From the NCBI GenBank assembly GCA_002709085.1, contig PAPR01000048.1, forward strand, positions 1 through 64,000: a DNA stretch of 64,000 nt, in the 5' to 3' direction. Below the pieces are notes generated by a model. The model had not been told where the DNA came from and made no database searches. It saw nothing but the letters and a program-made list of their open reading frames with translations. The number at the start of each line of letters is the position of its first letter. Within the stretch, counting starts at the first letter, position 1. This stretch comes from Pseudooceanicola sp. (GTDB taxonomy: Bacteria > Pseudomonadota > Alphaproteobacteria > Rhodobacterales > Rhodobacteraceae). Shown here piece by piece: positions 1 through 64,000 of this stretch. The translations under genes and the position numbers were made by a program.

Positions 1-1
1 A

Positions 2-598
2 GACCTGGCAGTGCGGCTCTCCGCGCTTCCTCATCGCAGTATTGTCGCCATTGTCGGAGCACCGGGGGCGGGGAAATCGACCCTCGCGGAGTCGCTGGTG
101 GCCAGCCAGGGCGGCGCGGCTCTGCTGCCGATGGATGGCTTTCATCTGGACGACGCGGTGCTGCGCGACCTCGGCAGGCATGAGCGCAAGGGCGCACCGG
201 ACACCTTCGATGCCGCTGGGCTGTGGTCCACGTTGAAACGCATCCGGGCGGGTGAAGATACGGTAGCGGTGCCGGTCTTTGACCGTGCGAGCGAAATAAG
301 CCACGCTGCGGCCCGGCTGATCCCGGCGCGGGCGCGTCTGGTCCTTGTGGAAGGGAACTACCTCCTGCTGGATCGGACGCCGTGGCAAAGCCTCGCCTCA
401 CTGTTTGACCTCACGGTAATGATCGACGTGCCGGAGGCAGAATTGCGGCGACGCCTGACCCTGCGTTGGCAGGAGCACGGATTGAGCGAGGCAGAGATCG
501 CGCGCAAGCTGGACCGGAACGACATTCCCAATGGCCGAACCGTCAGCGAGGAAAGCCGCGACGCGGATCTCGTTCTGCGCCCCGCATCCGCCGCTTAG
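2..598 (+). CDS. P-loop nucleoside/fructose-type kinase, 5' end cut by the window
   Basis: The protein is a P-loop phosphotransferase of the uridine kinase/pantothenate kinase-like group, often annotated in Rhodobacterales as a nucleoside triphosphate hydrolase or fructose-transporter kinase. It shows a Walker A box (GAPGAGKS), a substrate segment PMDGFHLDD, an ERKGAPDTFDA stretch and a VEGNYLLLD strand, all typical of this group. The first possible start in the window is GTG at 11, but the frame is open to the window edge, no ribosome site is visible, and the residues before it (DLA) fit the usual family N-terminus, so the true start is probably outside. It likely phosphorylates a sugar or nucleoside in the cytoplasm; the substrate cannot be told from the sequence. 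Its last 4 bases overlap the end of the convergent gene at 595-864. Confidence 0.75.
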   Translation, partial: DLAVRLSALPHRSIVAIVGAPGAGKSTLAESLVASQGGAALLPMDGFHLDDAVLRDLGRHERKGAPDTFDAAGLWSTLKRIRAGEDTVAVPVFDRASEISHAAARLIPARARLVLVEGNYLLLDRTPWQSLASLFDLTVMIDVPEAELRRRLTLRWQEHGLSEAEIARKLDRNDIPNGRTVSEESRDADLVLRPASAA

Positions 599-864
599 CG
601 CGCCGCCTCGCCGAGGGCGATTGAGGCGAACAATAGAAGCGTCAGCCAGATCAGCCGGTTCCTATCCGTGCGCAGGGTCCGCCCCTTTGCGAAATCGGCG
701 AAGGTGGCGATCGTCTGTCGGAAGGGCAGTGGGCTTTGCCCCAGAGCACGCCGAGGCCTCTCCGCGATGGTGTTCAGGCGAAACAGCGTGCGGAACATAA
801 GTGCCGCCCAGGCCGCGAAGATCACGCCTTGGAGAATGAGGGTGACGCAGGCGGTCGTGCTCAT
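595..864 (-). CDS. Small inner-membrane protein, unknown function
   Basis: This 89-residue protein has two hydrophobic segments, at about residues 5-27 and 70-85, separated by a basic, proline- and arginine-containing loop, so both ends probably face the same side of the membrane. I do not recognise a named domain. The ATG at 864 has a good AGGAG ribosome site about 9 bases upstream. It is convergent with the kinase gene and overlaps its stop by 4 bases. Function cannot be inferred from its surroundings. Confidence 0.6.
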   Translation of the reverse strand: MSTTACVTLILQGVIFAAWAALMFRTLFRLNTIAERPRRALGQSPLPFRQTIATFADFAKGRTLRTDRNRLIWLTLLLFASIALGEAAR

Positions 865-910
865 GCTTATCGCTCCTCGTCTGAGCAGGCGTTGACGCGG
901 GTGGCGCCGT

Positions 911-938
911 CAATATGAGTATTTTTAACGAGATGAAG
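911..938. repeat. Possible Rhodobacterales short intergenic repeat
   Basis: The stretch reads ATGAGTATTTTTAACGAG followed by ATGAAG. From memory, GAGTATTTTT(N)..AAGATGAAG elements recur at gene ends across Rhodobacteraceae genomes. I see only this copy in the window, so the call rests on recall and not on repetition here. Confidence 0.3.
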
Positions 939-975
939 CGGGAAGTCAGGTGACATCCGCGCGCGCTGGAACCGT

Positions 976-1785
976 CTAGAAGTTGACGGTGACACCGGGC
1001 AGGTTCAGCGACTTGATCAGGTCGCGCAACTCCTGCCGCGCGGCGACGTTGGAGATGTTGAGCTGCTGCACGCCAATGTCCTTGAGGTCCAGCAATGTCA
1101 GGCCGCGCGGGAAAAGCTCGCGGAAGATCACCCGCTCGTTAAAGCCAGGCACAACGCGAAAACCGATCCGTTTGGAGAGCCGTTCCAGCGCCTTTTCCAT
1201 TTTGACCTTATTGACCATTTGTTGCGCGCCAAGCCGGTTGCGCAGGACCACCCAGTCGATCGGTTTCAACCCGGCCTGCGCACGCAACTGGCGGGCATTC
1301 CAGACCATCTCGGAATAGACCGAGGGGCCAAGGATTTTTTCCCCGTCGTTGTCGATATGCGCCAGCAGGTCGAAATCGACAAAGCTGTCGTTCAGCGGAG
1401 TCACCAGCGTATCGGCCAGCGAATGCGCCACCTGGCTGAGCCGGGTGTGCGATCCGGGGCAGTCGATCAGGATGAAGTCGGCAGCGACTTCGAGCTGCGA
1501 AACCGCGGCGGACAGGCGATGATCATAGGGGTTTTCGCCGGGCTGGAGGTCCGATTTGTCGATATCTGGAAGGTCGATGTATTCCGGCGTCGGCAGGGTC
1601 AGCCCCTCTTTGGCGAGGTAGCGCTTGCGGTTGTCGATGTAACGGCCAAGAGTTTTTTGCCGCAGGTCGAGGTCCAGCGTTGCCACCCGGTGCCCCATGC
1701 GGCTGAGCGCGGTGGCAACATGCATCGAAACGGTGGATTTTCCCGCGCCGCCCTTTTCGTTCCCCACAACGATGATATGTGCCAT
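976..1785 (-). CDS. mipZ: Division-plane positioning ATPase MipZ
   Basis: MipZ is a ParA/MinD-family ATPase that forms a gradient from the ParB-bound pole and inhibits FtsZ assembly away from midcell in alphaproteobacteria. The 269-residue product starts MAHIIVVGNEKGGAGKST, the deviant Walker A box with the signature lysine early in the loop, followed by LDLDLRQKTLGRYIDNR and the Walker B-like strand FILIDCPG. The C-terminal NERVIFRELFPRGLTLLDL block is characteristic of MipZ and absent from chromosomal ParA. A longer frame opens at 1899, but ATG 1785 has an AAAGGGG ribosome site and begins exactly where the family begins. It is transcribed divergently from mutL. Confidence 0.93.
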   Translation of the reverse strand: MAHIIVVGNEKGGAGKSTVSMHVATALSRMGHRVATLDLDLRQKTLGRYIDNRKRYLAKEGLTLPTPEYIDLPDIDKSDLQPGENPYDHRLSAAVSQLEVAADFILIDCPGSHTRLSQVAHSLADTLVTPLNDSFVDFDLLAHIDNDGEKILGPSVYSEMVWNARQLRAQAGLKPIDWVVLRNRLGAQQMVNKVKMEKALERLSKRIGFRVVPGFNERVIFRELFPRGLTLLDLKDIGVQQLNISNVAARQELRDLIKSLNLPGVTVNF

Positions 1786-1980
1786 GCCCGCGACCCCTTT
1801 TGACCGGCTATGGGCCGGTTTTTGCCTATTCTGACTATATGTTGTGTCGAGCGGCGTGGAAAGGGGGGCAGTTCTGGTTTTGATGACGGTTTTACGCACT
1901 GTTGGCCCGACCCCGTTTTGCCTTGCTCGCCGTGGCGCAGCCCATAGGCGAATCGCTTACGCCATGCTAGGTCTAGCGGC

Positions 1981-3825
1981 ATGTTGCGACCGGACCCCAA
2001 GATAAGCGATGCTCACCCCGTCATCCGTCAGTTGGATGAGGCTGCCGTCAACCGGATTGCGGCCGGTGAGGTGGTGGAGCGCCCAGCCTCGGCCGTCAAG
2101 GAACTGGTGGAGAACGCGCTCGACGCCGGGGCCTTGCGCATCGAGGTGACGGTCAGCGATGGCGGCAAGTCCCTGATCCGGGTCCGCGATGACGGTTGCG
2201 GCATGGCACCGGAGACGCTGCCGCTGGCGCTTTGCCGGCATGCGACCTCCAAAATCGACGGCTCGGACCTTTTGAACATCCACACGTTTGGTTTCCGTGG
2301 TGAGGCGCTGCCCTCGCTCGGCGCGGTCGGGCGATTGCGCATCACGTCACGCGTCGCCGGGCAGGCGGCGGGTGAGATCGCCGTCAGCGGCGGGCGGGCA
2401 GAGCCGGTGCGTCCCGCCGCCTTGTCCGCCGGTACGGTTGTCGAATTGCGCGATCTGTTCTACGCCACGCCCGCACGGCTAAAGTTCCTGCGCAGTGACC
2501 GAGCCGAGGGGCAGGCTGTCACGGACGTGGTCAAGCGGCTGGCGATGGCGGAACCCTATGTCGGCTTTACCCTGCGCGATGTCAGCGGCGGCGGCCACGG
2601 GCGTGTCGTCTTCCGCGCCGATCCCGAAAGCGGCGATCTGTTCGACGCGATGCATCGGCGGCTCGCCTCGGTGATCGGACGAGAGTTCGCCGAAAACGCG
2701 CTGCGGATCGACGCCACGCGCGAGGGGTTGCATATGACCGGCTATGCCGCGCTGCCGACCTATTCGCGGGGTGCAGCGGTGACGCAGTTCCTGTTCGTCA
2801 ATGGTCGCCCGGTACGGGACAAGTTGCTGACCGGCGCGCTGCGGGCGGCATATATGGACGTGCTGTCGCGCGACCGTCATCCGGCGGCGGCGCTGTTCAT
2901 CGAATGCGACCCGGTGCTCGTCGATGTCAACGTGCATCCGGCGAAATCCGAAGTCCGGTTCCGCGATCCCGCCATCGCGCGGGGGCTGGTCGTGTCGGGC
3001 CTGCGCCATGCGCTGGCCGAGGCGGGGCATCGCGCGTCATCAACCGTCGCCGGCGCGACCCTGGGGGCGATGCGGCCCGAACCCTCGGGACTGGCGCGCG
3101 TCTATCAGATGGACCGCCCGACGCCCGAGGCGCGTGCCGCCGCATATCAGGGACAGGCCCCGGCGGCCTTTGACGGCTTTGGTGAGGTACCATCGGCACG
3201 GTTCGACCCGGCGCCCGTGGTCGAGGTGGCAGAGCAGGCGGAGAGCTTCCCCCTCGGGGCCGCGCGCGCGCAATTGCACGAGAATTACATCGTCGCGCAG
3301 ACCGAAACCGGGATGATCCTGGTCGATCAGCACGCCGCGCATGAACGTCTGGTCTATGAAAGGCTCAAGCGTCAGATGGCCGATACAGGCGTCGCCGCAC
3401 AGGTGCTGCTGATCCCCGAGATCGTTGAGTTGAGCGCAGGGGAATGCGCCCGGCTGGAAGAATTCGCCGAAGACCTGCAGGGCCTTGGCCTCACCATCGA
3501 ACCTTTCGGCGGCACCGCCGTCGCCGTGCGCGAGACCCCGGCGATCCTGGGCGAAGTCGATGCCCGCGCGCTGGTGCTCGACATTCTCGATGAACTGGCC
3601 GATGCGGGGGACAGCGCGACCCTGAAAGCGCGGATCGACGCGATCCTCAGCCGTGTCGCCTGCCATGGCTCCATCCGGTCGGGGCGTCGCATGCGGGTCG
3701 AAGAGATGAACGCCCTGCTGCGCGAGATGGAGGCGACGCCCATGTCGGGGCAGTGCAACCATGGGCGCCCCACTTATGTGGAGCTGAAACTTTCCGATAT
3801 TGAGCGGCTATTCGGGCGGACCTGA
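1981..3825 (+). CDS. mutL: DNA mismatch repair protein MutL (endonuclease type)
   Basis: MutL couples MutS mismatch recognition to strand incision. The 614-residue protein has the GHKL ATPase motifs near the N-terminus ([23 protein letters not shown]), the transducer domain, a variable proline/alanine-rich linker at about 350-420, and a C-terminal dimerisation/endonuclease domain. The metal-binding nuclease motif DQHA(x2)E(x4)E is intact at about residues 449-460 ([12 protein letters not shown]), as are the ACHGSIR and CNHGRP blocks. This means the protein should nick DNA itself, as expected in alphaproteobacteria without MutH. The start at 1981 lies slightly upstream of the conserved [18 protein letters not shown] block. 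rmuC follows with a 1-base TGATG overlap, so the two are probably translationally coupled. Confidence 0.96.
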
Positions 3826-5066
3826 TGGACCTTGGCAACCTTCCCTTCGACCTCAGCGATCCGGTAACGCTGGCGCTGGCCATCGGCGCGGCGCTGGCCG
3901 TGCTGATCGTGATTCTGCTGATCCTCGCGCTGCGCGGCGTTGCGCGGTCCGCGCGCGCTGCGGAGCCGCTGATCTACCAGATGGACCAACTGGGGCGGGC
4001 CGTTGACTCGCTCGGGCGGGGGCAGGAGCAGTTGACGGGGGGGATTACCTCTGTCTCCAACGCGCAGGCCGTGGGACAGACGCAGGTGCTGCAATCCATG
4101 GAAACGCGCCTCGCCGCCGTGCAGCAGCAGATGACCGACCGGCTGCACGACAACGCGATGAAGACCGCGCGCGCCATGTCCGACATGCAGGAGCAGGTGA
4201 ACAAGCAGTTGCTGGGCGGATCGGAAAAGACCACCAAGAGCCTGACGGAACTGCAGGCCCGCCTCGCCACCATCGACCGGGCGCAGGAAAATATCACCAA
4301 GCTGTCGGGCGATGTGCTGTCGTTGCAGGACATCCTGTCTAACAAGCAGACGCGCGGTGCCTTTGGTGAGATTCAGCTCAACGACATCGTCTCCAAGGCG
4401 CTGCCCAAGGACAGTTATTCGCTGCAATCGACGCTTTCAAATGGCAAGCGCGCGGATTGTCTGATCCATCTGCCGAACCCGCCGGGGCCGATCGTCATTG
4501 ACGCGAAATTCCCGCTGGAGGCCTACGAGGCCCTGCGCGCCGCCAAATCCGAGCCGGAGGTTCGCGCCGCCACGCAGGCGTTCCGCACCTCGGTCCGCGC
4601 GCACATCAAGGCGATCTCCGAGAAATACATCCTCGACGGGGAAACCGCCGATGGCGCGCTGATGTTCCTGCCCTCGGAGGCGGTCTATGCCGAGCTGCAC
4701 GCCAATTTCCCGGAGGTGGTGCGCGATGGCTTTGCTGCACGTGTCTGGATCGTCTCACCGACCACCTGCATGGCGACGCTGAACACCATGCGCGCGATCC
4801 TAAAGGATGCCCGGATGCGCGAACAGGCCGGGGCCATTCGCAGCACGCTCAAGCTGCTGCATCGCGACGTGGAACTGGTGGTCACGCGGGTTCAGAAGCT
4901 CGACACCCATTTCAATCAGGCGCGGGCCGATCTCGATGGCATCGGCACCGCTGCCGAACGTGCCGGGAAACGCGCTGCACGTTTGGACAACTTTGATTTC
5001 GAAGAACTCACGCCAGAGATCGAGGATGCCAGCGCCTCGGTCGCCCGGTTGACCCGGCGCGACTAG
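3825..5066 (+). CDS. rmuC: DNA recombination protein RmuC
   Basis: RmuC is a membrane-anchored protein of the PD-(D/E)XK-related fold that limits inversions at short repeats. The 413-residue product has one N-terminal transmembrane helix (about residues 14-38), a long glutamine/alanine-rich coiled coil (about 45-170), and the conserved RmuC domain with GAFGEIQL, VIDAKFPLEAYE and an FLPSEAVYAEL block. Length and order match the family. It shares one base with the mutL stop, forming a repair gene pair. Its stop overlaps the convergent chrR stop by 4 bases. Confidence 0.93.
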   Translation: MDLGNLPFDLSDPVTLALAIGAALAVLIVILLILALRGVARSARAAEPLIYQMDQLGRAVDSLGRGQEQLTGGITSVSNAQAVGQTQVLQSMETRLAAVQQQMTDRLHDNAMKTARAMSDMQEQVNKQLLGGSEKTTKSLTELQARLATIDRAQENITKLSGDVLSLQDILSNKQTRGAFGEIQLNDIVSKALPKDSYSLQSTLSNGKRADCLIHLPNPPGPIVIDAKFPLEAYEALRAAKSEPEVRAATQAFRTSVRAHIKAISEKYILDGETADGALMFLPSEAVYAELHANFPEVVRDGFAARVWIVSPTTCMATLNTMRAILKDARMREQAGAIRSTLKLLHRDVELVVTRVQKLDTHFNQARADLDGIGTAAERAGKRAARLDNFDFEELTPEIEDASASVARLTRRD

Positions 5067-5719
5067 ATTTTCAGAAACGGCTGCAAGAGGCGCGGGATCA
5101 GCGATCGGAACCGCAAGGGTGCGTCTGTCGCGGCGAGGCAGATGCAATCGGCCCCGATATCGGCGATCGGCGTATGCTCCAGATCCTCATCGGCGATCTC
5201 GACGTCGCCGCGCGCGAAGCGGTCGGTCGCATCGGCAAAAGCGCCTTGCAACACCATCGTCAATTCCACCCCGCGATGGCCGTGATCCGGCACTGCTGAC
5301 CCGGCGGGGATGAACAATAGCCGCGCCGAGGCGCTCTCTGACGTTCGAAGGATCGCCTGCTTGACCCCTCCACCCACGGGGCGCCAGCGGATCGCATCCA
5401 TGTCGCCGCCGACGTAGTCGCGCAACGGCGCAGGCAAGCTGTGGGCCTGATTGGCGGAGCGCGGCGCAGGTGGTGCCGTTTCGACCTCCGCCGCTGCGGT
5501 CTCCAGCCGGGCAAGGCAATCGGCCAGCCCATCCTCGGCCATGGCAACCTGTGCGTCGTCCAGCACCGCGCCGCCAAGCGCCTCGTAGCTTTCCACCGCC
5601 GCGCGGCAGTCATCGCAAAGCGAGACGTGGCTGGCGACGACGAGGTTGAACGCCTCGGGCAGGGACCCGGCAGCGTAGCCCATCAGCAGGCTTTCGGTCA
5701 GGTGGTGTTTGATCGTCAT
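5063..5719 (-). CDS. chrR: Zinc anti-sigma factor ChrR
   Basis: ChrR holds sigma factor RpoE inactive until singlet oxygen appears. The 218-residue protein has the N-terminal zinc anti-sigma domain with the ligands in the exact expected places (H6, H31, C35, C38; motif HVSLCDDC). Its C-terminal cupin domain keeps the metal ligands DHGHRGVE and the later EHTP histidine; this cupin is the part needed for the singlet-oxygen response in Rhodobacter sphaeroides. The start at 5719 overlaps the rpoE stop as ATGA, indicating translational coupling that keeps sigma and anti-sigma balanced. Earlier in-frame starts lie inside rpoE and are unlikely. Confidence 0.95.
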   Translation of the reverse strand: MTIKHHLTESLLMGYAAGSLPEAFNLVVASHVSLCDDCRAAVESYEALGGAVLDDAQVAMAEDGLADCLARLETAAAEVETAPPAPRSANQAHSLPAPLRDYVGGDMDAIRWRPVGGGVKQAILRTSESASARLLFIPAGSAVPDHGHRGVELTMVLQGAFADATDRFARGDVEIADEDLEHTPIADIGADCICLAATDAPLRFRSLIPRLLQPFLKI

Positions 5720-6300
5720 GGCGTTGATCCCATGGCATGGCGCAGCTTGTCCAGCGCCAGCCTGATGCGTGATTTGATCGTCCCGAGCGGTAGCCCGGTG
5801 ACATCCGCGATATCGCGATGCGACAGTTCGCCGAAATAACATTGCTCGATCAGGAGGCGCTGCGCATCCGGTAGGGCTGCGAGGGCGGTGCCCAGCCTCT
5901 CGCTGTCCTGCTGCATCACCAGCGTCTCGTCCTGCGTCTGATCGGGTTCGGGACCCCAGCCGAGATCCTCGGGTTCGGGACGTTTCTCGCGCCGCGCCAG
6001 ATCAATCCGGCGGTTCCGCGCGATGGTAAAGACCCAAGTGGCCACGCTGGCGCGGGCCGGATCGAAGAGATGCGCCTTTTTCCAGACCGTCACCATCACG
6101 TCCTGCGCACAATCCTCGGCGACCGAGGGTTCGGTCCCGGACTTTATGAGAAAGCCTTTGATACGCGGCGCGAAATGGCCGAACAGGCGGGCAAAGGCCG
6201 CGCGGTCCCGTGCCTCGCGGATCAGGGCCATGTCACGGCTCAGGCCGGCCTTTTCGACCTCGATTGCCGATTTCTTATCGTTCAAACGCCATGACCCCAT
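5716..6300 (-). CDS. rpoE: ECF sigma factor RpoE (singlet-oxygen type)
   Basis: This is a group IV (ECF) sigma factor of about 194 residues with region 2 (AEDCAQDVMVTVWKKAHLFDP, then a FTIARNRRIDLARREKR segment) and region 4 (LPDAQRLLIEQCYFGELSHRDIADVTGLPLGTIKSRIR). Pairing with a ChrR-type anti-sigma places it in the RpoE/ChrR group that answers singlet oxygen. ATG 6300 has GGGG about 8 bases upstream; ATG 6318 is possible too. The longer frame from 6414 is excluded because the probable promoter lies at 6381-6409, inside it. It is divergent from the FAD oxidoreductase operon, a likely regulon member. Confidence 0.93.
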   Translation of the reverse strand: MGSWRLNDKKSAIEVEKAGLSRDMALIREARDRAAFARLFGHFAPRIKGFLIKSGTEPSVAEDCAQDVMVTVWKKAHLFDPARASVATWVFTIARNRRIDLARREKRPEPEDLGWGPEPDQTQDETLVMQQDSERLGTALAALPDAQRLLIEQCYFGELSHRDIADVTGLPLGTIKSRIRLALDKLRHAMGSTP

Positions 6301-6380
6301 TGCTATGACCCCACGCATAACATGCGCGGGCGGACCGGACGAGGGGGCAGTGGGGACGGCACGTTGCTGCATCATGACAG

Positions 6381-6409
6381 GGTTACGCACGTGACCCCCG
6401 GACGGATCA
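6381..6409 (-). promoter_or_regulatory. RpoE-type promoter of rpoE-chrR
   Basis: Read on the minus strand, the -35 element is TGATCC (6409-6404), the spacer is 18 bases, and the -10 element is TAACC (6385-6381). This matches the TGATCC-N18-TAA type element recalled for the R. sphaeroides rpoE promoter. Transcription would begin close to 6375, upstream of both candidate rpoE starts, giving autoregulation. Confidence 0.65.
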
Positions 6410-6500
6410 TTCACGGCGGGGAAAAATAATTCATCGCAGTTTCATCCATTTTCACCTCTGCACCGTATCCCCTTCAAACCTGATCTGAAGGATACCATCC

Positions 6501-7829
6501 ATGCCATTCGAAGCCGTCGCGATCCAACGTCGCCGCATTGCCGTCATCGGCGCAGGGATTTCCGGCATGGGGGCCGCGCGGATGTTGTCCAGGGATAACG
6601 ACGTTACCCTGATCGAGGCCGCGCCGCGCCTTGGCGGACATGCTCGCACCGTGCTGGCCGGAAAGGCCGGCGATCAGCCGGTCGACACCGGGTTCATCGT
6701 GTTTAACTACGCGAACTATCCCCTGCTGACGCGGCTCTTTGACGACCTCGACGTGCCGGTGGTGAAAAGCGATATGAGCTTTGGCGCTTCGGTGCGCGGC
6801 GGTCGGGTGGAGTATGGTCTGACCAACCTGCGCGCGATCTTTGCCCAGATGCGCAATATCGCCAGCCCCCGATTTATCGGCATGCTGCGCGACGTGATGC
6901 GGTTCAACGCCCGCGCGCTGGAGATGTCGCAGGAACCGGGGCTGACCATTGGCGAGCTACTCGATGCGCTTGGCACCGGGGTCTGGTTCCGCGACTACTA
7001 CCTGCTGCCACTTTCGGGTGCGATCTGGTCGACACCCAAGGACAAAATTCTCGATTTTCCAGCCCGTGCGATGATCCAGTTCTTTGAAAATCACGCGCTG
7101 CTCAACCATACCGGGCAACACCAGTGGTACACAGTCGAGGGCGGCTCTGTTCAATATGTCGACCGTTTGACCGAGGCGTTGCGGCGCGACGGCGTGACGA
7201 TCCGGCGCAACACTCCGGTGCAAGGAGTCCGGCGCACCCTGATCGGCGCGGATGTGAAAACCGCCGGCCATGGGTGGGAGGGGTTCGACGAGGTGATCTT
7301 TGCCACCCATTCGGACGACACGCTCCGGCTGCTGGTCGACCCGTCGGTTGACGAGGCGAGTGCCCTTTCTGACATTCGCTACCAGCCCAACCAGGTGGTT
7401 CTGCACGCGGATGACGCGGCGATGCCGCGCAACCGACTGGCATGGGCCTCGTGGAACTACCGCGAGGCCGAAGGGCGCGAAGCGGCGGGAGAGGCCGGAG
7501 ATTCCATCGACCTCACTTATTGGATGAACCGCCTGCAGCCGATACCCAAGGATGATCCGATGTTCGTGACCCTCAACCCGACCCGGCGGATCGACCCGGC
7601 CAAGATCTATAACGAGGTCACCCTGCGCCACCCGGTCTACGATCTTGCCGCCCTGCGTGCCCAGGAAGAGATGCGCCATATCAACGGTCGCAATAACACG
7701 TGGTTCTGCGGCGCGTGGATGCGCAACGGATTTCACGAGGACGGGCTGGCCAGCGCGATGGAGGTCGCCACCCGCCTTGACGCCGCCGCTGCGGCCGCTG
7801 CCGGCGGTCCGCTGCGGGTGGCGGTGTGA
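6501..7829 (+). CDS. FAD/NAD(P)-binding oxidoreductase of the RpoE regulon
   Basis: A 442-residue flavin amine-oxidase/desaturase-like protein. The dinucleotide-binding GAGISGMGAARML motif sits at about residues 16-28, followed by the acidic strand end and GGHART, and the flavin-closing block NNTWFCGAWMRNGFHEDGLASAMEVA near the C-terminus. It probably acts on membrane-associated lipid substrates. It matches the gene called RSP1091 in R. sphaeroides, which is RpoE-dependent, needed for full singlet-oxygen signalling and linked to furan fatty acid formation (recalled). A strong AAGGA ribosome site precedes ATG 6501. The DUF1365 gene overlaps its stop. I found no clear RpoE promoter on this strand, so regulation by RpoE is inferred from context. 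Confidence 0.85.
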   Translation: MPFEAVAIQRRRIAVIGAGISGMGAARMLSRDNDVTLIEAAPRLGGHARTVLAGKAGDQPVDTGFIVFNYANYPLLTRLFDDLDVPVVKSDMSFGASVRGGRVEYGLTNLRAIFAQMRNIASPRFIGMLRDVMRFNARALEMSQEPGLTIGELLDALGTGVWFRDYYLLPLSGAIWSTPKDKILDFPARAMIQFFENHALLNHTGQHQWYTVEGGSVQYVDRLTEALRRDGVTIRRNTPVQGVRRTLIGADVKTAGHGWEGFDEVIFATHSDDTLRLLVDPSVDEASALSDIRYQPNQVVLHADDAAMPRNRLAWASWNYREAEGREAAGEAGDSIDLTYWMNRLQPIPKDDPMFVTLNPTRRIDPAKIYNEVTLRHPVYDLAALRAQEEMRHINGRNNTWFCGAWMRNGFHEDGLASAMEVATRLDAAAAAAAGGPLRVAV

Positions 7830-8668
7830 TGGGGACCGTCTCCGCCGATCGCGATGGCGCTGTCGGCCTCGTGGATAAAGGGGAGGCTGTTCCGCGTCAG
7901 TCTCGCGCCCGCGAAACCCCCGTTTTGCATCTGCGCGGACATACATGGCACGGGCGCAAGGGGGCGGTCACCAACCGGTTTCGATACGGCGTCGATTATG
8001 TCCTCCTCGATGCGGAGGGCGTCCCGGACGCTCCGACGCTTTTTGCACGCAACCGGACCGGCTTTGTCTCTCTTCACGACAGCGACCACGGCGGCGCGCC
8101 GAAACAGGGCCGGGGGGCGCCTTGGGTGCGCGAGGTGCTGACGCAAGCCGATTTGCCCCGGCCGACGCGCATTCGCCTGCTGACGCAGCCCCGCATCCTG
8201 GGCCATGTTTTTAACCCCGTTGCCTTCTGGCTCTGCGAGGATGCCGAGGATCGCCTGAATTGCGTTATCGCTGAGGTGACGAACACCTTTGGCGACCGCC
8301 ATAGCTACCTTTGTCACCGCGATGATCTGGCCCCGATCACCGGCGACGTGACCCTGCGTGCGCGCAAGGTGATGCATGTCTCGCCCTTTCAGGCGACCGA
8401 GGGGGAGTATCGCTTTCACTTTGACATCAGGGCGGACCATGTCGGCATTCGGATCGACTATTCGGCCGGCGAGAACGGCGTGATCGCTACCTTGACCGGT
8501 CCGCTTGCGCCGCTTACCAATCGCAGTCTGATCGCCGCGATGGCGCGCCGTCCCTTCGGGTCACGCCGGGTCTTGGCGCTGATCCATTGGCAGGCGCTGA
8601 AGCTCTGGCTCAAAGGGGCGGGCTATCGCAGCCGCCCCAACCCGCCGCGACACGAAGTCTCGCGCTAG
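7829..8668 (+). CDS. DUF1365 family protein
   Basis: The 279-residue protein belongs to the DUF1365 family, whose members nearly always neighbour this type of FAD oxidoreductase. Visible signatures are HTWHGRKGAVTNRFRYGV near the N-terminus, RIRLLTQPRILGHVFNPVAFWLC in the middle and HVSPFQATEGEYRFHF later. Its biochemical role is not established; the R. sphaeroides relative RSP1090 contributes to the singlet-oxygen response (recalled). ATG 7829 overlaps the upstream TGA by one base; GTG one codon earlier would also work. Coupled translation suggests it works with the oxidoreductase. Confidence 0.85.
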   Translation: MGTVSADRDGAVGLVDKGEAVPRQSRARETPVLHLRGHTWHGRKGAVTNRFRYGVDYVLLDAEGVPDAPTLFARNRTGFVSLHDSDHGGAPKQGRGAPWVREVLTQADLPRPTRIRLLTQPRILGHVFNPVAFWLCEDAEDRLNCVIAEVTNTFGDRHSYLCHRDDLAPITGDVTLRARKVMHVSPFQATEGEYRFHFDIRADHVGIRIDYSAGENGVIATLTGPLAPLTNRSLIAAMARRPFGSRRVLALIHWQALKLWLKGAGYRSRPNPPRHEVSR

Positions 8669-8754
8669 GGAACCGCACAGCGTCGCACCCGTTGGTTTTG
8701 CATGGGAACGCAGCATGGCGTTGGCGGACAAATGAGCGGACAAGGAGACATCTG

Positions 8755-9486
8755 ATGATCGAATGGCAAGGGCGCACCTACTGGTTGATTGGCGCAAGCG
8801 AGGGGCTGGGCGCCGCATTGGCCCGCCAGCTGAGCCGCGTCGGTATCCGCGTGATCCTGTCCGCCCGCAATCGCGAGGCATTGCAAGACCTCGCCGATGA
8901 CCTGCCTGGTCAGGCCCGCGTCCTGCCCCTGGATGTCACGGACCCCGAGGCCGTTACGGCTGCTGCTGACGAGGTTGGGGAAATTGACGGTATGGTTTAC
9001 CTCGCCGGGGCCTACTGGCCTTTTGGTGCGAACGAGTGGGATAGCGAAAAAGCCCAGACCATGGCGGACGTCAACTTTGGCGGTGCGATGCGTTGTGTCG
9101 GGGCGGTGCTGCCCGGAATGACGGCGCGTGGGCGGGGGCACATTGTTCTGACCGGCTCACTGACAGCCTACGGCGGGTTGCCGGGTGCGGCACCTTATGT
9201 GGCAACCAAGGCCGGGATCATGGCGCTCGCGGAGAGTCTGAGATGTGACCTGCAAGGCAAGGGCATCAAGGTGCAGCTTCTCAATCCCGGATACATTCGC
9301 ACGCGGCTGACGGACAAGAACGATTTTGCCATGCCCGGTTTGATGGAGCCCGAAGAGGCCGCGCGCATTTACTTTGAACATATGAATTCCGACAGCTTCT
9401 CTCGCGCCTTCCCGACGTGGTTCTCGATGGTCTTTCGCAGCGCGCGGTTTCTGCCGGGATGGCTCTATTTCCGGCTGTTCAGTTGA
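8755..9486 (+). CDS. Short-chain dehydrogenase/reductase of the RpoE regulon
   Basis: A classical SDR of 243 residues: cofactor motif GASEGLGAALARQL near the N-terminus, DVT before the adenine pocket, catalytic serine in LTGSLTAYGG, and YxxxK in PYVATKAGI. The C-terminus is hydrophobic and aromatic (FPTWFSMVFRSARFLPGWLYFRL), suggesting membrane association. It corresponds by order to RSP1087 in the R. sphaeroides RpoE operon; the symporter and small gene that lie between in that organism are missing here. The frame opens at 8587, but ATG 8755 has an AAGGAGA site and begins at the family start. It ends the operon. Confidence 0.88.
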   Translation: MIEWQGRTYWLIGASEGLGAALARQLSRVGIRVILSARNREALQDLADDLPGQARVLPLDVTDPEAVTAAADEVGEIDGMVYLAGAYWPFGANEWDSEKAQTMADVNFGGAMRCVGAVLPGMTARGRGHIVLTGSLTAYGGLPGAAPYVATKAGIMALAESLRCDLQGKGIKVQLLNPGYIRTRLTDKNDFAMPGLMEPEEAARIYFEHMNSDSFSRAFPTWFSMVFRSARFLPGWLYFRLFS

Positions 9487-9570
9487 TCTTCAGCGCTCGG
9501 CGGTGACGTCTGCCCTGCGTGGCTCGGACGTTGCTTCGTTCGTCTGCCGCCCCGTAGGCCGGGTTGCCCT

Positions 9571-10542
9571 TCAGCGCCCGTGCGGCGCCATCAGGTCCAG
9601 ATCGGGGCCAATCGGGACGATCCGCGTCGGGTTGATGTGATCGTGACTATAGTAATAGTGCCGTGTGATATGGGCAAAGTTCACCGTCTCGGCCACGCCC
9701 GGCCACTGATAAAGCTCTCTCAGATAGCCCCATAGATTGGGAAAATCGACGATCCGGTTGCGGTTACACTTGAAATGCGTGTGATAGACCTTGTCGAACC
9801 GGATCAGTGTGGTGAAGAGCCGCCAGTCCGCTTCGGTCACCTGCTCTCCGGCGAGGTAGCGGTTGTCGCCCAGGATGCCTTCGACCCAGTCCAGGCTATC
9901 GAACAACGCCTTAACAGCGGCATCATAGGCGGATTGCGATGAGGCAAACCCGCACTTGTAGACCCCGTTATTGATCGTGTCGTAGACCCGGTCGTTGATG
10001 TCGTCGATCCGGGTGCGCAGGTCCTCGGGGTAATAATCGTCGCTGTTGCCGCTGATCGTATTAAAGGCTGAATTGAACATGCGGATGATCTCGGAGGATT
10101 CGTTGGACACAATGATCTCGCGCGTCTTGTCCCAGAGCACTGGTACGGTCACACGGGTCGTCGCCTGCGGATCGGCGGTGGTATAGACCTCGTGCAGATA
10201 GCCCTTACCCAGTAGCGTATCGCCGGTCGCGCCGGGGAAATCGCGTGCGAAGGTCCAGCCGTTATCGAGCATCTCAGGGTGCACGACCGAGACGCTGACG
10301 TGATGCGTCAGCTCTTTCAGTTGGCGAAACACCAGCGCCCGATGCGCCCATGGGCACGCGTAGGAGACGTAGAGGTGATAGCGCCTGCTTTCAGCCGCGA
10401 AGCCGCCTTCGCCCGTGGGGCCGGGGCTGCCATCGGCCGTGACCCAGTTGCGATAGCTGCTGGCTTTGCGTTCGAACTCTCCGTCCTTGGACAGGGTGTT
10501 CAGAGGCTGCGTCTTCCATGTTCCGTCGATCAACTGACCCAT
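9571..10542 (-). CDS. Glutathionyl-hydroquinone reductase (Xi-class GST)
   Basis: The enzyme reduces S-glutathionyl-hydroquinones with glutathione. The 323-residue length, N-terminal NWVTADGSPGPTGEGGF stretch, catalytic cysteine in YACPWAHRAL, and the C-terminal helices with NNGVYKCGFA and LTEADWRLFTTLIRFD-like block (VTEADWRLFTTLIRFD) are typical of Xi-class GSTs (E. coli YqjG, yeast Ecm4). ATG 10542 is preceded by GGGAGAAG. It is a single-gene unit, divergent from the corrin operon. It may protect against quinones arising from photo-oxidative damage. Confidence 0.9.
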   Translation of the reverse strand: MGQLIDGTWKTQPLNTLSKDGEFERKASSYRNWVTADGSPGPTGEGGFAAESRRYHLYVSYACPWAHRALVFRQLKELTHHVSVSVVHPEMLDNGWTFARDFPGATGDTLLGKGYLHEVYTTADPQATTRVTVPVLWDKTREIIVSNESSEIIRMFNSAFNTISGNSDDYYPEDLRTRIDDINDRVYDTINNGVYKCGFASSQSAYDAAVKALFDSLDWVEGILGDNRYLAGEQVTEADWRLFTTLIRFDKVYHTHFKCNRNRIVDFPNLWGYLRELYQWPGVAETVNFAHITRHYYYSHDHINPTRIVPIGPDLDLMAPHGR

Positions 10543-10852
10543 GCGTCTTCTCCCTTTCACCACAGGAGATAATTCGCCGGACGGAGGAGACCAACGCAGT
10601 GTCCGCAGAGTGTCTCTGCGCTGATGCACAGCCTGCTCGTCTGGATTGGCGTCGCGATCAGTTCGCGTCATGCCGGGAAAGGCGATTGCCGTTGCGCGCC
10701 GTCCTGCCTATAGAGGTCACGACGATGCCCCGACGGGGCCGGAGAGGTGCAGGCCATCCGCATTGACCCAGACAGGGGATGCAGGGGCCAGATCGTCGGA
10801 GGTCGCGGTCGCGGCCACCGTAGCCTTTCCGCACAACTGGAAAGGACAGACC
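10543..10852. other. Divergent intergenic region before the corrin operon
   Basis: About 310 bases between the GST gene and the small protein that leads the corrin operon. I see a short GCCCC-GAC-GGGGC hairpin at 10727-10739 and an AAAGGACAG ribosome site before 10853. I looked for a cobalamin riboswitch here, expected for such an operon, and could not make out the B12 box or the conserved core on either strand. No convincing sigma-70 promoter could be read. Confidence 0.4.
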
Positions 10853-11092
10853 ATGCGCATTGCTTTTGCCATTCTCCTGACGATTTTCGCCGCTCCTGCG
10901 ACCGCGCATGTCGGCCATCTCGGTGAGGTTGCCGGGCACGGCCATTGGTTGGGGGCCGCAGCCCTGGGAGGCGCTATTGCCATCGGTCTGTGGCAGGGAT
11001 TGCGGGCCAAGGGCGCGCGCTCGCAAAGCGATAGTGACACGGTCGAGGCCGAGGACATCGAGACCGCGGAAGAAGAACCGCAGGAGGCCTGA
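10853..11092 (+). CDS. Small membrane protein at the head of the corrin operon
   Basis: The 79-residue product has a signal-like N-terminus (MRIAFAILLTIFAAPATAHVG), a histidine-rich periplasmic stretch (HVGHLGEVAGHGHW), one transmembrane helix (LGAAALGGAIAIGLWQ), and a highly acidic tail. Small proteins of this layout occur beside cobalt or cobalamin genes in Rhodobacterales; the histidines suggest metal binding, which is inference. ATG 10853 has AAAGGA upstream. The gap to cbiX is 3 bases, so they are co-transcribed. Confidence 0.65.
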   Translation: MRIAFAILLTIFAAPATAHVGHLGEVAGHGHWLGAAALGGAIAIGLWQGLRAKGARSQSDSDTVEAEDIETAEEEPQEA

Positions 11093-11095
11093 GCC

Positions 11096-12208
11096 ATGAC
11101 AAAGACCGGTGTGATGATTTGCGGCCACGGTTCGCGCAGCCAGGCGGCGGTGGACGAATTCGCCGTACTGGCGCAAAAGCTGCCGGCGCTGCTGCCGCCC
11201 GACTGGCCGGTCGATTACGGTTATCTCGAATTTGCGAACCCCGTGATCCGCGACGGTCTCGACCGTCTGCGCGAGGCGGGGTGCGAGCGTATTCTGGCGG
11301 TGCCAAGTATGCTGTTCGCCGCGATGCATGCCAAGAACGACATCCCGACGGTGCTGAACACCTACGCCGCCAAGCATGGGATCGACGTGACCTACGGGCG
11401 CGAGCTGGGCGTTGATCCCAAGATGATCGCCGCCGCAGCCGACCGCATCCGCGAGGCCGTGGCGTCAGCCCCCGGCGATGTCCCGCTGGAGGAGACCTGC
11501 CTCGTCGTGATCGGGCGCGGTGCCTCGGACCCCGACGCCAATGGCAATGTCGCCAAGGTGGCGCGGATGCTGCACGAGGGCCTCGGTTTCGGCTGGTGCG
11601 AAATCGGCTATTCCGGCGTGACCTTCCCGCTGGTCGAGCCCTGCCTCAACCACGTGACGAAACTGGGGTACAAACGCGTCGTCGTCTTTCCCTACTTCCT
11701 GTTCACCGGCATTCTGATCGACCGTATCTACGGGTTTACCGATCAGGTTGCGGCGGCCCATCCCGACATCCAGTTCGTCAAGGCCGGATACCTCAACGAT
11801 CACCCCAAGGTGCTGGAAACCTTTGCCGAACGTGTCACCGAACAGGTCGGAGAGGTGCCGCCGCCCAATTGCGCGGTCTGCAAATACCGCGTGCAGGTTC
11901 TGGGCTTCGAGGGTGAGGTCGGCGCGCCGCAGGAAAGCCACCATCACCACGTCGAGGGGCAGGGTGCTTCCGCGCCCGGTTCGAACGTGGAGGATTGCGC
12001 GCTGTGCGAGACGTTTTGTACCGGTGAGTGCCGGTTGGAGAGTGAGGGGCATGACCACCACCACCACGATCATGGGCATAGTCACGCGCATGGCCATCAT
12101 CACGATCATTCCCACCATCACGACCATGACCACGGGCACCATCACCCGGAATACCCCCACGCCCAGCATCCGCATGGACCCGAAAGCGCGCGCAAGCAGC
12201 GCGACTGA
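11096..12208 (+). CDS. cbiX: CbiX-type sirohydrochlorin cobaltochelatase with Cys and His tail
   Basis: CbiX inserts cobalt into sirohydrochlorin or a related early intermediate. The 370-residue protein contains two chelatase half-domains: GHGSRS at residues 9-14, and a second half with IGRGASDP. Downstream come two cysteine groups, CAVC (with KYR) and CALCETFCTGEC, which resemble the Fe-S region of long CbiX proteins. The last 60 residues are almost entirely His, Asp and Gly (repeats of HDH, HHHD), a likely metal store. The long form is typical of Rhizobium/Rhodobacter and Bacillus megaterium CbiX. It sits in an operon with the corrin-ring methyltransferases. Confidence 0.9.
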   Translation: MTKTGVMICGHGSRSQAAVDEFAVLAQKLPALLPPDWPVDYGYLEFANPVIRDGLDRLREAGCERILAVPSMLFAAMHAKNDIPTVLNTYAAKHGIDVTYGRELGVDPKMIAAAADRIREAVASAPGDVPLEETCLVVIGRGASDPDANGNVAKVARMLHEGLGFGWCEIGYSGVTFPLVEPCLNHVTKLGYKRVVVFPYFLFTGILIDRIYGFTDQVAAAHPDIQFVKAGYLNDHPKVLETFAERVTEQVGEVPPPNCAVCKYRVQVLGFEGEVGAPQESHHHHVEGQGASAPGSNVEDCALCETFCTGECRLESEGHDHHHHDHGHSHAHGHHHDHSHHHDHDHGHHHPEYPHAQHPHGPESARKQRD

Positions 12209-12274
12209 TCCTCGCGCCCCGCGAACATCATCACACGCCGGACCCATCCGGCCCCGACCCTGAAAGACCCGCCC

Positions 12275-12913
12275 TTGCGCCCCTACGAGAAAGACCCTGC
12301 CGCGATCTACGCCGAAAGCTTTGCGACCGTTCGCCGCGAGGCGCGGCTCGAACGGTTTCCGGCGGGCATGCAGTCTCTCGCGATCCGGCTGATCCACGCT
12401 TGCGGCATGGTGGACGTGGCTGACAGGCTCGCGTTTTCCGCCGGGGCATGGACAGCGGGGCGCGCGGCGTTGTTGGCCGGTCAACCCGTGCTTTGTGATT
12501 GCGAGATGGTCGCCGCCGGCATCATCCGCCGCACCCTTCCGGCTGCAAACGATGTCATCGTCACCCTGAACGCCCCCGAAGTGCCGGACCGTGCACAACA
12601 GCTCGCCACGACCCGCTCGGCGGCAGCGGTCGACCTTTGGGTGCCGCATCTGGCGGGCGCTGTGGTGGCGATCGGCAATGCGCCGACCGCCCTGTTTCAT
12701 CTGCTGGAATTGATCGAGGCCGGCGCGCCGCGCCCCGCCGTCATCCTCGGCTTTCCCGTCGGGTTTGTCGGCGCGGCGGAGAGCAAGGCGGAACTGGCGG
12801 ACCGGCCGCGTGGCTGCGATTTCGTCGCCCTGCGGGGCCGGCGGGGTGGATCGGCCATTGCATCTGCCGCCGTCAACGCGCTCGCTGCCGGTCTACCGGG
12901 GGAGGGGGCGTGA
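12275..12913 (+). CDS. cobH: Precorrin-8X methylmutase CobH
   Basis: CobH moves the C-11 methyl group to C-12, converting precorrin-8X to hydrogenobyrinic acid. The 212-residue protein shows DPAAIYAESFATVRREA at the N-terminus, the catalytic histidine in RLIHACGMVD, GxxVLCDCEMV, and the LGFPVGFVGAAESKAEL block. Length and content fit CobH/CbiC. The only start that fits the family N-terminus is an unusual TTG at 12275 with a weak GAAAGA ribosome site, so expression may be deliberately low. It follows cbiX after 66 bases and precedes cobL by 52. Confidence 0.92.
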   Translation: MRPYEKDPAAIYAESFATVRREARLERFPAGMQSLAIRLIHACGMVDVADRLAFSAGAWTAGRAALLAGQPVLCDCEMVAAGIIRRTLPAANDVIVTLNAPEVPDRAQQLATTRSAAAVDLWVPHLAGAVVAIGNAPTALFHLLELIEAGAPRPAVILGFPVGFVGAAESKAELADRPRGCDFVALRGRRGGSAIASAAVNALAAGLPGEGA

Positions 12914-12965
12914 TGGTCAGTCCTGTGCCTCTCCATCGCGCGCGCCCGGCTCAGGCCTCAGCCAT

Positions 12966-14168
12966 ATGACCGCCCCCTGGCTGCATATCGTCGGCATCGG
13001 CGAAGACGGTCTGGACGGCCTCCTGCCCGCCACGCGCGCGGTGGTCGAGGCGGCCGAGGTCATTGTCGGCGGGGATCGTCACCACACCCTGTCGGATGCG
13101 GTCGGGGCGGAGCGTGTCGCCTGGCCCTCGCCCTTTGACGCGCTGATCGAGGTCTTGCAGGGCTATCGCGGCCGCCGGGTCGTCGTGCTCGCCACCGGGG
13201 ATCCCTTGTGGTTCTCGGTCGGGGCACGGATCGGGCGGGGTATCCCGCCGGGCGAGATCGTCTATCACCCGCAGCTCTCCGCGTTCCAACTGGCCGCCGC
13301 CCGCATGGGCTGGTCGATGGCGGACCTTGAGACGTTGACGGTGCATGGTCGCCCCGTCGAGCAGATGATCGCCTTTATCCAGCCCGACGCACGGCTGCTG
13401 ATCCTGACCACGGGCGCGCAGACGCCGGGACAAATCGCCGCTTTCCTGAGCGAACGCGGCTTTGGGCGGTCGCGCCTGACGGTTCTGGGGAACATGGGCG
13501 GGCCGGACGAGGTGCGTTTTGACGGTGACGCGGAAAGCTGGGATCACGAGGTGCCGGCCTTTAATACCCTAGCCGTGGAGTGTGTGGCCGCGCCGGATGC
13601 GGCGCTCTTGCCTCGGGTGCCCGGTCTGGCGGACGCGCTGTTCCAATCCGACGGCACGATGACGAAACGCGAGGTCCGCGCGGTCACGCTGGCCAAGCTG
13701 ATGCCGATGCGCGGCGCGCTGTTGTGGGACATCGGGACTGGCTGCGGGTCTGTGGCGGTCGAATGGATGCGCGGTGCGCGCTACGCTCGCGCCATCGGGA
13801 TCGAGCCGCGCGCGGACCGGCGGGCCATGGCGGCGGCGAATGCGCTGGCGCTCGGCGTGCCGGGGTTGCAATTGATCGAAGGCGAGGCGCCGGCGGCGCT
13901 GGACGGGTTGGCGCGCCCCGACGCCGTCTTTATCGGCGGCGGTCTGAGCGAGGCGGCCTTCGATGCCGCCTGGTCCGTGCTGAAACCGCTGGGCCGGCTG
14001 GTCGTCAATGCCGTCACCATCGAGAGTGAGCAAGTGATGCTGGGCCTTCATGCGCGCCACGGGGGGGAGCTGTGCAAGATCTCTGTGGCGCGGGCCGAGG
14101 CGATAGGCCGTCTTTCGGGGTGGAAACCCGCGATGCCGGTCACGCAGTGGAGCCTGATCAAGCGATGA
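12966..14168 (+). CDS. cobL: Precorrin-6Y methyltransferase/decarboxylase CobL
   Basis: CobL methylates C-5 and C-15 of precorrin-6Y and decarboxylates the C-12 acetate. The 400-residue protein is the CbiE-CbiT fusion: an N-terminal tetrapyrrole methylase domain (VGIGEDGLDGL, ATGDPLWFSVG) and a C-terminal SAM methyltransferase domain (WDIGTGCGSVAVEWMR). The frame opens upstream at 12765 inside cobH, but ATG 12966 matches the family start. Its stop overlaps the cobI start as ATGA. Confidence 0.94.
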   Translation: MTAPWLHIVGIGEDGLDGLLPATRAVVEAAEVIVGGDRHHTLSDAVGAERVAWPSPFDALIEVLQGYRGRRVVVLATGDPLWFSVGARIGRGIPPGEIVYHPQLSAFQLAAARMGWSMADLETLTVHGRPVEQMIAFIQPDARLLILTTGAQTPGQIAAFLSERGFGRSRLTVLGNMGGPDEVRFDGDAESWDHEVPAFNTLAVECVAAPDAALLPRVPGLADALFQSDGTMTKREVRAVTLAKLMPMRGALLWDIGTGCGSVAVEWMRGARYARAIGIEPRADRRAMAAANALALGVPGLQLIEGEAPAALDGLARPDAVFIGGGLSEAAFDAAWSVLKPLGRLVVNAVTIESEQVMLGLHARHGGELCKISVARAEAIGRLSGWKPAMPVTQWSLIKR

Positions 14169-14866
14169 CGGGCAAGCTCTATGGTGTTGGTCTGGGGCCG
14201 GGCGATCCGGATCTTTTGACCCTGAAGGCCGCGCGGCTGATCGGCGCGGCGCGTGTCGTCGCTTACCCGGCACTTGCGGGCGGCGATAGCTTTGCCCGTG
14301 CGATTGCCGCCGATCTGATCGGGCCGAACACCCGCGAAATCGTCATGGATGTGCCGATGAGCGTCGCGCGTGCACCGGCCCAGGCGGCCTACGACAGGGG
14401 CGCGGATGAGATCGCCGCCGTTCTGGATGCGGGTGAGGATGTCGTCTGCCTCTGCGAGGGCGATCCGTTCTTCTATGGCTCCTTCATGTATGTCTTTGCC
14501 CGACTGGCGGATCGCTACGAGGTGGAGGTCGTGCCCGGCGTGACCTCGATCAGCGCATGTGCCGCGCGCGCAGGCCAGCCACTGGTGGCGCGCAATGAAC
14601 GCCTGACCGTGCTGCCCGGCCCCTTGCCAGAGCCCGAGTTGCGCGACCGCATCGCCGGGGCAGAGGCCGTCGCGATCATGAAGGTCGGTCGCCACATGGC
14701 CAAGTTACGCGGTGTGTTCGACGCGCTCGGCCTGCTCGACCGGGCGGTCTATGTCGCCCGCGTAGGCCTACCGGATGAGGTGGTCTGCCCACTGGCCGAC
14801 GCGCCGGAAACCGCGCCGTATTTTTCGATGATCCTGATGAACAAGGGAGAAGACCCATGGCTGTGA
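14165..14866 (+). CDS. cobI: Precorrin-2 C20-methyltransferase CobI
   Basis: CobI transfers a methyl group from SAM to C-20 of precorrin-2. The 233-residue product has the methylase signatures GVGLGPGDPDLLTLKA at the N-terminus, CEGDPFFYGSFMYVF in the centre and VPGVTSISACAARAG. Length is normal. Translation is probably coupled to cobL by the ATGA overlap, and its last 10 bases overlap the fusion gene that follows. Confidence 0.93.
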   Translation: MTGKLYGVGLGPGDPDLLTLKAARLIGAARVVAYPALAGGDSFARAIAADLIGPNTREIVMDVPMSVARAPAQAAYDRGADEIAAVLDAGEDVVCLCEGDPFFYGSFMYVFARLADRYEVEVVPGVTSISACAARAGQPLVARNERLTVLPGPLPEPELRDRIAGAEAVAIMKVGRHMAKLRGVFDALGLLDRAVYVARVGLPDEVVCPLADAPETAPYFSMILMNKGEDPWL

Positions 14867-16761
14867 AACCTGTGGTGATGGCGGTCTCGGGATCGGGGGC
14901 GGAGGTCGCGCGCCGGGTGGCGGATGCGCTCGAAGTGCCGATGTTCGGCCGCGAAGGGCGGGTGACAGGCGCGGACGAAGTCTTTGCCAACGCGCTGGAT
15001 TTCGCGCGCGAGATGTTCGCGGCGGGCCGTCCCGTGATCGGGGTCTGCGCCAGTGGTATCCTGATCCGCGCGGTCGCCCCATTGCTGGCGGACAAGCGGG
15101 CGGAGCCTGCGGTGATCTCGATCTCGGACGACGGCGCGGTCGTGGTGCCTCTGCTTGGCGGACATCGGGGCGCGAACCGGCTGGCGCGGCAAATCGCCGA
15201 CGGTCTGGGCGCGACGGCGGCTGTGACCACGGGGGGCGATGTGGCGCTTGGCGTCTCGCTGGATGAGCCGCCTGCCGGATGGCGGCTTGGCACGCCGGGG
15301 CTGGCGCAGGACGCGATGGCGCGTCTTTTGTCGGGCGCGCGGGCCGAGGTGACGGGCGATGCTGCGGGGGATGCGACGTGGTTGGCCGACCTTCCGGCTG
15401 CGGGTGGCGGCGATGCGGAGATCGTCACGATACATGCCACGACGCGCCCTGCTGAGGGCGCGACGCTGACCTTTCATCCGCAGCGCTATTCCCTCGGTGT
15501 CGGCTGTTCACGTGATTGCCCGCCGGAGGAGCTGGCCGCACTGGTCAGCGACATGCTGGCGGAAGCGGATGTTGCGCCGGGTGCGCTGGTCGCGGTGCAT
15601 TCCATCGACGTGAAGGCCGACGAACCGGCGGTAATCGACCTTGCCCAAGCGCTCGACCTGCCGTTGCGCCTGTTCTCTGCGGCCGAATTGGAAGCCGAAG
15701 CGGACCGACTGGAAAGCCCGTCCGAGGTGGTCTTTGCCGAGGTCGGCTGTCACGGCGTCTCCGAGGGCGCGGCGCTCGCCGGGACCGGAGCCGAGGGCAA
15801 GCTGGTCAGCCCCAAACGCAAGACAGCCAACGCGACCTGCGCGCTTGCAATGGTTCCCGGTGTGATCGAAGTGCCGCGCGGGCGGCGGCGCGGACGCCTG
15901 TCCATCGTCGGGATCGGCCCCGGTCAGGCGAGCTGGCGCACACCCGAGGTCTCGCGGCTGGTGTCGGAGTCCGAGGAATTGGTGGGCTATGGGCTCTACA
16001 TCGACCTGCTCGGTCCTCTCGCGACCGGCAAGACGCGATCGGATTTCCCCTTGGGTGGAGAGGAAGACCGCTGCCGCTACGCGCTGGAGTGCGCGAGCGA
16101 GGGGCGCGACGTGGCGCTCGTCTGTTCGGGTGACGCGGGGATCTACGCCATGGGTGCGCTGGTGTTCGAATTGCTTGACCGAGGTTCAGGCGAGGGCGGC
16201 GTGAGCGCGGATGCGCGTCGGGTGGAGGTGGTCTGCTCCCCCGGTGTCAGTGCCTTGCAGGGCGCGGCGGCACGGGCCGGGGCGCCGCTCGGGCACGATT
16301 TCTGCGCCATATCGCTCAGCGATCTGCTGACGCCGCGCGCGGATATCGTCCGCCGGTTGAACGCAGCGGCCGAGGGCGATTTTGTGATCGCATTCTACAA
16401 CCCGGTGTCGCGCAGCCGGCGCACCCTGCTGGCCGAGGCGCGCGACATCCTGTTACGGCACCGGCCTGCGGATACGCCGGTCATGCTCGCCTCGAACCTC
16501 GGGCGGCCCGAAGAGTTGGTGCGCTATCGCCGATTGGACGAATTGCAGGTGGACGAGGTGGATATGCTGACGGTGGTTCTGGTCGGGTCGTCCAACTCGC
16601 GGCTGGCCCAACTGGGCGAGGGGCCGCGCATGTTCACGCCGCGTGGCTATGCGCGCCGCATCGACGGCGACCTGCGTGAGGTCGGCAATCGACATCTGAA
16701 GGGCGCGCCCCTCCAGACCTACAATGATATTTCGAGCAATAAGAAGGGGGTGCGCGCATGA
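14857..16761 (+). CDS. cobJ: CbiG-CobJ fusion: cobalt-precorrin-5A hydrolase domain plus precorrin-3B C17-methyltransferase
   Basis: The 634-residue protein joins two enzymes. Residues 1 to about 340 are CbiG-like: an N-terminal domain with GVCASGILIRAVAPLLADK, a VVPLLGGHRGAN block, and a C-terminal CobE-like part with GVGCSRDCP. Residues from about 347 are CobJ: LSIVGIGPGQASWRTPE, CSGDAGIYAMGALVFEL, SPGVSALQGAAARAGAPLGHDFC and the FYNPVSRSRR block. CbiG removes the C-20 carbon as acetaldehyde in the anaerobic route; CobJ does ring contraction and C-17 methylation. The fusion is unusual but seems to recur in Rhodobacterales. ATG 14857 lies inside the cobI end with GGGAGAAG upstream. Confidence 0.9.
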   Translation: MAVKPVVMAVSGSGAEVARRVADALEVPMFGREGRVTGADEVFANALDFAREMFAAGRPVIGVCASGILIRAVAPLLADKRAEPAVISISDDGAVVVPLLGGHRGANRLARQIADGLGATAAVTTGGDVALGVSLDEPPAGWRLGTPGLAQDAMARLLSGARAEVTGDAAGDATWLADLPAAGGGDAEIVTIHATTRPAEGATLTFHPQRYSLGVGCSRDCPPEELAALVSDMLAEADVAPGALVAVHSIDVKADEPAVIDLAQALDLPLRLFSAAELEAEADRLESPSEVVFAEVGCHGVSEGAALAGTGAEGKLVSPKRKTANATCALAMVPGVIEVPRGRRRGRLSIVGIGPGQASWRTPEVSRLVSESEELVGYGLYIDLLGPLATGKTRSDFPLGGEEDRCRYALECASEGRDVALVCSGDAGIYAMGALVFELLDRGSGEGGVSADARRVEVVCSPGVSALQGAAARAGAPLGHDFCAISLSDLLTPRADIVRRLNAAAEGDFVIAFYNPVSRSRRTLLAEARDILLRHRPADTPVMLASNLGRPEELVRYRRLDELQVDEVDMLTVVLVGSSNSRLAQLGEGPRMFTPRGYARRIDGDLREVGNRHLKGAPLQTYNDISSNKKGVRA

Positions 16762-17534
16762 CCGTCTATTTCATCGGGGCCGGGCCGGGTGACCCGGAAC
16801 TGCTGACCCTGAAGGCGCAGCGGTTGATCGGGGCCTGTCCGGTCTGCCTTTATGCCGGGTCACTGGTGCCGGAGGAGGTCGTCGCGGGCGCACCTGCGGG
16901 CGCATGTGTGATGGACACCGCGCCGATGACGCTGGACGAGACGCATGCGGAGATCGTCGCGGCGCATCAGCGCGGGCAGGACGTGGCACGGGTGCATTCG
17001 GGCGATCCGTCGCTATATGGGGCAATCGCGGAACAGATCCGGCGCCTGCGTGCCGATGGCATCCCTTACGAGATCATTCCCGGCGTGCCGGCCTATGCTG
17101 CTGCTGCTGCCGCGCTCGGGCAGGAATTGACCGTGCCGGAAGTGGCGCAATCCATCGTGCTGACGCGCGTGTCGATGAAATCGACGGCCATGCCATCGGG
17201 TGAGACGCTGGAGAATTTCGCGCGTACCGGGGCGACGCTGGCGATCCACCTCGGGGTGCGCAATCTGCGCGAGATCGAGCGGCAGCTCGCGCCGCACTAC
17301 GGGGCCGAGTGCCCGGTGGTTGTTGCCTATCGCGTCGGCTGGCCGGATCAGATGTTCATTCGCGGCACGCTGGCGGATATTCAGGGCAAGGTCAGGGCGG
17401 AAAAGATCACCCGGACCGCGCTGATCCTCGTCGGGCCAGTGTTGGGCGAGATACGCGAATTCAAGGACTCCGCTCTCTATGACGCCGCGATTCCGCATGT
17501 GTTGCGACCGCGTGTCCGCGCTGTGGATGTTTAA
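16758..17534 (+). CDS. cobM: Precorrin-4 C11-methyltransferase CobM
   Basis: CobM methylates C-11 of precorrin-4. The 258-residue protein shows FIGAGPGDPELLTLKAQRLI, YAGSLV, HSGDPSLYGAIAEQIRRL and the VPAYAAAAAALGQELTVPE block with SIVLTR, all standard for CobM/CbiF. Its ATG overlaps the preceding stop (ATGA). It is the last recognisable gene of the corrin operon; neither CobK (precorrin-6A reductase) nor CobF/CbiD is present in this cluster. Confidence 0.94.
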   Translation: MTVYFIGAGPGDPELLTLKAQRLIGACPVCLYAGSLVPEEVVAGAPAGACVMDTAPMTLDETHAEIVAAHQRGQDVARVHSGDPSLYGAIAEQIRRLRADGIPYEIIPGVPAYAAAAAALGQELTVPEVAQSIVLTRVSMKSTAMPSGETLENFARTGATLAIHLGVRNLREIERQLAPHYGAECPVVVAYRVGWPDQMFIRGTLADIQGKVRAEKITRTALILVGPVLGEIREFKDSALYDAAIPHVLRPRVRAVDV

Positions 17535-17559
17535 CACCACATTTCCACAATCCTCATGG

Positions 17560-17571
17560 AACTGATCAGTT
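17560..17571. promoter_or_regulatory. Palindrome beside a promoter-like TTGACG
   Basis: AACTGATCAGTT is a perfect 12-bp palindrome ending four bases before TTGACG (17575-17580). The region lies between cobM and the small gene at 17622. It could be an operator for that gene, but the -10 element is not clear (ATGCTG after 17 bases). Confidence 0.35.
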
Positions 17572-17621
17572 AACTTGACGCTTACATATTTGGGTCCATG
17601 CTGGGACCTGGAGGAGCGTTC

Positions 17622-17972
17622 ATGACAACCTATCTGTCCAAGGATCTCTACGAAGGTCTGGAAGCGGCCCGGAAATTGGCGCTTCGCAAGTCTGCCCGCC
17701 TGCATGTCGTTGCCGGTGACAAGACTTATCCGATCTTGCACCTGCACCGGCAGGGGTTCGTCGTTTCGAGTACGGATGTCCCCCCGTTGCGTGGTATCGT
17801 CGACGTTTATGAGGGCAGCCGGATGCTGTGGCATTGCTTGATCGTCGCTGCGTCAGAAGATGACGGCGAAATGCACTATGAGTTCAAACAGCAGACCGCC
17901 GCCCTGACCGGTCCGGCGCTGGATTTCGTAAAGCAGGCGAATGCACCCGCAGGATATTTGACATCCAGCTAA
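17622..17972 (+). CDS. Conserved-looking small cytoplasmic protein, unknown function
   Basis: The 116-residue product (MTTYLSKDLYEGLEAARKLALRK start) has no signal peptide or membrane helix. Its pattern of short beta strands (LHVVAGDKTYPILHLHRQGFVV, VDVYEGSRMLWHCLIVA, MHYEFKQQTA) recalls a PilZ-like or other small beta-barrel domain, but the RxxxR and D/NxSxxG motifs of PilZ are missing, so I make no family call. GGAGGAG lies 5 bases before ATG 17622, a very strong ribosome site. It stands alone between cobM and a TRAP transporter. Confidence 0.6.
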   Translation: MTTYLSKDLYEGLEAARKLALRKSARLHVVAGDKTYPILHLHRQGFVVSSTDVPPLRGIVDVYEGSRMLWHCLIVAASEDDGEMHYEFKQQTAALTGPALDFVKQANAPAGYLTSS

Positions 17973-18227
17973 ACGGGCGTGTCCTCTGTGCCGCGCGCCA
18001 TGATGCGGTTTGTTCGGGGCAGTGTTTTGAGGCGGATGATGCCTGTGCGTTTAGACGGATCGCGCGACGTCTGAGCCCGTTTCCTTGCGTGCTTTTCGAT
18101 AAAACCAGGATAATTGACCTTGCGTCACTTTCTCTGGCGGTTATCACGGGCGCGACCCGGCGGTACCGGCGAACGTCTCCCTCCTCGCGAGGTGGCACGA
18201 GATACAGCCGAATGACAGGAGCGTTAC

Positions 18228-19262
18228 ATGTCACTCACATTATCCATATTGCGCGGAGTTGCTTGCGTCGTGGCGCTGGCAGCGCCCGGTGCTGCCGCGT
18301 TTGCGCAGGACATCACCCTGCGGATGCATCAATTCCTGCCGGCACAATCGGTTATCCCCGCACAGGTGCTGGACGTCTGGGCCGACAAGGTCGAGCAGGA
18401 CAGCGGCGGGCGGATCGAGATTGAGCGCTACCCCTCGATGCAACTTGGCGGCCGCCCACCGGAGCTGGTCGATCAGGTTCTCGATGGCGTTGCCGACATC
18501 ATCTGGACGTTGCCCGGATATACGCCAGGGCGGTTTCCCCGCTCGGAGGCTTTTGAGCTGCCGTTCACGATGACGACGGGCGAGGCGACCAGTCGGGCCT
18601 TCTGGCAATATGCCGAGGCCGAAATGATGGACAAGGATTTTGCCGACTACAAGATGCTCGGCCTCTGGGTGCACGGACCCGGCGTGATCCATTCCAAATC
18701 CCCCATCACCGAGGTCGGCGATCTGAACGGTGTGAAGCTACGCGCGCCGACCCGCGTGACAAACAAGATGTTCACGACCCTCGGCGCGACCACCATCGGC
18801 ATGCCGGTGCCGGCGGTGCCCGAAGCCCTCTCCAAAGGTGTCATCGACGCCACGGCGATCCCGTGGGAGGTCACGACCGTCCTGAAGGTTCCCGAATTGG
18901 TGACGAACCACACCACCTTTGGGGACAGCGCGCTCTATACAGCGACCTTCATGTTCGCGATGAACAAGGACCGCTACGCCGCCCTGCCCGATGACCTCAA
19001 GGCCGTGATAAACGCCAATTCGGGCGAAGAGTTTTCGGCCTTCGCCGGTCGTGTCATGCAGGCGGCGGATGCGCCGGGGCTTGCCATTGCCCGCGACAGA
19101 GGCAACACCATCATCGAGCTGACCGAGGCGCAGATTGAAACGTGGAAAACCGCCGCCGCCCCGATCGAGGCCTGGTGGGTGGCCGAGATGGAGGCGGGCG
19201 GCATAGATGGCACGGCCTTGCTTGAGAAGGCGCGTGCATTGATCGCAATGCAGAGCGACTAG
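18228..19262 (+). CDS. TRAP transporter substrate-binding protein (DctP family)
   Basis: A periplasmic solute receptor of 344 residues with a signal peptide cleaved near AAAFAQD. Typical DctP features are ITLRMHQFLPAQSVIPAQVLDVWADKVEQDSGGRIEIERYPSMQLGG and the conserved KLRAPTRVTNKMFTTLGATTIGMPVPAVPEALSKGVIDA segment carrying the carboxylate-binding arginine. The ligand is probably an organic acid; a nearby BKACE enzyme gives a hint but no proof. ATG 18228 has ACAGGAG upstream. dctQ and dctM genes follow. Confidence 0.9.
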   Translation: MSLTLSILRGVACVVALAAPGAAAFAQDITLRMHQFLPAQSVIPAQVLDVWADKVEQDSGGRIEIERYPSMQLGGRPPELVDQVLDGVADIIWTLPGYTPGRFPRSEAFELPFTMTTGEATSRAFWQYAEAEMMDKDFADYKMLGLWVHGPGVIHSKSPITEVGDLNGVKLRAPTRVTNKMFTTLGATTIGMPVPAVPEALSKGVIDATAIPWEVTTVLKVPELVTNHTTFGDSALYTATFMFAMNKDRYAALPDDLKAVINANSGEEFSAFAGRVMQAADAPGLAIARDRGNTIIELTEAQIETWKTAAAPIEAWWVAEMEAGGIDGTALLEKARALIAMQSD

Positions 19263-19289
19263 GCGGCGCGCTTTGCTACAGGTACATCG

Positions 19290-19928
19290 GTGGCCCAGCA
19301 CGAGTTACGCTCGGTCATCTCCCATAACAGGGCGCAAGGCATCTTGACGGCATTTTTCGTGAAACTGGCGCGCTTTTCGGCCATTCTGGGCGGTTTTGTC
19401 TTATCCGCGCTGATCCTCTTGATCGTGGTGTCGGTCGCCGGACGGGGCCTCAACACGCTGATGCACGAATTGATCGCCGCGGGATTTTTGATCGGGCTGG
19501 CGCGATCCCTCCTGGAGGCCGGTGTCGGCCCTGTGACGGGCGATTTCGAACTGGTCGAGGCCGGTGTCGCCTTTGCTATTTTTGCCTTTCTACCGCTGGC
19601 GCAGATCACTGGCGCGCACGCACGGGTCGATGTCTTGTCGTCGCGGTTACCGCCCGCGTTCAACCGGACGTTGGATCTGGCATGGGACCTGCTGTTTGCC
19701 GTGGTGCTGGTGGTCATCGCCTGGCGGCTTTGGGGCGGGATGCTGGGCAAGATGCGTTACAACGAGACGACGATGTTGCTGCAGTTCCCCGTTTGGTGGG
19801 CCTATGCCGTGTCGCTTATCGGCGCATGTGTCGCAGCCATCGTCGCGGCCTATGTGGCGATGGTGCGGATCGTCGAGATCGCGGCCGGACGGAGCATCCT
19901 GCCCAGTGACCAAGGCGCGCCGGGATGA
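19290..19928 (+). CDS. TRAP transporter small membrane subunit (DctQ family)
   Basis: The 212-residue protein has four hydrophobic helices (about residues 30-60, 70-90, 125-150 and 165-195), the DctQ layout, with a conserved tryptophan-rich VVLVVIAWRLWGGMLGK region. The first usable codon is GTG at 19290; a later internal start cannot be ruled out because the N-terminus is longer than usual. It bridges the solute receptor and the DctM permease. Its stop overlaps the dctM start as ATGA. Confidence 0.85.
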   Translation: MAQHELRSVISHNRAQGILTAFFVKLARFSAILGGFVLSALILLIVVSVAGRGLNTLMHELIAAGFLIGLARSLLEAGVGPVTGDFELVEAGVAFAIFAFLPLAQITGAHARVDVLSSRLPPAFNRTLDLAWDLLFAVVLVVIAWRLWGGMLGKMRYNETTMLLQFPVWWAYAVSLIGACVAAIVAAYVAMVRIVEIAAGRSILPSDQGAPG

Positions 19929-21247
19929 GCAATTTCGACATCGGGCTGGCGTCCTTTGCGGTGCTGATGGTGGCGATCTTCTTGCGGATGCCGATCGGTC
20001 TGGCGATGTTCAGTGTCGGTTTCGGCGGGCTCTACCTCATCAACGGGGATGCCACCTTCGCGCTTGCCCGGCTGAAATCCGAGACATACTCGACCTTCTC
20101 GTCCTATTCGCTGTCGATCATTCCGATGTTCCTGCTGATGGGACAGTTCGCGACCCACGGCGGGATGAGCCAGGCGTTGTTCAAGGCGGCTCAGAGTTGG
20201 CTGGGCCATTTGCGCGGCGGGGTGGCGATGGCCGCGATTGGCGCCTGTGCCGGGTTCGGAGCGATCTGCGGATCCTCCCTTGCGACAGCAGCGACCATGG
20301 GGCAGGTCGCCTTGCCGGAGATGAAGCGTTACGGTTACTCGGGCGGGTTTTCCTCGGCGACGCTGGCGGCGGGCGGGACCCTGGGGATCCTCATCCCGCC
20401 TTCGGTGATCCTGGTGATCTACGCGATCCTGGCCGAACAGAACATTGCCAAGCTATTCCTTGCGGCACTCATTCCCGGCATCCTCGCCGCGGTTGGTTAC
20501 ATGATCACGGTTTCAATCTATGTCCGTCTGCATCCCGAGGCAGCGGGGGTGCGGCCGCGGGCATCGACGCGACAGCGCCTTGGGGCGCTGGTGCCAGTGC
20601 TGCCGGTTTTGGTGGTCTTCCTTGTCGTCGTCGGCGGGATTTACCTGGGTCTCTTCACGCCGACCGAGGGTGCCGCCGTGGGGGCGGCCGCGACTGGGTT
20701 GATCGCTTTTTTCAACGGCGGTCTGCGAGGAAAAGTTTGGCTCGACAGTTTCTACGCCACTGCGAAAAGCACGGCGATGATCTTTTTCATCGTGCTGGGT
20801 GCGGCATTCTACAATGGTTTTCTCGCGCTGACGCAGGTTCCGCAGGAGCTTGCGGCCTGGGTCGTCGCGCGGGCGTTCAATCCGTGGATGGTGCTGGCGC
20901 TGATCCTCTCGCTTTACCTTGTCTTTGGATGCCTGATGGACAGCCTGTCGATGATCCTGCTGACGATCCCGATCTTCTTTCCCATCGTATCCGTGCTGGA
21001 TTTCGGCATGGGTCCGGAGGACTTCGCGATCTGGTTCGGAATCATCGTCCTGATCGTGGTCGAAGTGGGGCTAATCACGCCACCGGTCGGGCTGAACCTC
21101 TTTGTGATCAATTCGATGGACCGCGAAACGCCAATCGCGCGAACCTATGGGGCCGTGATGTATTTCGTCGGCTCCGACGTCCTTAGGGTCGCATTGCTGG
21201 TGCTGTTTCCGGGGATTTCACTGGTGTTGGTGCGACTGCTCTACTGA
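19925..21247 (+). CDS. TRAP transporter large permease (DctM family)
   Basis: A 440-residue sodium-coupled permease with about 12 hydrophobic segments. Family blocks include LRMPIGLAMFSVGFGGLYL, FLLMGQFATHGGMSQALFKAAQSWLGHLRGG, CGSSLATAATMGQVALPEMKRYGY and AAGGTLGILIPPSVILVIYA. Length is standard. It is the last gene of the P-Q-M set and is followed by a hairpin terminator. Confidence 0.93.
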   Translation: MSNFDIGLASFAVLMVAIFLRMPIGLAMFSVGFGGLYLINGDATFALARLKSETYSTFSSYSLSIIPMFLLMGQFATHGGMSQALFKAAQSWLGHLRGGVAMAAIGACAGFGAICGSSLATAATMGQVALPEMKRYGYSGGFSSATLAAGGTLGILIPPSVILVIYAILAEQNIAKLFLAALIPGILAAVGYMITVSIYVRLHPEAAGVRPRASTRQRLGALVPVLPVLVVFLVVVGGIYLGLFTPTEGAAVGAAATGLIAFFNGGLRGKVWLDSFYATAKSTAMIFFIVLGAAFYNGFLALTQVPQELAAWVVARAFNPWMVLALILSLYLVFGCLMDSLSMILLTIPIFFPIVSVLDFGMGPEDFAIWFGIIVLIVVEVGLITPPVGLNLFVINSMDRETPIARTYGAVMYFVGSDVLRVALLVLFPGISLVLVRLLY

Positions 21248-21279
21248 GCGCGTTCGCGGGTCCGGAGTCGGAAAACCAG

Positions 21280-21309
21280 AACGCCGCACCCAGTACCGGG
21301 CGCGGCGTT
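21280..21309 (+). terminator. Hairpin after the first TRAP operon
   Basis: AACGCCGC (21280-21287) pairs with GCGGCGTT (21302-21309), with an inner CCC/GGG pairing in the loop. The following T content is low (CCTTATGCTTT), so it may serve both the TRAP operon and the convergent BKACE gene. Confidence 0.55.
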
Positions 21310-21343
21310 CCTTATGCTTTAGGAAGGCATGTGATGGCAGTGA

Positions 21344-22180
21344 TCAGGCCGCCGGACGCAGGCCCAGGATTTTGCGCGCCTCGGCGGTGCTGGCGACGGT
21401 GCGGTCATGTTTGGCACAGATATCGACCACGCGGGTGACGAGGGCTGCGTTCGACGGGGCGAGCGTGGTCTTGTCGAGACGAACGTTGTCTTCAAGCCCG
21501 CAGCGTGCGTGACCTCCGGCGGCAACGGCCCATTCGTTGATCGTCAACTGACCTGCGCCGATCCCGGCGGCGCACCACGGGCTCTCGGGCAAGAGGCGCG
21601 CCATGGTCTGGATGTAAAAATCAAAGGTTTCACGGTCCACCGGCATCGCGTTCTTCACGCCCATGACAAACTGCACGTAGGGGGTCTGGGCGATCTTGCC
21701 CTTGGCAAACATCGCCGCTGCCTGATGAATGTGGGATAGATCAAAGGCTTCGATCTCGGGTTTGACGTCATAGGTCAGCATTTCCTGCGCCAGCCAATCC
21801 ACCAAGTCCGGCGGATTCTCATAAACCCGGCTGGGGAAGTTGTTCGACCCCACGGAAAGAGAGGCCATATCTGGGGACAGGGGCAGATGGCCTCCACGCT
21901 CCTTGCCTGCGCCGGACCGTCCACCTGTCGAAAACTGCAGGATCATGCCGGGGCAATGGGTTTCCAGACCTTCCTTGAGGCGGGCGAATTTCTCCGGGTC
22001 GGAGGAGGGGGAGCCATCATCGTTGCGCACATGCGCGTGGCAGATGGAGGCACCGGCTTCGAATGCCTCATGAGTGGATTCGACCTGTTCGGATACGGTG
22101 ATCGGAACGGCGGGATTGTCGGCCTTTTGCGGAACAGAGCCCGTGATGGCGACACATATGATGCAAGGATTTTGTGACAT
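21344..22180 (-). CDS. BKACE family beta-keto acid cleavage enzyme (DUF849)
   Basis: BKACE enzymes condense a beta-keto acid with acetyl-CoA to give acetoacetate and a new CoA ester; the founding member is 3-keto-5-aminohexanoate cleavage enzyme. The 278-residue product shows the zinc-binding HAHVRND motif near residue 48, early VAITGSVP, SVGSNNFPSRVY, and late INEWAVAAGGHARCGLEDNVR. The substrate side-chain pocket cannot be read safely, so the reaction is left general. It is a single gene, convergent with the TRAP operon; transporter and enzyme may serve the same keto acid. Confidence 0.88.
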   Translation of the reverse strand: MSQNPCIICVAITGSVPQKADNPAVPITVSEQVESTHEAFEAGASICHAHVRNDDGSPSSDPEKFARLKEGLETHCPGMILQFSTGGRSGAGKERGGHLPLSPDMASLSVGSNNFPSRVYENPPDLVDWLAQEMLTYDVKPEIEAFDLSHIHQAAAMFAKGKIAQTPYVQFVMGVKNAMPVDRETFDFYIQTMARLLPESPWCAAGIGAGQLTINEWAVAAGGHARCGLEDNVRLDKTTLAPSNAALVTRVVDICAKHDRTVASTAEARKILGLRPAA

Positions 22181-22315
22181 GGAGGCAGTTAATGCGCGGC
22201 CCTTTTAGTTGTCAACGTCAATTAAACTCAGGGCGAACCCAAACGCCGCGCGCAATACCGGGTCCGGGCTGTGAGTGAGGCTGGAGAAATCTTGGTCGGG
22301 ATCGAGCCAAGAGGC

Positions 22316-22345
22316 AACAAAAAGGGGCGGTCCTGCAACCGCCCC
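22316..22345 (-). terminator. Rho-independent terminator of the fasciclin gene
   Basis: On the minus strand GGGGCGGT (22345-22338) and ACCGCCCC (22331-22324) form an 8-bp stem with a 6-base loop, followed at once by TTTTTGTTG. This is a strong terminator, 50 bases after the fasciclin stop. Confidence 0.85.
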
Positions 22346-22395
22346 AAGGGTCATCCGCGCGTTGCGAATGAAAATCAGCTTTTCCGGTCCTCGAC

Positions 22396-22953
22396 TCAGC
22401 CAGCCTGGCCAGCCGGCAAGAGAACGCGATCGATGACGTGCACGACACCGTTCGACTGGTCCACATCGGCAGTTGTCACGGTCGCGATGCGCCCGTTCTC
22501 ATCCTTCAGCTTGACCTTGCCGCCTTCCATGTAGGCTTGCAATTCGCAGCCGCCGACTGTCGGCACAACATGCATCCCGCCGTCATCGTTGATCATGCCA
22601 ACGATATCGGTCGAAAACGCTTCGGCTGCGACGACGTGGCAAGTCAGGATCTGCTGCAATTGCTTCTGGTTGCCTTCAGCCATCAGCTGATTCAGCGAAG
22701 CTTCGGAAATCATGCCAAAGGCGGTGTTGGTCGGTGCGAAGACGGTGAAGGGGCCATCGCTCATCAGCGTGTCGACCAGGCCTGCGGCCTTGACGGCCGA
22801 GACCAGCGTCGTGAGGTTCGGGGCTGCCGAGGCATTCTCAGCGATGGTCATGTCGGCCATCATCGGCGCGCCGCCGACGGTCGGGTTGCTTTGTGCGCTT
22901 GCGACGGTGGCGATGCCTGCTGCGGCGATGGCGGCAATAATTTTCGTTTTCAT
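22396..22953 (-). CDS. Secreted fasciclin (FAS1) domain protein
   Basis: The 185-residue protein has a signal peptide (MKTKIIAAIAAAGIATVASAQ) and one FAS1 domain with the H1 block NLTTLVSAVKAAGLVDTL, FTVFAPTNTAFGMI, and the H2 end NGVVHVIDRVLLP. FAS1 domains mediate adhesion or surface interactions. Two cysteines (ILTCHVV and VGGCELQ) could pair in the periplasm. GGAGG lies 7 bases before ATG 22953. In several bacteria such genes belong to SigK-type ECF regulons, and an ECF/anti-sigma pair is found at 47.6 kb, but a link is only a guess. Confidence 0.88.
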   Translation of the reverse strand: MKTKIIAAIAAAGIATVASAQSNPTVGGAPMMADMTIAENASAAPNLTTLVSAVKAAGLVDTLMSDGPFTVFAPTNTAFGMISEASLNQLMAEGNQKQLQQILTCHVVAAEAFSTDIVGMINDDGGMHVVPTVGGCELQAYMEGGKVKLKDENGRIATVTTADVDQSNGVVHVIDRVLLPAGQAG

Positions 22954-23070
22954 GAGTATATCCTCCGGTTGTTGTGCGGCCTTCACTCAGGCCTGTCATG
23001 CCTTCAACCACGAGGACTGGGGGATACGAGTTTCACCGGGAATCAAAAATTCGGTTGCCCGGCGCAAATG

Positions 23071-23098
23071 GAAAAGGCCTGCTGCAACGGGCAGGCCT
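23071..23098 (-). terminator. Terminator after methylsuccinyl-CoA dehydrogenase
   Basis: AGGCCTGC (23075-23082) pairs with GCAGGCCT (23091-23098) around an 8-base loop. Read on the minus strand it ends in TTTTCC. It lies 30 bases past the stop at 23128. Confidence 0.75.
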
Positions 23099-23127
23099 AA
23101 AATTATCCGGCGATTAGTCGAAGGGGT

Positions 23128-24816
23128 TCAGCCGAGAAGCCGCCGCGCGATCACCTGCGCCTGGATCTCGGCCGCGCCTTCAAAGATGTTCAGGATCCGG
23201 GCGTCGCAGAGGATCCGGCTGATCTTGTATTCCAGCGCGAATCCGTTGCCGCCGTGGATCTGCAACGCGTTGTCCGCGCAGGCCCAGGCCACCCGAGCGC
23301 CGAGCAGTTTTGCCATCCCCGCTTCGAGGTCACACCGCCGGTCGTTATCCTTTTCGTAAGCCGAGAAGTAAGTGAGCTGGCGCGCGACGGCGATTTCCAC
23401 AGCCATCATTGCCAGCTTGCCCGAGACACGCGGGAAATCGGCCAGCTGTTGGCCGAACGCCTTGCGGTCCAGCGCATATTGCAGGCCAAGGTCCATGGCC
23501 GACTGCGCCACGCCGATGGCGCGTGCGGCGGTTTGGATGCGGGCCGCTTCAAAGGTTCGCATCAATTGCCGGAACCCCTGACCTTCAACACTGCCCAGAA
23601 GGTTCTCGCCCTTCACGTGGAAATTGTCGAAGCCCAGCTCGTACTCCTTCATGCCGCGATACCCCAGCACCTCGATCTCGCCACCGGTCATGCCTTCGCT
23701 CGGGAATGGATCGGCATCGGTGCCCGGCGTCTTTTCCGCAAGGAACATCGACAGGCCGTTGTGATCGGTCGAATCGGGATCGGTCCGGGCCAGCACGGTC
23801 ATCACATGGGTCCGCGCGGCATGCGTGATCCAGGTCTTGTTGCCGGTGATCCGGTAGTCATCGCCGTCCTTGAGCGCGCGTGTGCGCAAGGACGCGAGGT
23901 CCGAGCCGGTATTGGGTTCGGTGAACACAGCCGTTGGCAGGATCTCTCCGCTGGCAAGCTTGGGCAACCAGTGGGATTTCTGCGCGTCCGTACCACTGCC
24001 GAGGATCAGTTCAGCCGCGATTTCCGATCGGGTGGCAAGCGATCCGACACCGATGTAGCCGCGCGAAAGCTCTTCGGAGACGACGACCATTGACGCCTTG
24101 GAAAGGCCGAACCCGCCGAAGTCCTCCGGGATTGTCAGGCCAAAGACCCCGAGACCTGAAAGCTCCTCGATGACCTCCATCGGGATGAACTCGTCTTTGA
24201 GGTGCCAGTCATGCGCAAAGGGCTCGACTTTATCAGCGGCATAGCGGCGGAACTGGTCGCGGATCATTTCCAGCTCTTCGTCGAGGCCCGAGGCACCGTA
24301 GAGGGTCGCGCCCTGTTGTTCTACAATTAGCTCGGCCAGACGGCTGCGCGCGGCCTGCGTATTGCCGCCTTCGCGCAGGGTGCGGATGGCGTCGGAATTC
24401 AGCGCCTCCTGATCGGCCGGGGCGAGGCCGATGTCTTGGAGGCGCACGATCTCGTTCTGGGACATCTGAATGCCGCCCGCGATCTGCCAAAGGTATTCCC
24501 CAAAGGCGATCTGGTGGATCAGTTGCTCAAGCTCTGAGAATTTGCCATCCGCCGTCAACCTCTCCGCCCACTTTTGCATCTGGCGCAGGGATTCTACATA
24601 GGTGGCCAGCCAGGCGAGGCCATGGGTCGCGGTTTGGTGGCGTTCGACTGCGGTCGTCGTGATCCGGTCTCCACCTTCCAGCACCGTCTTGCGAACATGC
24701 GCCTGAGCCTTGCTCAGCAGGTCTTCGAGCGGTGCGATCGTAGCGCCCGTCAGCGACAGAAGATCCGGTAGCTGGCAGTTCTTGGTATCGGTCAGGTCCT
24801 GTCCATCATGCGGCAT
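23128..24816 (-). CDS. mcd: (2S)-methylsuccinyl-CoA dehydrogenase
   Basis: Mcd oxidises (2S)-methylsuccinyl-CoA to mesaconyl-CoA in the ethylmalonyl-CoA pathway, which replaces the glyoxylate shunt for acetyl-CoA assimilation. The 562-residue protein carries the roughly 160-residue N-terminal extension that separates Mcd from normal acyl-CoA dehydrogenases (about 380 residues). FAD-site blocks are TAVFTEPNTGSDLASLRTRA and the ITGNKTWITHA segment; the base is the glutamate in NIFEGAAEIQ. I base the substrate on the extension and overall match, not on a search. Other pathway genes are not in the window. Confidence 0.85.
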   Translation of the reverse strand: MPHDGQDLTDTKNCQLPDLLSLTGATIAPLEDLLSKAQAHVRKTVLEGGDRITTTAVERHQTATHGLAWLATYVESLRQMQKWAERLTADGKFSELEQLIHQIAFGEYLWQIAGGIQMSQNEIVRLQDIGLAPADQEALNSDAIRTLREGGNTQAARSRLAELIVEQQGATLYGASGLDEELEMIRDQFRRYAADKVEPFAHDWHLKDEFIPMEVIEELSGLGVFGLTIPEDFGGFGLSKASMVVVSEELSRGYIGVGSLATRSEIAAELILGSGTDAQKSHWLPKLASGEILPTAVFTEPNTGSDLASLRTRALKDGDDYRITGNKTWITHAARTHVMTVLARTDPDSTDHNGLSMFLAEKTPGTDADPFPSEGMTGGEIEVLGYRGMKEYELGFDNFHVKGENLLGSVEGQGFRQLMRTFEAARIQTAARAIGVAQSAMDLGLQYALDRKAFGQQLADFPRVSGKLAMMAVEIAVARQLTYFSAYEKDNDRRCDLEAGMAKLLGARVAWACADNALQIHGGNGFALEYKISRILCDARILNIFEGAAEIQAQVIARRLLG

Positions 24817-24963
24817 TGGTCATCCCCTTTTCGGTTTCAGACGGCCATATCCACTTTGCATGCGCAGCGCAACAAATATGCGTGGAAAGGCCGTGATATG
24901 ACGCTTTGTTGCGCACCATATTTTGCAGTAGCGTAGGTCGGGTGGGAGGCGTATTGCGCCGGG

Positions 24964-25734
24964 ATGGAATTTCTGACCGACATCGTGCCTGTTCCCGCCT
25001 TGCTTGGCTGCCTGTTTATCGGTTTCGTCGCCGGGGTGGTCAAGGGCATGGTCGGCTTTGCCATGCCGATGATCATGATCTCGGGCATGGGCTCTCTCGT
25101 CTCGCCGGAATTGGCGCTGGCGGGTCTCATCCTGCCGACGCTGGCCACCAACGGGTGGCAGGCGCTGCGACAGGGGGTTGCCCCGGCTTGGGCGTCCGTC
25201 AAGCGGTTCAGGATGTTCCTTATGATCGGGTTTCTGACGCTGATCATCTCGGCGCAAATGGTCCGTATCCTGCCCGTGGACGCCATGTTGCTGATGATCG
25301 GCGTGCCAATAGTGCTTTTCGCGGTGACGCAGCTCATGGGCGTTCAGCTGACACTCGCGGAGCATCCACCCCGCTGGATCGAAGTGTTGACCGCCGCCTT
25401 CGCCGGGGCCATCGGGGGTATCTCCGGGGTCTGGGGGCCGCCGACGGTGGCTTACCTGACGGCGCTCAAGACGCCCAAGAAAGAGCACGTCCGGGTGCAG
25501 GGCGTGATCTACGGTCTCGGGGCGGCCGCGCTGCTGGTGGCGCATATCGCCAGCGGCGTTGTGCGATGGCATACCTTGCCATTCGCGGTGGCCCTTCTTG
25601 TGCCGGCGTTGTCCGGAATGTGGCTGGGGTTTCAGGTGCAGGACCGGATCGACCAACAGGCGTTCCGCAAGGCAACGCTGGTCGTGCTATTGCTGGCGGG
25701 CGGCAACCTCGTGCGGCGCGGCTTGTTGTCTTAG
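24964..25734 (+). CDS. TSUP family permease (TauE/SafE)
   Basis: A 256-residue membrane protein with about 8 helices. The paired TSUP repeats are visible: FIGFVAGVVKGMVGFAMPMIM near the N-terminus and FAGAIGGISGVWGPPTVAYL in the second half. The family exports sulfite, sulfoacetate or related sulfur or carboxylate anions; the substrate here is unknown. It is a single-gene unit divergent from mcd, with a weak ribosome site before ATG 24964. Confidence 0.85.
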   Translation: MEFLTDIVPVPALLGCLFIGFVAGVVKGMVGFAMPMIMISGMGSLVSPELALAGLILPTLATNGWQALRQGVAPAWASVKRFRMFLMIGFLTLIISAQMVRILPVDAMLLMIGVPIVLFAVTQLMGVQLTLAEHPPRWIEVLTAAFAGAIGGISGVWGPPTVAYLTALKTPKKEHVRVQGVIYGLGAAALLVAHIASGVVRWHTLPFAVALLVPALSGMWLGFQVQDRIDQQAFRKATLVVLLLAGGNLVRRGLLS

Positions 25735-25990
25735 CAAGTTGATAAGGTCGGGCAGTATGATCGCCTCGGGCGTCATGACTTTGATTGCCCGACGCAAAAA
25801 AGGGGCAGGCCCGCAGTTTGCAATTCCACAATTCGACCTATCGGCGCAGTTTTGTCGGAATTGGCTTGAAATGAACGACGGTCTCCGGTTCGGCTTTGCG
25901 AACGACTTGGTCTGTGACCGCCTTTTTCATCCTGCGGCTGGCATTGAAGGCGGGCCCACGCAAAGTGCTCGTTGCTTTGCGATGCGAATG

Positions 25991-26004
25991 ATCACCCATG
26001 TGAT
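25991..26004. promoter_or_regulatory. Operator-like palindrome, left copy
   Basis: ATCACCCATGTGAT differs at only two central positions from ATCACATATGTGAT at 35345-35358, on the other side of the catabolic island. It lies about 15 bases upstream of the putative -35 of the alcohol dehydrogenase, a position that fits an activator. The half-site TGTGAT points outward, unlike CRP/FNR sites. Confidence 0.6.
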
Positions 26005-26017
26005 AAGCTATTGCCAA

Positions 26018-26045
26018 TTGGATGACGGGATCATCTAAGTATAAT
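26018..26045 (+). promoter_or_regulatory. Sigma-70 promoter for the alcohol dehydrogenase
   Basis: TTGGAT (26018-26023), a 16-base spacer and a perfect TATAAT (26040-26045). Transcription would begin near 26052, leaving a leader of about 130 bases. An inverted repeat GATGA-CGGGA-TCATC (26021-26035) overlaps the -35 and spacer and could bind a repressor. Confidence 0.6.
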
Positions 26046-26183
26046 AGTCAAAACCTATGGTTCTCTGCACTGGGCCAAAGACCGGCGAAAAACTCCCGAA
26101 GAGGGGTGAGAATGGCGGAATGCCTAAATAGCTCTCAATGCGCCGGTTGATAATGAAATAGATACATCTCAAGGGATATGATC

Positions 26184-27236
26184 ATGAAATGCCAAAGCCT
26201 GACCGACTTTAAAAAGCCCCTCACGAGCGAGACCCGGCCCGATCCGACCGTCTCGGGGACAGAAGTCCTGTTGCGCGTGACGGCAAACGGCATTTGTCAC
26301 AGCGATCTGCACATCCGCGAGGGGTCGTATAACCTGGGTCAGGGGCGAACTCTCAGCTTTGGCGATCGCGGATTGAAGCTGCCGCTGGTCATGGGGCACG
26401 AGCCGACCGGGCGGGTCCTGGCCCTGGGTCCGGACGCTGGCGAGGTCGATACCAGCAAAGATTACGTCATCTATCCTTGGCAAGGTTGCGGCGATTGTTT
26501 CCAGTGTAATATGGGGCGTGAAAACTATTGTGCGTCGCCGCAGTATCTTGGGCTGAATGTGGATGGCGGTTATGCCGACACGATCAAGATCCCACATCCG
26601 CGTTACTTGTTCGACATGGGCACGCTCAGCCCCGAAATTGCCGCGCCGCTGGCCTGTTCGGGCCTGACTACGTTTTCCGCGCTGAAAAAGGTCGAGGACA
26701 CGATAAAGGAAGCGCCGGTGGTCATCATCGGGGCCGGCGGGCTTGGCCTGATGGCGATCGGGTTGGTTCAGGCGATGGGCGGGCTTGCGCCCGTGGTGGT
26801 CGATCTCGACCCGGCCAAGCGGAAGGCGGCCCTGGCAGCGGGCGCGGCCCAGGCGATTGACGGTGCCGCGGATGATGCCGTGGCGCAGGTGCAGGCAGCG
26901 GTGGGCGGCCCGGCCCTGGCAGCGATCGATCTGGTCGGGGCCGAAAGCAGCGCGGGCCTTGCGTTCGATGCTGTCGGCAAGGGCGGCAAGATCGTCATGG
27001 TCGGCCTGTTTGGCGGGGCAGCCAGCTGGCCGCTGCCGCTGATCCCGGTCAAGGCGGTGACGATCCTGGGCAGCTATGTCGGATCGTTGAAGGAATTCGG
27101 TGAATTGATGGCCCTCGCGGTGGATGGCAAGGTGCCGGCCCTGCCGACCCAGACCCATGAATTGGAAAAGGCGAGCGAACTTCTCGACCAGCTGGAAGAA
27201 GGTAAGATCATCGGCCGCGCGGTTCTGGTTCCCTAA
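26184..27236 (+). CDS. Zinc-dependent medium-chain alcohol dehydrogenase
   Basis: The 350-residue enzyme is an MDR alcohol dehydrogenase: catalytic zinc ligands in GICHSDLH and GHEPTGRV, structural zinc cysteines CGDCFQCNMGRENYC, and the cofactor loop IGAGGLGLMAIGL. A segment LGQGRTLSFGDRGLKLPLVM between the first ligand and GHE is longer than in common ADHs and recalls dehydrogenases acting on hydroxyacyl-CoA or cyclic alcohols; that is a weak hint. ATG 26178 is only one base after AAGGGA, so ATG 26184, seven bases after it, is the better start. It converges on the acyl-CoA dehydrogenase operon and shares its operator. Confidence 0.88.
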   Translation: MKCQSLTDFKKPLTSETRPDPTVSGTEVLLRVTANGICHSDLHIREGSYNLGQGRTLSFGDRGLKLPLVMGHEPTGRVLALGPDAGEVDTSKDYVIYPWQGCGDCFQCNMGRENYCASPQYLGLNVDGGYADTIKIPHPRYLFDMGTLSPEIAAPLACSGLTTFSALKKVEDTIKEAPVVIIGAGGLGLMAIGLVQAMGGLAPVVVDLDPAKRKAALAAGAAQAIDGAADDAVAQVQAAVGGPALAAIDLVGAESSAGLAFDAVGKGGKIVMVGLFGGAASWPLPLIPVKAVTILGSYVGSLKEFGELMALAVDGKVPALPTQTHELEKASELLDQLEEGKIIGRAVLVP

Positions 27237-27256
27237 GAGAGGCCGTAATCGTGAAT

Positions 27257-27285
27257 GAAAAACCCGCCTCGCGGCGGGTTTTTTT
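27257..27285. terminator. Bidirectional terminator
   Basis: AACCCGCC (27261-27268), loop TCGC, GGCGGGTT (27273-27280) and then a T run on the plus strand; on the other strand the stem is followed by TTTTC. It ends both the alcohol dehydrogenase and the convergent acyl-CoA dehydrogenase operon. Confidence 0.9.
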
Positions 27286-27312
27286 GCTGTGAGCCATCGC
27301 AAAAGCGACGGT

Positions 27313-28467
27313 TTACAAGCCCAAATCCTTGGCAATTGAATTGCGCATGACCTCGTTGCTGCCGCCGCCGATCCGCATGAGGCGCGCGTCGCGGAAATGC
27401 CGCTCCATCGGAAAGTCAGGCGTTAGGGAATAGCCGCCGAGGATTTGCATGCCCTCATCAGCGACGCGGGAATAGGCCTCGGTGGTATAAACCTTTGCGA
27501 TAGAGGCCTCCTTGCGACAGGCCAGCCCCGCATCCAGGCGACGTGCCAGATCGTAGGTCAACAGGCGTGAAGTGTGCACCGCCACCTGCATGTCGGCCAG
27601 CTTGTGCTGAATTGCCTGAAACTTGCCGATCGGCTGACCGAATTGAACTCGTTCCTTGGCGTAGTTCAACGCGCAGTCCAGCGCGGCCTGCGATGCCCCG
27701 GTCACTTGTGCGGCCAACGAAAACCGTTCCTTGTTAAGATTGGTCATCAGGTGTTTCCAGCCGCCATTCAGATCGCCCAAGAGGTCGTCGCGATGCACCC
27801 GCACATCCTCGTAGGTCACCCGGTTGGTGCCGACCGAGCGGAAACAAAGCGTCTCGAGGCGCTCGATGGTGACGCCTGGAGTCTTGGGGTCGACAAAAAA
27901 GAGGCTGATACCCTTGTGGTTTGGCACCTCCGTATCGGTGCGCGTTACCAGCACGGTACGGTCGGCCAGGTCGATCTGGGAATTGAAGACCTTGGCCCCA
28001 TTGATGATGAAGTGATCCCCGTCAGCGACAGCACGGGTCTGCACGGCCGAGGCATCCGAGCCTGCGTTCGGTTCGGTCAAACTCATCGAGGATTTGAACT
28101 TGCCCTCCACGATCAGCGGCAGGTACTTGCGCCGCTGTTCCTCGCTACCGTAAGTCAGAAGCGAATGTGCGCCGTGCACTGTGGCGCGATAAAACAGCAC
28201 GGCCAGTTCAAGAAATCCATAGGACAGCTCTTCCTGGATGATACCCAGTTCGACAAAGCCCAGGCCCGACCCACCATATTCTTCGGGGATCGCCACGCCG
28301 AGCCAGCCGAGGTCGGCCATCTTGTCATAGGTGTCCAGCGGCGGGATCTTGTTCTGGTCGCAGTGGCGGACGTAGTCTTCGGGAACTTCGTTGCGCACAA
28401 AATCGCGGACGGAATCGCGCAGCAACATTTGTTCTTCAGTGAAGCCGAAATCTCGATCCGTATACAT
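27313..28467 (-). CDS. Acyl-CoA dehydrogenase (isovaleryl-type active site)
   Basis: A 384-residue flavoprotein that introduces an alpha,beta double bond in an acyl-CoA, passing electrons to ETF. FAD/substrate blocks are SMSLTEPNAGSDASAVQTRAV and the INGAKVFNSQID segment; the C-terminal FAD region is DEGMQILGGYSLTPDFPMERHFRDARLMRIGGGSNEVMRNSIAKDLG. The usual catalytic Glu of medium-chain enzymes (EGT) is replaced by glycine (IGGGSNEV). A glutamate in NLNKERFSLAA aligns with Glu254 of isovaleryl-CoA dehydrogenase and is probably the base, pointing to a branched or otherwise unusual acyl group. AAGGGG precedes ATG 28467. It is the last gene of the operon. Confidence 0.9.
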   Translation of the reverse strand: MYTDRDFGFTEEQMLLRDSVRDFVRNEVPEDYVRHCDQNKIPPLDTYDKMADLGWLGVAIPEEYGGSGLGFVELGIIQEELSYGFLELAVLFYRATVHGAHSLLTYGSEEQRRKYLPLIVEGKFKSSMSLTEPNAGSDASAVQTRAVADGDHFIINGAKVFNSQIDLADRTVLVTRTDTEVPNHKGISLFFVDPKTPGVTIERLETLCFRSVGTNRVTYEDVRVHRDDLLGDLNGGWKHLMTNLNKERFSLAAQVTGASQAALDCALNYAKERVQFGQPIGKFQAIQHKLADMQVAVHTSRLLTYDLARRLDAGLACRKEASIAKVYTTEAYSRVADEGMQILGGYSLTPDFPMERHFRDARLMRIGGGSNEVMRNSIAKDLGL

Positions 28468-28481
28468 CGTTTATCCCCTTA

Positions 28482-29639
28482 TCAACGTTGTGAAAACCGG
28501 CGGCCAACCAGATCGCTGGCAATATTGGTCTTCTGCATGTCAATGTGGCCACCGCCGATGCCCCAGACCCAGGAGTCGCGCACCTTTTGCTCCATCGGAT
28601 AATCGGACGAATAGCCGCAAGCGCCCATGACCTGCATGCCGTTGGCGACGACGCGACGGACGGCTTCGTTGGCGAAACACTTGGCGACGCTGGTATCCAT
28701 CATAGAGGGAAGGCCATCGCCCGCTTCGACCGCTGCGCGGTGAATCAAGAGACGGGTGGCATCGACATCCACCTTCATCTCGGCAAGCCGCAGTTGAACC
28801 GCCTGGAAATCGACGAGGGGTTTGCCGAACTGAGTGCGTTCCTGCGTATATTCCAGTGCGACCTCCAATGCCGAGGCAGCGATGCCCAGCGAGCAGGTCG
28901 CATTGCCCAAACGCTCCATGTTGAAGGTCTGCATCAGATCGCTTACGCCCCCCGCGGGAACGATGATGTTCTCGACAGGGATTTCGACGTTATCAAGATA
29001 GATTTCGGCGTTGTGAAACCCGTGAACGCCCATGAACCTTTCTGGGCGCCCGAAACTGACACCGGGGGTGTCCTTTTCGAAAAAGACGGCCCCCACGCCA
29101 GCCCCGCCGGGCTTGTCCTCAAGCCGGCAATACAAAACGTAGCCCTCGGAATAGCCCGCACCGCTGCACCAACGTTTGGTGCCGTTGATCACCAGCTTGT
29201 CGCCCTTGCGCTCGGCGCGGGTCGTCAGGTCGGTCATTGCGGTGCCGGTGTCGGGTTCGGACATGGCAACCGAAACCATATAATCCCCCGAACAGACCTG
29301 GGGCAGAACCTTTTTCTTTAACCACTCAGGGGCGGCATAAAGAATGGTCTGCGTTGGACCGCAGTTGGATTCGAACACCGGAAAGGCCGAGGCAGGTGAG
29401 ATTTTCGCAAGCTCTTCGAGCACGATCAACGCGTCGACCTTGCCGACCCCCAGACCGCCATATTCCTCTGGGATGTTGACGCCCAGAAAGCCCAGCTCGC
29501 CCATGCGGCGGCGCGTTGCCGCCGACACGGGCGCGCCGGTGCTTTCGCACTCGACGGCCACAGCCCTAAGTTCGTCGCGCGCGAATTTCTCGGCGGTTTG
29601 ACGGAATTCTTCCTGACGCGCTGACAGGCGGAAGGACAT
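28482..29639 (-). CDS. Second acyl-CoA dehydrogenase of the island
   Basis: A 385-residue acyl-CoA dehydrogenase paralogue with VAMSEPDTGTAMTDLTTRA, INGTKRWCSGAGY and a C-terminal MQVMGACGYSSDYPMEQKVRDSWVWGIGGGHIDMQ segment. As in its neighbour, the EGT glutamate is replaced (IGGGHIDM) and an alternative base is present in FNMERLGNATC. The two proteins differ clearly in sequence, so they may form a heteromer or act on successive intermediates. A TTG in frame at 29654 would overlap the SDR gene; ATG 29639 starts where the family starts. It is 7 bases after the SDR stop and 14 before the next gene. Confidence 0.9.
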   Translation of the reverse strand: MSFRLSARQEEFRQTAEKFARDELRAVAVECESTGAPVSAATRRRMGELGFLGVNIPEEYGGLGVGKVDALIVLEELAKISPASAFPVFESNCGPTQTILYAAPEWLKKKVLPQVCSGDYMVSVAMSEPDTGTAMTDLTTRAERKGDKLVINGTKRWCSGAGYSEGYVLYCRLEDKPGGAGVGAVFFEKDTPGVSFGRPERFMGVHGFHNAEIYLDNVEIPVENIIVPAGGVSDLMQTFNMERLGNATCSLGIAASALEVALEYTQERTQFGKPLVDFQAVQLRLAEMKVDVDATRLLIHRAAVEAGDGLPSMMDTSVAKCFANEAVRRVVANGMQVMGACGYSSDYPMEQKVRDSWVWGIGGGHIDMQKTNIASDLVGRRFSQR

Positions 29640-29646
29640 GGACGTA

Positions 29647-30420
29647 TCAGGCAACGACCAGCCCTCCGTCGACAGGCAGCAGAACGCCCGAGATCATCTT
29701 GGCATCGTCCGAGCAGAGGAACAGAGCGGCATCGGCGATCTCTTCTGGCTGGATAAGACGGCCAAGCGGAACCCGTTCGATGAATTTCTGCGTCAGCACC
29801 TCTGGCGAGATGATGTCCGGGTTCCGGTTCATAAACGATGGCCAAAGCGGCGTTTCGACCGGGCCGGGGCAGATGGTATTGGCGCGGATGTTATCCTTGC
29901 CATGACCCAGCGCGATACATTGGGCCAGAATATTCAGCCCCGATTTGGCAATCGAATAGCTGGGGGATGCCGGCGAGGGCTTCAAACCGGAAACGGAGCT
30001 GGTGAACAGCACCGAGCCGCCGCCGTTTTTGATCATATGCGGCAAGAGGTGTTTGAAGCCAAAGAACCCGCCTTTGAGGTGAATTGAAAGCTGAAGGTCG
30101 TATTCTTCTTCGCTGGTCTCCGAAATGGCGCCGGCACCGGCAATGCCGGCATTGTGCCAATACGCATCCACGCGACCGAACGCCTTGATCGATTCATCGA
30201 CCATACGCTTGAGGTCGGCCTCTTTGCCGGTGTCGACCTGAACGAAAATCGCCTCGCCGCCACTTTTGTTGATGTCATCGGCGACAGATTGTCCTGCATC
30301 GGCATTCAGGTCCACAACGACGACTTTAGCACCTTCGCGGGAAAACAGCTTGGCCGCCGATGCGCCCATGCCGGATCCTGAACCCGTGATGACGGCCACT
30401 TTGTCCTGAAGTCTGTTCAT
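29647..30420 (-). CDS. Short-chain dehydrogenase/reductase
   Basis: A 257-residue classical SDR: TGSGSGMGASAAKLF cofactor motif, DLNAD after the second strand (favouring NAD over NADP), catalytic serine in FTSSVSGLKPS, and YSIAK. The C-terminal FLCSDDAKMISGVLLPVDGG is standard. In this operon it probably oxidises a hydroxyacyl-CoA or ring alcohol to the ketone, next to the acyl-CoA dehydrogenases. AGAGGAGA lies before ATG 30420. Confidence 0.9.
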   Translation of the reverse strand: MNRLQDKVAVITGSGSGMGASAAKLFSREGAKVVVVDLNADAGQSVADDINKSGGEAIFVQVDTGKEADLKRMVDESIKAFGRVDAYWHNAGIAGAGAISETSEEEYDLQLSIHLKGGFFGFKHLLPHMIKNGGGSVLFTSSVSGLKPSPASPSYSIAKSGLNILAQCIALGHGKDNIRANTICPGPVETPLWPSFMNRNPDIISPEVLTQKFIERVPLGRLIQPEEIADAALFLCSDDAKMISGVLLPVDGGLVVA

Positions 30421-30453
30421 TTTTTAGTCTCCTCTACTAGGTTACACTTTCCC

Positions 30454-31731
30454 TCAACGGGCATTCATCAAGTCGGGCAGGAAAAGGCTGAGCTCTGGTA
30501 TAAAGACGATGATCAGCGTGCAGATCATCAGCACCACCAGAAAGGGCAGAGTTCCCCTGACCACGGCCGAAATCGGTTCGCGGAACATGCCGGACATCGC
30601 AAACAAGGCCATGCCGAACGGCGGCGTCGCTTGCGCCACCATCATCGCAGCGACGGTTATGACGCTGAAATGCAGGAGGTTGATCTGGGCTTCGATCAGT
30701 ACCGGCAGCAGGATCGGGATGGTGATATACATGATCGGGACCGGGTCCATGACCATGCCCAGCACGAAAAACAGGGCAATGATCGCCAGCAGCAACATGA
30801 GTGGGCTAAGCCCCAGTTCGGTGATCCCGGCCATCAGCGCCTGTGGCACCTTGAGGTAGGTCACCATGACCGCCATCATGGTCGCTCCGCCAAGAATGAT
30901 GAAGATGACTGCGGTGCTGATGATGGCGTCTCGCGCGCTCAGCAGAAAGTTCTCCATCGTCAGCGTGCGGAAGAGAAATTTGCTCACCAGCAGCGAATAA
31001 ACGATTGAGACGGCGGCGGCTTCGGTCGGGGTGAAAATCCCACCATAGATGCCGCCCAGAACGACGGGGGGCATCAGCAGAACCGGGAAGGCCTTTTTGA
31101 ACGTGGTAAATCGCTCCGCCCAGCTGGCGGCGGGTTTGACCTGCATGCCCAGACGCCGTGCCCGTACGACGGCGACCACGATCAGGAACACGCCGACCAG
31201 GATGCCCGGAATGACGCCGGCCACGAAATAGGTCGACACGTCGCCCTGCACCAGCGTGGCGAAGAGAACCATGTAAATGCTTGGTGGGATCATCTGGCCC
31301 AGAGTGCCGGAACAGACGATCAACCCCATACTGCCCTTTTTGTCGTACCCCTGACGTAACATCTCGGGGATGGCGATGGCGCCGACCGCGGCCACCGTGG
31401 CAATGCCGGACCCAGAGAGGGCGCCAAAAATCATGCAAGCCATCACCGCCGCTGCGGCGATGCCACCCGGCAGGTGGCCGACCATGGCGTCCAGGAACCG
31501 GAACAGGTAGGCGCTGGGTCCGCAGTGCAGCATGATGTTGCCGGAAAAGATGAAATACGGCACCGCCATCAGCACGAACACGTCCATCGAGACGTAGAAT
31601 TGCTGGGCGAACGTCGAGACTGGCAAACCCAGCACGAACAGACCCATGTAGGCGCCCGATGCGGTGAGCGCGACGAAAACCGGCATGCCCAGGACCAGGA
31701 ACAGGGCGAAGAGAGATAGGCCAATAACCAC
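30454..31731 (-). CDS. TRAP transporter large permease (DctM family), island
   Basis: A 425-residue permease with about 12 hydrophobic segments and the DctM signatures YFIFSGNIMLHCG, GALSGSGIATVAAVGAIAIPEMLRQGYDKK and GTLGQMIPPSIYMVLFA. Start is GTG 31731 with GGAGA upstream, 17 bases after the dctQ stop. It should import the acid degraded by the linked dehydrogenases. Confidence 0.92.
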   Translation of the reverse strand: MVIGLSLFALFLVLGMPVFVALTASGAYMGLFVLGLPVSTFAQQFYVSMDVFVLMAVPYFIFSGNIMLHCGPSAYLFRFLDAMVGHLPGGIAAAAVMACMIFGALSGSGIATVAAVGAIAIPEMLRQGYDKKGSMGLIVCSGTLGQMIPPSIYMVLFATLVQGDVSTYFVAGVIPGILVGVFLIVVAVVRARRLGMQVKPAASWAERFTTFKKAFPVLLMPPVVLGGIYGGIFTPTEAAAVSIVYSLLVSKFLFRTLTMENFLLSARDAIISTAVIFIILGGATMMAVMVTYLKVPQALMAGITELGLSPLMLLLAIIALFFVLGMVMDPVPIMYITIPILLPVLIEAQINLLHFSVITVAAMMVAQATPPFGMALFAMSGMFREPISAVVRGTLPFLVVLMICTLIIVFIPELSLFLPDLMNAR

Positions 31732-31747
31732 GTTGCAGTCTCCAGCG

Positions 31748-32290
31748 TTAATTGGTCGACACAGGGTCGTTTGGACGCTCGTTTACCGAATTTCCGGTAA
31801 CCGCGACGTAGAGTGAGGTGATGACTTCGCTAATGCCGAACAATACGGCCACCCCCATGCCCAGCGGCACCGAGGTCGCGGGAATCCAAGCGGGTGTGGA
31901 ACTGCCAAAGATGGTCAGCCCAAAGCGGTATTGATCTGAAACCCAGACTATGCCGGACCAAAAGAGCACGCAGACCACCACGAGGAAGACAACCCGCTGC
32001 AATAGCTCCCAATAGCGGTGCGTTTTTTCGGGCAGGGCATTGGACAGGACATCTACGGCAATATGCTGTTTTCGAAACAGCGCTGGGCCGACAAGTAAAA
32101 AACAGGCGTATAGCACCGTATAGCGCGAGATCGCTTCGATCATCTGGTCGGATTCTCCGAACCCGTACCTGAAGATGACGCTGGCAAAGGCGACGAGCGC
32201 ACTAACGATGAGCAATGCGATGCCCACCCAATCAATGATAACGGTAAGACGGCCTGCGATGCGGTCAATTTTGATTGCCAATGATTTCAT
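31748..32290 (-). CDS. TRAP transporter small membrane subunit (DctQ family), island
   Basis: A 180-residue protein with four hydrophobic helices (about 17-40, 50-72, 90-112, 135-160). The frame opens 17 codons earlier at 32341, but ATG 32290 has GAGGG at a normal distance and begins with the usual short cytoplasmic KSLAIKIDRI segment. It connects the receptor to the permease. Confidence 0.87.
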   Translation of the reverse strand: MKSLAIKIDRIAGRLTVIIDWVGIALLIVSALVAFASVIFRYGFGESDQMIEAISRYTVLYACFLLVGPALFRKQHIAVDVLSNALPEKTHRYWELLQRVVFLVVVCVLFWSGIVWVSDQYRFGLTIFGSSTPAWIPATSVPLGMGVAVLFGISEVITSLYVAVTGNSVNERPNDPVSTN

Positions 32291-32371
32291 TGGTAATGCC
32301 CTCGCGGGCTGAAGAAATAACGAAATTGATCGGCGTTCCACGCGGTATTAGCCATTGTCGAGCCCCTTTGA

Positions 32372-32447
32372 CCTGCAGCTACTTTAGCTGCGGGCCAGGA
32401 AAATTGGATTGTGAGGGCGGCGCGACCCTTTGTTGGAGGTGCCGCCC
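32372..32447 (-). other. Two stem-loops between dctP and dctQ
   Basis: GGGCGGC (32415-32421) can pair with GCCGCCC (32441-32447), and CCTGCAGCT (32372-32380) with AGCTGCGGG (32386-32394). Neither is followed by a T run on the minus strand. Such loops after a binding-protein gene usually stabilise its message so that the receptor is made in excess over the permease. Confidence 0.5.
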
Positions 32448-32457
32448 CCTTGGAACG

Positions 32458-33519
32458 TTATTGATCGCGCAGGCGGTTCGCCTCATCGATAAGCGCTTGA
32501 CCGGCTGGGTTGTCGCTGATGAAGGCGTCGAGGACAGGTAACGTCTTCTCCCGCATGGCCGCTGCCACTTCCGGAGTGAGCGGCGGCTCAACCTGAACGT
32601 CCATCTCGGTGGCAATCTTTTCCAGGGTGCTGGACACCGTCTGTTCGGTCACATCAAAGCCCATGATCTCGATCTCAGCGCCGACTTCCAAAACAATTTG
32701 CTGAATATCTTCCGGCAGCTTGTCGAAGAAGCGGTTGGAGACGACTAGCGGAAGGCCAGCGTACCAGAGAGGAACCTGGCTGAGGTAGTTGATCGGAATC
32801 TTGTTGTCATAGGTGAAAAGGACACCCGTGATGGTCCCGTCGACTGTCCCCTGCGCAATGGCGGTGCTGAATTCTGCGTAGGCCATGGAAATCGGCGACG
32901 CACCGAGCTCTTTCAGGCTTTGCGAAAGGTATTTCCCGCCCGGAATGCGGATTTTCAGCCCTTCGAAATCCGACATCGCTTTGATCGGACGTTTGGTGTT
33001 GATCGTCGCGCCAACATAGTCGGTCGGCGCGATTGCGACGACGGTGATGCCTTTTTCCTTCATGCTCGCCTTCAATGCACCGCCACCTTTTTCGCTCTGC
33101 ACGAATTCACGCAGATGAGTCTGGTCGCTGGCGGTGATGTCGAAAAGGAAAGGCAGCTCCAGAACACCCCAGAGAGGGTCGAGGGTGGCTGCAATTGTAT
33201 TCAGGCTATAGGCGGCGTCGATCTGGCCAGACAGCATCCCATTGAATTCCTGGGTGATCGGCATCAACTGCTGCGCCGGAAAGACATCGATGACCAGACG
33301 TCCTTCGGTGCGCTTCTCGACCTCTTCCTTGAATTTGGAGACGTTCTTATGGTGCTGGGTTACGGTCGGATATGGGTGCGACAGCTTCATGACAATCGGG
33401 TCGTCTGCGGCTTGCGCGGAAAAAGCCGAGAGAGACATCGCAGCGATACCCCCGGCCAACATGGCAAAGCGTCCGACGAGGCTCTTGCCGGAAGTTGATT
33501 TGAACAATGTGGTAATCAC
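32458..33519 (-). CDS. TRAP transporter substrate-binding protein (DctP family), island
   Basis: A 353-residue periplasmic receptor with a long signal peptide ending near FSAQAAD. Conserved DctP parts are MKLSHPYPTVTQHHKNVSKFKEEVEKRTEGRLVIDVFPAQQLMP, and the arginine in LKIRIPGGKYLSQSLKELGASPISMAYAEFSTAIAQGTVDG. The start is GTG 33519 with GGGAG upstream. As the first transporter gene in the operon it should define the imported acid; nothing in the sequence names it. Confidence 0.9.
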   Translation of the reverse strand: MITTLFKSTSGKSLVGRFAMLAGGIAAMSLSAFSAQAADDPIVMKLSHPYPTVTQHHKNVSKFKEEVEKRTEGRLVIDVFPAQQLMPITQEFNGMLSGQIDAAYSLNTIAATLDPLWGVLELPFLFDITASDQTHLREFVQSEKGGGALKASMKEKGITVVAIAPTDYVGATINTKRPIKAMSDFEGLKIRIPGGKYLSQSLKELGASPISMAYAEFSTAIAQGTVDGTITGVLFTYDNKIPINYLSQVPLWYAGLPLVVSNRFFDKLPEDIQQIVLEVGAEIEIMGFDVTEQTVSSTLEKIATEMDVQVEPPLTPEVAAAMREKTLPVLDAFISDNPAGQALIDEANRLRDQ

Positions 33520-33617
33520 CTTTTTCTCCCTAGTTGGTAATTTTTTTATGGACGTGTCGTCGTGTCGGCCCGCTGTGCGCCGAAAGAGGGCGCATGCGGA
33601 CAGAACTCCGGTTCATC

Positions 33618-35102
33618 TCAGCCGTACGGATAAGGATACTCGCCGCTGAGATTGATCATGGTTGACTTCGGTTCAGTATAGGCCTCAAGCGCGTCGGGGC
33701 CGTTTTCACGCCCGATGCCGCTTATCTTGAAACCGCCGTACGGCAGGCCAGGATGCAGGATCCGGTAGGTGTTCACCCAGACGGTGCCGGCCATGATTTC
33801 GCGCGAGACGCGGTGTGCGCGGCCCAGATCCTGGGTCCAAAGCCCGGCCGTCAGACCATACCGAACGCCGTTTGCAATCTCGATGGCATCGTCTTCGGTT
33901 TCGAATGGGATCATCGATACGACGGGGCCAAAGATCTCTTCCTGGGCAATGCGCATTCCGGGATCCACGTCGGCAAAAACCGTCGGCGAGACAAAGTAGC
34001 CATTTTCCAAACCGCTTGGGGACACGGCTGTCCCGCCGGCCAACAGCCGCGCGCCTTCGGCCTTGCCGATGTCAAAATAGCCGAGCGTCTTTTCATACTG
34101 GGCCTGATGAGTTTGCGGCCCGACATGGGTCGTCTCATTCATTGGATCGCCGACCCGGACGTCCTTCGCACGGCGCTGGACCTCTTCAACGACCCGGTCA
34201 TACATCGACCGTTGGACCAGAATGCGCGATCCCAAAGCGCAGCTTTGTCCGCAGGCCATGAAGCCTGCGTGCGTGACCGCATTTATGGCCTGTTCCATAT
34301 TAGCATCGTCAAAAATAATATGGGGGGACTTTCCACCGCATTCGAACGAAACACGTTTGAGGTTTGTCGCCCCGGCGCGCATGATTTCGCGCGCGGTCCG
34401 GTGCTCGCCGGTGAAGCTCAGCTTGTTCACGTCCGGGTGGCCGGCCAGATGCGCGCCCGCCGTCTGCCCATAGCCCGGCACGATGTTGACCACGCCCGGC
34501 GGGAAGCCCGCCTCTTCGATGAGCTTGGCGAGTTCGAATGTCGTAACCGTCGTATGTTCGGCCACCTTGATAACCATCGCGCAACCGGCAGCCAGTGCGG
34601 GGGCCAGTTTCATGGTGGTGACAAGCGTTGGCGCATTCCAAGGCACAATTGCCCCGACAACTCCGATAGGAATGCGATTTGTATAGGCCATCACATCCGG
34701 ATTAATCTCAAGGACGCGCCCATCCATCTTGTCGGCATATCCAGCGAAATAATAATACCACTGTGCCTCGGCGGTGATATTGGCGCGGGTCTCGCGCAAT
34801 GGGCGACCGTTATCGCGGGTTTCAAGCTCGGCCAACCTCGGCGCATTGGCTTCAAGAAGCTCACCTAATTTACGGATAAGCCCAGCCCGCTGTGAGGGGG
34901 GCATGGTGCGCCATGGGCCACGCATCGCTTCGTTGGCGGCAGCGACCGCCCTGTCGATGTCCTTGACGCCCCCGAATGCGGTTAATGCCCAAGGGGCACC
35001 TGTCGCAGGGTTGATCGACGGAACGAGCTCTCCGTCAATGGGATCGACCCATTCGCCCCCAATAAAGAGCTTTCTTTGAATATAGGAATATTGTTCGGTC
35101 AT
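33618..35102 (-). CDS. NAD(P)-dependent aldehyde dehydrogenase
   Basis: A 494-residue ALDH-superfamily enzyme. The oxyanion-site sequence is VPWNAP, the general-base glutamate lies in SFECGGKSPHI, and the nucleophile is the cysteine in MACGQSCALGSR. The C-terminus has EEIFGPV and LPYGGFKISGIGRENG. It should oxidise the aldehyde made by the linked alcohol dehydrogenase. ATG 35102 has AAGGTG upstream; an ATG five codons earlier is less well placed. It is the promoter-proximal gene of the minus-strand operon of the island. Confidence 0.92.
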   Translation of the reverse strand: MTEQYSYIQRKLFIGGEWVDPIDGELVPSINPATGAPWALTAFGGVKDIDRAVAAANEAMRGPWRTMPPSQRAGLIRKLGELLEANAPRLAELETRDNGRPLRETRANITAEAQWYYYFAGYADKMDGRVLEINPDVMAYTNRIPIGVVGAIVPWNAPTLVTTMKLAPALAAGCAMVIKVAEHTTVTTFELAKLIEEAGFPPGVVNIVPGYGQTAGAHLAGHPDVNKLSFTGEHRTAREIMRAGATNLKRVSFECGGKSPHIIFDDANMEQAINAVTHAGFMACGQSCALGSRILVQRSMYDRVVEEVQRRAKDVRVGDPMNETTHVGPQTHQAQYEKTLGYFDIGKAEGARLLAGGTAVSPSGLENGYFVSPTVFADVDPGMRIAQEEIFGPVVSMIPFETEDDAIEIANGVRYGLTAGLWTQDLGRAHRVSREIMAGTVWVNTYRILHPGLPYGGFKISGIGRENGPDALEAYTEPKSTMINLSGEYPYPYG

Positions 35103-35276
35103 TCGGACACCTTGCATCTTTTAACTCAGGCCAATAGGCGACATTACGGTCACTCCATTGGAATGCCATCTATTGCCGGCCAGCAAAAATTCGGATCCCG
35201 CCTGCGCGGGAAGTCTGGTCGAAAGAATGCAAGTATTGTCAGCTGTGGCTGCAATTGCGTTTCTTTCTGTTAATGG

Positions 35277-35306
35277 ATTGAAACGTTCCAATGGCTTTCC
35301 TGTCAA
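35277..35306 (-). promoter_or_regulatory. Sigma-70 promoter of the aldehyde dehydrogenase operon
   Basis: On the minus strand TTGACA (35306-35301, perfect -35), an 18-base spacer and TTCAAT (35282-35277). Transcription would begin near 35270, giving a leader of about 170 bases before the aldehyde dehydrogenase gene. Confidence 0.55.
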
Positions 35307-35339
35307 CGAAGGTGTCCTTGCGTAAAGCCTGAAAGGCCC

Positions 35340-35368
35340 GAGGCATCACATATGTGATGGAATGCCTC
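35340..35368. promoter_or_regulatory. Operator-like nested palindrome, right copy
   Basis: ATCACATATGTGAT (35345-35358) is a perfect 14-bp palindrome. An outer inverted repeat, GAGGCAT (35340-35346) and ATGCCTC (35362-35368), overlaps it. It sits about 40 bases upstream of the -35 of the aldehyde dehydrogenase operon. The inner sequence is shared with 25991-26004. Confidence 0.65.
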
Positions 35369-35673
35369 GGTGACGCTCATCTGAGGCCCGAATCTGACGC
35401 TGAATCGCGCCTCACGAGCCCCCGGGCCGTGGGGCGAAAGTTACGATTGCGCGGCAAGTCGGATGCGAATCTTTCGGTGCAGGTCAGTCTATGCTCGGCG
35501 CAGGGCAAGAGCTTGGTTCGAGGCGGGCCCATGCCCACCCTACGTCAGCCCCCCTGCCGCCGCCGCCGCGCAGTGCGGTCCCCTCCGTTGATTTCCAATT
35601 CGGGGAATGCGATGTCCTGAAGAACGCGCTGATCCCGCGATCAAAGCACCCTTCGCCGCCCGAGGACCCTGAT

Positions 35674-36144
35674 ATGCTGACACTTATCGTTGCACGCGCT
35701 CGGAACGGCGCGATTGGCCGCAATGGCGATATCCCATGGCATCTGCCCGGCGATCTGAAGATGTTTCAGCGCGAGACAACTGGCGGCGCCGTCATCATGG
35801 GCCGCGCCACTTGGCAGAGCCTGCCAGTCAAGCCGTTGAAGAACCGTATGAATATCGTCGTGTCGCGGGACGCAGACATCGCGGATCAGGTCTGCGGCAG
35901 CGTGGAGGAGGCAATCTCGCTCGCCTATCGTGAGGGGTATCACAGGCTCTATGGTATCGGGGGCGCGCGCATCTACAAAGAGATGCTGCCGCTCGCGGAT
36001 CGGCTGATGCTGACCGAGGTCGATTGCGTGGTGGAGGACGCCGATACCTACTTCCCGGATTTCGCGGAAAACGATTGGCGCGAGCTTTCGCGCCGCGATG
36101 GAGAGGGCGATATCGGTTACGTCGTACGTGAACTGGTGCGGTAA
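35674..36144 (+). CDS. folA: Dihydrofolate reductase
   Basis: DHFR regenerates tetrahydrofolate with NADPH. The 156-residue protein shows ARARNGAIGRNGDIPWHLPGDLKMFQRET with the catalytic aspartate/tryptophan loop, VIMGRATWQSL, and YGIGGARIYKEMLPLADRLMLTEV. The frame opens at 35491, but ATG 35674 is the family start. thyA, a frequent partner, is not next to it here. Confidence 0.95.
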   Translation: MLTLIVARARNGAIGRNGDIPWHLPGDLKMFQRETTGGAVIMGRATWQSLPVKPLKNRMNIVVSRDADIADQVCGSVEEAISLAYREGYHRLYGIGGARIYKEMLPLADRLMLTEVDCVVEDADTYFPDFAENDWRELSRRDGEGDIGYVVRELVR

Positions 36145-36243
36145 GCGCGGGACCGTCGCGAATGCGCATGCCGAAGATCATGCGGGGCGGCGACTGATCC
36201 AATTCACGGGATGCAGCGTAGACCTCTCAAACGGAGGTTCATC

Positions 36244-36654
36244 ATGCAAATCGTCACGCTCTATCTGTCCACGGCCCTGATCTTTCTCGGCCTCGATGCT
36301 CTCATGCTTAAAAATGTCATGCGACCGGTCTTCGAGACCCGGATCTCGGACCTGTTGCTAGAGGACCTGCGGCTGCTTCCGGCGGCGATCTTTTATCTCT
36401 TTTACGTCGGCGGGGTGGTCTGGTTCGTCTCTCTGCCCAGCCTGCGTGAGAATGCGCCGGGGCAGGCGCTGTTGAGCGGGGCTTTGATCGGCGCGATGGC
36501 CTATGGCACTTATGAATTCACCAACTACGCGACGCTCAAGGATTGGGCCCCCAAGATGGTCGCCCTCGACCTCGCGTGGGGAACGGTGCTGACGGGCGTG
36601 TCGGCGGCCCTCGGGGTCTGGATCACTGCTGCGATCTTCGATCAAACCGGATGA
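36244..36654 (+). CDS. DUF2177 family membrane protein
   Basis: The 136-residue product has four hydrophobic helices and the family pattern FLGLDALMLKNVMRPVFE near the N-terminus and the MAYGTYEFTNYATLKDW block in the centre, which identify DUF2177. Its function is unknown. GGAGG lies 7 bases before ATG 36244. Confidence 0.85.
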   Translation: MQIVTLYLSTALIFLGLDALMLKNVMRPVFETRISDLLLEDLRLLPAAIFYLFYVGGVVWFVSLPSLRENAPGQALLSGALIGAMAYGTYEFTNYATLKDWAPKMVALDLAWGTVLTGVSAALGVWITAAIFDQTG

Positions 36655-36745
36655 CTTGGCGCCATTCTCCTTTTGCGTTTTCACGTCAAAGTGTTAAGCT
36701 GCGATAGATAAAGCCAGAAGGCGTTAGTTTGACGAGGTCATCCAG

Positions 36746-37039
36746 ATGAAGAAATTGTTGTTGAGCGCAGGTTTCGGCCTGATCGCCATGTCCGCGCCAG
36801 CGGCGGCGGATGCTAAACTGTTTGCTTACCCCGCAGCGAACTATTGCCCGACGGGCCTCCAGCCGATCCAGATCGGCGGCGTGATCTGTTGCGGCGTGCC
36901 GAACCAGGCCGGGACGTATAACGACTACATGCGCCACCCCGTGGCACAGCGCCGGAGCTACAAGCCCAAGGCGCGCCACGTGGATTACGGTTCCAAATCG
37001 CCCCGCACCTGGGATGGATCGAAGTCCCCGCAATATTGA
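36746..37039 (+). CDS. Small secreted protein, unknown function
   Basis: A 97-residue protein with a signal peptide (MKKLLLSAGFGLIAMSAPAAADA). The mature part has three cysteines (NYCPTG, VICCGV) and a basic, glycine/serine-rich tail (KPKARHVDYGSKSPRTWDG). I do not recognise a family. It is followed by a strong terminator, so it is probably a single-gene unit. Confidence 0.65.
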   Translation: MKKLLLSAGFGLIAMSAPAAADAKLFAYPAANYCPTGLQPIQIGGVICCGVPNQAGTYNDYMRHPVAQRRSYKPKARHVDYGSKSPRTWDGSKSPQY

Positions 37040-37076
37040 GGCCTAGCGCCTGCGCGCAACGTCCTTGCAAGCGAAT

Positions 37077-37104
37077 AAAAGGCGTGCCGATGGCGCGCCT
37101 TTTT
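37077..37104 (+). terminator. Rho-independent terminator
   Basis: AAAAGGCGTGCC (37077-37088), loop GAT, then GGCGCGCCTTTTT: a 12-bp stem with one G-T pair and a T run. It ends the small secreted protein gene. Confidence 0.88.
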
Positions 37105-37250
37105 CGCGAACCGAGCAAATTGTTATGCGAAGTCATCAGTGCGGGGCGCGCGACCAGCGCAACCGCGGCCAAGGGCGCGGCTAGCGTTTCGACCGTCCGC
37201 TCCCGGATCGCCACGGCCAGGATGTGCACCGGGCCGTGCCTTGTCCTTAA

Positions 37251-37457
37251 TCACAGCGGCTTAAGGTCGCTCGCCATCTGACGGCCATCACGTCCGTCCT
37301 CAAGCTCGAACTCGACCTTCTGATCATCGGCCAATCCCGTGAGGCCGGACCTCTCGACCGCGGAAATATGAACAAAGATGTCTTTTCCGCCGCCCTCGGG
37401 TTCGATAAACCCGTAGCCCTTGGTTGTATTGAACCACTTTACGGTGCCAACCGGCAT
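37251..37457 (-). CDS. Cold-shock protein, CspA family
   Basis: A 68-residue cold-shock domain protein that binds single-stranded RNA/DNA. RNP1 is KGYGFIEP and RNP2 is DIFVHIS; the start MPVGTVKWFNTT is typical of alphaproteobacterial Csp. GAAGGAGA precedes ATG 37457. The frame extends upstream to 37514, but that part is not family-like. Confidence 0.95.
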   Translation of the reverse strand: MPVGTVKWFNTTKGYGFIEPEGGGKDIFVHISAVERSGLTGLADDQKVEFELEDGRDGRQMASDLKPL

Positions 37458-37662
37458 GCCGCGTCTCCTTCTGTCGTCGCCCGCGGAATTGCGGGGTATC
37501 AAGCCCAACCCCAACTCGGTCTCCGATTTGGTATGAAAGGTCCGGAAGCTGGTGCCATGGACCTAGGAAAATGCAGGAAAGATGTAAAAAGCAAGCAAAA
37601 CCGGGGTGAATCTTTGCGATTTGTTACCTATGTCTTCTCAATCGCCCAAGGGAAGGAACGGG

Positions 37663-37977
37663 ATGAAGCTCTTCGGCCTGAAAAATTGCGATACCTGTCG
37701 CGCTGCCCGTAAATCTCTGCCAGAGGCGGAGTTTGTCGACATCCGGGATTCGCCCATGGATCCGAAGCTGCTGGAAAAGGCGCATAGCCAGTTCGGTGAG
37801 GCGCTGGTCAACCGTCGCTCCACCACATGGCGGGGTCTCTCCGAGGAGGAGCGCGCGGAGGCTCCGCTGGACCTGCTGTCGCGCCATCCCGCCTTGATGA
37901 AGCGTCCGCTGATCGTGGACGGGGATCGCATGGTGCTAGGCTGGACTCCGGCGGCCAAAGCCGAACTGGGGGTCTGA
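37663..37977 (+). CDS. ArsC/Spx-family thioredoxin-fold protein
   Basis: The 104-residue protein has the ArsC-family fold, with CDTCRAARKSLPE near the N-terminus. Conserved NRRSTTWRGLSEEER and the RHPALMKRPLIVDGDRMVLGW block place it in the YffB/Spx-like branch. Most members of this branch are not true arsenate reductases and their role is unclear. ATG 37663 has AGGAACGGG upstream. The next gene starts 3 bases after its stop. Confidence 0.87.
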   Translation: MKLFGLKNCDTCRAARKSLPEAEFVDIRDSPMDPKLLEKAHSQFGEALVNRRSTTWRGLSEEERAEAPLDLLSRHPALMKRPLIVDGDRMVLGWTPAAKAELGV

Positions 37978-37980
37978 GAG

Positions 37981-38349
37981 ATGAGAAATGCCGCCCTTAT
38001 CCTTGGTCTCATCGGCGGGCTGATGGGCCTCTTGGTCGGCCTCTTCAGCTATGGCTATACCACCGCGATCGAGCAATTTGGCGAGGTCGAGGGCCTGTTC
38101 GAACAGGTCGCCAACATCAATGCGATCCGCGTGGCGGCTGTCGTTTCGCCCCTGCTCGCCCTTGCCGGGGCCGGCATGGCCAAGGTTCAGGCGTTGTGGG
38201 GTGGTGCGCTTTTGCTGATCTCGGTTCTGGGGATGTACCTCGGCCTCGGCTTCGGTTTTTTTACGATGTGGCCGATGGCGTTCTGCGGCCTCGCCGGGAT
38301 CATGGCGCTGGCTGCGGGTCAGCCGGACGAGCCGAAGGCGCATTTCTAA
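37981..38349 (+). CDS. Small four-helix membrane protein, unknown function
   Basis: A 122-residue protein with four hydrophobic segments (about 3-25, 52-70, 73-90, 92-110) and no named domain that I recognise; DUF4064-like small membrane proteins have a similar layout. It follows the ArsC-like gene after 3 bases. Its final 50 bases overlap, antisense, the end of the DoxX gene. Confidence 0.65.
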   Translation: MRNAALILGLIGGLMGLLVGLFSYGYTTAIEQFGEVEGLFEQVANINAIRVAAVVSPLLALAGAGMAKVQALWGGALLLISVLGMYLGLGFGFFTMWPMAFCGLAGIMALAAGQPDEPKAHF

Positions 38350-38863
38350 AGAACAGCCGATCCAACGACAGCGCCCCTCCGCCAAGCACCACTAGCGTGA
38401 CCAGCAGCGTGATCCAGAACGCCCGCTGATCGAGGATCAGCGCATCCGGCGCGCGGTCGAACCACGCGCCGAGCGTTTCGGGATGTTCAATCGCGCGGTG
38501 GCCGTAAAGGTCCGTCAAGCTCTGCAACACGACAAAGCCGATCATGCCAAGGGCAGAGAGCCGCGTCAGCAGGCCGACCACGATCATCAGCGGCAAGATG
38601 AACTCTGCCCACATGCCGGCCGTCACGACCGCCCAGTGAAACAGGTTGAGGTTGTCGAGGTTGTAGCCCGCCGCCTCAGTTGCCCGTGGGAAAATCTGCG
38701 CGTAGGCTCCGAGGGCGGGCGAGAAAATCCCGAAGATGCCGCTGCCCAGCTTGGTTATCGCAGAGGCCCAGAAGTAGGGCAGAAGCACCGCCGCGAAGAC
38801 GAACCGCGACAAGATCGGCAGCAAGGGCGTCATTCGGACTAGAGGGGCGGTCGGGTCGGTCAT
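38300..38863 (-). CDS. bufD: DoxX family protein of the bufferin operon
   Basis: A 187-residue DoxX-like membrane protein with four helices and the conserved LPYFWASAITKLGSG, EFILPLMIVVGLLTRLSALGMIGFVVLQ parts. Bufferin-type operons often end in a DoxX gene whose role is not settled; oxygen or redox supply for the iron oxidase or export has been suggested. The ATG overlaps the DUF2063 stop (ATGA), so it is part of the operon. Its last 50 bases overlap the convergent gene. Confidence 0.82.
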   Translation of the reverse strand: MTDPTAPLVRMTPLLPILSRFVFAAVLLPYFWASAITKLGSGIFGIFSPALGAYAQIFPRATEAAGYNLDNLNLFHWAVVTAGMWAEFILPLMIVVGLLTRLSALGMIGFVVLQSLTDLYGHRAIEHPETLGAWFDRAPDALILDQRAFWITLLVTLVVLGGGALSLDRLFFRNAPSARPADPQPAP

Positions 38864-39618
38864 GTTGTATCCTTCGGGCCGGTCAGGCTGCGGGTCTGCA
38901 TCAACAGTGTCAGAATCGCCGTCGGGTCATGCTCGGGCGTGGCTTTTGCGGCGACCTCTGCCGCATCGCCGAGGGTTGCACCGTCGCAAAGGGAGGTCAC
39001 AAAAACGTCGTCACCGGGGGCTAGCAGGTGCGGTACGGGATCGAAGTCGGGGCGCGCGATGAGAACCGCCTCCGGTCTCCGCGCAGCCACGGGACGGGAG
39101 GGATCGAGCGCACGCCGCCAGATCGACAGGATCGGCCAGTCGGAGGTCACCAACCGCAGCGCGGGCGCAAGTCCGAACCGGGTCTCGCCAAGCTCGGCTG
39201 GTGGGATCGCCGCCAGTGCCTCACCAGACAGGGGGGTGGCGTCCGCAGCGTGGTAGCTGTCGCGCAAAGCCATCTCCAGCCGTGCGAGATCCCCGATCCA
39301 GCGCATCCGCGCCAGTTGCGGAGCCGTGTCGAGAAACGCGGGCAGGGCTGCGCCAAACTGCGCCATGACCGGAGAGTCGGGGGGATGCTGACGCAGGAAC
39401 TGCCCGGCCATGGCGCGAAAGGTCTGATCGCCGAGCAGGATGTGACAGGCCGGAAAGCCGTCGATCAACGCCTCGGTCAGCGCGACGGCCACATTGTTGC
39501 GATAGACCGAAAACCGTCGCCCGGCGGGCCGCCCCAGACCGTCTAGCAGTGTCTCCGGGGTGGGCGCATCGGGTTGCAACAGCGCGGTGCGAAACTGGGT
39601 TTGGTCGGTGATGGTCAT
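38860..39618 (-). CDS. bufC: DUF2063 partner protein of the iron oxidase
   Basis: A 252-residue protein of the DUF2063/HvfC family. The N-terminal helical domain has the pattern [60 protein letters not shown] and [14 protein letters not shown]. It partners DUF692 oxidases and is thought to bring the precursor peptide to the enzyme, although the old name is putative DNA-binding domain. It overlaps both neighbours by 4 bases. ATG 39618 is chosen because the longer frame is inside bufB. Confidence 0.87.
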
Positions 39619-40472
39619 GCCGCGACCCGTCTCGGCGCACGGCTGAGGGCGCGGCGCGCGCGTGCAGCCTCTGCCGCGAGAATCGGCCACTCCGGTACCT
39701 CGGTGTCCCATTCGATGAGCAGCGGCGCCGGGCCGGTGCGCGCGAGGACGTCATCGAGCAAGGCCCAGACCGGATCGGCGACCTCGCGTCCGTGGCTGTC
39801 GATCAACAACGGTGCGCCGTGGTCGTCGTGATCCTCGTCATGCCCGCCAAGATGGAGCTCCCCGACGCTCTCCATTGGGAAATCCGCGACATAGGCCTGC
39901 GCATCCATGTTGAGGTTGGTGGCGGAGACAAAGACGTTGTTCACGTCCAATAGCAGCCCGCAGCCCGTTCGCCGCGTGAGGTCGCGCAGAAAGGCGGTCT
40001 CGCTCATCTCGCTCTCGGCAAAGGCGAGGTAGGAGGACGGGTTTTCCAGCAGCATCTGCCGCCCGAGGGTGGTCTGCACCTCGTCGATATGATCGGCCAC
40101 CCGTTGCAGGGTGGCTTGCGTGTAGGGCAGCGGCAGCAGGTCGTTGAGGAATGCGCCGTCATGGGTGGACCAGGCCAGATGTTCGGAAAAGCTCGCCGGG
40201 TTCAGCCAGTCGCACAGATGCTTGAGCCGGTCGAGATGGTCGGCGTCCAGCCGCCCCTCACCGCCGATCGAGAGGCCGACGCCATGCACGGAAACGGGAA
40301 AGCGTTCCGCGAGGTGGCGAAGCTGTGCGATGGGCCGCCCGCCCGCGCCCATATAATTCTCGGCGTGAATTTCCAGCCAGTCCACCGATCCGGGATCGGA
40401 CATGATCGCGCTATAATGCTGGGGTTTGTAGCCGACGCCGGGACCGGCGGGCAGGGTGGGTCTCTGGGTCAT
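39615..40472 (-). CDS. bufB: DUF692 multinuclear non-heme iron oxidase
   Basis: Members of this family (MNIO; MbnB, HvfB, TglH, BufB) use two or three irons to modify cysteines in ribosomal peptides. The 285-residue TIM-barrel protein has [34 protein letters not shown], the metal-ligand segment [44 protein letters not shown] and [13 protein letters not shown]. All expected His/Glu/Asp positions appear to be present. It likely converts cysteines of the precursor encoded 226 bases upstream into copper-binding rings. The start at 40472 fits the family; the longer frame is unsupported. Confidence 0.92.
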
Positions 40473-40530
40473 CGTTGCCTCCCCGATTGATGAACGATCC
40501 GCCAAAGGCCACTTGCCCGCATGCAAGAGT

Positions 40531-40548
40531 TGACGGTCGCCACCGTCA
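40531..40548 (-). other. Stem-loop between the bufferin precursor and oxidase genes
   Basis: TGACGGT-CGCC-ACCGTCA is a perfect 7-bp stem in the 226-base gap. It is not followed by a T run on the minus strand. A structure here could protect the precursor message and lower expression of the enzymes relative to the peptide. Confidence 0.5.
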
Positions 40549-40698
40549 GTCTGCGCAGATCACGGGTGATCTGTCACCGCTCACGTCCATGGCTTAACCC
40601 GAGAGGAGCATCACCCGAGACGTCGCGACAAGGCGGGCGGCACCAGCCCTGCCGTGTTTCGCGCAGAGCGGAACAAACCACCCTGCGCAGTCGTTCGG

Positions 40699-41019
40699 TC
40701 AGCTATCCATCGGCAGGTCACGCTCCAGCGCTTCGAGGCTGCCCATCTTGTCGTCGGGCAATTCGACCTTGTCGCCATCGGCCAGAACCGGCATAGCGCT
40801 TTCGCAGGTGCCATCCTCGACCAGCGTCCAGGCGTTGCCCTGATAGTCGACCTTAGAGGTCCCGGCGCAAGTCGTACCCGGTCCCGCGGCGCAATCGTTT
40901 TCCCCAGCGAGCGAGACACCGTAGCATTTGACCGCATCGGCCGCGATTGCGGTTGTCGCAGTGGTGGTCGAAACGGCTGCGATGAATGCGCCGGCAATGG
41001 CGAGCTTTTTATTGGACAT
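40699..41019 (-). CDS. bufA: Bufferin-type RiPP precursor (DUF2282)
   Basis: A 106-residue secreted peptide precursor. The signal peptide runs to about AIAADA; the core has four cysteines at 32, 43, 51 and 72 in the pattern [21 protein letters not shown], then [10 protein letters not shown] and GTC, which is the DUF2282 four-cysteine layout. An acidic tail follows. Modified peptides of this type bind copper in the periplasm and protect against copper stress. GGGAGA precedes ATG 41019. It is the first gene of the operon with bufB, bufC and bufD. Confidence 0.88.
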
Positions 41020-41427
41020 GAAAGTCTCCCTGAAATTATCGCGCATCCCATCGATGCGGTAGGTCAAGGGTAGTTTCCTAGTCCTTCGTCATCTACTCAC
41101 GACCCCGTCAAGCACACTTGCGTTACCCCGCGTGACCCAACGTGAAGCGTCATTGATCGCGCAGCCCCTGCTATCAGGGCTGCAGGCCTCGTATGTGGTT
41201 CATAGATTTCAACGCGAAGGGCAGATCGCGCGGCGTCTGAAACATTAACCGCCGATGGGATCGCTGATCGGGGGCTGTGACAGGCAAATGTGTCGAGATT
41301 GAAGGAATGTCGCGCCGCTCGTTCCGATAGCGCCTGTGATGCGACGTGCGCGGTCCCCCGCTTCGACCCGGCGGCGTGGGGCGCCGAAGCGAGGCCATAT
41401 TCGGCTGTCGACAATGGCGTGGCGGTC
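41020..41427. other. Non-coding region upstream of the bufferin operon
   Basis: About 400 bases between the DUF427 gene and bufA. It should hold the bufA promoter. I see a hairpin GCAGCCC-N9-GGGCTGC (41161-41183) without a T run, and on the minus strand GGGGTAACG near 41120, which recalls the GTAAC half of an ECF promoter but lacks a convincing second half. No coding frame is supported. Confidence 0.45.
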
Positions 41428-41769
41428 TCAGACCCGCTCGATCGTGACCACGTCCGTGGCGTAAAAGGCGAGATATTTCTCGATCCTTTCCATGCCGGCA
41501 ATCGGCTTTTCGTAGGACCAGGCCGCGTTCTCATGCGTCGTGCTTTTCGTGACGATTGAATAATAAGTCGCGTCGCCTTTTTTCGGGCAATGGGTTGTGT
41601 GTTCGGTCTGATCGAGGAAGGCCATCGCGATATCCTCACGCGGGAAATAGATCACCGCCGGGTAATCCCCTTCGGTCAGTTCCAGCGCGTTGCGGCTTTC
41701 GCCCAGCACGGCACCGCCCGAGCGGACGGTCCAGGTGCCTTCGGCCTTGCGAATGGTAATATCGGTCAT
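41428..41769 (-). CDS. DUF427 domain protein
   Basis: The 113-residue product is a complete DUF427 protein: GTWTVRSGGAVLGESRNALELTE, AVIYFPREDIAMAFLDQTEHTTHCPKKGDATYYSI and the ENAAWSYEKP block. These are cytoplasmic beta-barrel proteins of unknown activity. GAGGG lies before ATG 41769. Confidence 0.9.
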   Translation of the reverse strand: MTDITIRKAEGTWTVRSGGAVLGESRNALELTEGDYPAVIYFPREDIAMAFLDQTEHTTHCPKKGDATYYSIVTKSTTHENAAWSYEKPIAGMERIEKYLAFYATDVVTIERV

Positions 41770-41841
41770 GTCCTACCCTCATTCGGGACGCGACTGCCTT
41801 GACTTGATCCGGTGAAGATCGATTGCCATTCTGGCGTCACG

Positions 41842-43632
41842 TCAGAGCTTTTCCGTCGCGGCCTCGAACCATTCTCCACAATCATCGGGGAGAAGTGGGC
41901 CGATCTTGTCGCGGCAATTTTCATGATACCCGTCGATCCAGCTGCGTTCCTCAGGGTCCAGCAGCGACAGGTCGATCAGGTTACGGTCGATTGGTACCCA
42001 GGTCAGGGTCTCAAAGCACAGCATGTCACGCGCATCGCCACCCGACAAGGGGTCAGCGGGTTGCACGGCGATCAGGTTCTCGATGCGGATTCCAAAGGCA
42101 CCGTCGCGGTAATAGCCCGGTTCATTCGACAGGATCATGCCGGGTTGCAGTGCGACATCGCCTCCGCGCGCCAGACGTTGCGGCCCCTCGTGCACGCACA
42201 GGTAAGCCCCGACACCGTGACCCGTGCCATGGTCATAATCCATCCCGGCCAACCACAGATGATATCGCGCGAGCACGTCAAGATGCGTTCCGGCCACGCC
42301 GCGCGGAAAGCGGGCGCGCGAGATCGCGATCATACCCTTGAGGACGAGGGTGTAGGCGCGCGCCTCTTCCAGGCCAGGTGTCCCGACGACCAGCGTTCGG
42401 GTGATGTCCGTCGTCCCGTCCGGATATTGCCCGCCGCTGTCGAGAACAATCAGGTCACCTTCGATCAGGTCGCGGTTGGAGTCCGTCGTCACCCGGTAGT
42501 GCGGCAGTGCGCCGTTCGGGCCCGCGCCTGCGATCGTATCAAAGGAAATCTCGCGCAGCATTCCGGTGTCACGCCGAAATGCTTCTAGCGACTGCACCAG
42601 ATCAATCTCGCTCAGGGAAGTCTGATCGGCCCGGTCGAACCAGGCCAGAAAGCGGCACATCGCCGTTGCATCGCGAAGATGCGCGTCCCGCATGCCGGCC
42701 ATCTCGCCTTCGTTCTTGATCGCTTTGGGCAGACGGCAGGGATCTGTGCCGTGCCGTGTTTCGACCTCCGCCTCACGCAGCAGATCCGCAATGGCCTGGG
42801 GCGTGGACTGCGGGTCAATGCGGACCCGTCCCCTGAGCGTCGCGAGCAACGCTGGAAGTTCGGACTCGGGCAGGATCGCGACCTCGGGGCCCAGATGGTC
42901 GCGCACCGCGTCGCATTTTTCGGGGTCCGTAAGCAGGTTTGCCGTGCCGTCGGCGCGTAACAGCGCAAAGGCATGGGCAATCGGGTTGCGCGGAATGTCC
43001 GCGCCACGGATGTTAAATAGCCAGGCCACGCTGTCGGGCAGGGTGATCAGCGCGGCGGCGTCGCCATCAACCTTCAGCTCTTTGGCGAGGCGGCGGCGCT
43101 TGGCCTCATGCAGCTCACCTGCGAATTCGAGGGGATGCGCGGTGATCGGCGCCGCCGGAGGCTCCGGCTGGTCCGACCAAACACGGTCGATCAGGTTCTC
43201 CATGGCGCGAAAGCTGTGTGCAGGCAAGGCGCTGCGCAGGCGGTCGATCTCCTCCATGGTGTGCAGCCAGGGATCAAAGCCGACCGTGCCCCCCTTTGGC
43301 AATTCCTCGGCCAACCAATCCGCATGCGTGATCGCCGGCCAGTCGAGCGGGGTGAAGACTTCCGCGACCTGCGCCCGCACCTGCACCCGGTAGCGACCAT
43401 CGACAAAGACGCCCGCCTTGTCGCGCGTCACCACCGCAAAACCGGCCGAGCCGGTGAACCCGGTCAGCCAGGCCAGCCGGTCATCGCGCGCGGCCACATA
43501 TTCGCCCTGAAACCTGTCGGCGCGCGGAATGAGGTAGGCGTCGACGCCGACCTCTGCCATCACCTCGCGCAGGTCACTTAGCCGGGGTGGCCCCTGTTCC
43601 GGGCGTGTCGCGCTGTCGAAGGTCTGAAACAT
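41842..43632 (-). CDS. Aminopeptidase P family metallopeptidase (M24B)
   Basis: The 596-residue enzyme removes N-terminal residues next to proline. It has two N-terminal creatinase-like domains (LREVMAEVGVDAYLIPRADRFQGEYVA, FVDGRYRVQ) and the C-terminal pita-bread domain with the metal ligands in LIVLDSGGQYPDGTTDITRT, DYDHGTGHGVGAYLCVHEGP, and the two glutamates in SNEPGYY and FGIRIENL. The length matches the three-domain eukaryotic-like form common in Rhodobacterales. Its ATG overlaps the cobT stop by one base. Confidence 0.93.
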   Translation of the reverse strand: MFQTFDSATRPEQGPPRLSDLREVMAEVGVDAYLIPRADRFQGEYVAARDDRLAWLTGFTGSAGFAVVTRDKAGVFVDGRYRVQVRAQVAEVFTPLDWPAITHADWLAEELPKGGTVGFDPWLHTMEEIDRLRSALPAHSFRAMENLIDRVWSDQPEPPAAPITAHPLEFAGELHEAKRRRLAKELKVDGDAAALITLPDSVAWLFNIRGADIPRNPIAHAFALLRADGTANLLTDPEKCDAVRDHLGPEVAILPESELPALLATLRGRVRIDPQSTPQAIADLLREAEVETRHGTDPCRLPKAIKNEGEMAGMRDAHLRDATAMCRFLAWFDRADQTSLSEIDLVQSLEAFRRDTGMLREISFDTIAGAGPNGALPHYRVTTDSNRDLIEGDLIVLDSGGQYPDGTTDITRTLVVGTPGLEEARAYTLVLKGMIAISRARFPRGVAGTHLDVLARYHLWLAGMDYDHGTGHGVGAYLCVHEGPQRLARGGDVALQPGMILSNEPGYYRDGAFGIRIENLIAVQPADPLSGGDARDMLCFETLTWVPIDRNLIDLSLLDPEERSWIDGYHENCRDKIGPLLPDDCGEWFEAATEKL

Positions 43633-45503
43633 CACGAGGCCTTCTTGATCCCGACCATGCGCGCCCGCGCCCGGGGGTCGCTGTCAAAGAGTGCCGCCAG
43701 TTGTTCCGTCATCGCGCCGGCCAGTTGATCGACATCCGTGATGGTAACGGCGCGATTATAATACCGCGTCACATCATGGCCGATCCCGATAGCCAGCAAT
43801 TCCACCATCCGGCGTTTTTCGACCATGGTGATCACGTCGCGCAGATGCTTTTCGAGGTAGTTTGCCGGGTTCACCGAGAGGGTCGAATCGTCCACAGGTG
43901 CGCCGTCGGATATCACCATCAGGATCTTGCGCGCCTCGCGCCGGTTCGCCATCCGGCGGTGCGCCCATTCCAGCGCTTCGCCGTCGATGTTTTCCTTCAG
44001 CAGACCTTCCTTCATCATAAGGCCGAGGTTCTGACGCGCCCGCCGCCAGGGCGCATCGGCCGATTTGTAGATGATGTGGCGCAGGTCATTCAGCCGGCCG
44101 GGTTGCTGCGGGCGACCATCGTTCAGCCAGCGTTCGCGGCTTTGCCCGCCTTTCCACGCACGGGTGGTAAAGCCAAGGATCTCCACTTTGACCGAACACC
44201 GTTCCAGGGTGCGCGCCAGCACATCTGCGCAGATCGCCGCGATAGAGATCGGTCGACCCCGCATGGAGCCGGAGTTGTCCAGCAGCAGCGTCACGACGGT
44301 ATCGCGGAACTCCGTGTCCTTCTCGATTTTGAACGACAGGGGGGTCGTGGGGTTGGCCACGACACGGGCCAGACGTCCGGCGTCGAGGATCCCTTCCTCA
44401 AGGTCGAATTCCCAACTGCGGTTTTGCTGCGCTTGCAGGCGGCGCTGCAATTTGTTTGCCAGCCGACCGACCGCGCCTTTCAGTGGTTCAAGCTGTTGGT
44501 CGAGGTAAGCGCGAAGGCGCTCCAGCTCGACCGGATCGGCCAGTTCATCGGCGTTGACCTCCTCGTCAAAGTCGGCGGCATAAACGTTGTAGTTGGGATC
44601 GGCGTCGGAATAGGCGGGGGGCGGCGGTTCGAGGGGGGCGTCGCCTTCCGGCATCTCGGCCTCTTCGCCCATCTCGTCCTCGGCCATGTCATCCATCGAA
44701 ACCGTGGCTTCGGTCTGATCCTGCTGGTCGTCCTGGGAGTCGTCCGGCGCGGCGTCCGCTTCATCATCCTCGTCGGATTGGCCGGTGGAATCGGGCTGCT
44801 CGTCTTCGTCCTGACCCTCCTCACTGGCCTCGTCGTCGTCATCCTCACCGGCGTCGGGATCCTCACCCAGCTGATCGCCGTAGCCAAGGTCTTCGATGAT
44901 GCGGCGGGCAAAGCGGGCAAATTCCGTCTGATCCGAGAGGGTCTCGGAAAGGTCCTCCAACGTTCCGCCAGCCTGATTTTCGATAAATCCGCGCCACAGG
45001 TCCATGACGTTCTGCGCGCCTTCAGGCATGTCGCGCCCCGTCGCGAGGTGGCGGATCAGGTAACCAGCGGCGACGGGCAGGGGGGCGTCGGCGGCCTGGG
45101 TGATCCCCTCGTATCCGGCGCGCTTGGCTTCCGCGCCGATCTTGGCGTCGATGTTGCCCGCGGTGCCGGGCATGTCGCGCGCGCCCATGGCCTCGCAGCG
45201 GGCGGTTTCCATCGCTTCGTATAGGTCGCGCGCCATCTGCCCGCCGGGGGCATATTTCGCATGGGTCGATTCGTCGTGATAGCGGCGGTGCATCGCCAGG
45301 GCATCAGCCGTGCCGCGCGCCAGCATGACTTCGTCGCGGGTCAGACGGCGGCTGACCTGGGGCAACCGCATGTTGTCGCCCGAGGTGCCGGCTGGATCGA
45401 CGGTATAGCTGACGCTCAGGTCAGGATCGTCGGCCATGACCTTCGTGGCCTCGGCAAGAGCCTTCTTGAACGGATCGGCGGGATTGTCGCTGGTTTTGCT
45501 CAT
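43632..45503 (-). CDS. cobT: Aerobic cobaltochelatase subunit CobT
   Basis: CobT, with CobS, forms the AAA+ chaperone ring that drives CobN to insert cobalt into hydrogenobyrinic acid diamide. The 623-residue protein has an N-terminal helical domain, a very acidic linker at about residues 210-300 rich in Asp, Glu and Gln, and a C-terminal VWA domain with the MIDAS motif [11 protein letters not shown] 45503 is the family start; the longer frame is not. cobS is 0.9 kb upstream on the same strand, separated by an opposing FMN reductase gene. Confidence 0.94.
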
Positions 45504-45663
45504 GGCAGAGATAAAGCATCCCGCGACCCGCTGGGCAATCCCCTGCGCGATCCTCACGGGCGATGCACGGGCGTCCGCGCACCCATAACGATGCGCCTCT
45601 CGACCCGAAATGCGAAACACTGGCGGCATTGCCAGCCCGTCGCACACGGCCCGACCTTCGCCA

Positions 45664-45682
45664 CCGCACATCGCATGTGCGG
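45664..45682. promoter_or_regulatory. Perfect inverted repeat between cobT and the FMN reductase
   Basis: CCGCACAT-CGC-ATGTGCGG is an 8-bp perfect inverted repeat in the 253-base divergent region. It lies about 75 bases before the reductase start and 160 before cobT, a position fit for an operator acting on either gene. Confidence 0.45.
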
Positions 45683-45756
45683 CAGATGCTCTTTTCTACC
45701 CAGCCGCTCAGGCAGATATCATGCCCACCCGTTATACACAAAAAAGGAGGACCCCC

Positions 45757-46365
45757 ATGTCCCGCAAACCCAAGATCGCCCTCATTGTCGGGTCCACTCG
45801 CGACAGCCGCTATGCTGACGCGCCCGCCCAGTGGATGCTTGAAAAGGCGCAGGCGCGCACCGATCTCGACGTTGAATTGGTCGACCTGAAGTCGTTTGAT
45901 CTACCCCTCTTCAATGAGCAGGCCTCGAACCTCTGGATGCCCTCCTCGGACCCAAAGGCCGTGGCGTGGCAGGAAAAAATTGGGGAATTCGACGGATTTA
46001 TCTTTGCCGTGGCCGAATACAATCATTCGATCACCGGCGCGCTGAAAAACGCGCTCGATCAGGCTTACAACGAATGGAACCGCAAACCGATGACCGCGAT
46101 CGCCTACGGCGGAACCGGCGGTACGCGCGCGCTGGAGCATCTGCGCAGCATCGCAATCGAACTTCAGATGGTTCCGGTTCGCAATACGGTGCATATCGGC
46201 GGCGCCGATTTCTTCACGGTGCATCCGCTCGGCTCCGGCAAGCCGATCAAGGAGATCGAGGCCAACATCCTGCCCGCTGCCGAGGGCGCGTTCGACGATC
46301 TGGTCTGGTGGGCCAAGGCGACGATGGCTGCCCGTGCCCAAGATACCGCCGGGGCTGCGGCCTGA
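45757..46365 (+). CDS. NADPH-dependent FMN reductase family protein
   Basis: A 202-residue flavodoxin-like protein with the FMN phosphate loop VGSTRDSRYAD, and the AEYNHSITGALKNALDQ segment, both typical of the NADPH_dep_FMN_red family (ChrR/YieF/azoreductase group). It likely reduces quinones or other small oxidants using NAD(P)H. AAAGGAGG precedes ATG 45757. It lies between and opposite to cobS and cobT; a role in supplying reduced flavin or cobalt(II) to corrin synthesis is possible but unproven. Confidence 0.9.
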   Translation: MSRKPKIALIVGSTRDSRYADAPAQWMLEKAQARTDLDVELVDLKSFDLPLFNEQASNLWMPSSDPKAVAWQEKIGEFDGFIFAVAEYNHSITGALKNALDQAYNEWNRKPMTAIAYGGTGGTRALEHLRSIAIELQMVPVRNTVHIGGADFFTVHPLGSGKPIKEIEANILPAAEGAFDDLVWWAKATMAARAQDTAGAAA

Positions 46366-46394
46366 TCACTTTGGTTTTTTAAATATCCGGGGGT

Positions 46395-46413
46395 CCGGGG
46401 GCGATGCCCCCGG
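46395..46413. terminator. GC-rich hairpin between FMN reductase and cobS
   Basis: CCGGGGGC-GAT-GCCCCCGG forms an 8-bp stem between two convergent genes. A T run lies before it (TTTTTT at about 46375), not after it, so its terminator role is uncertain. CCGGGGG...CCCCCGG hairpins of this kind recur in Rhodobacterales intergenic DNA (recalled). Confidence 0.45.
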
Positions 46414-46432
46414 TCCTGCCTTAGCCCGCCGC

Positions 46433-47416
46433 TCAGGCGGCCGAGGAGGCCGCGCTCTCCGGCAATTCCTCGTCAAAACACCGCTGGTAGAATTCCGCCA
46501 CGGTCTGACGCTCCAGCTCATCGCATTTGTTCAAAAAGGTCAGGCGGAAGGCATAGCCGATATTGCGGAAGATCTCGGCATTCTGCGCCCAGGTGATGAC
46601 CGTCCGCGGCGACATCACAGTCGAGAGATCGCCACTCATGAACGCCGTCCGCGTCAGATCGGCCAGGCGGACCATCTGGTTGATCTGCTTGCGACCTTTC
46701 TCGTTGTTATAATGCGGCGCCTTGGCCAGGACGATGGCGGCCTCGGCGTCATGGCTGAGGTAATTCAGCGTCGCGACCAGGGACCAGCGGTCCATCTGGG
46801 CTTGGTTGATCTGCTGCGTACCGTGATAGAGCCCGGTCGTATCGCCCAGTCCGACGGTGTTCGAGGTCGCGAACAGGCGGAAGTACTTGTTCGGGGTGAT
46901 GACCTCGTTCTGATCCAGCAGGGTCAGCTTGCCGTCATGCTCCAGCACGCGCTGGATGACGAACATCACGTCCGCACGGCCTGCGTCATATTCATCAAAG
47001 ACGATTGCGGTCGGATTACGCAGCGCCCAGGGTAGGATCCCTTCGTGGAATTCCGTGACCTGCTTACCGTCCTTCAGCTTGATCGCGTCCTTGCCAATCA
47101 GATCGATGCGGGAAATGTGACTGTCGAGGTTCACCCGCACACAGGGCCAGTTCAGCCGCGCGGCGACCTGTTCAATGTGGGTCGACTTCCCCGTCCCGTG
47201 ATAGCCCTGGATCATGACGCGCCGGTTGTGACTAAAGCCGGCGAGGATCGCGAGTGTCGTATCCGGGTCGAATTTGTAGGTCTGATCGACAACAGGCACC
47301 CGCTCGGTCACGGAGTCAAAGCCCTTGACGATCATGTCTGTGTCGATGCCGAAGACTTCGCGCACCGAAATTTCCTCGGTCGGTTTTGCGTTGATATCGG
47401 TCATTCCCTCGGCCAT
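46433..47416 (-). CDS. cobS: Aerobic cobaltochelatase subunit CobS
   Basis: CobS is the AAA+ ATPase of the aerobic cobaltochelatase. The 327-residue protein shows [20 protein letters not shown], Walker [11 protein letters not shown], Walker [12 protein letters not shown] and sensor-1 LFATSNTVG. Length and order are standard. ATG 47416 lies after AAAGGA with an 11-base gap; a longer frame exists but does not fit the family. It is divergent from an ECF sigma gene. Confidence 0.95.
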
Positions 47417-47550
47417 GGTCGCTTTGTCCTTTCCTGACACGGGCTTGTTCGTGGCCCAACCCGCAACATATCGAAGCCTAATGTGAGGGAAAGGGCAAAA
47501 TTGGGTTGCCCTGCGTCCAATTCGGACCGCGTACCCCGCCAAGGAGCATG

Positions 47551-48093
47551 ATGAGCACACGCGAGGACATAGAGCGACTGATTGACGCGACCGCCAGCGG
47601 AGACCGCGCAGCTTTTGCTCAATTATACCAATTTACGTCGGCGAAACTCTTCGGGACTGTCCTGCGTATATTGAAAACAGAGGCAGAAACAGAAGAAGCC
47701 GTACAGGAGATTTACATTAAAGTCTGGCGCAATGCCGACCGGTACCGGGCTGGTGGATACAGCCCGATGACCTGGTTGATCACGATCGCACGCAATCATG
47801 CGATCGACAGGTTGCGCGCGCGCCGTGCCGGATCGGGAGGGATGGACGAGGCTGATACACTACCCGATACCACGCCGGGACCCGAGGCGCTGGCAATCGC
47901 GACATCGGACCGGGGCCGGATTGTCGCTTGCTTCGCGCGCCTGCCGATGGACCGTGCAGAAGCCGTCCGCCGTGCCTATCTCGAAGGCGAAACCTATGCT
48001 GAACTGGCGGCCCGCTTTGAGGTCCCGTTGAACACAATGCGAACCTGGCTGCGCCGCAGTCTACAAAAACTAAAGGAATGTCTGTCGGAATGA
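47551..48093 (+). CDS. ECF sigma factor, SigK-like
   Basis: A 180-residue group IV sigma factor with region 2 ([65 protein letters not shown]) and region 4 ([45 protein letters not shown]). It lacks the RpoE/ChrR features and, paired with an RskA-like anti-sigma, resembles the SigK group. AAGGAG is four bases before ATG 47551; ATG 47548 is too close. The stop overlaps the anti-sigma start. I could not identify its own promoter. Confidence 0.88.
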
Positions 48094-48785
48094 GTGATGC
48101 GCACGACATAGGGGATGGTGACGATCGCGTACTCGCGGCGGAATACGTCCTTGGGTTGATGCCCGCTGCTGACCGACGCGCCTTTGAAGATCGGTTGGGC
48201 GGGGATGCGGCCCTGCGCGCCGACGTTGCGGCCTGGGCTGAGGATTTTGTGTCCCTGACCGATGCGTTTCCCGAAGTCACGCCTCCCGCTGTGATCTGGC
48301 CCCGGATTGAGGCTGCGCTGGACACGCCGGTTCTGACCGCTCCGCGGCGGCGTCGCGGGATCGGAATTTTTGGCTATGCTTTGGGCGGCCTTGTGGCTGC
48401 GGGACTGGCCTGGGTCGTCATGACATCCGGCCTGATGACGCCTGCCGCGCCGGAATATCAGGCGCGGATCGCGGCCGAGGACAACGGCCTCGTGTTTGCA
48501 GCCGCCTATGACGTCGATACCGGCACTCTCGAATTGCAGCACCAGTCCGGCACGCATGCGCCGGGGCGATCGTTCGAATTCTGGCTGATCGCGGGCGATG
48601 CGGCCCCGGTCTCGGTCATGGTCTGGCCTGCGGGGGGGACGACCGAAGCAGTGATGCTGCCCGCCGATCTCGCGGCCCAACTGCCAAACGCCGTGCTGGC
48701 GATTTCGGATGAGCCGGAGGGCGGATCGCCAACGGGTCAGCCCACGGGTGAAGTTCTTGCCGTTGGTTCTGTTCAGTCGATCTGA
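48090..48785 (+). CDS. RskA-like membrane anti-sigma factor
   Basis: The 231-residue protein has a cytoplasmic anti-sigma domain (VLAAEYVLGLMPAADRRAFEDRLGGDAALRADVAAWAEDF), without zinc ligands, one transmembrane helix at about residues 92-112 and a C-terminal periplasmic RskA domain (HQSGTHAPGRSFEFWLIAGDAAPVSVMVWP, LAISDEPEGGSPTGQPTGEVLAVG). It should bind the upstream ECF factor and release it on an envelope signal. ATG 48090 overlaps the sigma stop as ATGA; ATG 48078 is possible. Confidence 0.87.
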   Translation: MSDAHDIGDGDDRVLAAEYVLGLMPAADRRAFEDRLGGDAALRADVAAWAEDFVSLTDAFPEVTPPAVIWPRIEAALDTPVLTAPRRRRGIGIFGYALGGLVAAGLAWVVMTSGLMTPAAPEYQARIAAEDNGLVFAAAYDVDTGTLELQHQSGTHAPGRSFEFWLIAGDAAPVSVMVWPAGGTTEAVMLPADLAAQLPNAVLAISDEPEGGSPTGQPTGEVLAVGSVQSI

Positions 48786-48951
48786 GGTATTTCGACCGAT
48801 ACTGGGGCTAAGCCCTCTGGTATAGCGGCAGGGAGCGGAGCTTGGAGGCTGAGTGGCCGAGCGAAGTGCCTGCGGCCATTATGCGGTGGGTCTACTCGCG
48901 CTTTCCGCCACGACCGATCGCGCTTCCTCGCAACCTTTCAGGCATCGCAAA

Positions 48952-49524
48952 TCAGGACAGCATGCCGTCGGCAGGACAGGCATTCATCAGGGCCCTCGCG
49001 GCTGGACCATCAAAGACTGTGAAATCCTGACGCACGATCAACTCGTCGCCGAGAAAGACCTCCATCGTCCAGGGGCCGGGCACAAGTTCGTAGTCGTATT
49101 CGAAATAGAAATATCGCGCGCTGACGGTGCCCCCGGTCACCAGCGATGGCCAGCTTTCGGATTCCAGATACCCTGGCCCGAAGGACGGATGGTGCGTCAC
49201 CATCGTCACCATCTGTTCACCGATCGCGGGGTCCGTAACAAACTGTATGCCAAAAGCGACGCCGGGCAGGCCGGGAATTTGATCGCCCTGCACGTCGAAT
49301 TCCAGTGTTCCGCCGCCGCGTCGCACTCTGCCGGCATTGGTGTCGGGGGCTTCGGACTCGCGGCCTTGCGGGATGAAATCGCAGATATAGCCGTACTCAA
49401 AGGATTCCACAGGGTGTTCGGTCTGCGTCGCTGCCCGGCTTTGCGTTGCCATCGAGGACAGGCCAAGGCAAAGCGCCCCGCCAAACAGGGCGAGGCGCAG
49501 TGTAGGATGGATCGATTCAGGCAC
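48952..49524 (-). CDS. Secreted DUF3859-like protein
   Basis: A 190-residue protein with a signal peptide ending near QSRAA. The beta-rich mature part (VESFEYGYICDFIPQGRESEAP, GTLEFDVQGDQIPGLPGVAFGIQF, WTMEVFLGDELIVRQDFTVF) fits DUF3859, a family of unknown role common in Rhodobacteraceae; two cysteines remain after processing. The start is GTG 49524, only two bases after the pckA stop, so it is probably translated with pckA; an ATG at 49452 would lose the signal peptide. Confidence 0.7.
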   Translation of the reverse strand: MPESIHPTLRLALFGGALCLGLSSMATQSRAATQTEHPVESFEYGYICDFIPQGRESEAPDTNAGRVRRGGGTLEFDVQGDQIPGLPGVAFGIQFVTDPAIGEQMVTMVTHHPSFGPGYLESESWPSLVTGGTVSARYFYFEYDYELVPGPWTMEVFLGDELIVRQDFTVFDGPAARALMNACPADGMLS

Positions 49525-49526
49525 GA

Positions 49527-51125
49527 TCAGCCGATTGCGGCGGCTTTGACGTCTTCGTCGATATAGGGCAGGTACTGCTCGAAATTGTCAGAGAACATGC
49601 GCACCAGCTTCTGCGCCTGCGCGTCATAGGCGGCCTTGTCGGACCAGGTCGCGCGCGGATCGAGCAAGGTCGCATCGACGCCGGGTACCGTCACCGGCAC
49701 TTCAAAGCCAAAGTTCGGGTCCTTGCGGAAGGTCGATTCATTCAGCGATCCGTCGAGCGCCGCGGTCAGCAGCGCGCGCGTCGCCTTGATCGGCATCCGC
49801 GTGCCGGTGCCATAGGAGCCGCCGGTCCAGCCGGTATTGACCAGCCAGCAGGTCGCGCCATGCTTGGCGATCTTTTCACGCAGCAGGTTGCCGTAGGCCT
49901 CGGGTCGGCGTGGCATGAAGGGCGCGCCGAAACAGGTCGAGAAGGTCGGCTCGGGTTCGACCACGCCACGTTCGGTGCCGGGCGTCTTGGAGGTGAAGCC
50001 CGACAGGAAATGATACATCGCCTGCGCCGGGGTCAACCGCGAGATCGGCGGCAGCACACCGTAGGCATCACAGGTCAGCAGGATGATATTCTTTGGGTGT
50101 CCGCCAAGCGCGGTGTCCGACGCGTTGGAGATATAGTCCAGCGGGTAGGCGCAGCGCATGTTCTCGGTGAGGGAGCTGTCCTCGAAATCCAGCTCGAAGG
50201 TTTCCTCGTCGTAGACCATGTTCTCGATCACGGTGCCGAACATTGAACAGGTCGCGTAGATTTCGGGTTCCGCCTCGGCGCTGAGGTTGATCGTCTTGGC
50301 GTAGCAGCCACCCTCGAAGTTGAACGTGCCGCGATCCGACCAACCGTGCTCGTCGTCGCCGATCAACGTTCGGTTCGGGTCGGCCGAAAGCGTGGTCTTG
50401 CCAGTGCCAGAGAGGCCAAAGAAGATTGCCGCGTCGACCGGATTGTCCTTGGCGTGGTTGGCCGAGCAATGCATCGGCATGACGCCCTTTTCCGGGAGCA
50501 GGTAGTTGAGCAGGGTAAAGACTGATTTCTTGTTCTCGCCAGCATATTCCGTGCCGCCAATCAGAATGATCTTTTTCTCGAAGTTCATCGCGATCACGGT
50601 CTCGGTGCGGCAGTCATGACGGGCAGGATCCGCCTTGAACGTCGGGCAGTTGATGACCGTGAAATCGGCGATGAAACCATCCAGCGCTTCCTGCTCGGGG
50701 CGCCGCAGAAGATGGCGGATGAACAGGTTGTGCCAGGCCAGTTCCGACACCATACGCACGTTGATCGCATAGGTCGGATCGGCGCCGCCGACGAGGTCCT
50801 GAACGTAGTAGGATTTGCCCTTCATATGGGCAGTCATGTCGGCGTAGAGCGCGTCGAACCCTTCGGGCGACATGGAGGCGTTGTTCTCCCACCAGATCGT
50901 ATCGACCACATCGTCCGTCTTGACCACGTGCTTGTCCTTGGGAGAGCGGCCGGTAAACTTGCCCGTTGTCACGAGAAAGGCGCCACCTTTGCCGAGGCGA
51001 CCCTCGCCGTTCTTCACGGCGGCCTCGACCAGCGCGGGCTCCATCAGGTTGTAATAGACATCTCCCAGCCCTTCGATCCCTTGATCTTCGAGGCGGAATT
51101 GGGGGTTCACCCGTCCAAATGTCAT
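49527..51125 (-). CDS. pckA: Phosphoenolpyruvate carboxykinase (ATP)
   Basis: PckA converts oxaloacetate and ATP to PEP and CO2, the entry to gluconeogenesis. The 532-residue protein shows the oxaloacetate-binding GRSPKDKH, the metal/ATP sites [18 protein letters not shown] with GDDEHGW, and the INTGWTGG-like segment [13 protein letters not shown]. Length is normal. GGAG lies before ATG 51125. It is divergent from chvI; in Sinorhizobium and Agrobacterium pckA is a known neighbour and target of ChvI, so the shared upstream region may be controlled by ChvI. Confidence 0.97.
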
Positions 51126-51478
51126 TTGCCAAGCTCCTGTCGCTACGCTGATGCGGTGGGTCCTCTCTGGTCCGGTCTCAATGAATTTGGACCGGCCAGG
51201 CCGCCGATAGCTGGCCTCTTAACATGCCGCTCGCAAAGATGAACAGGTCGCTTTGTTGCAGTTAGCGCCATCAATCGGCGTTTAACGCAACCAGCAGTGT
51301 GTCAACGTCCGTGTTCTGCAAGACGCCACCAGAAATTTAGACAATTCTAAGACATTTTCGCCACAATCTTGCCCTGAGGGCAGGGGCGATTCGCGTTTAG
51401 GGATTGAATGTAAAGGTTGAAATGGCGAATAGTTAGAAAAAACAGGCAATAACGCCGAGCAGCATAAGGAAATCAGCG
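51126..51478. other. Divergent control region of pckA and chvIG
   Basis: The 353-base region carries the promoters for both directions. It has an AT-rich part near chvI with an AAGGAA ribosome site, a small palindrome GCCCTGAGGGC (51371-51381), and a TTTAACGCAACC stretch near 51280. I cannot assign a ChvI box with confidence. Confidence 0.45.
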
Positions 51479-52180
51479 ATGTCTAAGATCGCCCTCGTCG
51501 ACGACGACAGGAATATCCTGACGTCCGTCGCAATCACGCTCGAAGCCGAAGGCTTCGAGGTGGAAACCTACAACGATGGTCAGGCGGCACTGGACGCCTT
51601 TAACAAGAAACTGCCGGATATGGCCGTGCTCGACATAAAGATGCCGCGCATGGACGGGATGGATCTGCTTCAGCGGCTTCGTCAGAAAACCTCCATGCCA
51701 GTGATTTTCCTGACCTCCAAGGATGATGAGATCGACGAAGTTCTCGGCCTTCGAATGGGTGCCGACGACTATGTGAAGAAGCCGTTCAGCCAACGTTTGC
51801 TGGTCGAACGTATCCGTGCCCTGTTGCGTCGTCAGGATGCCATCGGCGGCGAAGTCATCCCCGAAACCGAAGAAACCAAGGTCATGGAGCGTGGGGAACT
51901 GCGGATGGACCCGCTGCGTCACGCGGTGGCGTGGAAGGGGATGGATGTGTCCCTGACCGTGACCGAGTTCCTGTTGTTGCAGGCCTTGGCGCAGCGTCCG
52001 GGCTTTGTGAAGTCGCGCGATCAACTGATGGACGTCGCCTATGACGATCAGGTCTATGTCGATGACCGTACGATCGACAGCCACATCAAGCGGTTGCGTA
52101 AGAAGATGCGCAGCGTCGATCCGGATTTCTCCGCGATTGAGACGCTGTATGGTATCGGGTACAGATACAACGAAGAGTGA
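51479..52180 (+). CDS. chvI: Response regulator ChvI
   Basis: An OmpR/PhoB-type regulator of 233 residues. The receiver domain has the acidic pocket VDDD at 7-10, phosphoacceptor Asp52 in [11 protein letters not shown], and lysine in DDYVKKPFS. The C-terminal winged helix is [29 protein letters not shown]...[17 protein letters not shown]. Sequence and position next to pckA, chvG and hprK mark it as ChvI, which controls envelope, acid and central carbon genes. chvG starts at its stop codon. Confidence 0.95.
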
Positions 52181-53901
52181 TGGCACTCGCTGAAAGGATC
52201 AGTTTGCGCAACGAGACGCCAGACACCAGCGGCGATGTGGTGCTTGGCGACGACTTTGTCGCGCCGAACGCCACAGTAGACGAAGAGCTGCGGGCGCGCC
52301 GGGAACGGCGCGGCCTGTTCTCGCTCAAGGCGTCGCCACTGACCCGCAAGATCATTATCTTCAACCTCATCGCGCTGAACGTGCTGGTCGCCGGGATCCT
52401 CTATCTGTCGGCCTCGCGCGACAGTCTCGTGACGCAACGCGCCGCCAGTTTGGTGAGCGAGGCGGAGCTGATCGCCGACGTATTCGAAGCCCAGTTGCCT
52501 GATGGTGTGACCGTCGATTTCTCTGCCGGTGAAGGGGTGAATGTCGCGCAAACGTTGGCCGGGCTGGATCTGCGCCGGGGGATCGACCTCTATATCTTTG
52601 ACACCGGCGGCGATCTGGTTGGCCGAATGTCGGGCAATACCGACAACGCCTTGGTCAAGGCCGGCGACCCGGCCGAAGACAAGACGATCATCATCAATTT
52701 CCTGACCATGTTGTGGGACGGGATGACGTCAATCTTTTCCTCCGGCAAACGTGACCTGCCGCAGGTCCCAGTAGAGGATCAGGCGCGTGCCCTCGTCGCC
52801 GGTTCTCTCAACGGACAGACGCAGATCAGCATCGGGCGTGGCGATGCGGGCAGTTTCCTCGCCGTGGCCTCGCCTGTGATATACCAGGGTGTAACGGTCG
52901 GGACCGTTGCGCTGGCCTCTTCCGCCGGGCAGATTGACGCTGTGGTGCGCAACGAACGCGAGCGTGTGCTGGAGATGTTCGTGATCGCCACGCTGGTTTC
53001 GATCGGGCTGAGCCTCGTTCTCGCCTCGACGATCGCCAATCCGCTGGCCGATCTGGCCGCCGCTGCGGAGGTTGGTCGCGACAAGGATAGCAAGTCACGC
53101 TCGCCGGCGCGTGTCCGCATCCCCGACCTAACCGCCCGTCCTGACGAGATCGGGCGGCTTTCGGGCGCGTTGCGTGGCATGGTCGCGGCACTTTACGAGC
53201 GGATCGACGCAAATGAACAATTTGCCGCCGACGTGGCGCATGAGTTGAAGAACCCCCTCGCCTCGCTCCGCTCCGCCGTGGTGACGCTGCGCATGGCCAA
53301 GCGTGAGGATCAGCGGATCCAACTGCTGGATGTGATCGACCACGACGTGCGCCGGTTGGACCGGTTGGTGACGGATATTTCCAACGCCTCGCGGCTCGAC
53401 AGCGAACTCGTGAAGGAAGAGCAGGAGCCCTTCGATCTGGTCAAAATGCTGAGAAACCTCAGTGAGTTTCTGGGTGAGCAAGCCTCTGATAAGGGCGTCG
53501 ATTTCATTTCTGACCTGCCCGCGGACTCGATTGTGTTGCGCGGGCTGGAAGCTCGGCTGGCGCAGGTCTTTGTGAACCTGATCACCAATGCGACCAGTTT
53601 CTGCGAGGATGGCGACGCGATCCGTGTCTGGGCCCGGCGCCGCGAAAACAGGGTGCTGGTCGTGGTCGAGGACACCGGTCCGGGCATCCCGGACCAGTCG
53701 CTACAGAAGATTTTCAAGCGGTTCTATTCGCATCGCCCGGCAACTGATTTCGGCAATAACTCCGGTCTCGGGCTCGCGATATCCAAACAAATCGTCGAAG
53801 CGCACGGCGGCGTCATCTGGGCTGAGAATATCCGCCCGACGGACGCCGACATCACCTCGGACCCGCTGGGCGCGCGGTTCGTCGTGGGTCTGCCGATCTA
53901 G
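52180..53901 (+). CDS. chvG: Sensor histidine kinase ChvG
   Basis: A 573-residue membrane kinase. Helix 1 is at about 58-80 and helix 2 at about 265-285, enclosing a periplasmic sensor domain of about 180 residues. HAMP follows, then the H box FAADVAHELKNPLASLRS, N box NLITNAT, G1 DTGPGIP and G2 NNSGLGLAISKQI. The first 55 residues form an unusually long cytoplasmic tail, common in rhodobacterial ChvG. ATG 52180 shares one base with the chvI stop; GTG one codon earlier is possible. In other alphaproteobacteria the periplasmic inhibitor ExoR controls ChvG. Confidence 0.94.
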   Translation: MALAERISLRNETPDTSGDVVLGDDFVAPNATVDEELRARRERRGLFSLKASPLTRKIIIFNLIALNVLVAGILYLSASRDSLVTQRAASLVSEAELIADVFEAQLPDGVTVDFSAGEGVNVAQTLAGLDLRRGIDLYIFDTGGDLVGRMSGNTDNALVKAGDPAEDKTIIINFLTMLWDGMTSIFSSGKRDLPQVPVEDQARALVAGSLNGQTQISIGRGDAGSFLAVASPVIYQGVTVGTVALASSAGQIDAVVRNERERVLEMFVIATLVSIGLSLVLASTIANPLADLAAAAEVGRDKDSKSRSPARVRIPDLTARPDEIGRLSGALRGMVAALYERIDANEQFAADVAHELKNPLASLRSAVVTLRMAKREDQRIQLLDVIDHDVRRLDRLVTDISNASRLDSELVKEEQEPFDLVKMLRNLSEFLGEQASDKGVDFISDLPADSIVLRGLEARLAQVFVNLITNATSFCEDGDAIRVWARRRENRVLVVVEDTGPGIPDQSLQKIFKRFYSHRPATDFGNNSGLGLAISKQIVEAHGGVIWAENIRPTDADITSDPLGARFVVGLPI

Positions 53902-53914
53902 GGGCGGGGTCGGG

Positions 53915-54346
53915 ATGGCACACCCTCCCGAGACGCTCACCCTGCACGCCAGCGCGGTCGCCATTGGCGAGGCGGCGGTGCTGTTCGAGGGCAGCTCCGG
54001 CAGCGGTAAATCCGGGCTTGCCCTGACGCTAATGGCGCTTGGGGCGAGCTTGGTGGCGGATGACCGTGTGGTGCTGCGTCGCTCGGACGACCTCCTCCTC
54101 GCCTCGCCGCCGCAGGCTATTGCGGGTCGAATCGAGGCGCGCGGTGTCGGAATCCTCGGCGCGGCGCATGTTATGGATGTGCCCGTCGCCCTGATCGTCG
54201 ATCTCGACGCGCCAGAGGTCAAGAGGTTGCCGCCACGTCGTAGCCGATCCATGCTGGGGCTCGACATCCCGGTGCTTCACAATATCGGGACTGCATATTT
54301 TGCTCCGGCGATTATTCAGTATCTTAAGGGCGGGCGCCATGCCTGA
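53915..54346 (+). CDS. hprK: HPr kinase/phosphorylase, short alphaproteobacterial form
   Basis: HprK phosphorylates a serine on HPr. The 143-residue protein has only the C-terminal catalytic domain: Walker A GSSGSGKS at residues 26-33, DDRVVLRR, and the signature RIEARGVGIL. It lacks the N-terminal domain of Firmicute HprK (about 310 residues), as usual in this class, and is therefore not broken. ATG 53915 has GGGGCGGG upstream and lies 13 bases after chvG. Confidence 0.94.
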   Translation: MAHPPETLTLHASAVAIGEAAVLFEGSSGSGKSGLALTLMALGASLVADDRVVLRRSDDLLLASPPQAIAGRIEARGVGILGAAHVMDVPVALIVDLDAPEVKRLPPRRSRSMLGLDIPVLHNIGTAYFAPAIIQYLKGGRHA

Positions 54347-54361
54347 GCCAAAGTGACGTAT

Positions 54362-55264
54362 ATGACCAACGAGAGCCAACAGATCGAAAAACCGACCGCG
54401 AGCCGCCGCGTGCTCGTCACTGGACCATCCGGTGCCGGGCGCACGACGGCGATCCGTGCACTGGAGGACCTTGGTTATGAGGCGATCGACAACCTGCCGT
54501 TGTCACTGACGCCGCTACTGCTTGGTGCCTCGTCGGTCGATCGGCCGATGGCGTTGGGCATTGATGCGCGAAACCGCGATTTTTCGACGGCCGCCCTGAT
54601 CGAGATGATCGACACATGGGGCGCGGACCGTAATCGCCCGCTTGAGGTCCTTTACCTCGATTGCAGCCCCGACGTCCTGATGAACCGCTTTTCCGAAACG
54701 CGGCGACGTCACCCAATGGCCCCGGCCGAGACCCCGCGGGACGGTATCGTGCGGGAATTCGATCTGCTGGAGGCGGTGCGCGCCCGCGCCGACATGCTGA
54801 TCGACACGACCGAGATGTCGCCCCACGATCTGCGCGCTGAGATAGAGCGCTTGTTCGCAACCGTCGCCCAGCGCGCTCTGGCTGTGTCGGTCCATAGTTT
54901 CAGCTACAAGCGGGGCTTGCCGCGCGGGCTGGATATGGTCTTTGACACGCGCTTTCTTAACAACCCTTACTGGGATGGCAAATTGCGCGGCTTCAGCGGT
55001 CTGGACAAGGCTGTGCAAGACTATGTCGCCGCCGACCCGCGGTTTGACGGGTTCTTTCAGCGGATCGTGGAATTGATGCTGATGCTGCTGCCTGCCTATG
55101 TGGAGGAGGGCAAAAGCTATCTGGCTATCGGGTTCGGATGTACCGGGGGGCAACACCGCTCGGTCACTATGACCGAACGGGTGGCGATGGCCCTTGCAGA
55201 AGGCGGCTGGCAAGTGTCAATTAGGCACCGAGAGCTTGAGCGCCGCAGTGCGGCGAGGGCCTGA
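54362..55264 (+). CDS. rapZ: RNase adapter protein RapZ
   Basis: RapZ binds glucosamine-6-phosphate, small RNAs and regulators to tune envelope precursor supply. The 300-residue protein has an N-terminal P-loop ATPase domain and the C-terminal domain with [28 protein letters not shown] and [12 protein letters not shown]. The Walker A loop at residues 21-28 is GPSGAGRT, with arginine in place of the usual lysine, so ATP hydrolysis may be weak or lost. The start is placed at ATG 54362; GTG 54353 is possible. It follows hprK after 15 bases. Confidence 0.94.
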
Positions 55265-55267
55265 GGG

Positions 55268-55720
55268 ATGGGAATGAATGATTTGACTGCCATTCGGGCG
55301 GACACGCATCAGGAAGGACATCTGCCTGTGATTGGGATCGTAATCGTGGCACATGGTGGATTGGCGCGGGAATACCTCTTGGCGGTCGAACACGTTGTCG
55401 GGACCCAGGAAGGTATCCGCACCGTCGCGATTGATGCCAACCACGATCGCGCCAGCAAGCAGGCGGAAATCTGTGACGCGGCGAACAGTGTCGATCAGGG
55501 TGGTGGAGTCGTGGTCGTGGTGGACATGTTCGGCGGCTCACCCTCCAACCTGTCGATGATGGCGTGCCGCCCCGATGATCGCCGGATCCTATACGGCGCG
55601 AACCTGCCTTTGCTGATCAAGCTTGCCAAATGCCGCCAGAAACCTTTGGGCGATGCAGTGCGTGCCGCGACGGAAGCCGGGCGCAAATATATTGACAGCC
55701 AGAACGTCAGTACGGCCTGA
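55268..55720 (+). CDS. PTS EIIA component, mannose family
   Basis: This is the EIIA-Man domain protein of the incomplete regulatory PTS. The fold has the phosphorylated histidine in VIGIVIVAHGGLAREYL (His29 from this start) and VVVVDMFGGSPSNLSMM. No EIIB or EIIC sugar permease is nearby, so it signals and does not import sugar. The 20 residues before VIGIV are not usual, and GTG 55328 could be the true start. It lies 3 bases after rapZ and 7 before ptsH. Confidence 0.92.
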   Translation: MGMNDLTAIRADTHQEGHLPVIGIVIVAHGGLAREYLLAVEHVVGTQEGIRTVAIDANHDRASKQAEICDAANSVDQGGGVVVVVDMFGGSPSNLSMMACRPDDRRILYGANLPLLIKLAKCRQKPLGDAVRAATEAGRKYIDSQNVSTA

Positions 55721-55727
55721 TCCCACT

Positions 55728-56006
55728 ATGACCCAGACAGTGACCCGCACGCATAAGATCGTGAATGTAAAAGGGCTGCATGCCCGTGCCTCCGCCAAAC
55801 TGGTCGAGGTTGTCGAAGGATTCGACGCCCGCGCCGAGATCAGCCGCGATGGGCTGAGCGCCGGCGGAGACAGCATCATGGGGCTTTTGATGTTGGCAGC
55901 CTCCAACGGAAGCACTATTGAGGTCGAAACCTCGGGACCAGATGCGGAAGCCTTGGCCGACGCGCTTCAGTCGTTGGTTGCAGATCGGTTTGGCGAAGAC
56001 ATGTGA
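55728..56006 (+). CDS. ptsH: Phosphocarrier protein HPr
   Basis: The 92-residue HPr carries the EI-phosphorylated histidine at 18 (KGLHARASAKLV) and the HprK target serine at 49 (GGDSIMGLLMLAA). Both sites are intact, so HPr can report both PEP supply and HprK activity. EI itself is not in the window. ATG 55728 is clear. Its stop overlaps the next gene by 4 bases (GTGA). Confidence 0.96.
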   Translation: MTQTVTRTHKIVNVKGLHARASAKLVEVVEGFDARAEISRDGLSAGGDSIMGLLMLAASNGSTIEVETSGPDAEALADALQSLVADRFGEDM

Positions 56007-56968
56007 TCGAAGGGGCCGGGCCCCGCGACAGGAAGGCTGGGGGACGACCCTTGGTGAATACCACGCAGAACCAAAGCAAACCCGCACGGCGCGCGGGATC
56101 CCCCGCTGACGCCGAAGCCGCGGCGATTTCCTTTACCAAATATGATCGCGAGTCCCTGACTTATTCGACCTCTTTCGAGGATCCCTGGCGACGTAATGTG
56201 ATCCGCGTGATCGAGTGGATGACCGGCAAGATCTCCATCATCCGCATGATCCGAAAGTTCGAGAAGCAGGGTGCGCCGCAGGGACAGGCGTTCTGGCGGG
56301 CGACGCTGGATGTCATGGGCATCGACTTGATGACGCCAGCCGAGCAATTGCAGCGCATTCCGACCCAAGGGCCGGTCGTCGTGGTAGCAAACCACCCTCA
56401 CGGCATGGTCGATGGCATGATCCTCGCCGATCTGATCGGGCGGGTGCGCAACGACTACAAGATCCTGACGCGTCAATTGCTGACCGGCATAGACGAAGTC
56501 GCTTCAAGCTACATGATTCCGGTGCCCTTTCCGCATGACGCAGACGCGCAGCGAAAATCGGTCGAGATGCGCGCAAAGGCGATGGCCCATTTGAAGGAAG
56601 GCGGGCTTGTCACGCTGTTCCCCTCCGGTGTGGTTGCGGCGTCCGACTCCATGTTCGGCCCGGCGATCGAGGCTGAGTGGAACGTCTTTACCGCGCAATT
56701 GATCCGCCGCTCCGGTGCACGGGTGGTGCCGATCTTTTTTCCCGGTTCGAACAGTCGCTGGTACCAGATGGCCAATCGGGTCAGTCCCATCCTGCGGCAG
56801 GCAATGTTGCTGCATGAGATCGTGCATAGCTGCAATCGTCCCCAATCACCGATTGTCGGGGCGCCGCTGAGCGATGATCAGATGGCCTCCCTCAGCACCG
56901 ATCCTCGCGGGTTCATGGCCTGGCTGCGCGATCATACGCTGGCCCTGGGACAGACCCGACCGGCCTAA
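56003..56968 (+). CDS. Lysophospholipid acyltransferase family protein
   Basis: A PlsC-like acyltransferase of up to 321 residues. The catalytic box is VANHPHGMVDG, a variant of the NHxxxxD motif, and the later blocks are HLKEGGLVTLFPSGVVAAS and RVVPIFFPGSNSRWYQM. It probably acylates lysophospholipid or ornithine-type lipids at the inner membrane. The start at GTG 56003 overlaps the HPr stop and would couple translation; GTG 56054 would remove 17 residues. The gene is unusual as the tail of a PTS operon. Its stop overlaps the convergent gene by 4 bases. Confidence 0.85.
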   Translation: MIEGAGPRDRKAGGRPLVNTTQNQSKPARRAGSPADAEAAAISFTKYDRESLTYSTSFEDPWRRNVIRVIEWMTGKISIIRMIRKFEKQGAPQGQAFWRATLDVMGIDLMTPAEQLQRIPTQGPVVVVANHPHGMVDGMILADLIGRVRNDYKILTRQLLTGIDEVASSYMIPVPFPHDADAQRKSVEMRAKAMAHLKEGGLVTLFPSGVVAASDSMFGPAIEAEWNVFTAQLIRRSGARVVPIFFPGSNSRWYQMANRVSPILRQAMLLHEIVHSCNRPQSPIVGAPLSDDQMASLSTDPRGFMAWLRDHTLALGQTRPA

Positions 56969-57723
56969 GTTCCGCGGATCGCCCGGAACAGCGTCGATGC
57001 CAGCCAGCCTGCGAGGATCGCGATGGAAAGCGACAGGATGCCATAGCTCAACGGGTTTTCCCGTGAGAGCACATAGAGCCAGCGTTCCAACCCGACCTTG
57101 CGCACGTCGATCGCAGTGTCAAAGCGCGAGACGACATGCCCTTCTCGCATCAGGAACACGCGCGCATCATAGCTGCCCTCGGTCAGGTTTGAGGGCAGGG
57201 TTATCCGGGTCCTGAACAGCGTTTGTTGGTCCAGTTGCACGGCGTTCTCAAGGCTTTGGTAGGCCCCGCTTTCGGCCCGAATGCGCAAGAGCGCTTCGAT
57301 GTAATCGGCAGGGTTTTCGGTCATCGAGGCTGCGCCGACCGTCCGGATCGCACGCGGAACGGTGATTGAATGGCGTAAATCCTCGGTGCTGCGAAGAATA
57401 TCTTTCAGGGGTCCGGTCGTGGCTACGGCGTAAAAACTGGGGGCGGCCTGAATGTCCACGGTTTCGACGTTGACCCAGATGCCCAGGCGGCGATCCTTGA
57501 GGTGCATTGTCAGCGGCTCTGCCGGGCCCGCGAGGGTTACGATGACGTCGAGCGGCGGCTCGGTTATGGGGCTCTCACGCTTGACCGCGCCAAAGACCAG
57601 CAGTTCGGAGCCATTGAAATCCGCTGTGATATGCACCCGGTCCTGACTGAGGCCGAGCACGACTTCTTCCTGCGCCGCCAAACGTGTCGCCAGGAAGAGA
57701 AATATCGCGATCCAGCGTTTCAT
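56965..57723 (-). CDS. TIGR02186 family membrane-anchored protein
   Basis: A 252-residue protein with a signal peptide (MKRWIAIFLFLATRLAAQEE), a beta-rich periplasmic domain beginning VVLGLSQDRVHITADFNGSELLVFGAVKRE and a C-terminal transmembrane helix (GILSLSIAILAGWLASTLF). This layout identifies TIGR02186, which is almost always found beside a TSUP permease. Its function is unknown; it may be the periplasmic partner. Start overlaps the permease stop as ATGA. Confidence 0.87.
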   Translation of the reverse strand: MKRWIAIFLFLATRLAAQEEVVLGLSQDRVHITADFNGSELLVFGAVKRESPITEPPLDVIVTLAGPAEPLTMHLKDRRLGIWVNVETVDIQAAPSFYAVATTGPLKDILRSTEDLRHSITVPRAIRTVGAASMTENPADYIEALLRIRAESGAYQSLENAVQLDQQTLFRTRITLPSNLTEGSYDARVFLMREGHVVSRFDTAIDVRKVGLERWLYVLSRENPLSYGILSLSIAILAGWLASTLFRAIRGT

Positions 57724-58643
57724 GAGCTTGTCGCGATCTCGAACATTTCGTCCGGCGGAAGCAACAGATCAAAGGCGAGTTTTCCGCAAACGGCCAGGAC
57801 CAGGATTGCCAGCAAGATGCGCAGCTGCTCTGCGTTTAGCTTTGCGCCGATGCTGGTGCCGAATTGCGCCCCGATGACACCGCCGAGCAACAGCACCACC
57901 GCCAGCGGCATATCGACGGTCTGGTTGGTGACCGCGTGCAGCAGGGTGGTAAAGGCGGTGACGAATATGATCTGAAACAGCGAGGTCCCGATCACGACCT
58001 TGGTGGGCATGTTGAGCAGGTAGATCATCGCCGGGACCATGATGAATCCGCCGCCGACCCCCATGATCGCCGCCAACACGCCAACGGCCATGCCAACGAG
58101 GATCGGCGGGATGACCGAAATATAAAGCCCTGAGGTGCGAAACCGCATCTTGAAGGGCAGGGCGTAGATCCAGCCCCTCTGACGCCGCTTCTTGACGGAT
58201 CCGGCTGTACCCGGCTTGCGCTTGCTCTTGCGTAGGGCGCGCAGGCTTTCGACGAACATCAACATGCCTACCGTGCCGAGGAAGATCACGTAGCACAGGT
58301 TGACCAACAGATCGACTTGTCCCTGACTGCGGAGATAGTTGAAAACGACGATGCCTATCGCCGACCCAATGAGACCCCCGACCAGCAAAACGCTGCCCAT
58401 CTTCAGATCGACGGTCTTGCGCCTGAGATGGGCCAAAACAGCTGAAATCGACGAGGCCACGATCTGATTGGCCGAGGTCGCCACAGCCACGGCGGGCGGT
58501 ATGCCGACAAAGAACAGCAGTGGCGTGATGAGAAATCCGCCACCGACCCCGAACATGCCCGAGAGGATCCCGACGAGCCCGCCGATCCCGAACAACAGGA
58601 ATATGTTCACCGAGACTTCGGCTATGGGCAGGTAGATTTGCAT
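57720..58643 (-). CDS. TSUP family permease (TauE/SafE), TIGR02186-linked
   Basis: A 307-residue membrane protein with the duplicated TSUP motif: GIGGLVGILSGMFGVGGGFLITPLLFFVGIPPAVAVATSANQ and VGMAVGVLAAIMGVGGGFIMVPAMIYLLNMPTKVVIGTSLFQ. A basic loop (RKSKRKPGTAGSVKKRRQR) joins the halves. ATG 58643 is six bases after TTAGGA and fits the family start better than the two ATG/GTG codons before it. It likely exports a sulfur-containing or organic anion with its TIGR02186 partner. Confidence 0.9.
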   Translation of the reverse strand: MQIYLPIAEVSVNIFLLFGIGGLVGILSGMFGVGGGFLITPLLFFVGIPPAVAVATSANQIVASSISAVLAHLRRKTVDLKMGSVLLVGGLIGSAIGIVVFNYLRSQGQVDLLVNLCYVIFLGTVGMLMFVESLRALRKSKRKPGTAGSVKKRRQRGWIYALPFKMRFRTSGLYISVIPPILVGMAVGVLAAIMGVGGGFIMVPAMIYLLNMPTKVVIGTSLFQIIFVTAFTTLLHAVTNQTVDMPLAVVLLLGGVIGAQFGTSIGAKLNAEQLRILLAILVLAVCGKLAFDLLLPPDEMFEIATSS

Positions 58644-58698
58644 GCGCATTCCTAAGCCGCGATGAAACACTGGCGCAAGTTGCTGGTGACGATTTTTA

Positions 58699-59667
58699 TC
58701 AGCGCTCTTTCACATAGGGTTGACCGCCCGCGCGCGGCGGGATCGCCTTGCCGACAAAGCCAGCCAGAATGATCACGGTCAGGATATAGGGCAGGGCGTC
58801 CAGCAACTGTACCTGGACCTTGATGCCGATGGCCGTCTGAATCAGGTCGGGACGCAGCGCGATGGCCTGCAGAAACCCGAAGAGCATCGTGGAATAGAGC
58901 GCGTACCAGGGCCGCCACTTGGCGAAAATCAGTGCCGCCAGAGCGATGAAGCCGCGCCCGGCGGACATATCCTTGACAAAGCCCGCCTGTAGCGCAGTGG
59001 CGAGGTAGGCGCCCGCCACACCGCAGAGGATCCCGCAGATCCCGATTGCGGCGTAGCGCATCCCGACAACCGAAACGCCGGCGGTATCCACGGCGGCAGG
59101 GTTTTCGCCGACGGCACGCAGGCGCAACCCAAAGCGCGTGCGGAACAGGATAAACCACGTCAGCGGCACCATCAGGAAGGCGACGTAGACCAGGATCGTA
59201 TGCCCCGAGATCAACTCGTAGTAGATCGGTCCAAGCAGGGGGACATCGCGCAGGCTTTCCGCGAAGGGCAGGGTGACAGGGCCAAAGCGTCCGTCCCCCG
59301 TCAGAGACGGTGTGCGCCCACCTTGCCGGAACCAGTCCTGCGCAATCAGCACGGTCATGCCCGCGGCAAGGAAGTTGATCGCCACGCCAGAAATCAGCTG
59401 GTTACCGCGGAAGGTGATGGAAGCGACCCCGTGCAGCGCCGAGAGGGCCATGGAGCTGGCGATCCCCGCCAGTAACCCGACCCAGACGGACCCTGTGAGA
59501 TAGGCCGCCGCCGCCGAAAAGAACGCTGCGATCAGCATCTTGCCTTCCAGCCCGATGTCGAAGATGCCCGCGCGTTCAGAAAACAGCCCCGCGAGACAGG
59601 CTAGCAACAATGGGGTGGCCAGTCGGACGGTGGAGTCGAGAACCTGAAGGATGGTGAGGAAATCCAT
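58699..59667 (-). CDS. BMP-type ABC transporter permease 2
   Basis: A 322-residue permease with about 8-10 helices. Family blocks are ATPLLLACLAGLFSERAGIFDIGLEGKMLIAAF and the NPAAVDTAGVSVVGMRYAAIGICGILCGVAGAYL segment, typical of the NupQ/YufQ half of purine nucleoside importers. It is 59 bases after the other permease gene. The whole set (BMP, ATPase, two permeases) is co-oriented. Confidence 0.9.
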   Translation of the reverse strand: MDFLTILQVLDSTVRLATPLLLACLAGLFSERAGIFDIGLEGKMLIAAFFSAAAAYLTGSVWVGLLAGIASSMALSALHGVASITFRGNQLISGVAINFLAAGMTVLIAQDWFRQGGRTPSLTGDGRFGPVTLPFAESLRDVPLLGPIYYELISGHTILVYVAFLMVPLTWFILFRTRFGLRLRAVGENPAAVDTAGVSVVGMRYAAIGICGILCGVAGAYLATALQAGFVKDMSAGRGFIALAALIFAKWRPWYALYSTMLFGFLQAIALRPDLIQTAIGIKVQVQLLDALPYILTVIILAGFVGKAIPPRAGGQPYVKER

Positions 59668-59726
59668 GGCTCAGCTCCGGCAGGTCGCGAGGTTGAATAC
59701 GATGAAGGGCAGGTGCGCCAGCATGC

Positions 59727-60821
59727 TCAGCCCTCCGACTTTCTGAGGGCGAGGAACAACCGCTCCAGCGGCATCCGCACCATGTTGTCGAGCGCCCCGG
59801 TGAAGAGGATCACCAGCGCTTGGATGACCACGATCAATTCGCGAGGGATGTTTGTCCAGAGCGCCAGTTCGGCGCCACCCTGATAGAGGAACCCAAAGAG
59901 CATGGCCGCGACAAAGACGCCGAACGGATGATTGCGCCCCATCAGGGCCACCGCGATCCCGATGAAGCCCGCTCCTTCGGTCATGTTGAGGATCAGCCGC
60001 TCGGCCTCGCCCTGCGTGGTGTTGACCGCCATCATGCCCGCCAGCGCACCCGAGATCAGCATGGAGATCACGATGATCTTGGTCCCGTTGATCCCGGCAT
60101 AGCACGCGCCGGTCTCGGAATAGCCAAAGGCGCGAATTTCGTACCCGAGACGGCTGCGCCAGATCAACAGCCAGACGAGTACGCAGGCGATGACGGCGAG
60201 GAAGAAGCTGACATTTGCCGGTGCGCCCCGGAACAGCGGGGTGGTGGCCGTGGCGAACATATCCTGAAATGTCGGTAGATGCGTCGGTTCGGGAAACTTG
60301 GCCGTGGCCGGGTCCATCGCGCCGACAGGGCGCAGGATATTGACCAGCACGTAGTTCAGTAGCGCAGCGGCGATGAAGTTGAACATGATCGTCGTGATGA
60401 CGATGTGGCTACCGCGTTTCGCCTGCAGATAGGCCGGGATCAACGCCCAGGCCGCGCCGAACAGCGCCGCCCCGATGGAGGAGCCGAGGATCGCCAGCGA
60501 CCAATGCGGCCAGGGGATGTATAAGCAGACCAGCGCCACGCCGAGCCCGCCGATCATCGCCTGACCTTCCCCCCCGATGTTGAACATGCGCGCATGAAAG
60601 GCCACCGCGACGGCCAGCCCGGTAAAGATGAAGTTCGTCGCGTAATAAAGCGTGTAGCCCCAGCCGGCCGAACGCATCAGCGCGCCTTCGACCATCAGCT
60701 TGAACGCCTCGACCGGGCTTTCCCCGATGGCGAGGATGACGAGCGCGGACAGGAAGGCCGCCAGCAGCAGGGAGATCAAGGGGATCAGGACCACATCGGC
60801 CCATGCGGGCATCTTATCCAT
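59727..60821 (-). CDS. BMP-type ABC transporter permease 1
   Basis: A 364-residue permease with about 9 helices and the conserved HARMFNIGGEGQAMIGGLG and GFIGIAVALMGRNHPFGVFVAAMLFG blocks of the NupP/YufP family. Its start overlaps the ATPase stop by 8 bases, so the two are translated together. It forms the heterodimeric channel with the next permease. Confidence 0.9.
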   Translation of the reverse strand: MDKMPAWADVVLIPLISLLLAAFLSALVILAIGESPVEAFKLMVEGALMRSAGWGYTLYYATNFIFTGLAVAVAFHARMFNIGGEGQAMIGGLGVALVCLYIPWPHWSLAILGSSIGAALFGAAWALIPAYLQAKRGSHIVITTIMFNFIAAALLNYVLVNILRPVGAMDPATAKFPEPTHLPTFQDMFATATTPLFRGAPANVSFFLAVIACVLVWLLIWRSRLGYEIRAFGYSETGACYAGINGTKIIVISMLISGALAGMMAVNTTQGEAERLILNMTEGAGFIGIAVALMGRNHPFGVFVAAMLFGFLYQGGAELALWTNIPRELIVVIQALVILFTGALDNMVRMPLERLFLALRKSEG

Positions 60822-62418
60822 GCTTGGGCCTCTCTCCGTGTTCGACCGCGGCGAGGTTTTCCTCGACCGCCTGCCAGTCGGGCTTGTCCGGCGCTTCGGA
60901 AATACCGGCCATCATCAAGCCCAGTTCGCGCTCGTCAGCTACAGCCGGATCGCGTTCGCCCATGAGCTGCCCGTCGAACATCACCGCAATGCGGTCCGAG
61001 AGGGAGCGGACCTCGTCCAGCTCGACCGAGACCAGAAGGATCGCCTTGCCCTCATCGCGCAGGCGGATGATCTCCTGATGGATGAATTCGATGGCCCCGA
61101 TATCGACGCCGCGCGTCGGCTGCCCGATCAGCAGCAGGTCAGGGTTCTTTTCGATCTCGCGCGCCAGAACGATTTTTTGTTGGTTCCCGCCCGAGAAATT
61201 CTTGGCCCTGAGGGTGGGAATGGGCGGGCGGACGTCAAAACGCTCCATCTTGGCGGCGGATTCCGAGACGATGGCGGCATTGTTCATCAACGGCCCGGCG
61301 GACCATTCAGGGTCTCTGTGATAGCCAAAGACCATGTTTTCCCAAGCGGTGAAATCGAGGATCAGACCTTCGTCATGGCGATCTTCGGGCACGTGACCGA
61401 TGCCGCGCGCACGGCGGGACTGCCCGTTGGACCGGTTGCCGGTCAGGTCGATCTGATCGCCGTTCATCATGATCGTGCCGGTGCCCGGACGCATGCCGCC
61501 CAGAACCTCCAGCAGTTCCGACTGGCCATTCCCTGCGACCCCGGCAATGCCGTAGATTTCCCCGGCCCGGACCTCAAAGCTGATGCCCTTGACCCGCTCG
61601 ACACCGGAGGAATCCATGACCTGCAAATCCTTGACCGACAGGACAACATCACCGGGATTGGCCGGTTTCTTGTCGACGCGCAGCAGGACCTTGCGGCCCA
61701 CCATCAACTCGGCGAGTTGCTCTGCACTGGTTTCGGCGGTCTTGACGGTGGCGGTCATCTCGCCGCGCCGCATGACCGACACGGTGTCGGTATATTCCAT
61801 GATTTCCCGCAACTTGTGCGTGATCAGGATGATGGTTTTGCCCTCTTTGCGCAGGTTGTCGAGGATGCGGAACAGGTGGTCGGCCTCGGCGGGCGTGAGA
61901 ACGCCGGTCGGTTCGTCGAGGATCAGGATATCGGCCTGACGATAGAGCGCCTTGAGGATCTCGACTCGCTGTTGATGACCGACCGACAGATCCTGCACCA
62001 ATGCGTCTGGATCGACGTTCAATTCGTACTCTTCGGCCAGTTTCTTCAGCGACTTTCGCGCCTTGGCGATTGAGGGGCGCAGCAAGGCGCCGTCCTCCGC
62101 CCCCAGGATCACGTTCTCAACGACGGTGAAATTCTCCACTAGCTTGAAATGCTGGAACACCATGCCGATCCCGGCGGCGATGGCGGCCTGACTGTCGGGA
62201 ATTTCGGTCTTGGTCCCGTTGATAAAGACCTCGCCCTTGTCGGCCTTGTAAAACCCGTAGAGGATCGACATCAGCGTCGATTTGCCTGCCCCGTTTTCGC
62301 CGATGATGCCGTGGATCGTCCCCGGCATGACGCGGATCGAGATGTCCTTGTTCGCCTGAACCGGGCCGAAGGCTTTGGAGATGCCCTTCAGTTCAATTGC
62401 GGGCGCGGGTCCGGTCAT
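60814..62418 (-). CDS. BMP-type ABC transporter ATPase (double cassette)
   Basis: A 534-residue ATPase with two ABC cassettes. The first has Walker A GENGAGKST, signature LSVGHQQRVEILKAL and Walker B ILILDEPT; the second has GVAGNGQSELLEVL, signature FSGGNQQKIVLAREI and LLLIGQPTRGVD. The second Walker A is degenerate, as usual for this family (NupO, RbsA-like). ATG 62418 is the family start. Confidence 0.93.
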   Translation of the reverse strand: MTGPAPAIELKGISKAFGPVQANKDISIRVMPGTIHGIIGENGAGKSTLMSILYGFYKADKGEVFINGTKTEIPDSQAAIAAGIGMVFQHFKLVENFTVVENVILGAEDGALLRPSIAKARKSLKKLAEEYELNVDPDALVQDLSVGHQQRVEILKALYRQADILILDEPTGVLTPAEADHLFRILDNLRKEGKTIILITHKLREIMEYTDTVSVMRRGEMTATVKTAETSAEQLAELMVGRKVLLRVDKKPANPGDVVLSVKDLQVMDSSGVERVKGISFEVRAGEIYGIAGVAGNGQSELLEVLGGMRPGTGTIMMNGDQIDLTGNRSNGQSRRARGIGHVPEDRHDEGLILDFTAWENMVFGYHRDPEWSAGPLMNNAAIVSESAAKMERFDVRPPIPTLRAKNFSGGNQQKIVLAREIEKNPDLLLIGQPTRGVDIGAIEFIHQEIIRLRDEGKAILLVSVELDEVRSLSDRIAVMFDGQLMGERDPAVADERELGLMMAGISEAPDKPDWQAVEENLAAVEHGERPKHG

Positions 62419-62458
62419 CGCTGGCCTCTTTGTCGCTGGCCTTCGCCAGATTGGCATA

Positions 62459-62482
62459 GGCCGCACCCCGAAGGGGGCGGCC
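62459..62482 (-). other. Stem-loop between the BMP receptor and the ATPase
   Basis: GGCCGC-A-CCCC-GAA-GGGG-GCGGCC folds into a 10-bp GC stem with one bulged A in the 84-base gap. No T run follows on the minus strand, so it is probably a message-stabilising loop that favours receptor synthesis. Confidence 0.6.
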
Positions 62483-62502
62483 CGATCGCATGTCTTAAGG
62501 TC

Positions 62503-63498
62503 TCAAAAGTCCAGCGCGGGACAGGTGTTGTCGGACATGTAGTCATGCACCGTCAGCTCACCGGAGCCGATCTCTTCCTTGGCCTTTTCCACCGCCGCCT
62601 TCATCTCGTCCGAGACGAGGGAGGCGTTGTCGTCATCCAGCGCGTAGTCGATGCCGCCATTGGCGATGCCCATGACATTGATGCCGGTTTCCAGATCAGT
62701 GCCCGAACTCATCGCGTCGTAGACCGCGTTGTCGACCCGTTTGAGCATCGACGTCAGGACCTGGCCCGGATGCATGTAGTTCTGGTTGCTGTCCACGCCG
62801 ATCGACAGGATGTCCTCATCGGCAGCCGTTTGCAGCACGCCGACCCCGGTGCCACCGGCAGCCGCATAGACAACGTCAGCGCCTTGGGAAATCTGCGCCT
62901 TGGTCAACTCGGACCCCTTCACCGGATCGTTCCAGGCGGCGGGGGTGGTGCCAGTCATATTGGCGACGATCTTGGCGTCAGGGTTCACCGCCTGCACGCC
63001 CTGGGCATAGCCGCAGGCAAATTTGCGGATCAGCGGAATGTCCATGCCGCCGATAAAGCCGACGGTGTCGGTTTCCGACGCCATCGCCGCCATCATGCCC
63101 ACCAGGTAGGAGCCTTCGTGTTCATTGAAGACGACCGAGCGCACATTGGGGGCGTCCACCACCATATCAATCAGCGCAAACTTCGTATCGGGGTAATCCG
63201 GCGCGACCTCGGAGAGCACGTTGCCAAAGGCAAAGCCGGTCATGATGATCGGATTGTTCCCATTGTCGGCAAAGCGGCGCAGGGCCTGTTCGCGCTGTGC
63301 CTCGGACTGCAGCTCGATTTCGCGGAAGGAGTTGCCGGTTTCCTCAGCCCAACGGCTTGCACCGGTAAAGGCGGCTTCGTTAAACGATTTGTCGAACTTG
63401 CCGCCCAGATCGAAGATCAGAGCAGGTTCGGCCAGCGAAGCGCCTGCGCTCAGCGCGAGGACGGCGGCAGCGCCGAGGAATTTGGTCATCAGTGTCAT
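62503..63498 (-). CDS. BMP family periplasmic binding protein
   Basis: A 331-residue receptor with signal peptide (FLGAAAVLALSAGASLAEP). Signature parts are IFDLGGKFDKSFNEAAFTGASRW, GYAQGVQAVNPDAKI, DVVYAAAGGTGVGVLQTA and IGVDSNQNY. Relatives (BmpA, PnrA/TmpC) bind purine nucleosides, so this transporter probably imports nucleosides. GGGAGA precedes ATG 63498. It is the first gene of the operon. Confidence 0.9.
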   Translation of the reverse strand: MTLMTKFLGAAAVLALSAGASLAEPALIFDLGGKFDKSFNEAAFTGASRWAEETGNSFREIELQSEAQREQALRRFADNGNNPIIMTGFAFGNVLSEVAPDYPDTKFALIDMVVDAPNVRSVVFNEHEGSYLVGMMAAMASETDTVGFIGGMDIPLIRKFACGYAQGVQAVNPDAKIVANMTGTTPAAWNDPVKGSELTKAQISQGADVVYAAAGGTGVGVLQTAADEDILSIGVDSNQNYMHPGQVLTSMLKRVDNAVYDAMSSGTDLETGINVMGIANGGIDYALDDDNASLVSDEMKAAVEKAKEEIGSGELTVHDYMSDNTCPALDF

Positions 63499-63646
63499 GG
63501 TGTTCTCCCAGTTGGCAGGGGACAAATATCTCCGTCCGGCAGACGGCGGATCGGTGTTGATCACTCGGGATTAAGGCCGCGCCCCAGTCACGGGTCAAGG
63601 GTGAATCCAGCTTTAAGCTCGCGCAAAGCCTGAATATTGGATCACG

Positions 63647-64000
63647 TCACGTCAAGCGTTTGCTGAGAATTTGAGCATCAATCCGAGCATTGTCCGGCCC
63701 TTGATAATAACCGCGCCGTTGCCCTGCGATGACCCAGCCGTTTGCCTTGTAAAGCGCCATCGCCGGCGCGTTGGTGGCGGCCACTTCGAGAAACGCGACG
63801 TCTGCCGCGCGGCGCCGGGCCGCCTCATCAAAGGCGGCGAGGCACCGCTGGCCCAATCCGGCGCGGCGATGATCGGGGTGGGTCGCGATGGTCAGTAACT
63901 CGGCCTCTCCGGCTATGGCGCGCCCGAGGGCAAACGCCGAGCGTTGGGTAACCAGGAAGACATGCGGTGACGCGAGGAATGCGCCGAATTCGTTCTCGCT
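63647..64000 (-). CDS. GNAT acetyltransferase, RimI-like, 5' part outside the window
   Basis: The frame is open from the window edge to the stop at 63647. The last 117 residues show a GNAT acetyl-CoA site (LLTIATHPDHRRAGLGQRCL) and FLEVAATNAPAMALYKANGW, GQRRGYYQG, and SKRL, which match RimI, the N-terminal acetyltransferase of ribosomal protein S18. The N-terminal quarter is missing. RimI usually follows tsaB, so tsaB may lie just outside. Confidence 0.85.
   Translation of the reverse strand, partial: SENEFGAFLASPHVFLVTQRSAFALGRAIAGEAELLTIATHPDHRRAGLGQRCLAAFDEAARRRAADVAFLEVAATNAPAMALYKANGWVIAGQRRGYYQGPDNARIDAQILSKRLT

Follow-up and report, generated by a model that had tools for sequence, protein, structure and literature searches.

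Bufferins rank as one of the largest families of peptides modified by iron enzymes. The Caulobacter genes CC3254-CC3257, which we infer to be the published Buf1 operon, encode DUF2282, DUF692, DUF2063 and DoxX proteins and are driven by SigF from a GTAACC-N16-CGAA promoter, and the literature found describes bufferin control mainly through this sigma factor. In Buf1 peptides modification falls on the central cysteines, and a disulphide joins the first cysteine to the last (PMC12452194, Fig. 3 legend); the Caulobacter Buf1 bufferin chelates both Cu(I) and Cu(II), and gold and other metals have been discussed for bufferins (PMC12452194). Buf2 bufferins and the oxazolin/EGKCG captophorins (HvfABC, FonABC) also combine an MNIO (multinuclear iron oxidase), a DUF2063 partner and a cysteine-containing precursor. 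CenR of Rhodobacter sphaeroides is an envelope two-component regulator whose CenKR regulon has a TGA-N8-TGA box, read here as TSACR-N4-YGTGA, upstream of the -35, with cenR itself carrying the box (PMC9275681). The literature found names no copper signal for CenKR.

Here, we describe a bufferin locus in a 64,000-nucleotide stretch of a contig from the marine bacterium Pseudooceanicola sp. (the window). From its genes and their families, the conserved cysteines, a hairpin, an upstream operator and the fact that the locus has no SigF gene, we consider it probable that this Buf1 operon makes a BufB/BufC-modified, copper-binding peptide, tuned by the hairpin and switched on by CenR rather than by SigF.

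Operon layout and gene identities

The window matches CC3254-CC3257 in its four families and in their order, the four co-oriented genes of the preliminary description lying on the minus strand (Table 1). BufA matched PF10048 with 77 bits (cut-off 22.4), BufB the MNIO_BufB model NF050167 with 378 bits (cut-off 310), BufC the DUF2063 model PF09836 with 85.9 bits and BufD the DoxX model with 25.2 bits (cut-off 23.6). BufC is encoded 3' of the MNIO gene, giving the bufABC-then-DoxX order of a Buf1 operon, and the ATGA overlaps ascribed to the last three genes are present at bufB/bufC and bufC/bufD. The MNIO His, Glu, Asp and Asn motifs of BufB can be aligned to those of two relatives of solved structure, 3bww and 8hci; a single-sequence search with BufC returned no convincing solved relative (one match at 0.091). 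The precursor is of the DUF2282 type, in contrast to the 6- or 12-Cys precursors of Buf2 and the EGKCG-repeat type: with four cysteines it scored 23.6 bits against NCBIfam BufA2 (cut-off 60), and the match to NCBIfam HvfB reached 236.7 bits (cut-off 360).

BufA was found in 211 of 295 genomes of the window's family (Rhodobacteraceae), making this a common operon. Once two 100-base placeholder regions (L067, L079) had been left out, the family set comprised 58 loci plus the window; in these loci, picked for holding bufA and bufB, bufC is present in all 58 and bufD in 57, so the bufferin-type layout proposed earlier is not a product of chance. At class level, 30 loci of 57 genomes with a match were examined, and removal of one locus lacking a BufA frame (L260) and two belonging to the family (L265, L271) left 27. 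The filing of the operon as a bufferin (Buf1) is supported by gene families, MNIO score, layout and conserved residues, and, judged by its sequence, the operon itself is an ordinary one for a predicted copper-binding secreted peptide.

Table 1. Features of the bufferin locus, with positions in the window
Feature	Coordinates	Strand	Basis or remark
Buf1 operon bufA-bufB-bufC-bufD	38300-41019	-	four co-oriented genes
bufA, Buf1/DUF2282 bufferin precursor, 106 aa	40699..41019	-	PF10048 1.1e-21
bufB, MNIO bufferin maturase	39615..40472	-	PF05114 6.5e-105; NF050167
bufC, DUF2063 partner (PME type 1), 252 aa	38860..39618	-	PF09836 2.3e-24
bufD, DoxX-family membrane protein	38300..38863	-	DoxX 2.6e-5
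Likely Sec signal peptide, residues 1-26	40942..41019	-	read by eye: lysines, Ala-rich stretch, AIA/A end
C43 to C51 segment CAAGPGTTC, predicted thiooxazole sites	40867..40893	-	invariant Cys; role per PMC12452194
C32 to C72, predicted disulphide enclosing core	40804..40926	-	invariant Cys; role per PMC12452194
Conserved C-terminal tail, residues 93-103	40711..40743	-	outside Pfam-matched stretch
Hairpin, 12-pair stem with G-T pairs, no T-run	40660..40689	-	starts 9 bases past bufA stop
Tandem CenR-type operator ACGCAAGTGTGCTTGACGGGGTCGTGAGTA	41094..41123	-	-104 to -75 from bufA ATG
Promoter-proximal CenR box TGACGGGGTCGTGAGT, exact TGA-N8-TGA	41095..41110	-	motif match
Putative -10 TACCCT	41067..41072	-	inferred from alignment; offset by one base from the family's [CT]TAnnnT column

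The precursor peptide and the gap behind its gene

The four cysteines first noted in BufA (positions 32, 43, 51 and 72) are invariant in 58 sequences of an alignment (A1) that excludes L080, with its short start call. The Pfam match stops at residue 74, and in the tail beyond it G93, L95, R100 and D101 are invariant across the 58 aligned sequences; an AlphaFold model of BufA was poor (mean pLDDT 61.6). Heterocycles had been claimed for the cysteines as a whole, and by analogy with Buf1 this can be expected of the central pair, C43 and C51, but not of the outer two, which would form the disulphide (PMC12452194). We propose that BufA is synthesized with a Sec signal peptide, that before export the BufB iron enzyme and its BufC partner would convert C43 and C51 to thiooxazoles, and that in the periplasm C32 would pair with C72 and the peptide would take up excess copper.

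Three relatives (L038, L044 and L050) have two bufA copies; with gaps over 300, they were excluded from the hairpin counts, in which G-T pairs were permitted and 56 gaps remained. The 226-base gap between bufA and bufB in the window is the second longest of the 56 measured (median 71.5), and an unbroken stem of at least nine pairs occurs in 48 of these gaps, against 6% of shuffles. This family-wide retention supports the earlier suggestion that the stem-loop serves unequal expression, and the hairpin probably leaves more mRNA for the precursor than for the enzyme. It is, however, no standard terminator: only 4 of the 56 gaps have a T-run after the stem and no terminator-like site was found on the minus strand between 38200 and 41430, so that an intrinsic terminator after bufA is not supported. 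The notion of a second precursor lost from the long gap was a by-eye idea only and was dropped.

A tandem CenR-type operator and its distribution

A motif search of 59 bufA upstream regions, the window included, returned the pattern ACR-N4-YGTGA-NN-CACR-N4-YGTGA with a best log-likelihood of 759 (60 starts) versus 104 in base-shuffled regions (20 starts). The motif scores at least 18.9 in 49 of the 59 regions, at offsets from the start codon of -94 to -142 in the family set and of -92 to -161 in the named set, which partly overlaps the family set and is only partly independent of the tandem matrix, whose training set was these same 59 regions (for L080, the start was shifted by 87 bases in the motif, SigF-promoter and CenR-matrix scans). 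The window's operator, situated just outside the originally noted interval, departs from the tandem pattern at two places. Its CenR-type box lies ahead of the putative -35 in the direction of transcription, an arrangement shared with CenR-activated genes, and is doubled, unlike in the R. sphaeroides CenKR regulon (PMC9275681). A simple sigma-70 scan found no promoter at the putative bufA -10.

When the window was scanned with a CenR matrix derived exclusively from the 31 sites that PMC9275681 Table 1 lists for R. sphaeroides, the top match among 128,000 positions was the bufA operator, and TSACRNNNNYGTGAGT occurs once in the window where 0.02 occurrences were expected. CenR sites of at least 10 bits were present in 109 of 148 distinct bufA upstream regions, compared with 3 of 148 for the reversed matrix and 1 of 148 in coding DNA. 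The 31 sites are loose, and 15 of 59 upstream maxima were not significant against shuffles at 0.05; the tolQ positive control was weak, with a match at p <=0.06 in 5 of 17 same-genus loci, and one of those five differed in form.

Throughout the organism's own genome (3.02 Mb), the tandem pattern with at most two mismatches occurs at two sites, upstream of bufA and of a putative cenR orthologue, and the reversed-pattern control gave none. We tentatively assign this orthologue from its OmpR type, from aspartates at the positions given for R. sphaeroides CenR (11-13, 51 and 56), and from its cenR-type upstream box; no NCBIfam model gives this regulator a name, the best matches, MtrA (171.6 bits, cut-off 300) and the heavy-metal regulator subfamily (148.8 bits, cut-off 279.2), both falling below cut-off. 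The box ACACR-N4-YGTGA lies upstream of cenR in 26 of 27 family loci, the set of 30 less three that were unoriented (L123, L126, L131), and also in the own genome (ACACGAGGGCGTGA; L123, read separately), and the 14-base core of the R. sphaeroides cenR site ACACGAGCGCGTGAG is present at three cenR loci. Only in the own genome is the box at cenR doubled, the tandem matrix exceeding 15 in 1 of 30 cenR loci.

Among the 148 distinct bufA upstream regions, a count from which identical regions were dropped, 118 have the tandem operator, 22 are of the SigF type (exact promoter or SigF match at the locus), none has both and eight have neither, including L068, where NrsF lies elsewhere in the genome. 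One locus (L222) combines the tandem operator with a GTAAC-type hit at -226, seen in a 260-base window and excluded by the 200-base window of this count. NrsF exceeded its cut-off in 6 of 10 genomes without the tandem operator versus 0 of 48 with it. Within the window's genus, sigF stands beside the operon in 16 of 18 genomes and the tandem operator occurs in the window and one other; in the same survey L319 had SigF and NrsF and no detectable bufA. Five Pseudooceanicola/Primorskyibacter SigF-type loci (L162-L164, L187, L240) are close relatives of the window (BufB 77-86%) and share its downstream flank of ArsC-like and cold-shock genes but, unlike the window, have an exact SigF promoter as well as sigF-nrsF next to bufA. 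In SigF loci of the same genus there is mostly a single CenR-like box immediately before the SigF promoter's -35. Most bufA promoters seem to carry a CenR-type box: beside a SigF promoter there is a single one, either 19 or 30 bases ahead of the -35 (spacings that differ by about one helical turn), and where sigF-nrsF has been lost the box is doubled. The tally of upstream regions and the split within one genus suggest a shift of bufferin control from SigF to a CenR-type regulator. We propose that the CenR response regulator would bind the tandem pair of boxes lying immediately ahead of the -35 region and so switch on the operon, a role that SigF plays in Caulobacter and would play in most of the window's genus.

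Alternative explanations and implications

The boxes could instead be bound by another OmpR-family regulator, perhaps a metal-sensing one, with a CenR-like motif. OmpR-type regulators are numerous and the boxes short, no curated model calls the regulator CenR, and no bufferin operon is recognisable among the R. sphaeroides CenR sites of Table 1 (PMC9275681); yet the only other tandem site in the own genome lies upstream of the cenR orthologue, and the box equals that found upstream of cenR and fits the R. sphaeroides matrix, making this alternative unlikely. We have still less confidence that the motif is no regulator site at all and instead reflects a conserved gene further upstream or an element of a leader RNA, which is scarcely credible: the narrow range of positions upstream of the start codon would suit it, but the motif has dyad symmetry with varying centres, a -10-like column comes after it, and it turns up again upstream of cenR. 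A CueR/MerR-type copper promoter at about 41040-41075 was a first idea, by eye only, and was discarded.

Continued control by SigF, its gene hidden in the missing part of an incomplete genome, seems very improbable to us. The assembly is 77% complete, the prevalence of sigF beside buf in the genus favours such a gene, and in two of six NrsF-bearing family genomes (L068, L070) NrsF lies away from buf. Against this, no SigF promoter (GTAAC, spacer, CGAA; at most one mismatch) occurs in the 260 bases upstream of bufA, neither SigF nor NrsF has a match at the locus, the tandem-operator genomes are devoid of NrsF above cut-off and the own genome gave no NrsF match; on this evidence SigF control of the window's operon was rejected. 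A different doubt concerns function, in that the peptide may be a bufferin by descent and act in general periplasmic or envelope stress, or on another metal. CenR-type control would suit envelope stress, other metals have been raised for bufferins (PMC12452194) and Caulobacter SigF answers dichromate, but the copper chelation by Caulobacter Buf1 and the strong conservation of the four-Cys core here make a role other than copper rather improbable. Given the presence of CenR-type boxes and the failure to find a SigF promoter, a lack of copper induction would not refute the bufferin reading here.

On a wider view, we hold it an evenly balanced proposition that Roseobacter-type bacteria have placed a copper-buffering peptide in the essential CenKR envelope programme, control having passed, apparently more than once, from SigF, which serves metal stress, to this two-component system. 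If true, periplasmic copper buffering would be tied to envelope building, not to copper itself. The switch within a single genus provides related pairs, of the SigF type and the tandem-box type, in which regulator replacement may be tested. If most Roseobacters use the CenR box, copper buffering would be part of envelope upkeep, and the usual copper-induction tests would miss it.

The bufferin operon and its precursor peptide

The four co-oriented genes follow the order bufA-bufB-bufC-bufD and match, in turn, DUF2282 (BufA, 106 amino acids), the MNIO family PF05114, DUF2063 and DoxX. BufB scores 378 bits against the NCBI curated bufferin maturase model, above its cut-off of 310, and falls below the cut-offs of the HvfB, ApyH, MbnB and ChrH models, while BufC and BufD match the HvfC and HvfX models at sub-cut-off scores only. 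The His, Glu, Asp and Asn motifs of MNIO enzymes in BufB align with those of the solved relatives 3bww and 8hci, and the 77% complete genome, 3.02 Mb on 78 contigs, holds one MNIO gene and one DUF2282 gene. The bufferin-type layout proposed in the preliminary description is therefore borne out by the four families in order and by the maturase score, and the bufABCD operon is of an already known kind.

Features of the bufferin locus in the window
Feature	Position	Strand	Remark
Cold-shock, ArsC-like and small membrane protein genes	37251-38349		flank operon in most family loci
bufA-bufB-bufC-bufD	38300-41019	minus	four genes
Hairpin	40660-40689		12 pairs, at the start of the 226-base gap after bufA
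C-terminal tail of BufA, GSLExLxRDLP	40711-40743		nearly invariant across the family
Candidate tandem operator	41094-41123	minus	two CenR-type boxes upstream of bufA

Across 58 BufA sequences from the Rhodobacteraceae, four cysteines and 19 further residues never vary, and the C-terminal tail holds four of those 19 (G93, L95, R100 and D101). Because 23 of 27 loci beyond the family likewise have a GSL motif after the last cysteine, the GSL part of the tail is general and the RDLP ending is a family mark. The tail could serve BufC as a follower (recognition) element, or its role could be structural. The cysteines of bufferins had been described as becoming copper-binding heterocycles; according to the available portion of a study of Buf1 (PMC12452194), this holds for the central cysteines, whose thiooxazoles chelate Cu(I) and Cu(II), and fails for the outer two, which form a disulphide. 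By homology, C43 and C51 of the BufA encoded here are predicted to become thiooxazoles, and C32 and C72 to form a disulphide, with four hydrogens lost per 5-thiooxazole as stated in the excerpted text of PMC13097082.

The stem-loop described after the precursor gene was also recovered, and hairpins of this sort recur across the family: a stem of at least nine uninterrupted pairs (G-T allowed) occurs in 48 of 56 family gaps versus 6.0% of dinucleotide shuffles, and the folding z-score is -2.4 in the window against a family mean of -2.9. Hairpin sequences vary from locus to locus and a T-run follows the hairpin in 4 of the 56 gaps. The hairpin likely protects or over-produces bufA mRNA, and a role as terminator is less likely.

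Of 295 sampled family genomes, 211 encode a BufA relative, and loci picked for bufA (n = 58) have bufB and bufC in every case and bufD in 57. Downstream, an ArsC-like gene (125/138), a cold-shock gene (121/138) and a small membrane protein gene (88/138) recur, in a count that includes some repeats between sets; none of the 138 loci has the window's upstream neighbors (DUF427, M24 peptidase and CobT) within the locus DNA examined. Given this wide presence, constant gene set and common downstream flank, the bufferin operon is old and mostly keeps its place. Judged by BufB, Primorskyibacter flagellatus and members of Pseudooceanicola are the nearest named relatives. Two bufA copies precede bufB in three of the 58 family loci (L038, L044 and L050).

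A candidate CenR operator upstream of bufA

Searching the 260 bases that precede bufA at 59 loci yielded a single strong motif, a pair of CACR-N4-YGTGA boxes with a spacing of 15 bases, which scores at least 18.9 in 49 loci including the window. The exact tandem pattern occurs 43 times in 149 family genomes versus 5 times for a reversed control; 37 sites lie just upstream of bufA (26 placed by sequence, 11 by coordinate comparison), one upstream of the window genome's own putative cenR orthologue and five elsewhere. With up to two mismatches, the own genome contains two tandem sites in total (reversed control, 0), one upstream of bufA and the other 41-66 bases before the start codon of this OmpR-type response regulator gene.

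Several observations point to CenR, the envelope response regulator of Rhodobacter sphaeroides. The OmpR-type regulator of the own genome, its putative orthologue, has counterparts sharing at least 72% identity with it in 94 of 100 family genomes, and it carries aspartates at 11-13, 51 and 56, positions named for R. sphaeroides CenR, with D56 as phospho-acceptor, in the accessible part of PMC9275681. ACACR-N4-YGTGA precedes the putative cenR orthologue in the own genome as well as in 26 of 27 family loci, and the site given for R. sphaeroides cenR in the same source is ACACGAGCGCGTGAG. Using a matrix of 31 R. sphaeroides sites from its available tables (consensus TcACg....cgTGA), no site of which is labelled as a bufferin gene, the window's bufA site ranks first of 128,000 positions, and a site of at least 10 bits occurs in 109 of 148 distinct bufA upstream regions (reversed matrix, 3; coding DNA, 1). 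The window's bufA box ends at the putative -35 and is oriented with transcription, the same position and direction as in CenR-activated R. sphaeroides genes in the portion of PMC9275681 at hand. A tolQ control was mixed: in 7 of 17 same-genus loci the top match is [TA]CRCGnCAATGTGTT, which closely resembles the R. sphaeroides tolQ site, and p 0.06 was reached in only 5 of 17, the start codon being probably mis-set in several. Also against CenR, none of the curated models names the regulator as CenR, the doubled box occurs at one of 30 cenR loci, that of the own genome, and no bufferin gene is recognizable in the R. sphaeroides CenR table as available, whether or not that species has the operon.

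Among the literature matches listed from one paper collection, none was seen to connect CenR with bufferins, those for Roseobacter include no DUF2282, a few papers mention CenR and copper together, and two match both bufferin and two-component system. The retrieved text of PMC12452194 mentions sigma factors and NrsF, and its main text lacks 'two-component' and 'Rhodobacter'. The operon's control is apparently an unreported variant, with CenR binding predicted.

SigF-type and tandem-type loci

In Caulobacter, SigF drives two DUF2282-DUF692-DUF2063 operons via GTAACC-N16-CGAA (PMC3511200, as excerpted). NrsF scores above cut-off in 6 of 10 family genomes without the tandem operator. None of the 48 genomes that have the operator reaches the cut-off, and one of these shows a sub-cut-off match. 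Among 80 named loci (Rhodobacteraceae/Roseobacter-type records or alphaproteobacterial MAGs), 69 are tandem, 7 have both adjoining sigF-nrsF and an exact SigF promoter, 4 have neither arrangement and none combines the two; at L222, one of the tandem loci, a stray promoter-like match lies well upstream of bufA. Pooled distinct upstream regions divide into 118 tandem, 22 SigF, 8 neither and 0 both. The eight (L035, L038, L068, L072, L075, L194, L212 and L220) lack the tandem operator, any SigF match at the locus and an exact SigF promoter, and include several with a single or degenerate CenR-like box. Outside the family, the tandem operator is absent from the 27 loci examined (top score 8.8), and an exact SigF-type match occurs in nine, a few distant from the gene.

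Within the window's genus, sigF adjoins the buf genes in 16 of 18 genomes, and the tandem operator is found in the window and in L308. The window neighbors a SigF-type sequence in the BufB tree (support 0.88) and L308 falls in another part of it, suggesting two separate changes, a reading kept tentative because this is a single-gene tree in which L318 and the groups of L307 and L313 also stand apart from other genus members. BufB of L318 clusters with other genera, perhaps through replacement by transfer, despite an adjoining sigF.

SigF-type promoters themselves carry a related box. Among the 20 distinct SigF-type regions whose promoter matches exactly, a lone TCAC-N6-GTGA box begins 19 bases upstream of GTAAC in 16, at 20 bases in one and at 30 in two, and one region lacks it; the 19- and 30-base spacings lie about one helical turn apart. 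L303-L307 and L309-L318 show such promoters, with the box mostly 19 and sometimes 30 bases upstream. Given this box, CenR may act at SigF-type bufA promoters or on the adjoining sigF gene, and because it is present in both SigF-type and tandem-type regions, the CenR-type input may predate the regulator swap.
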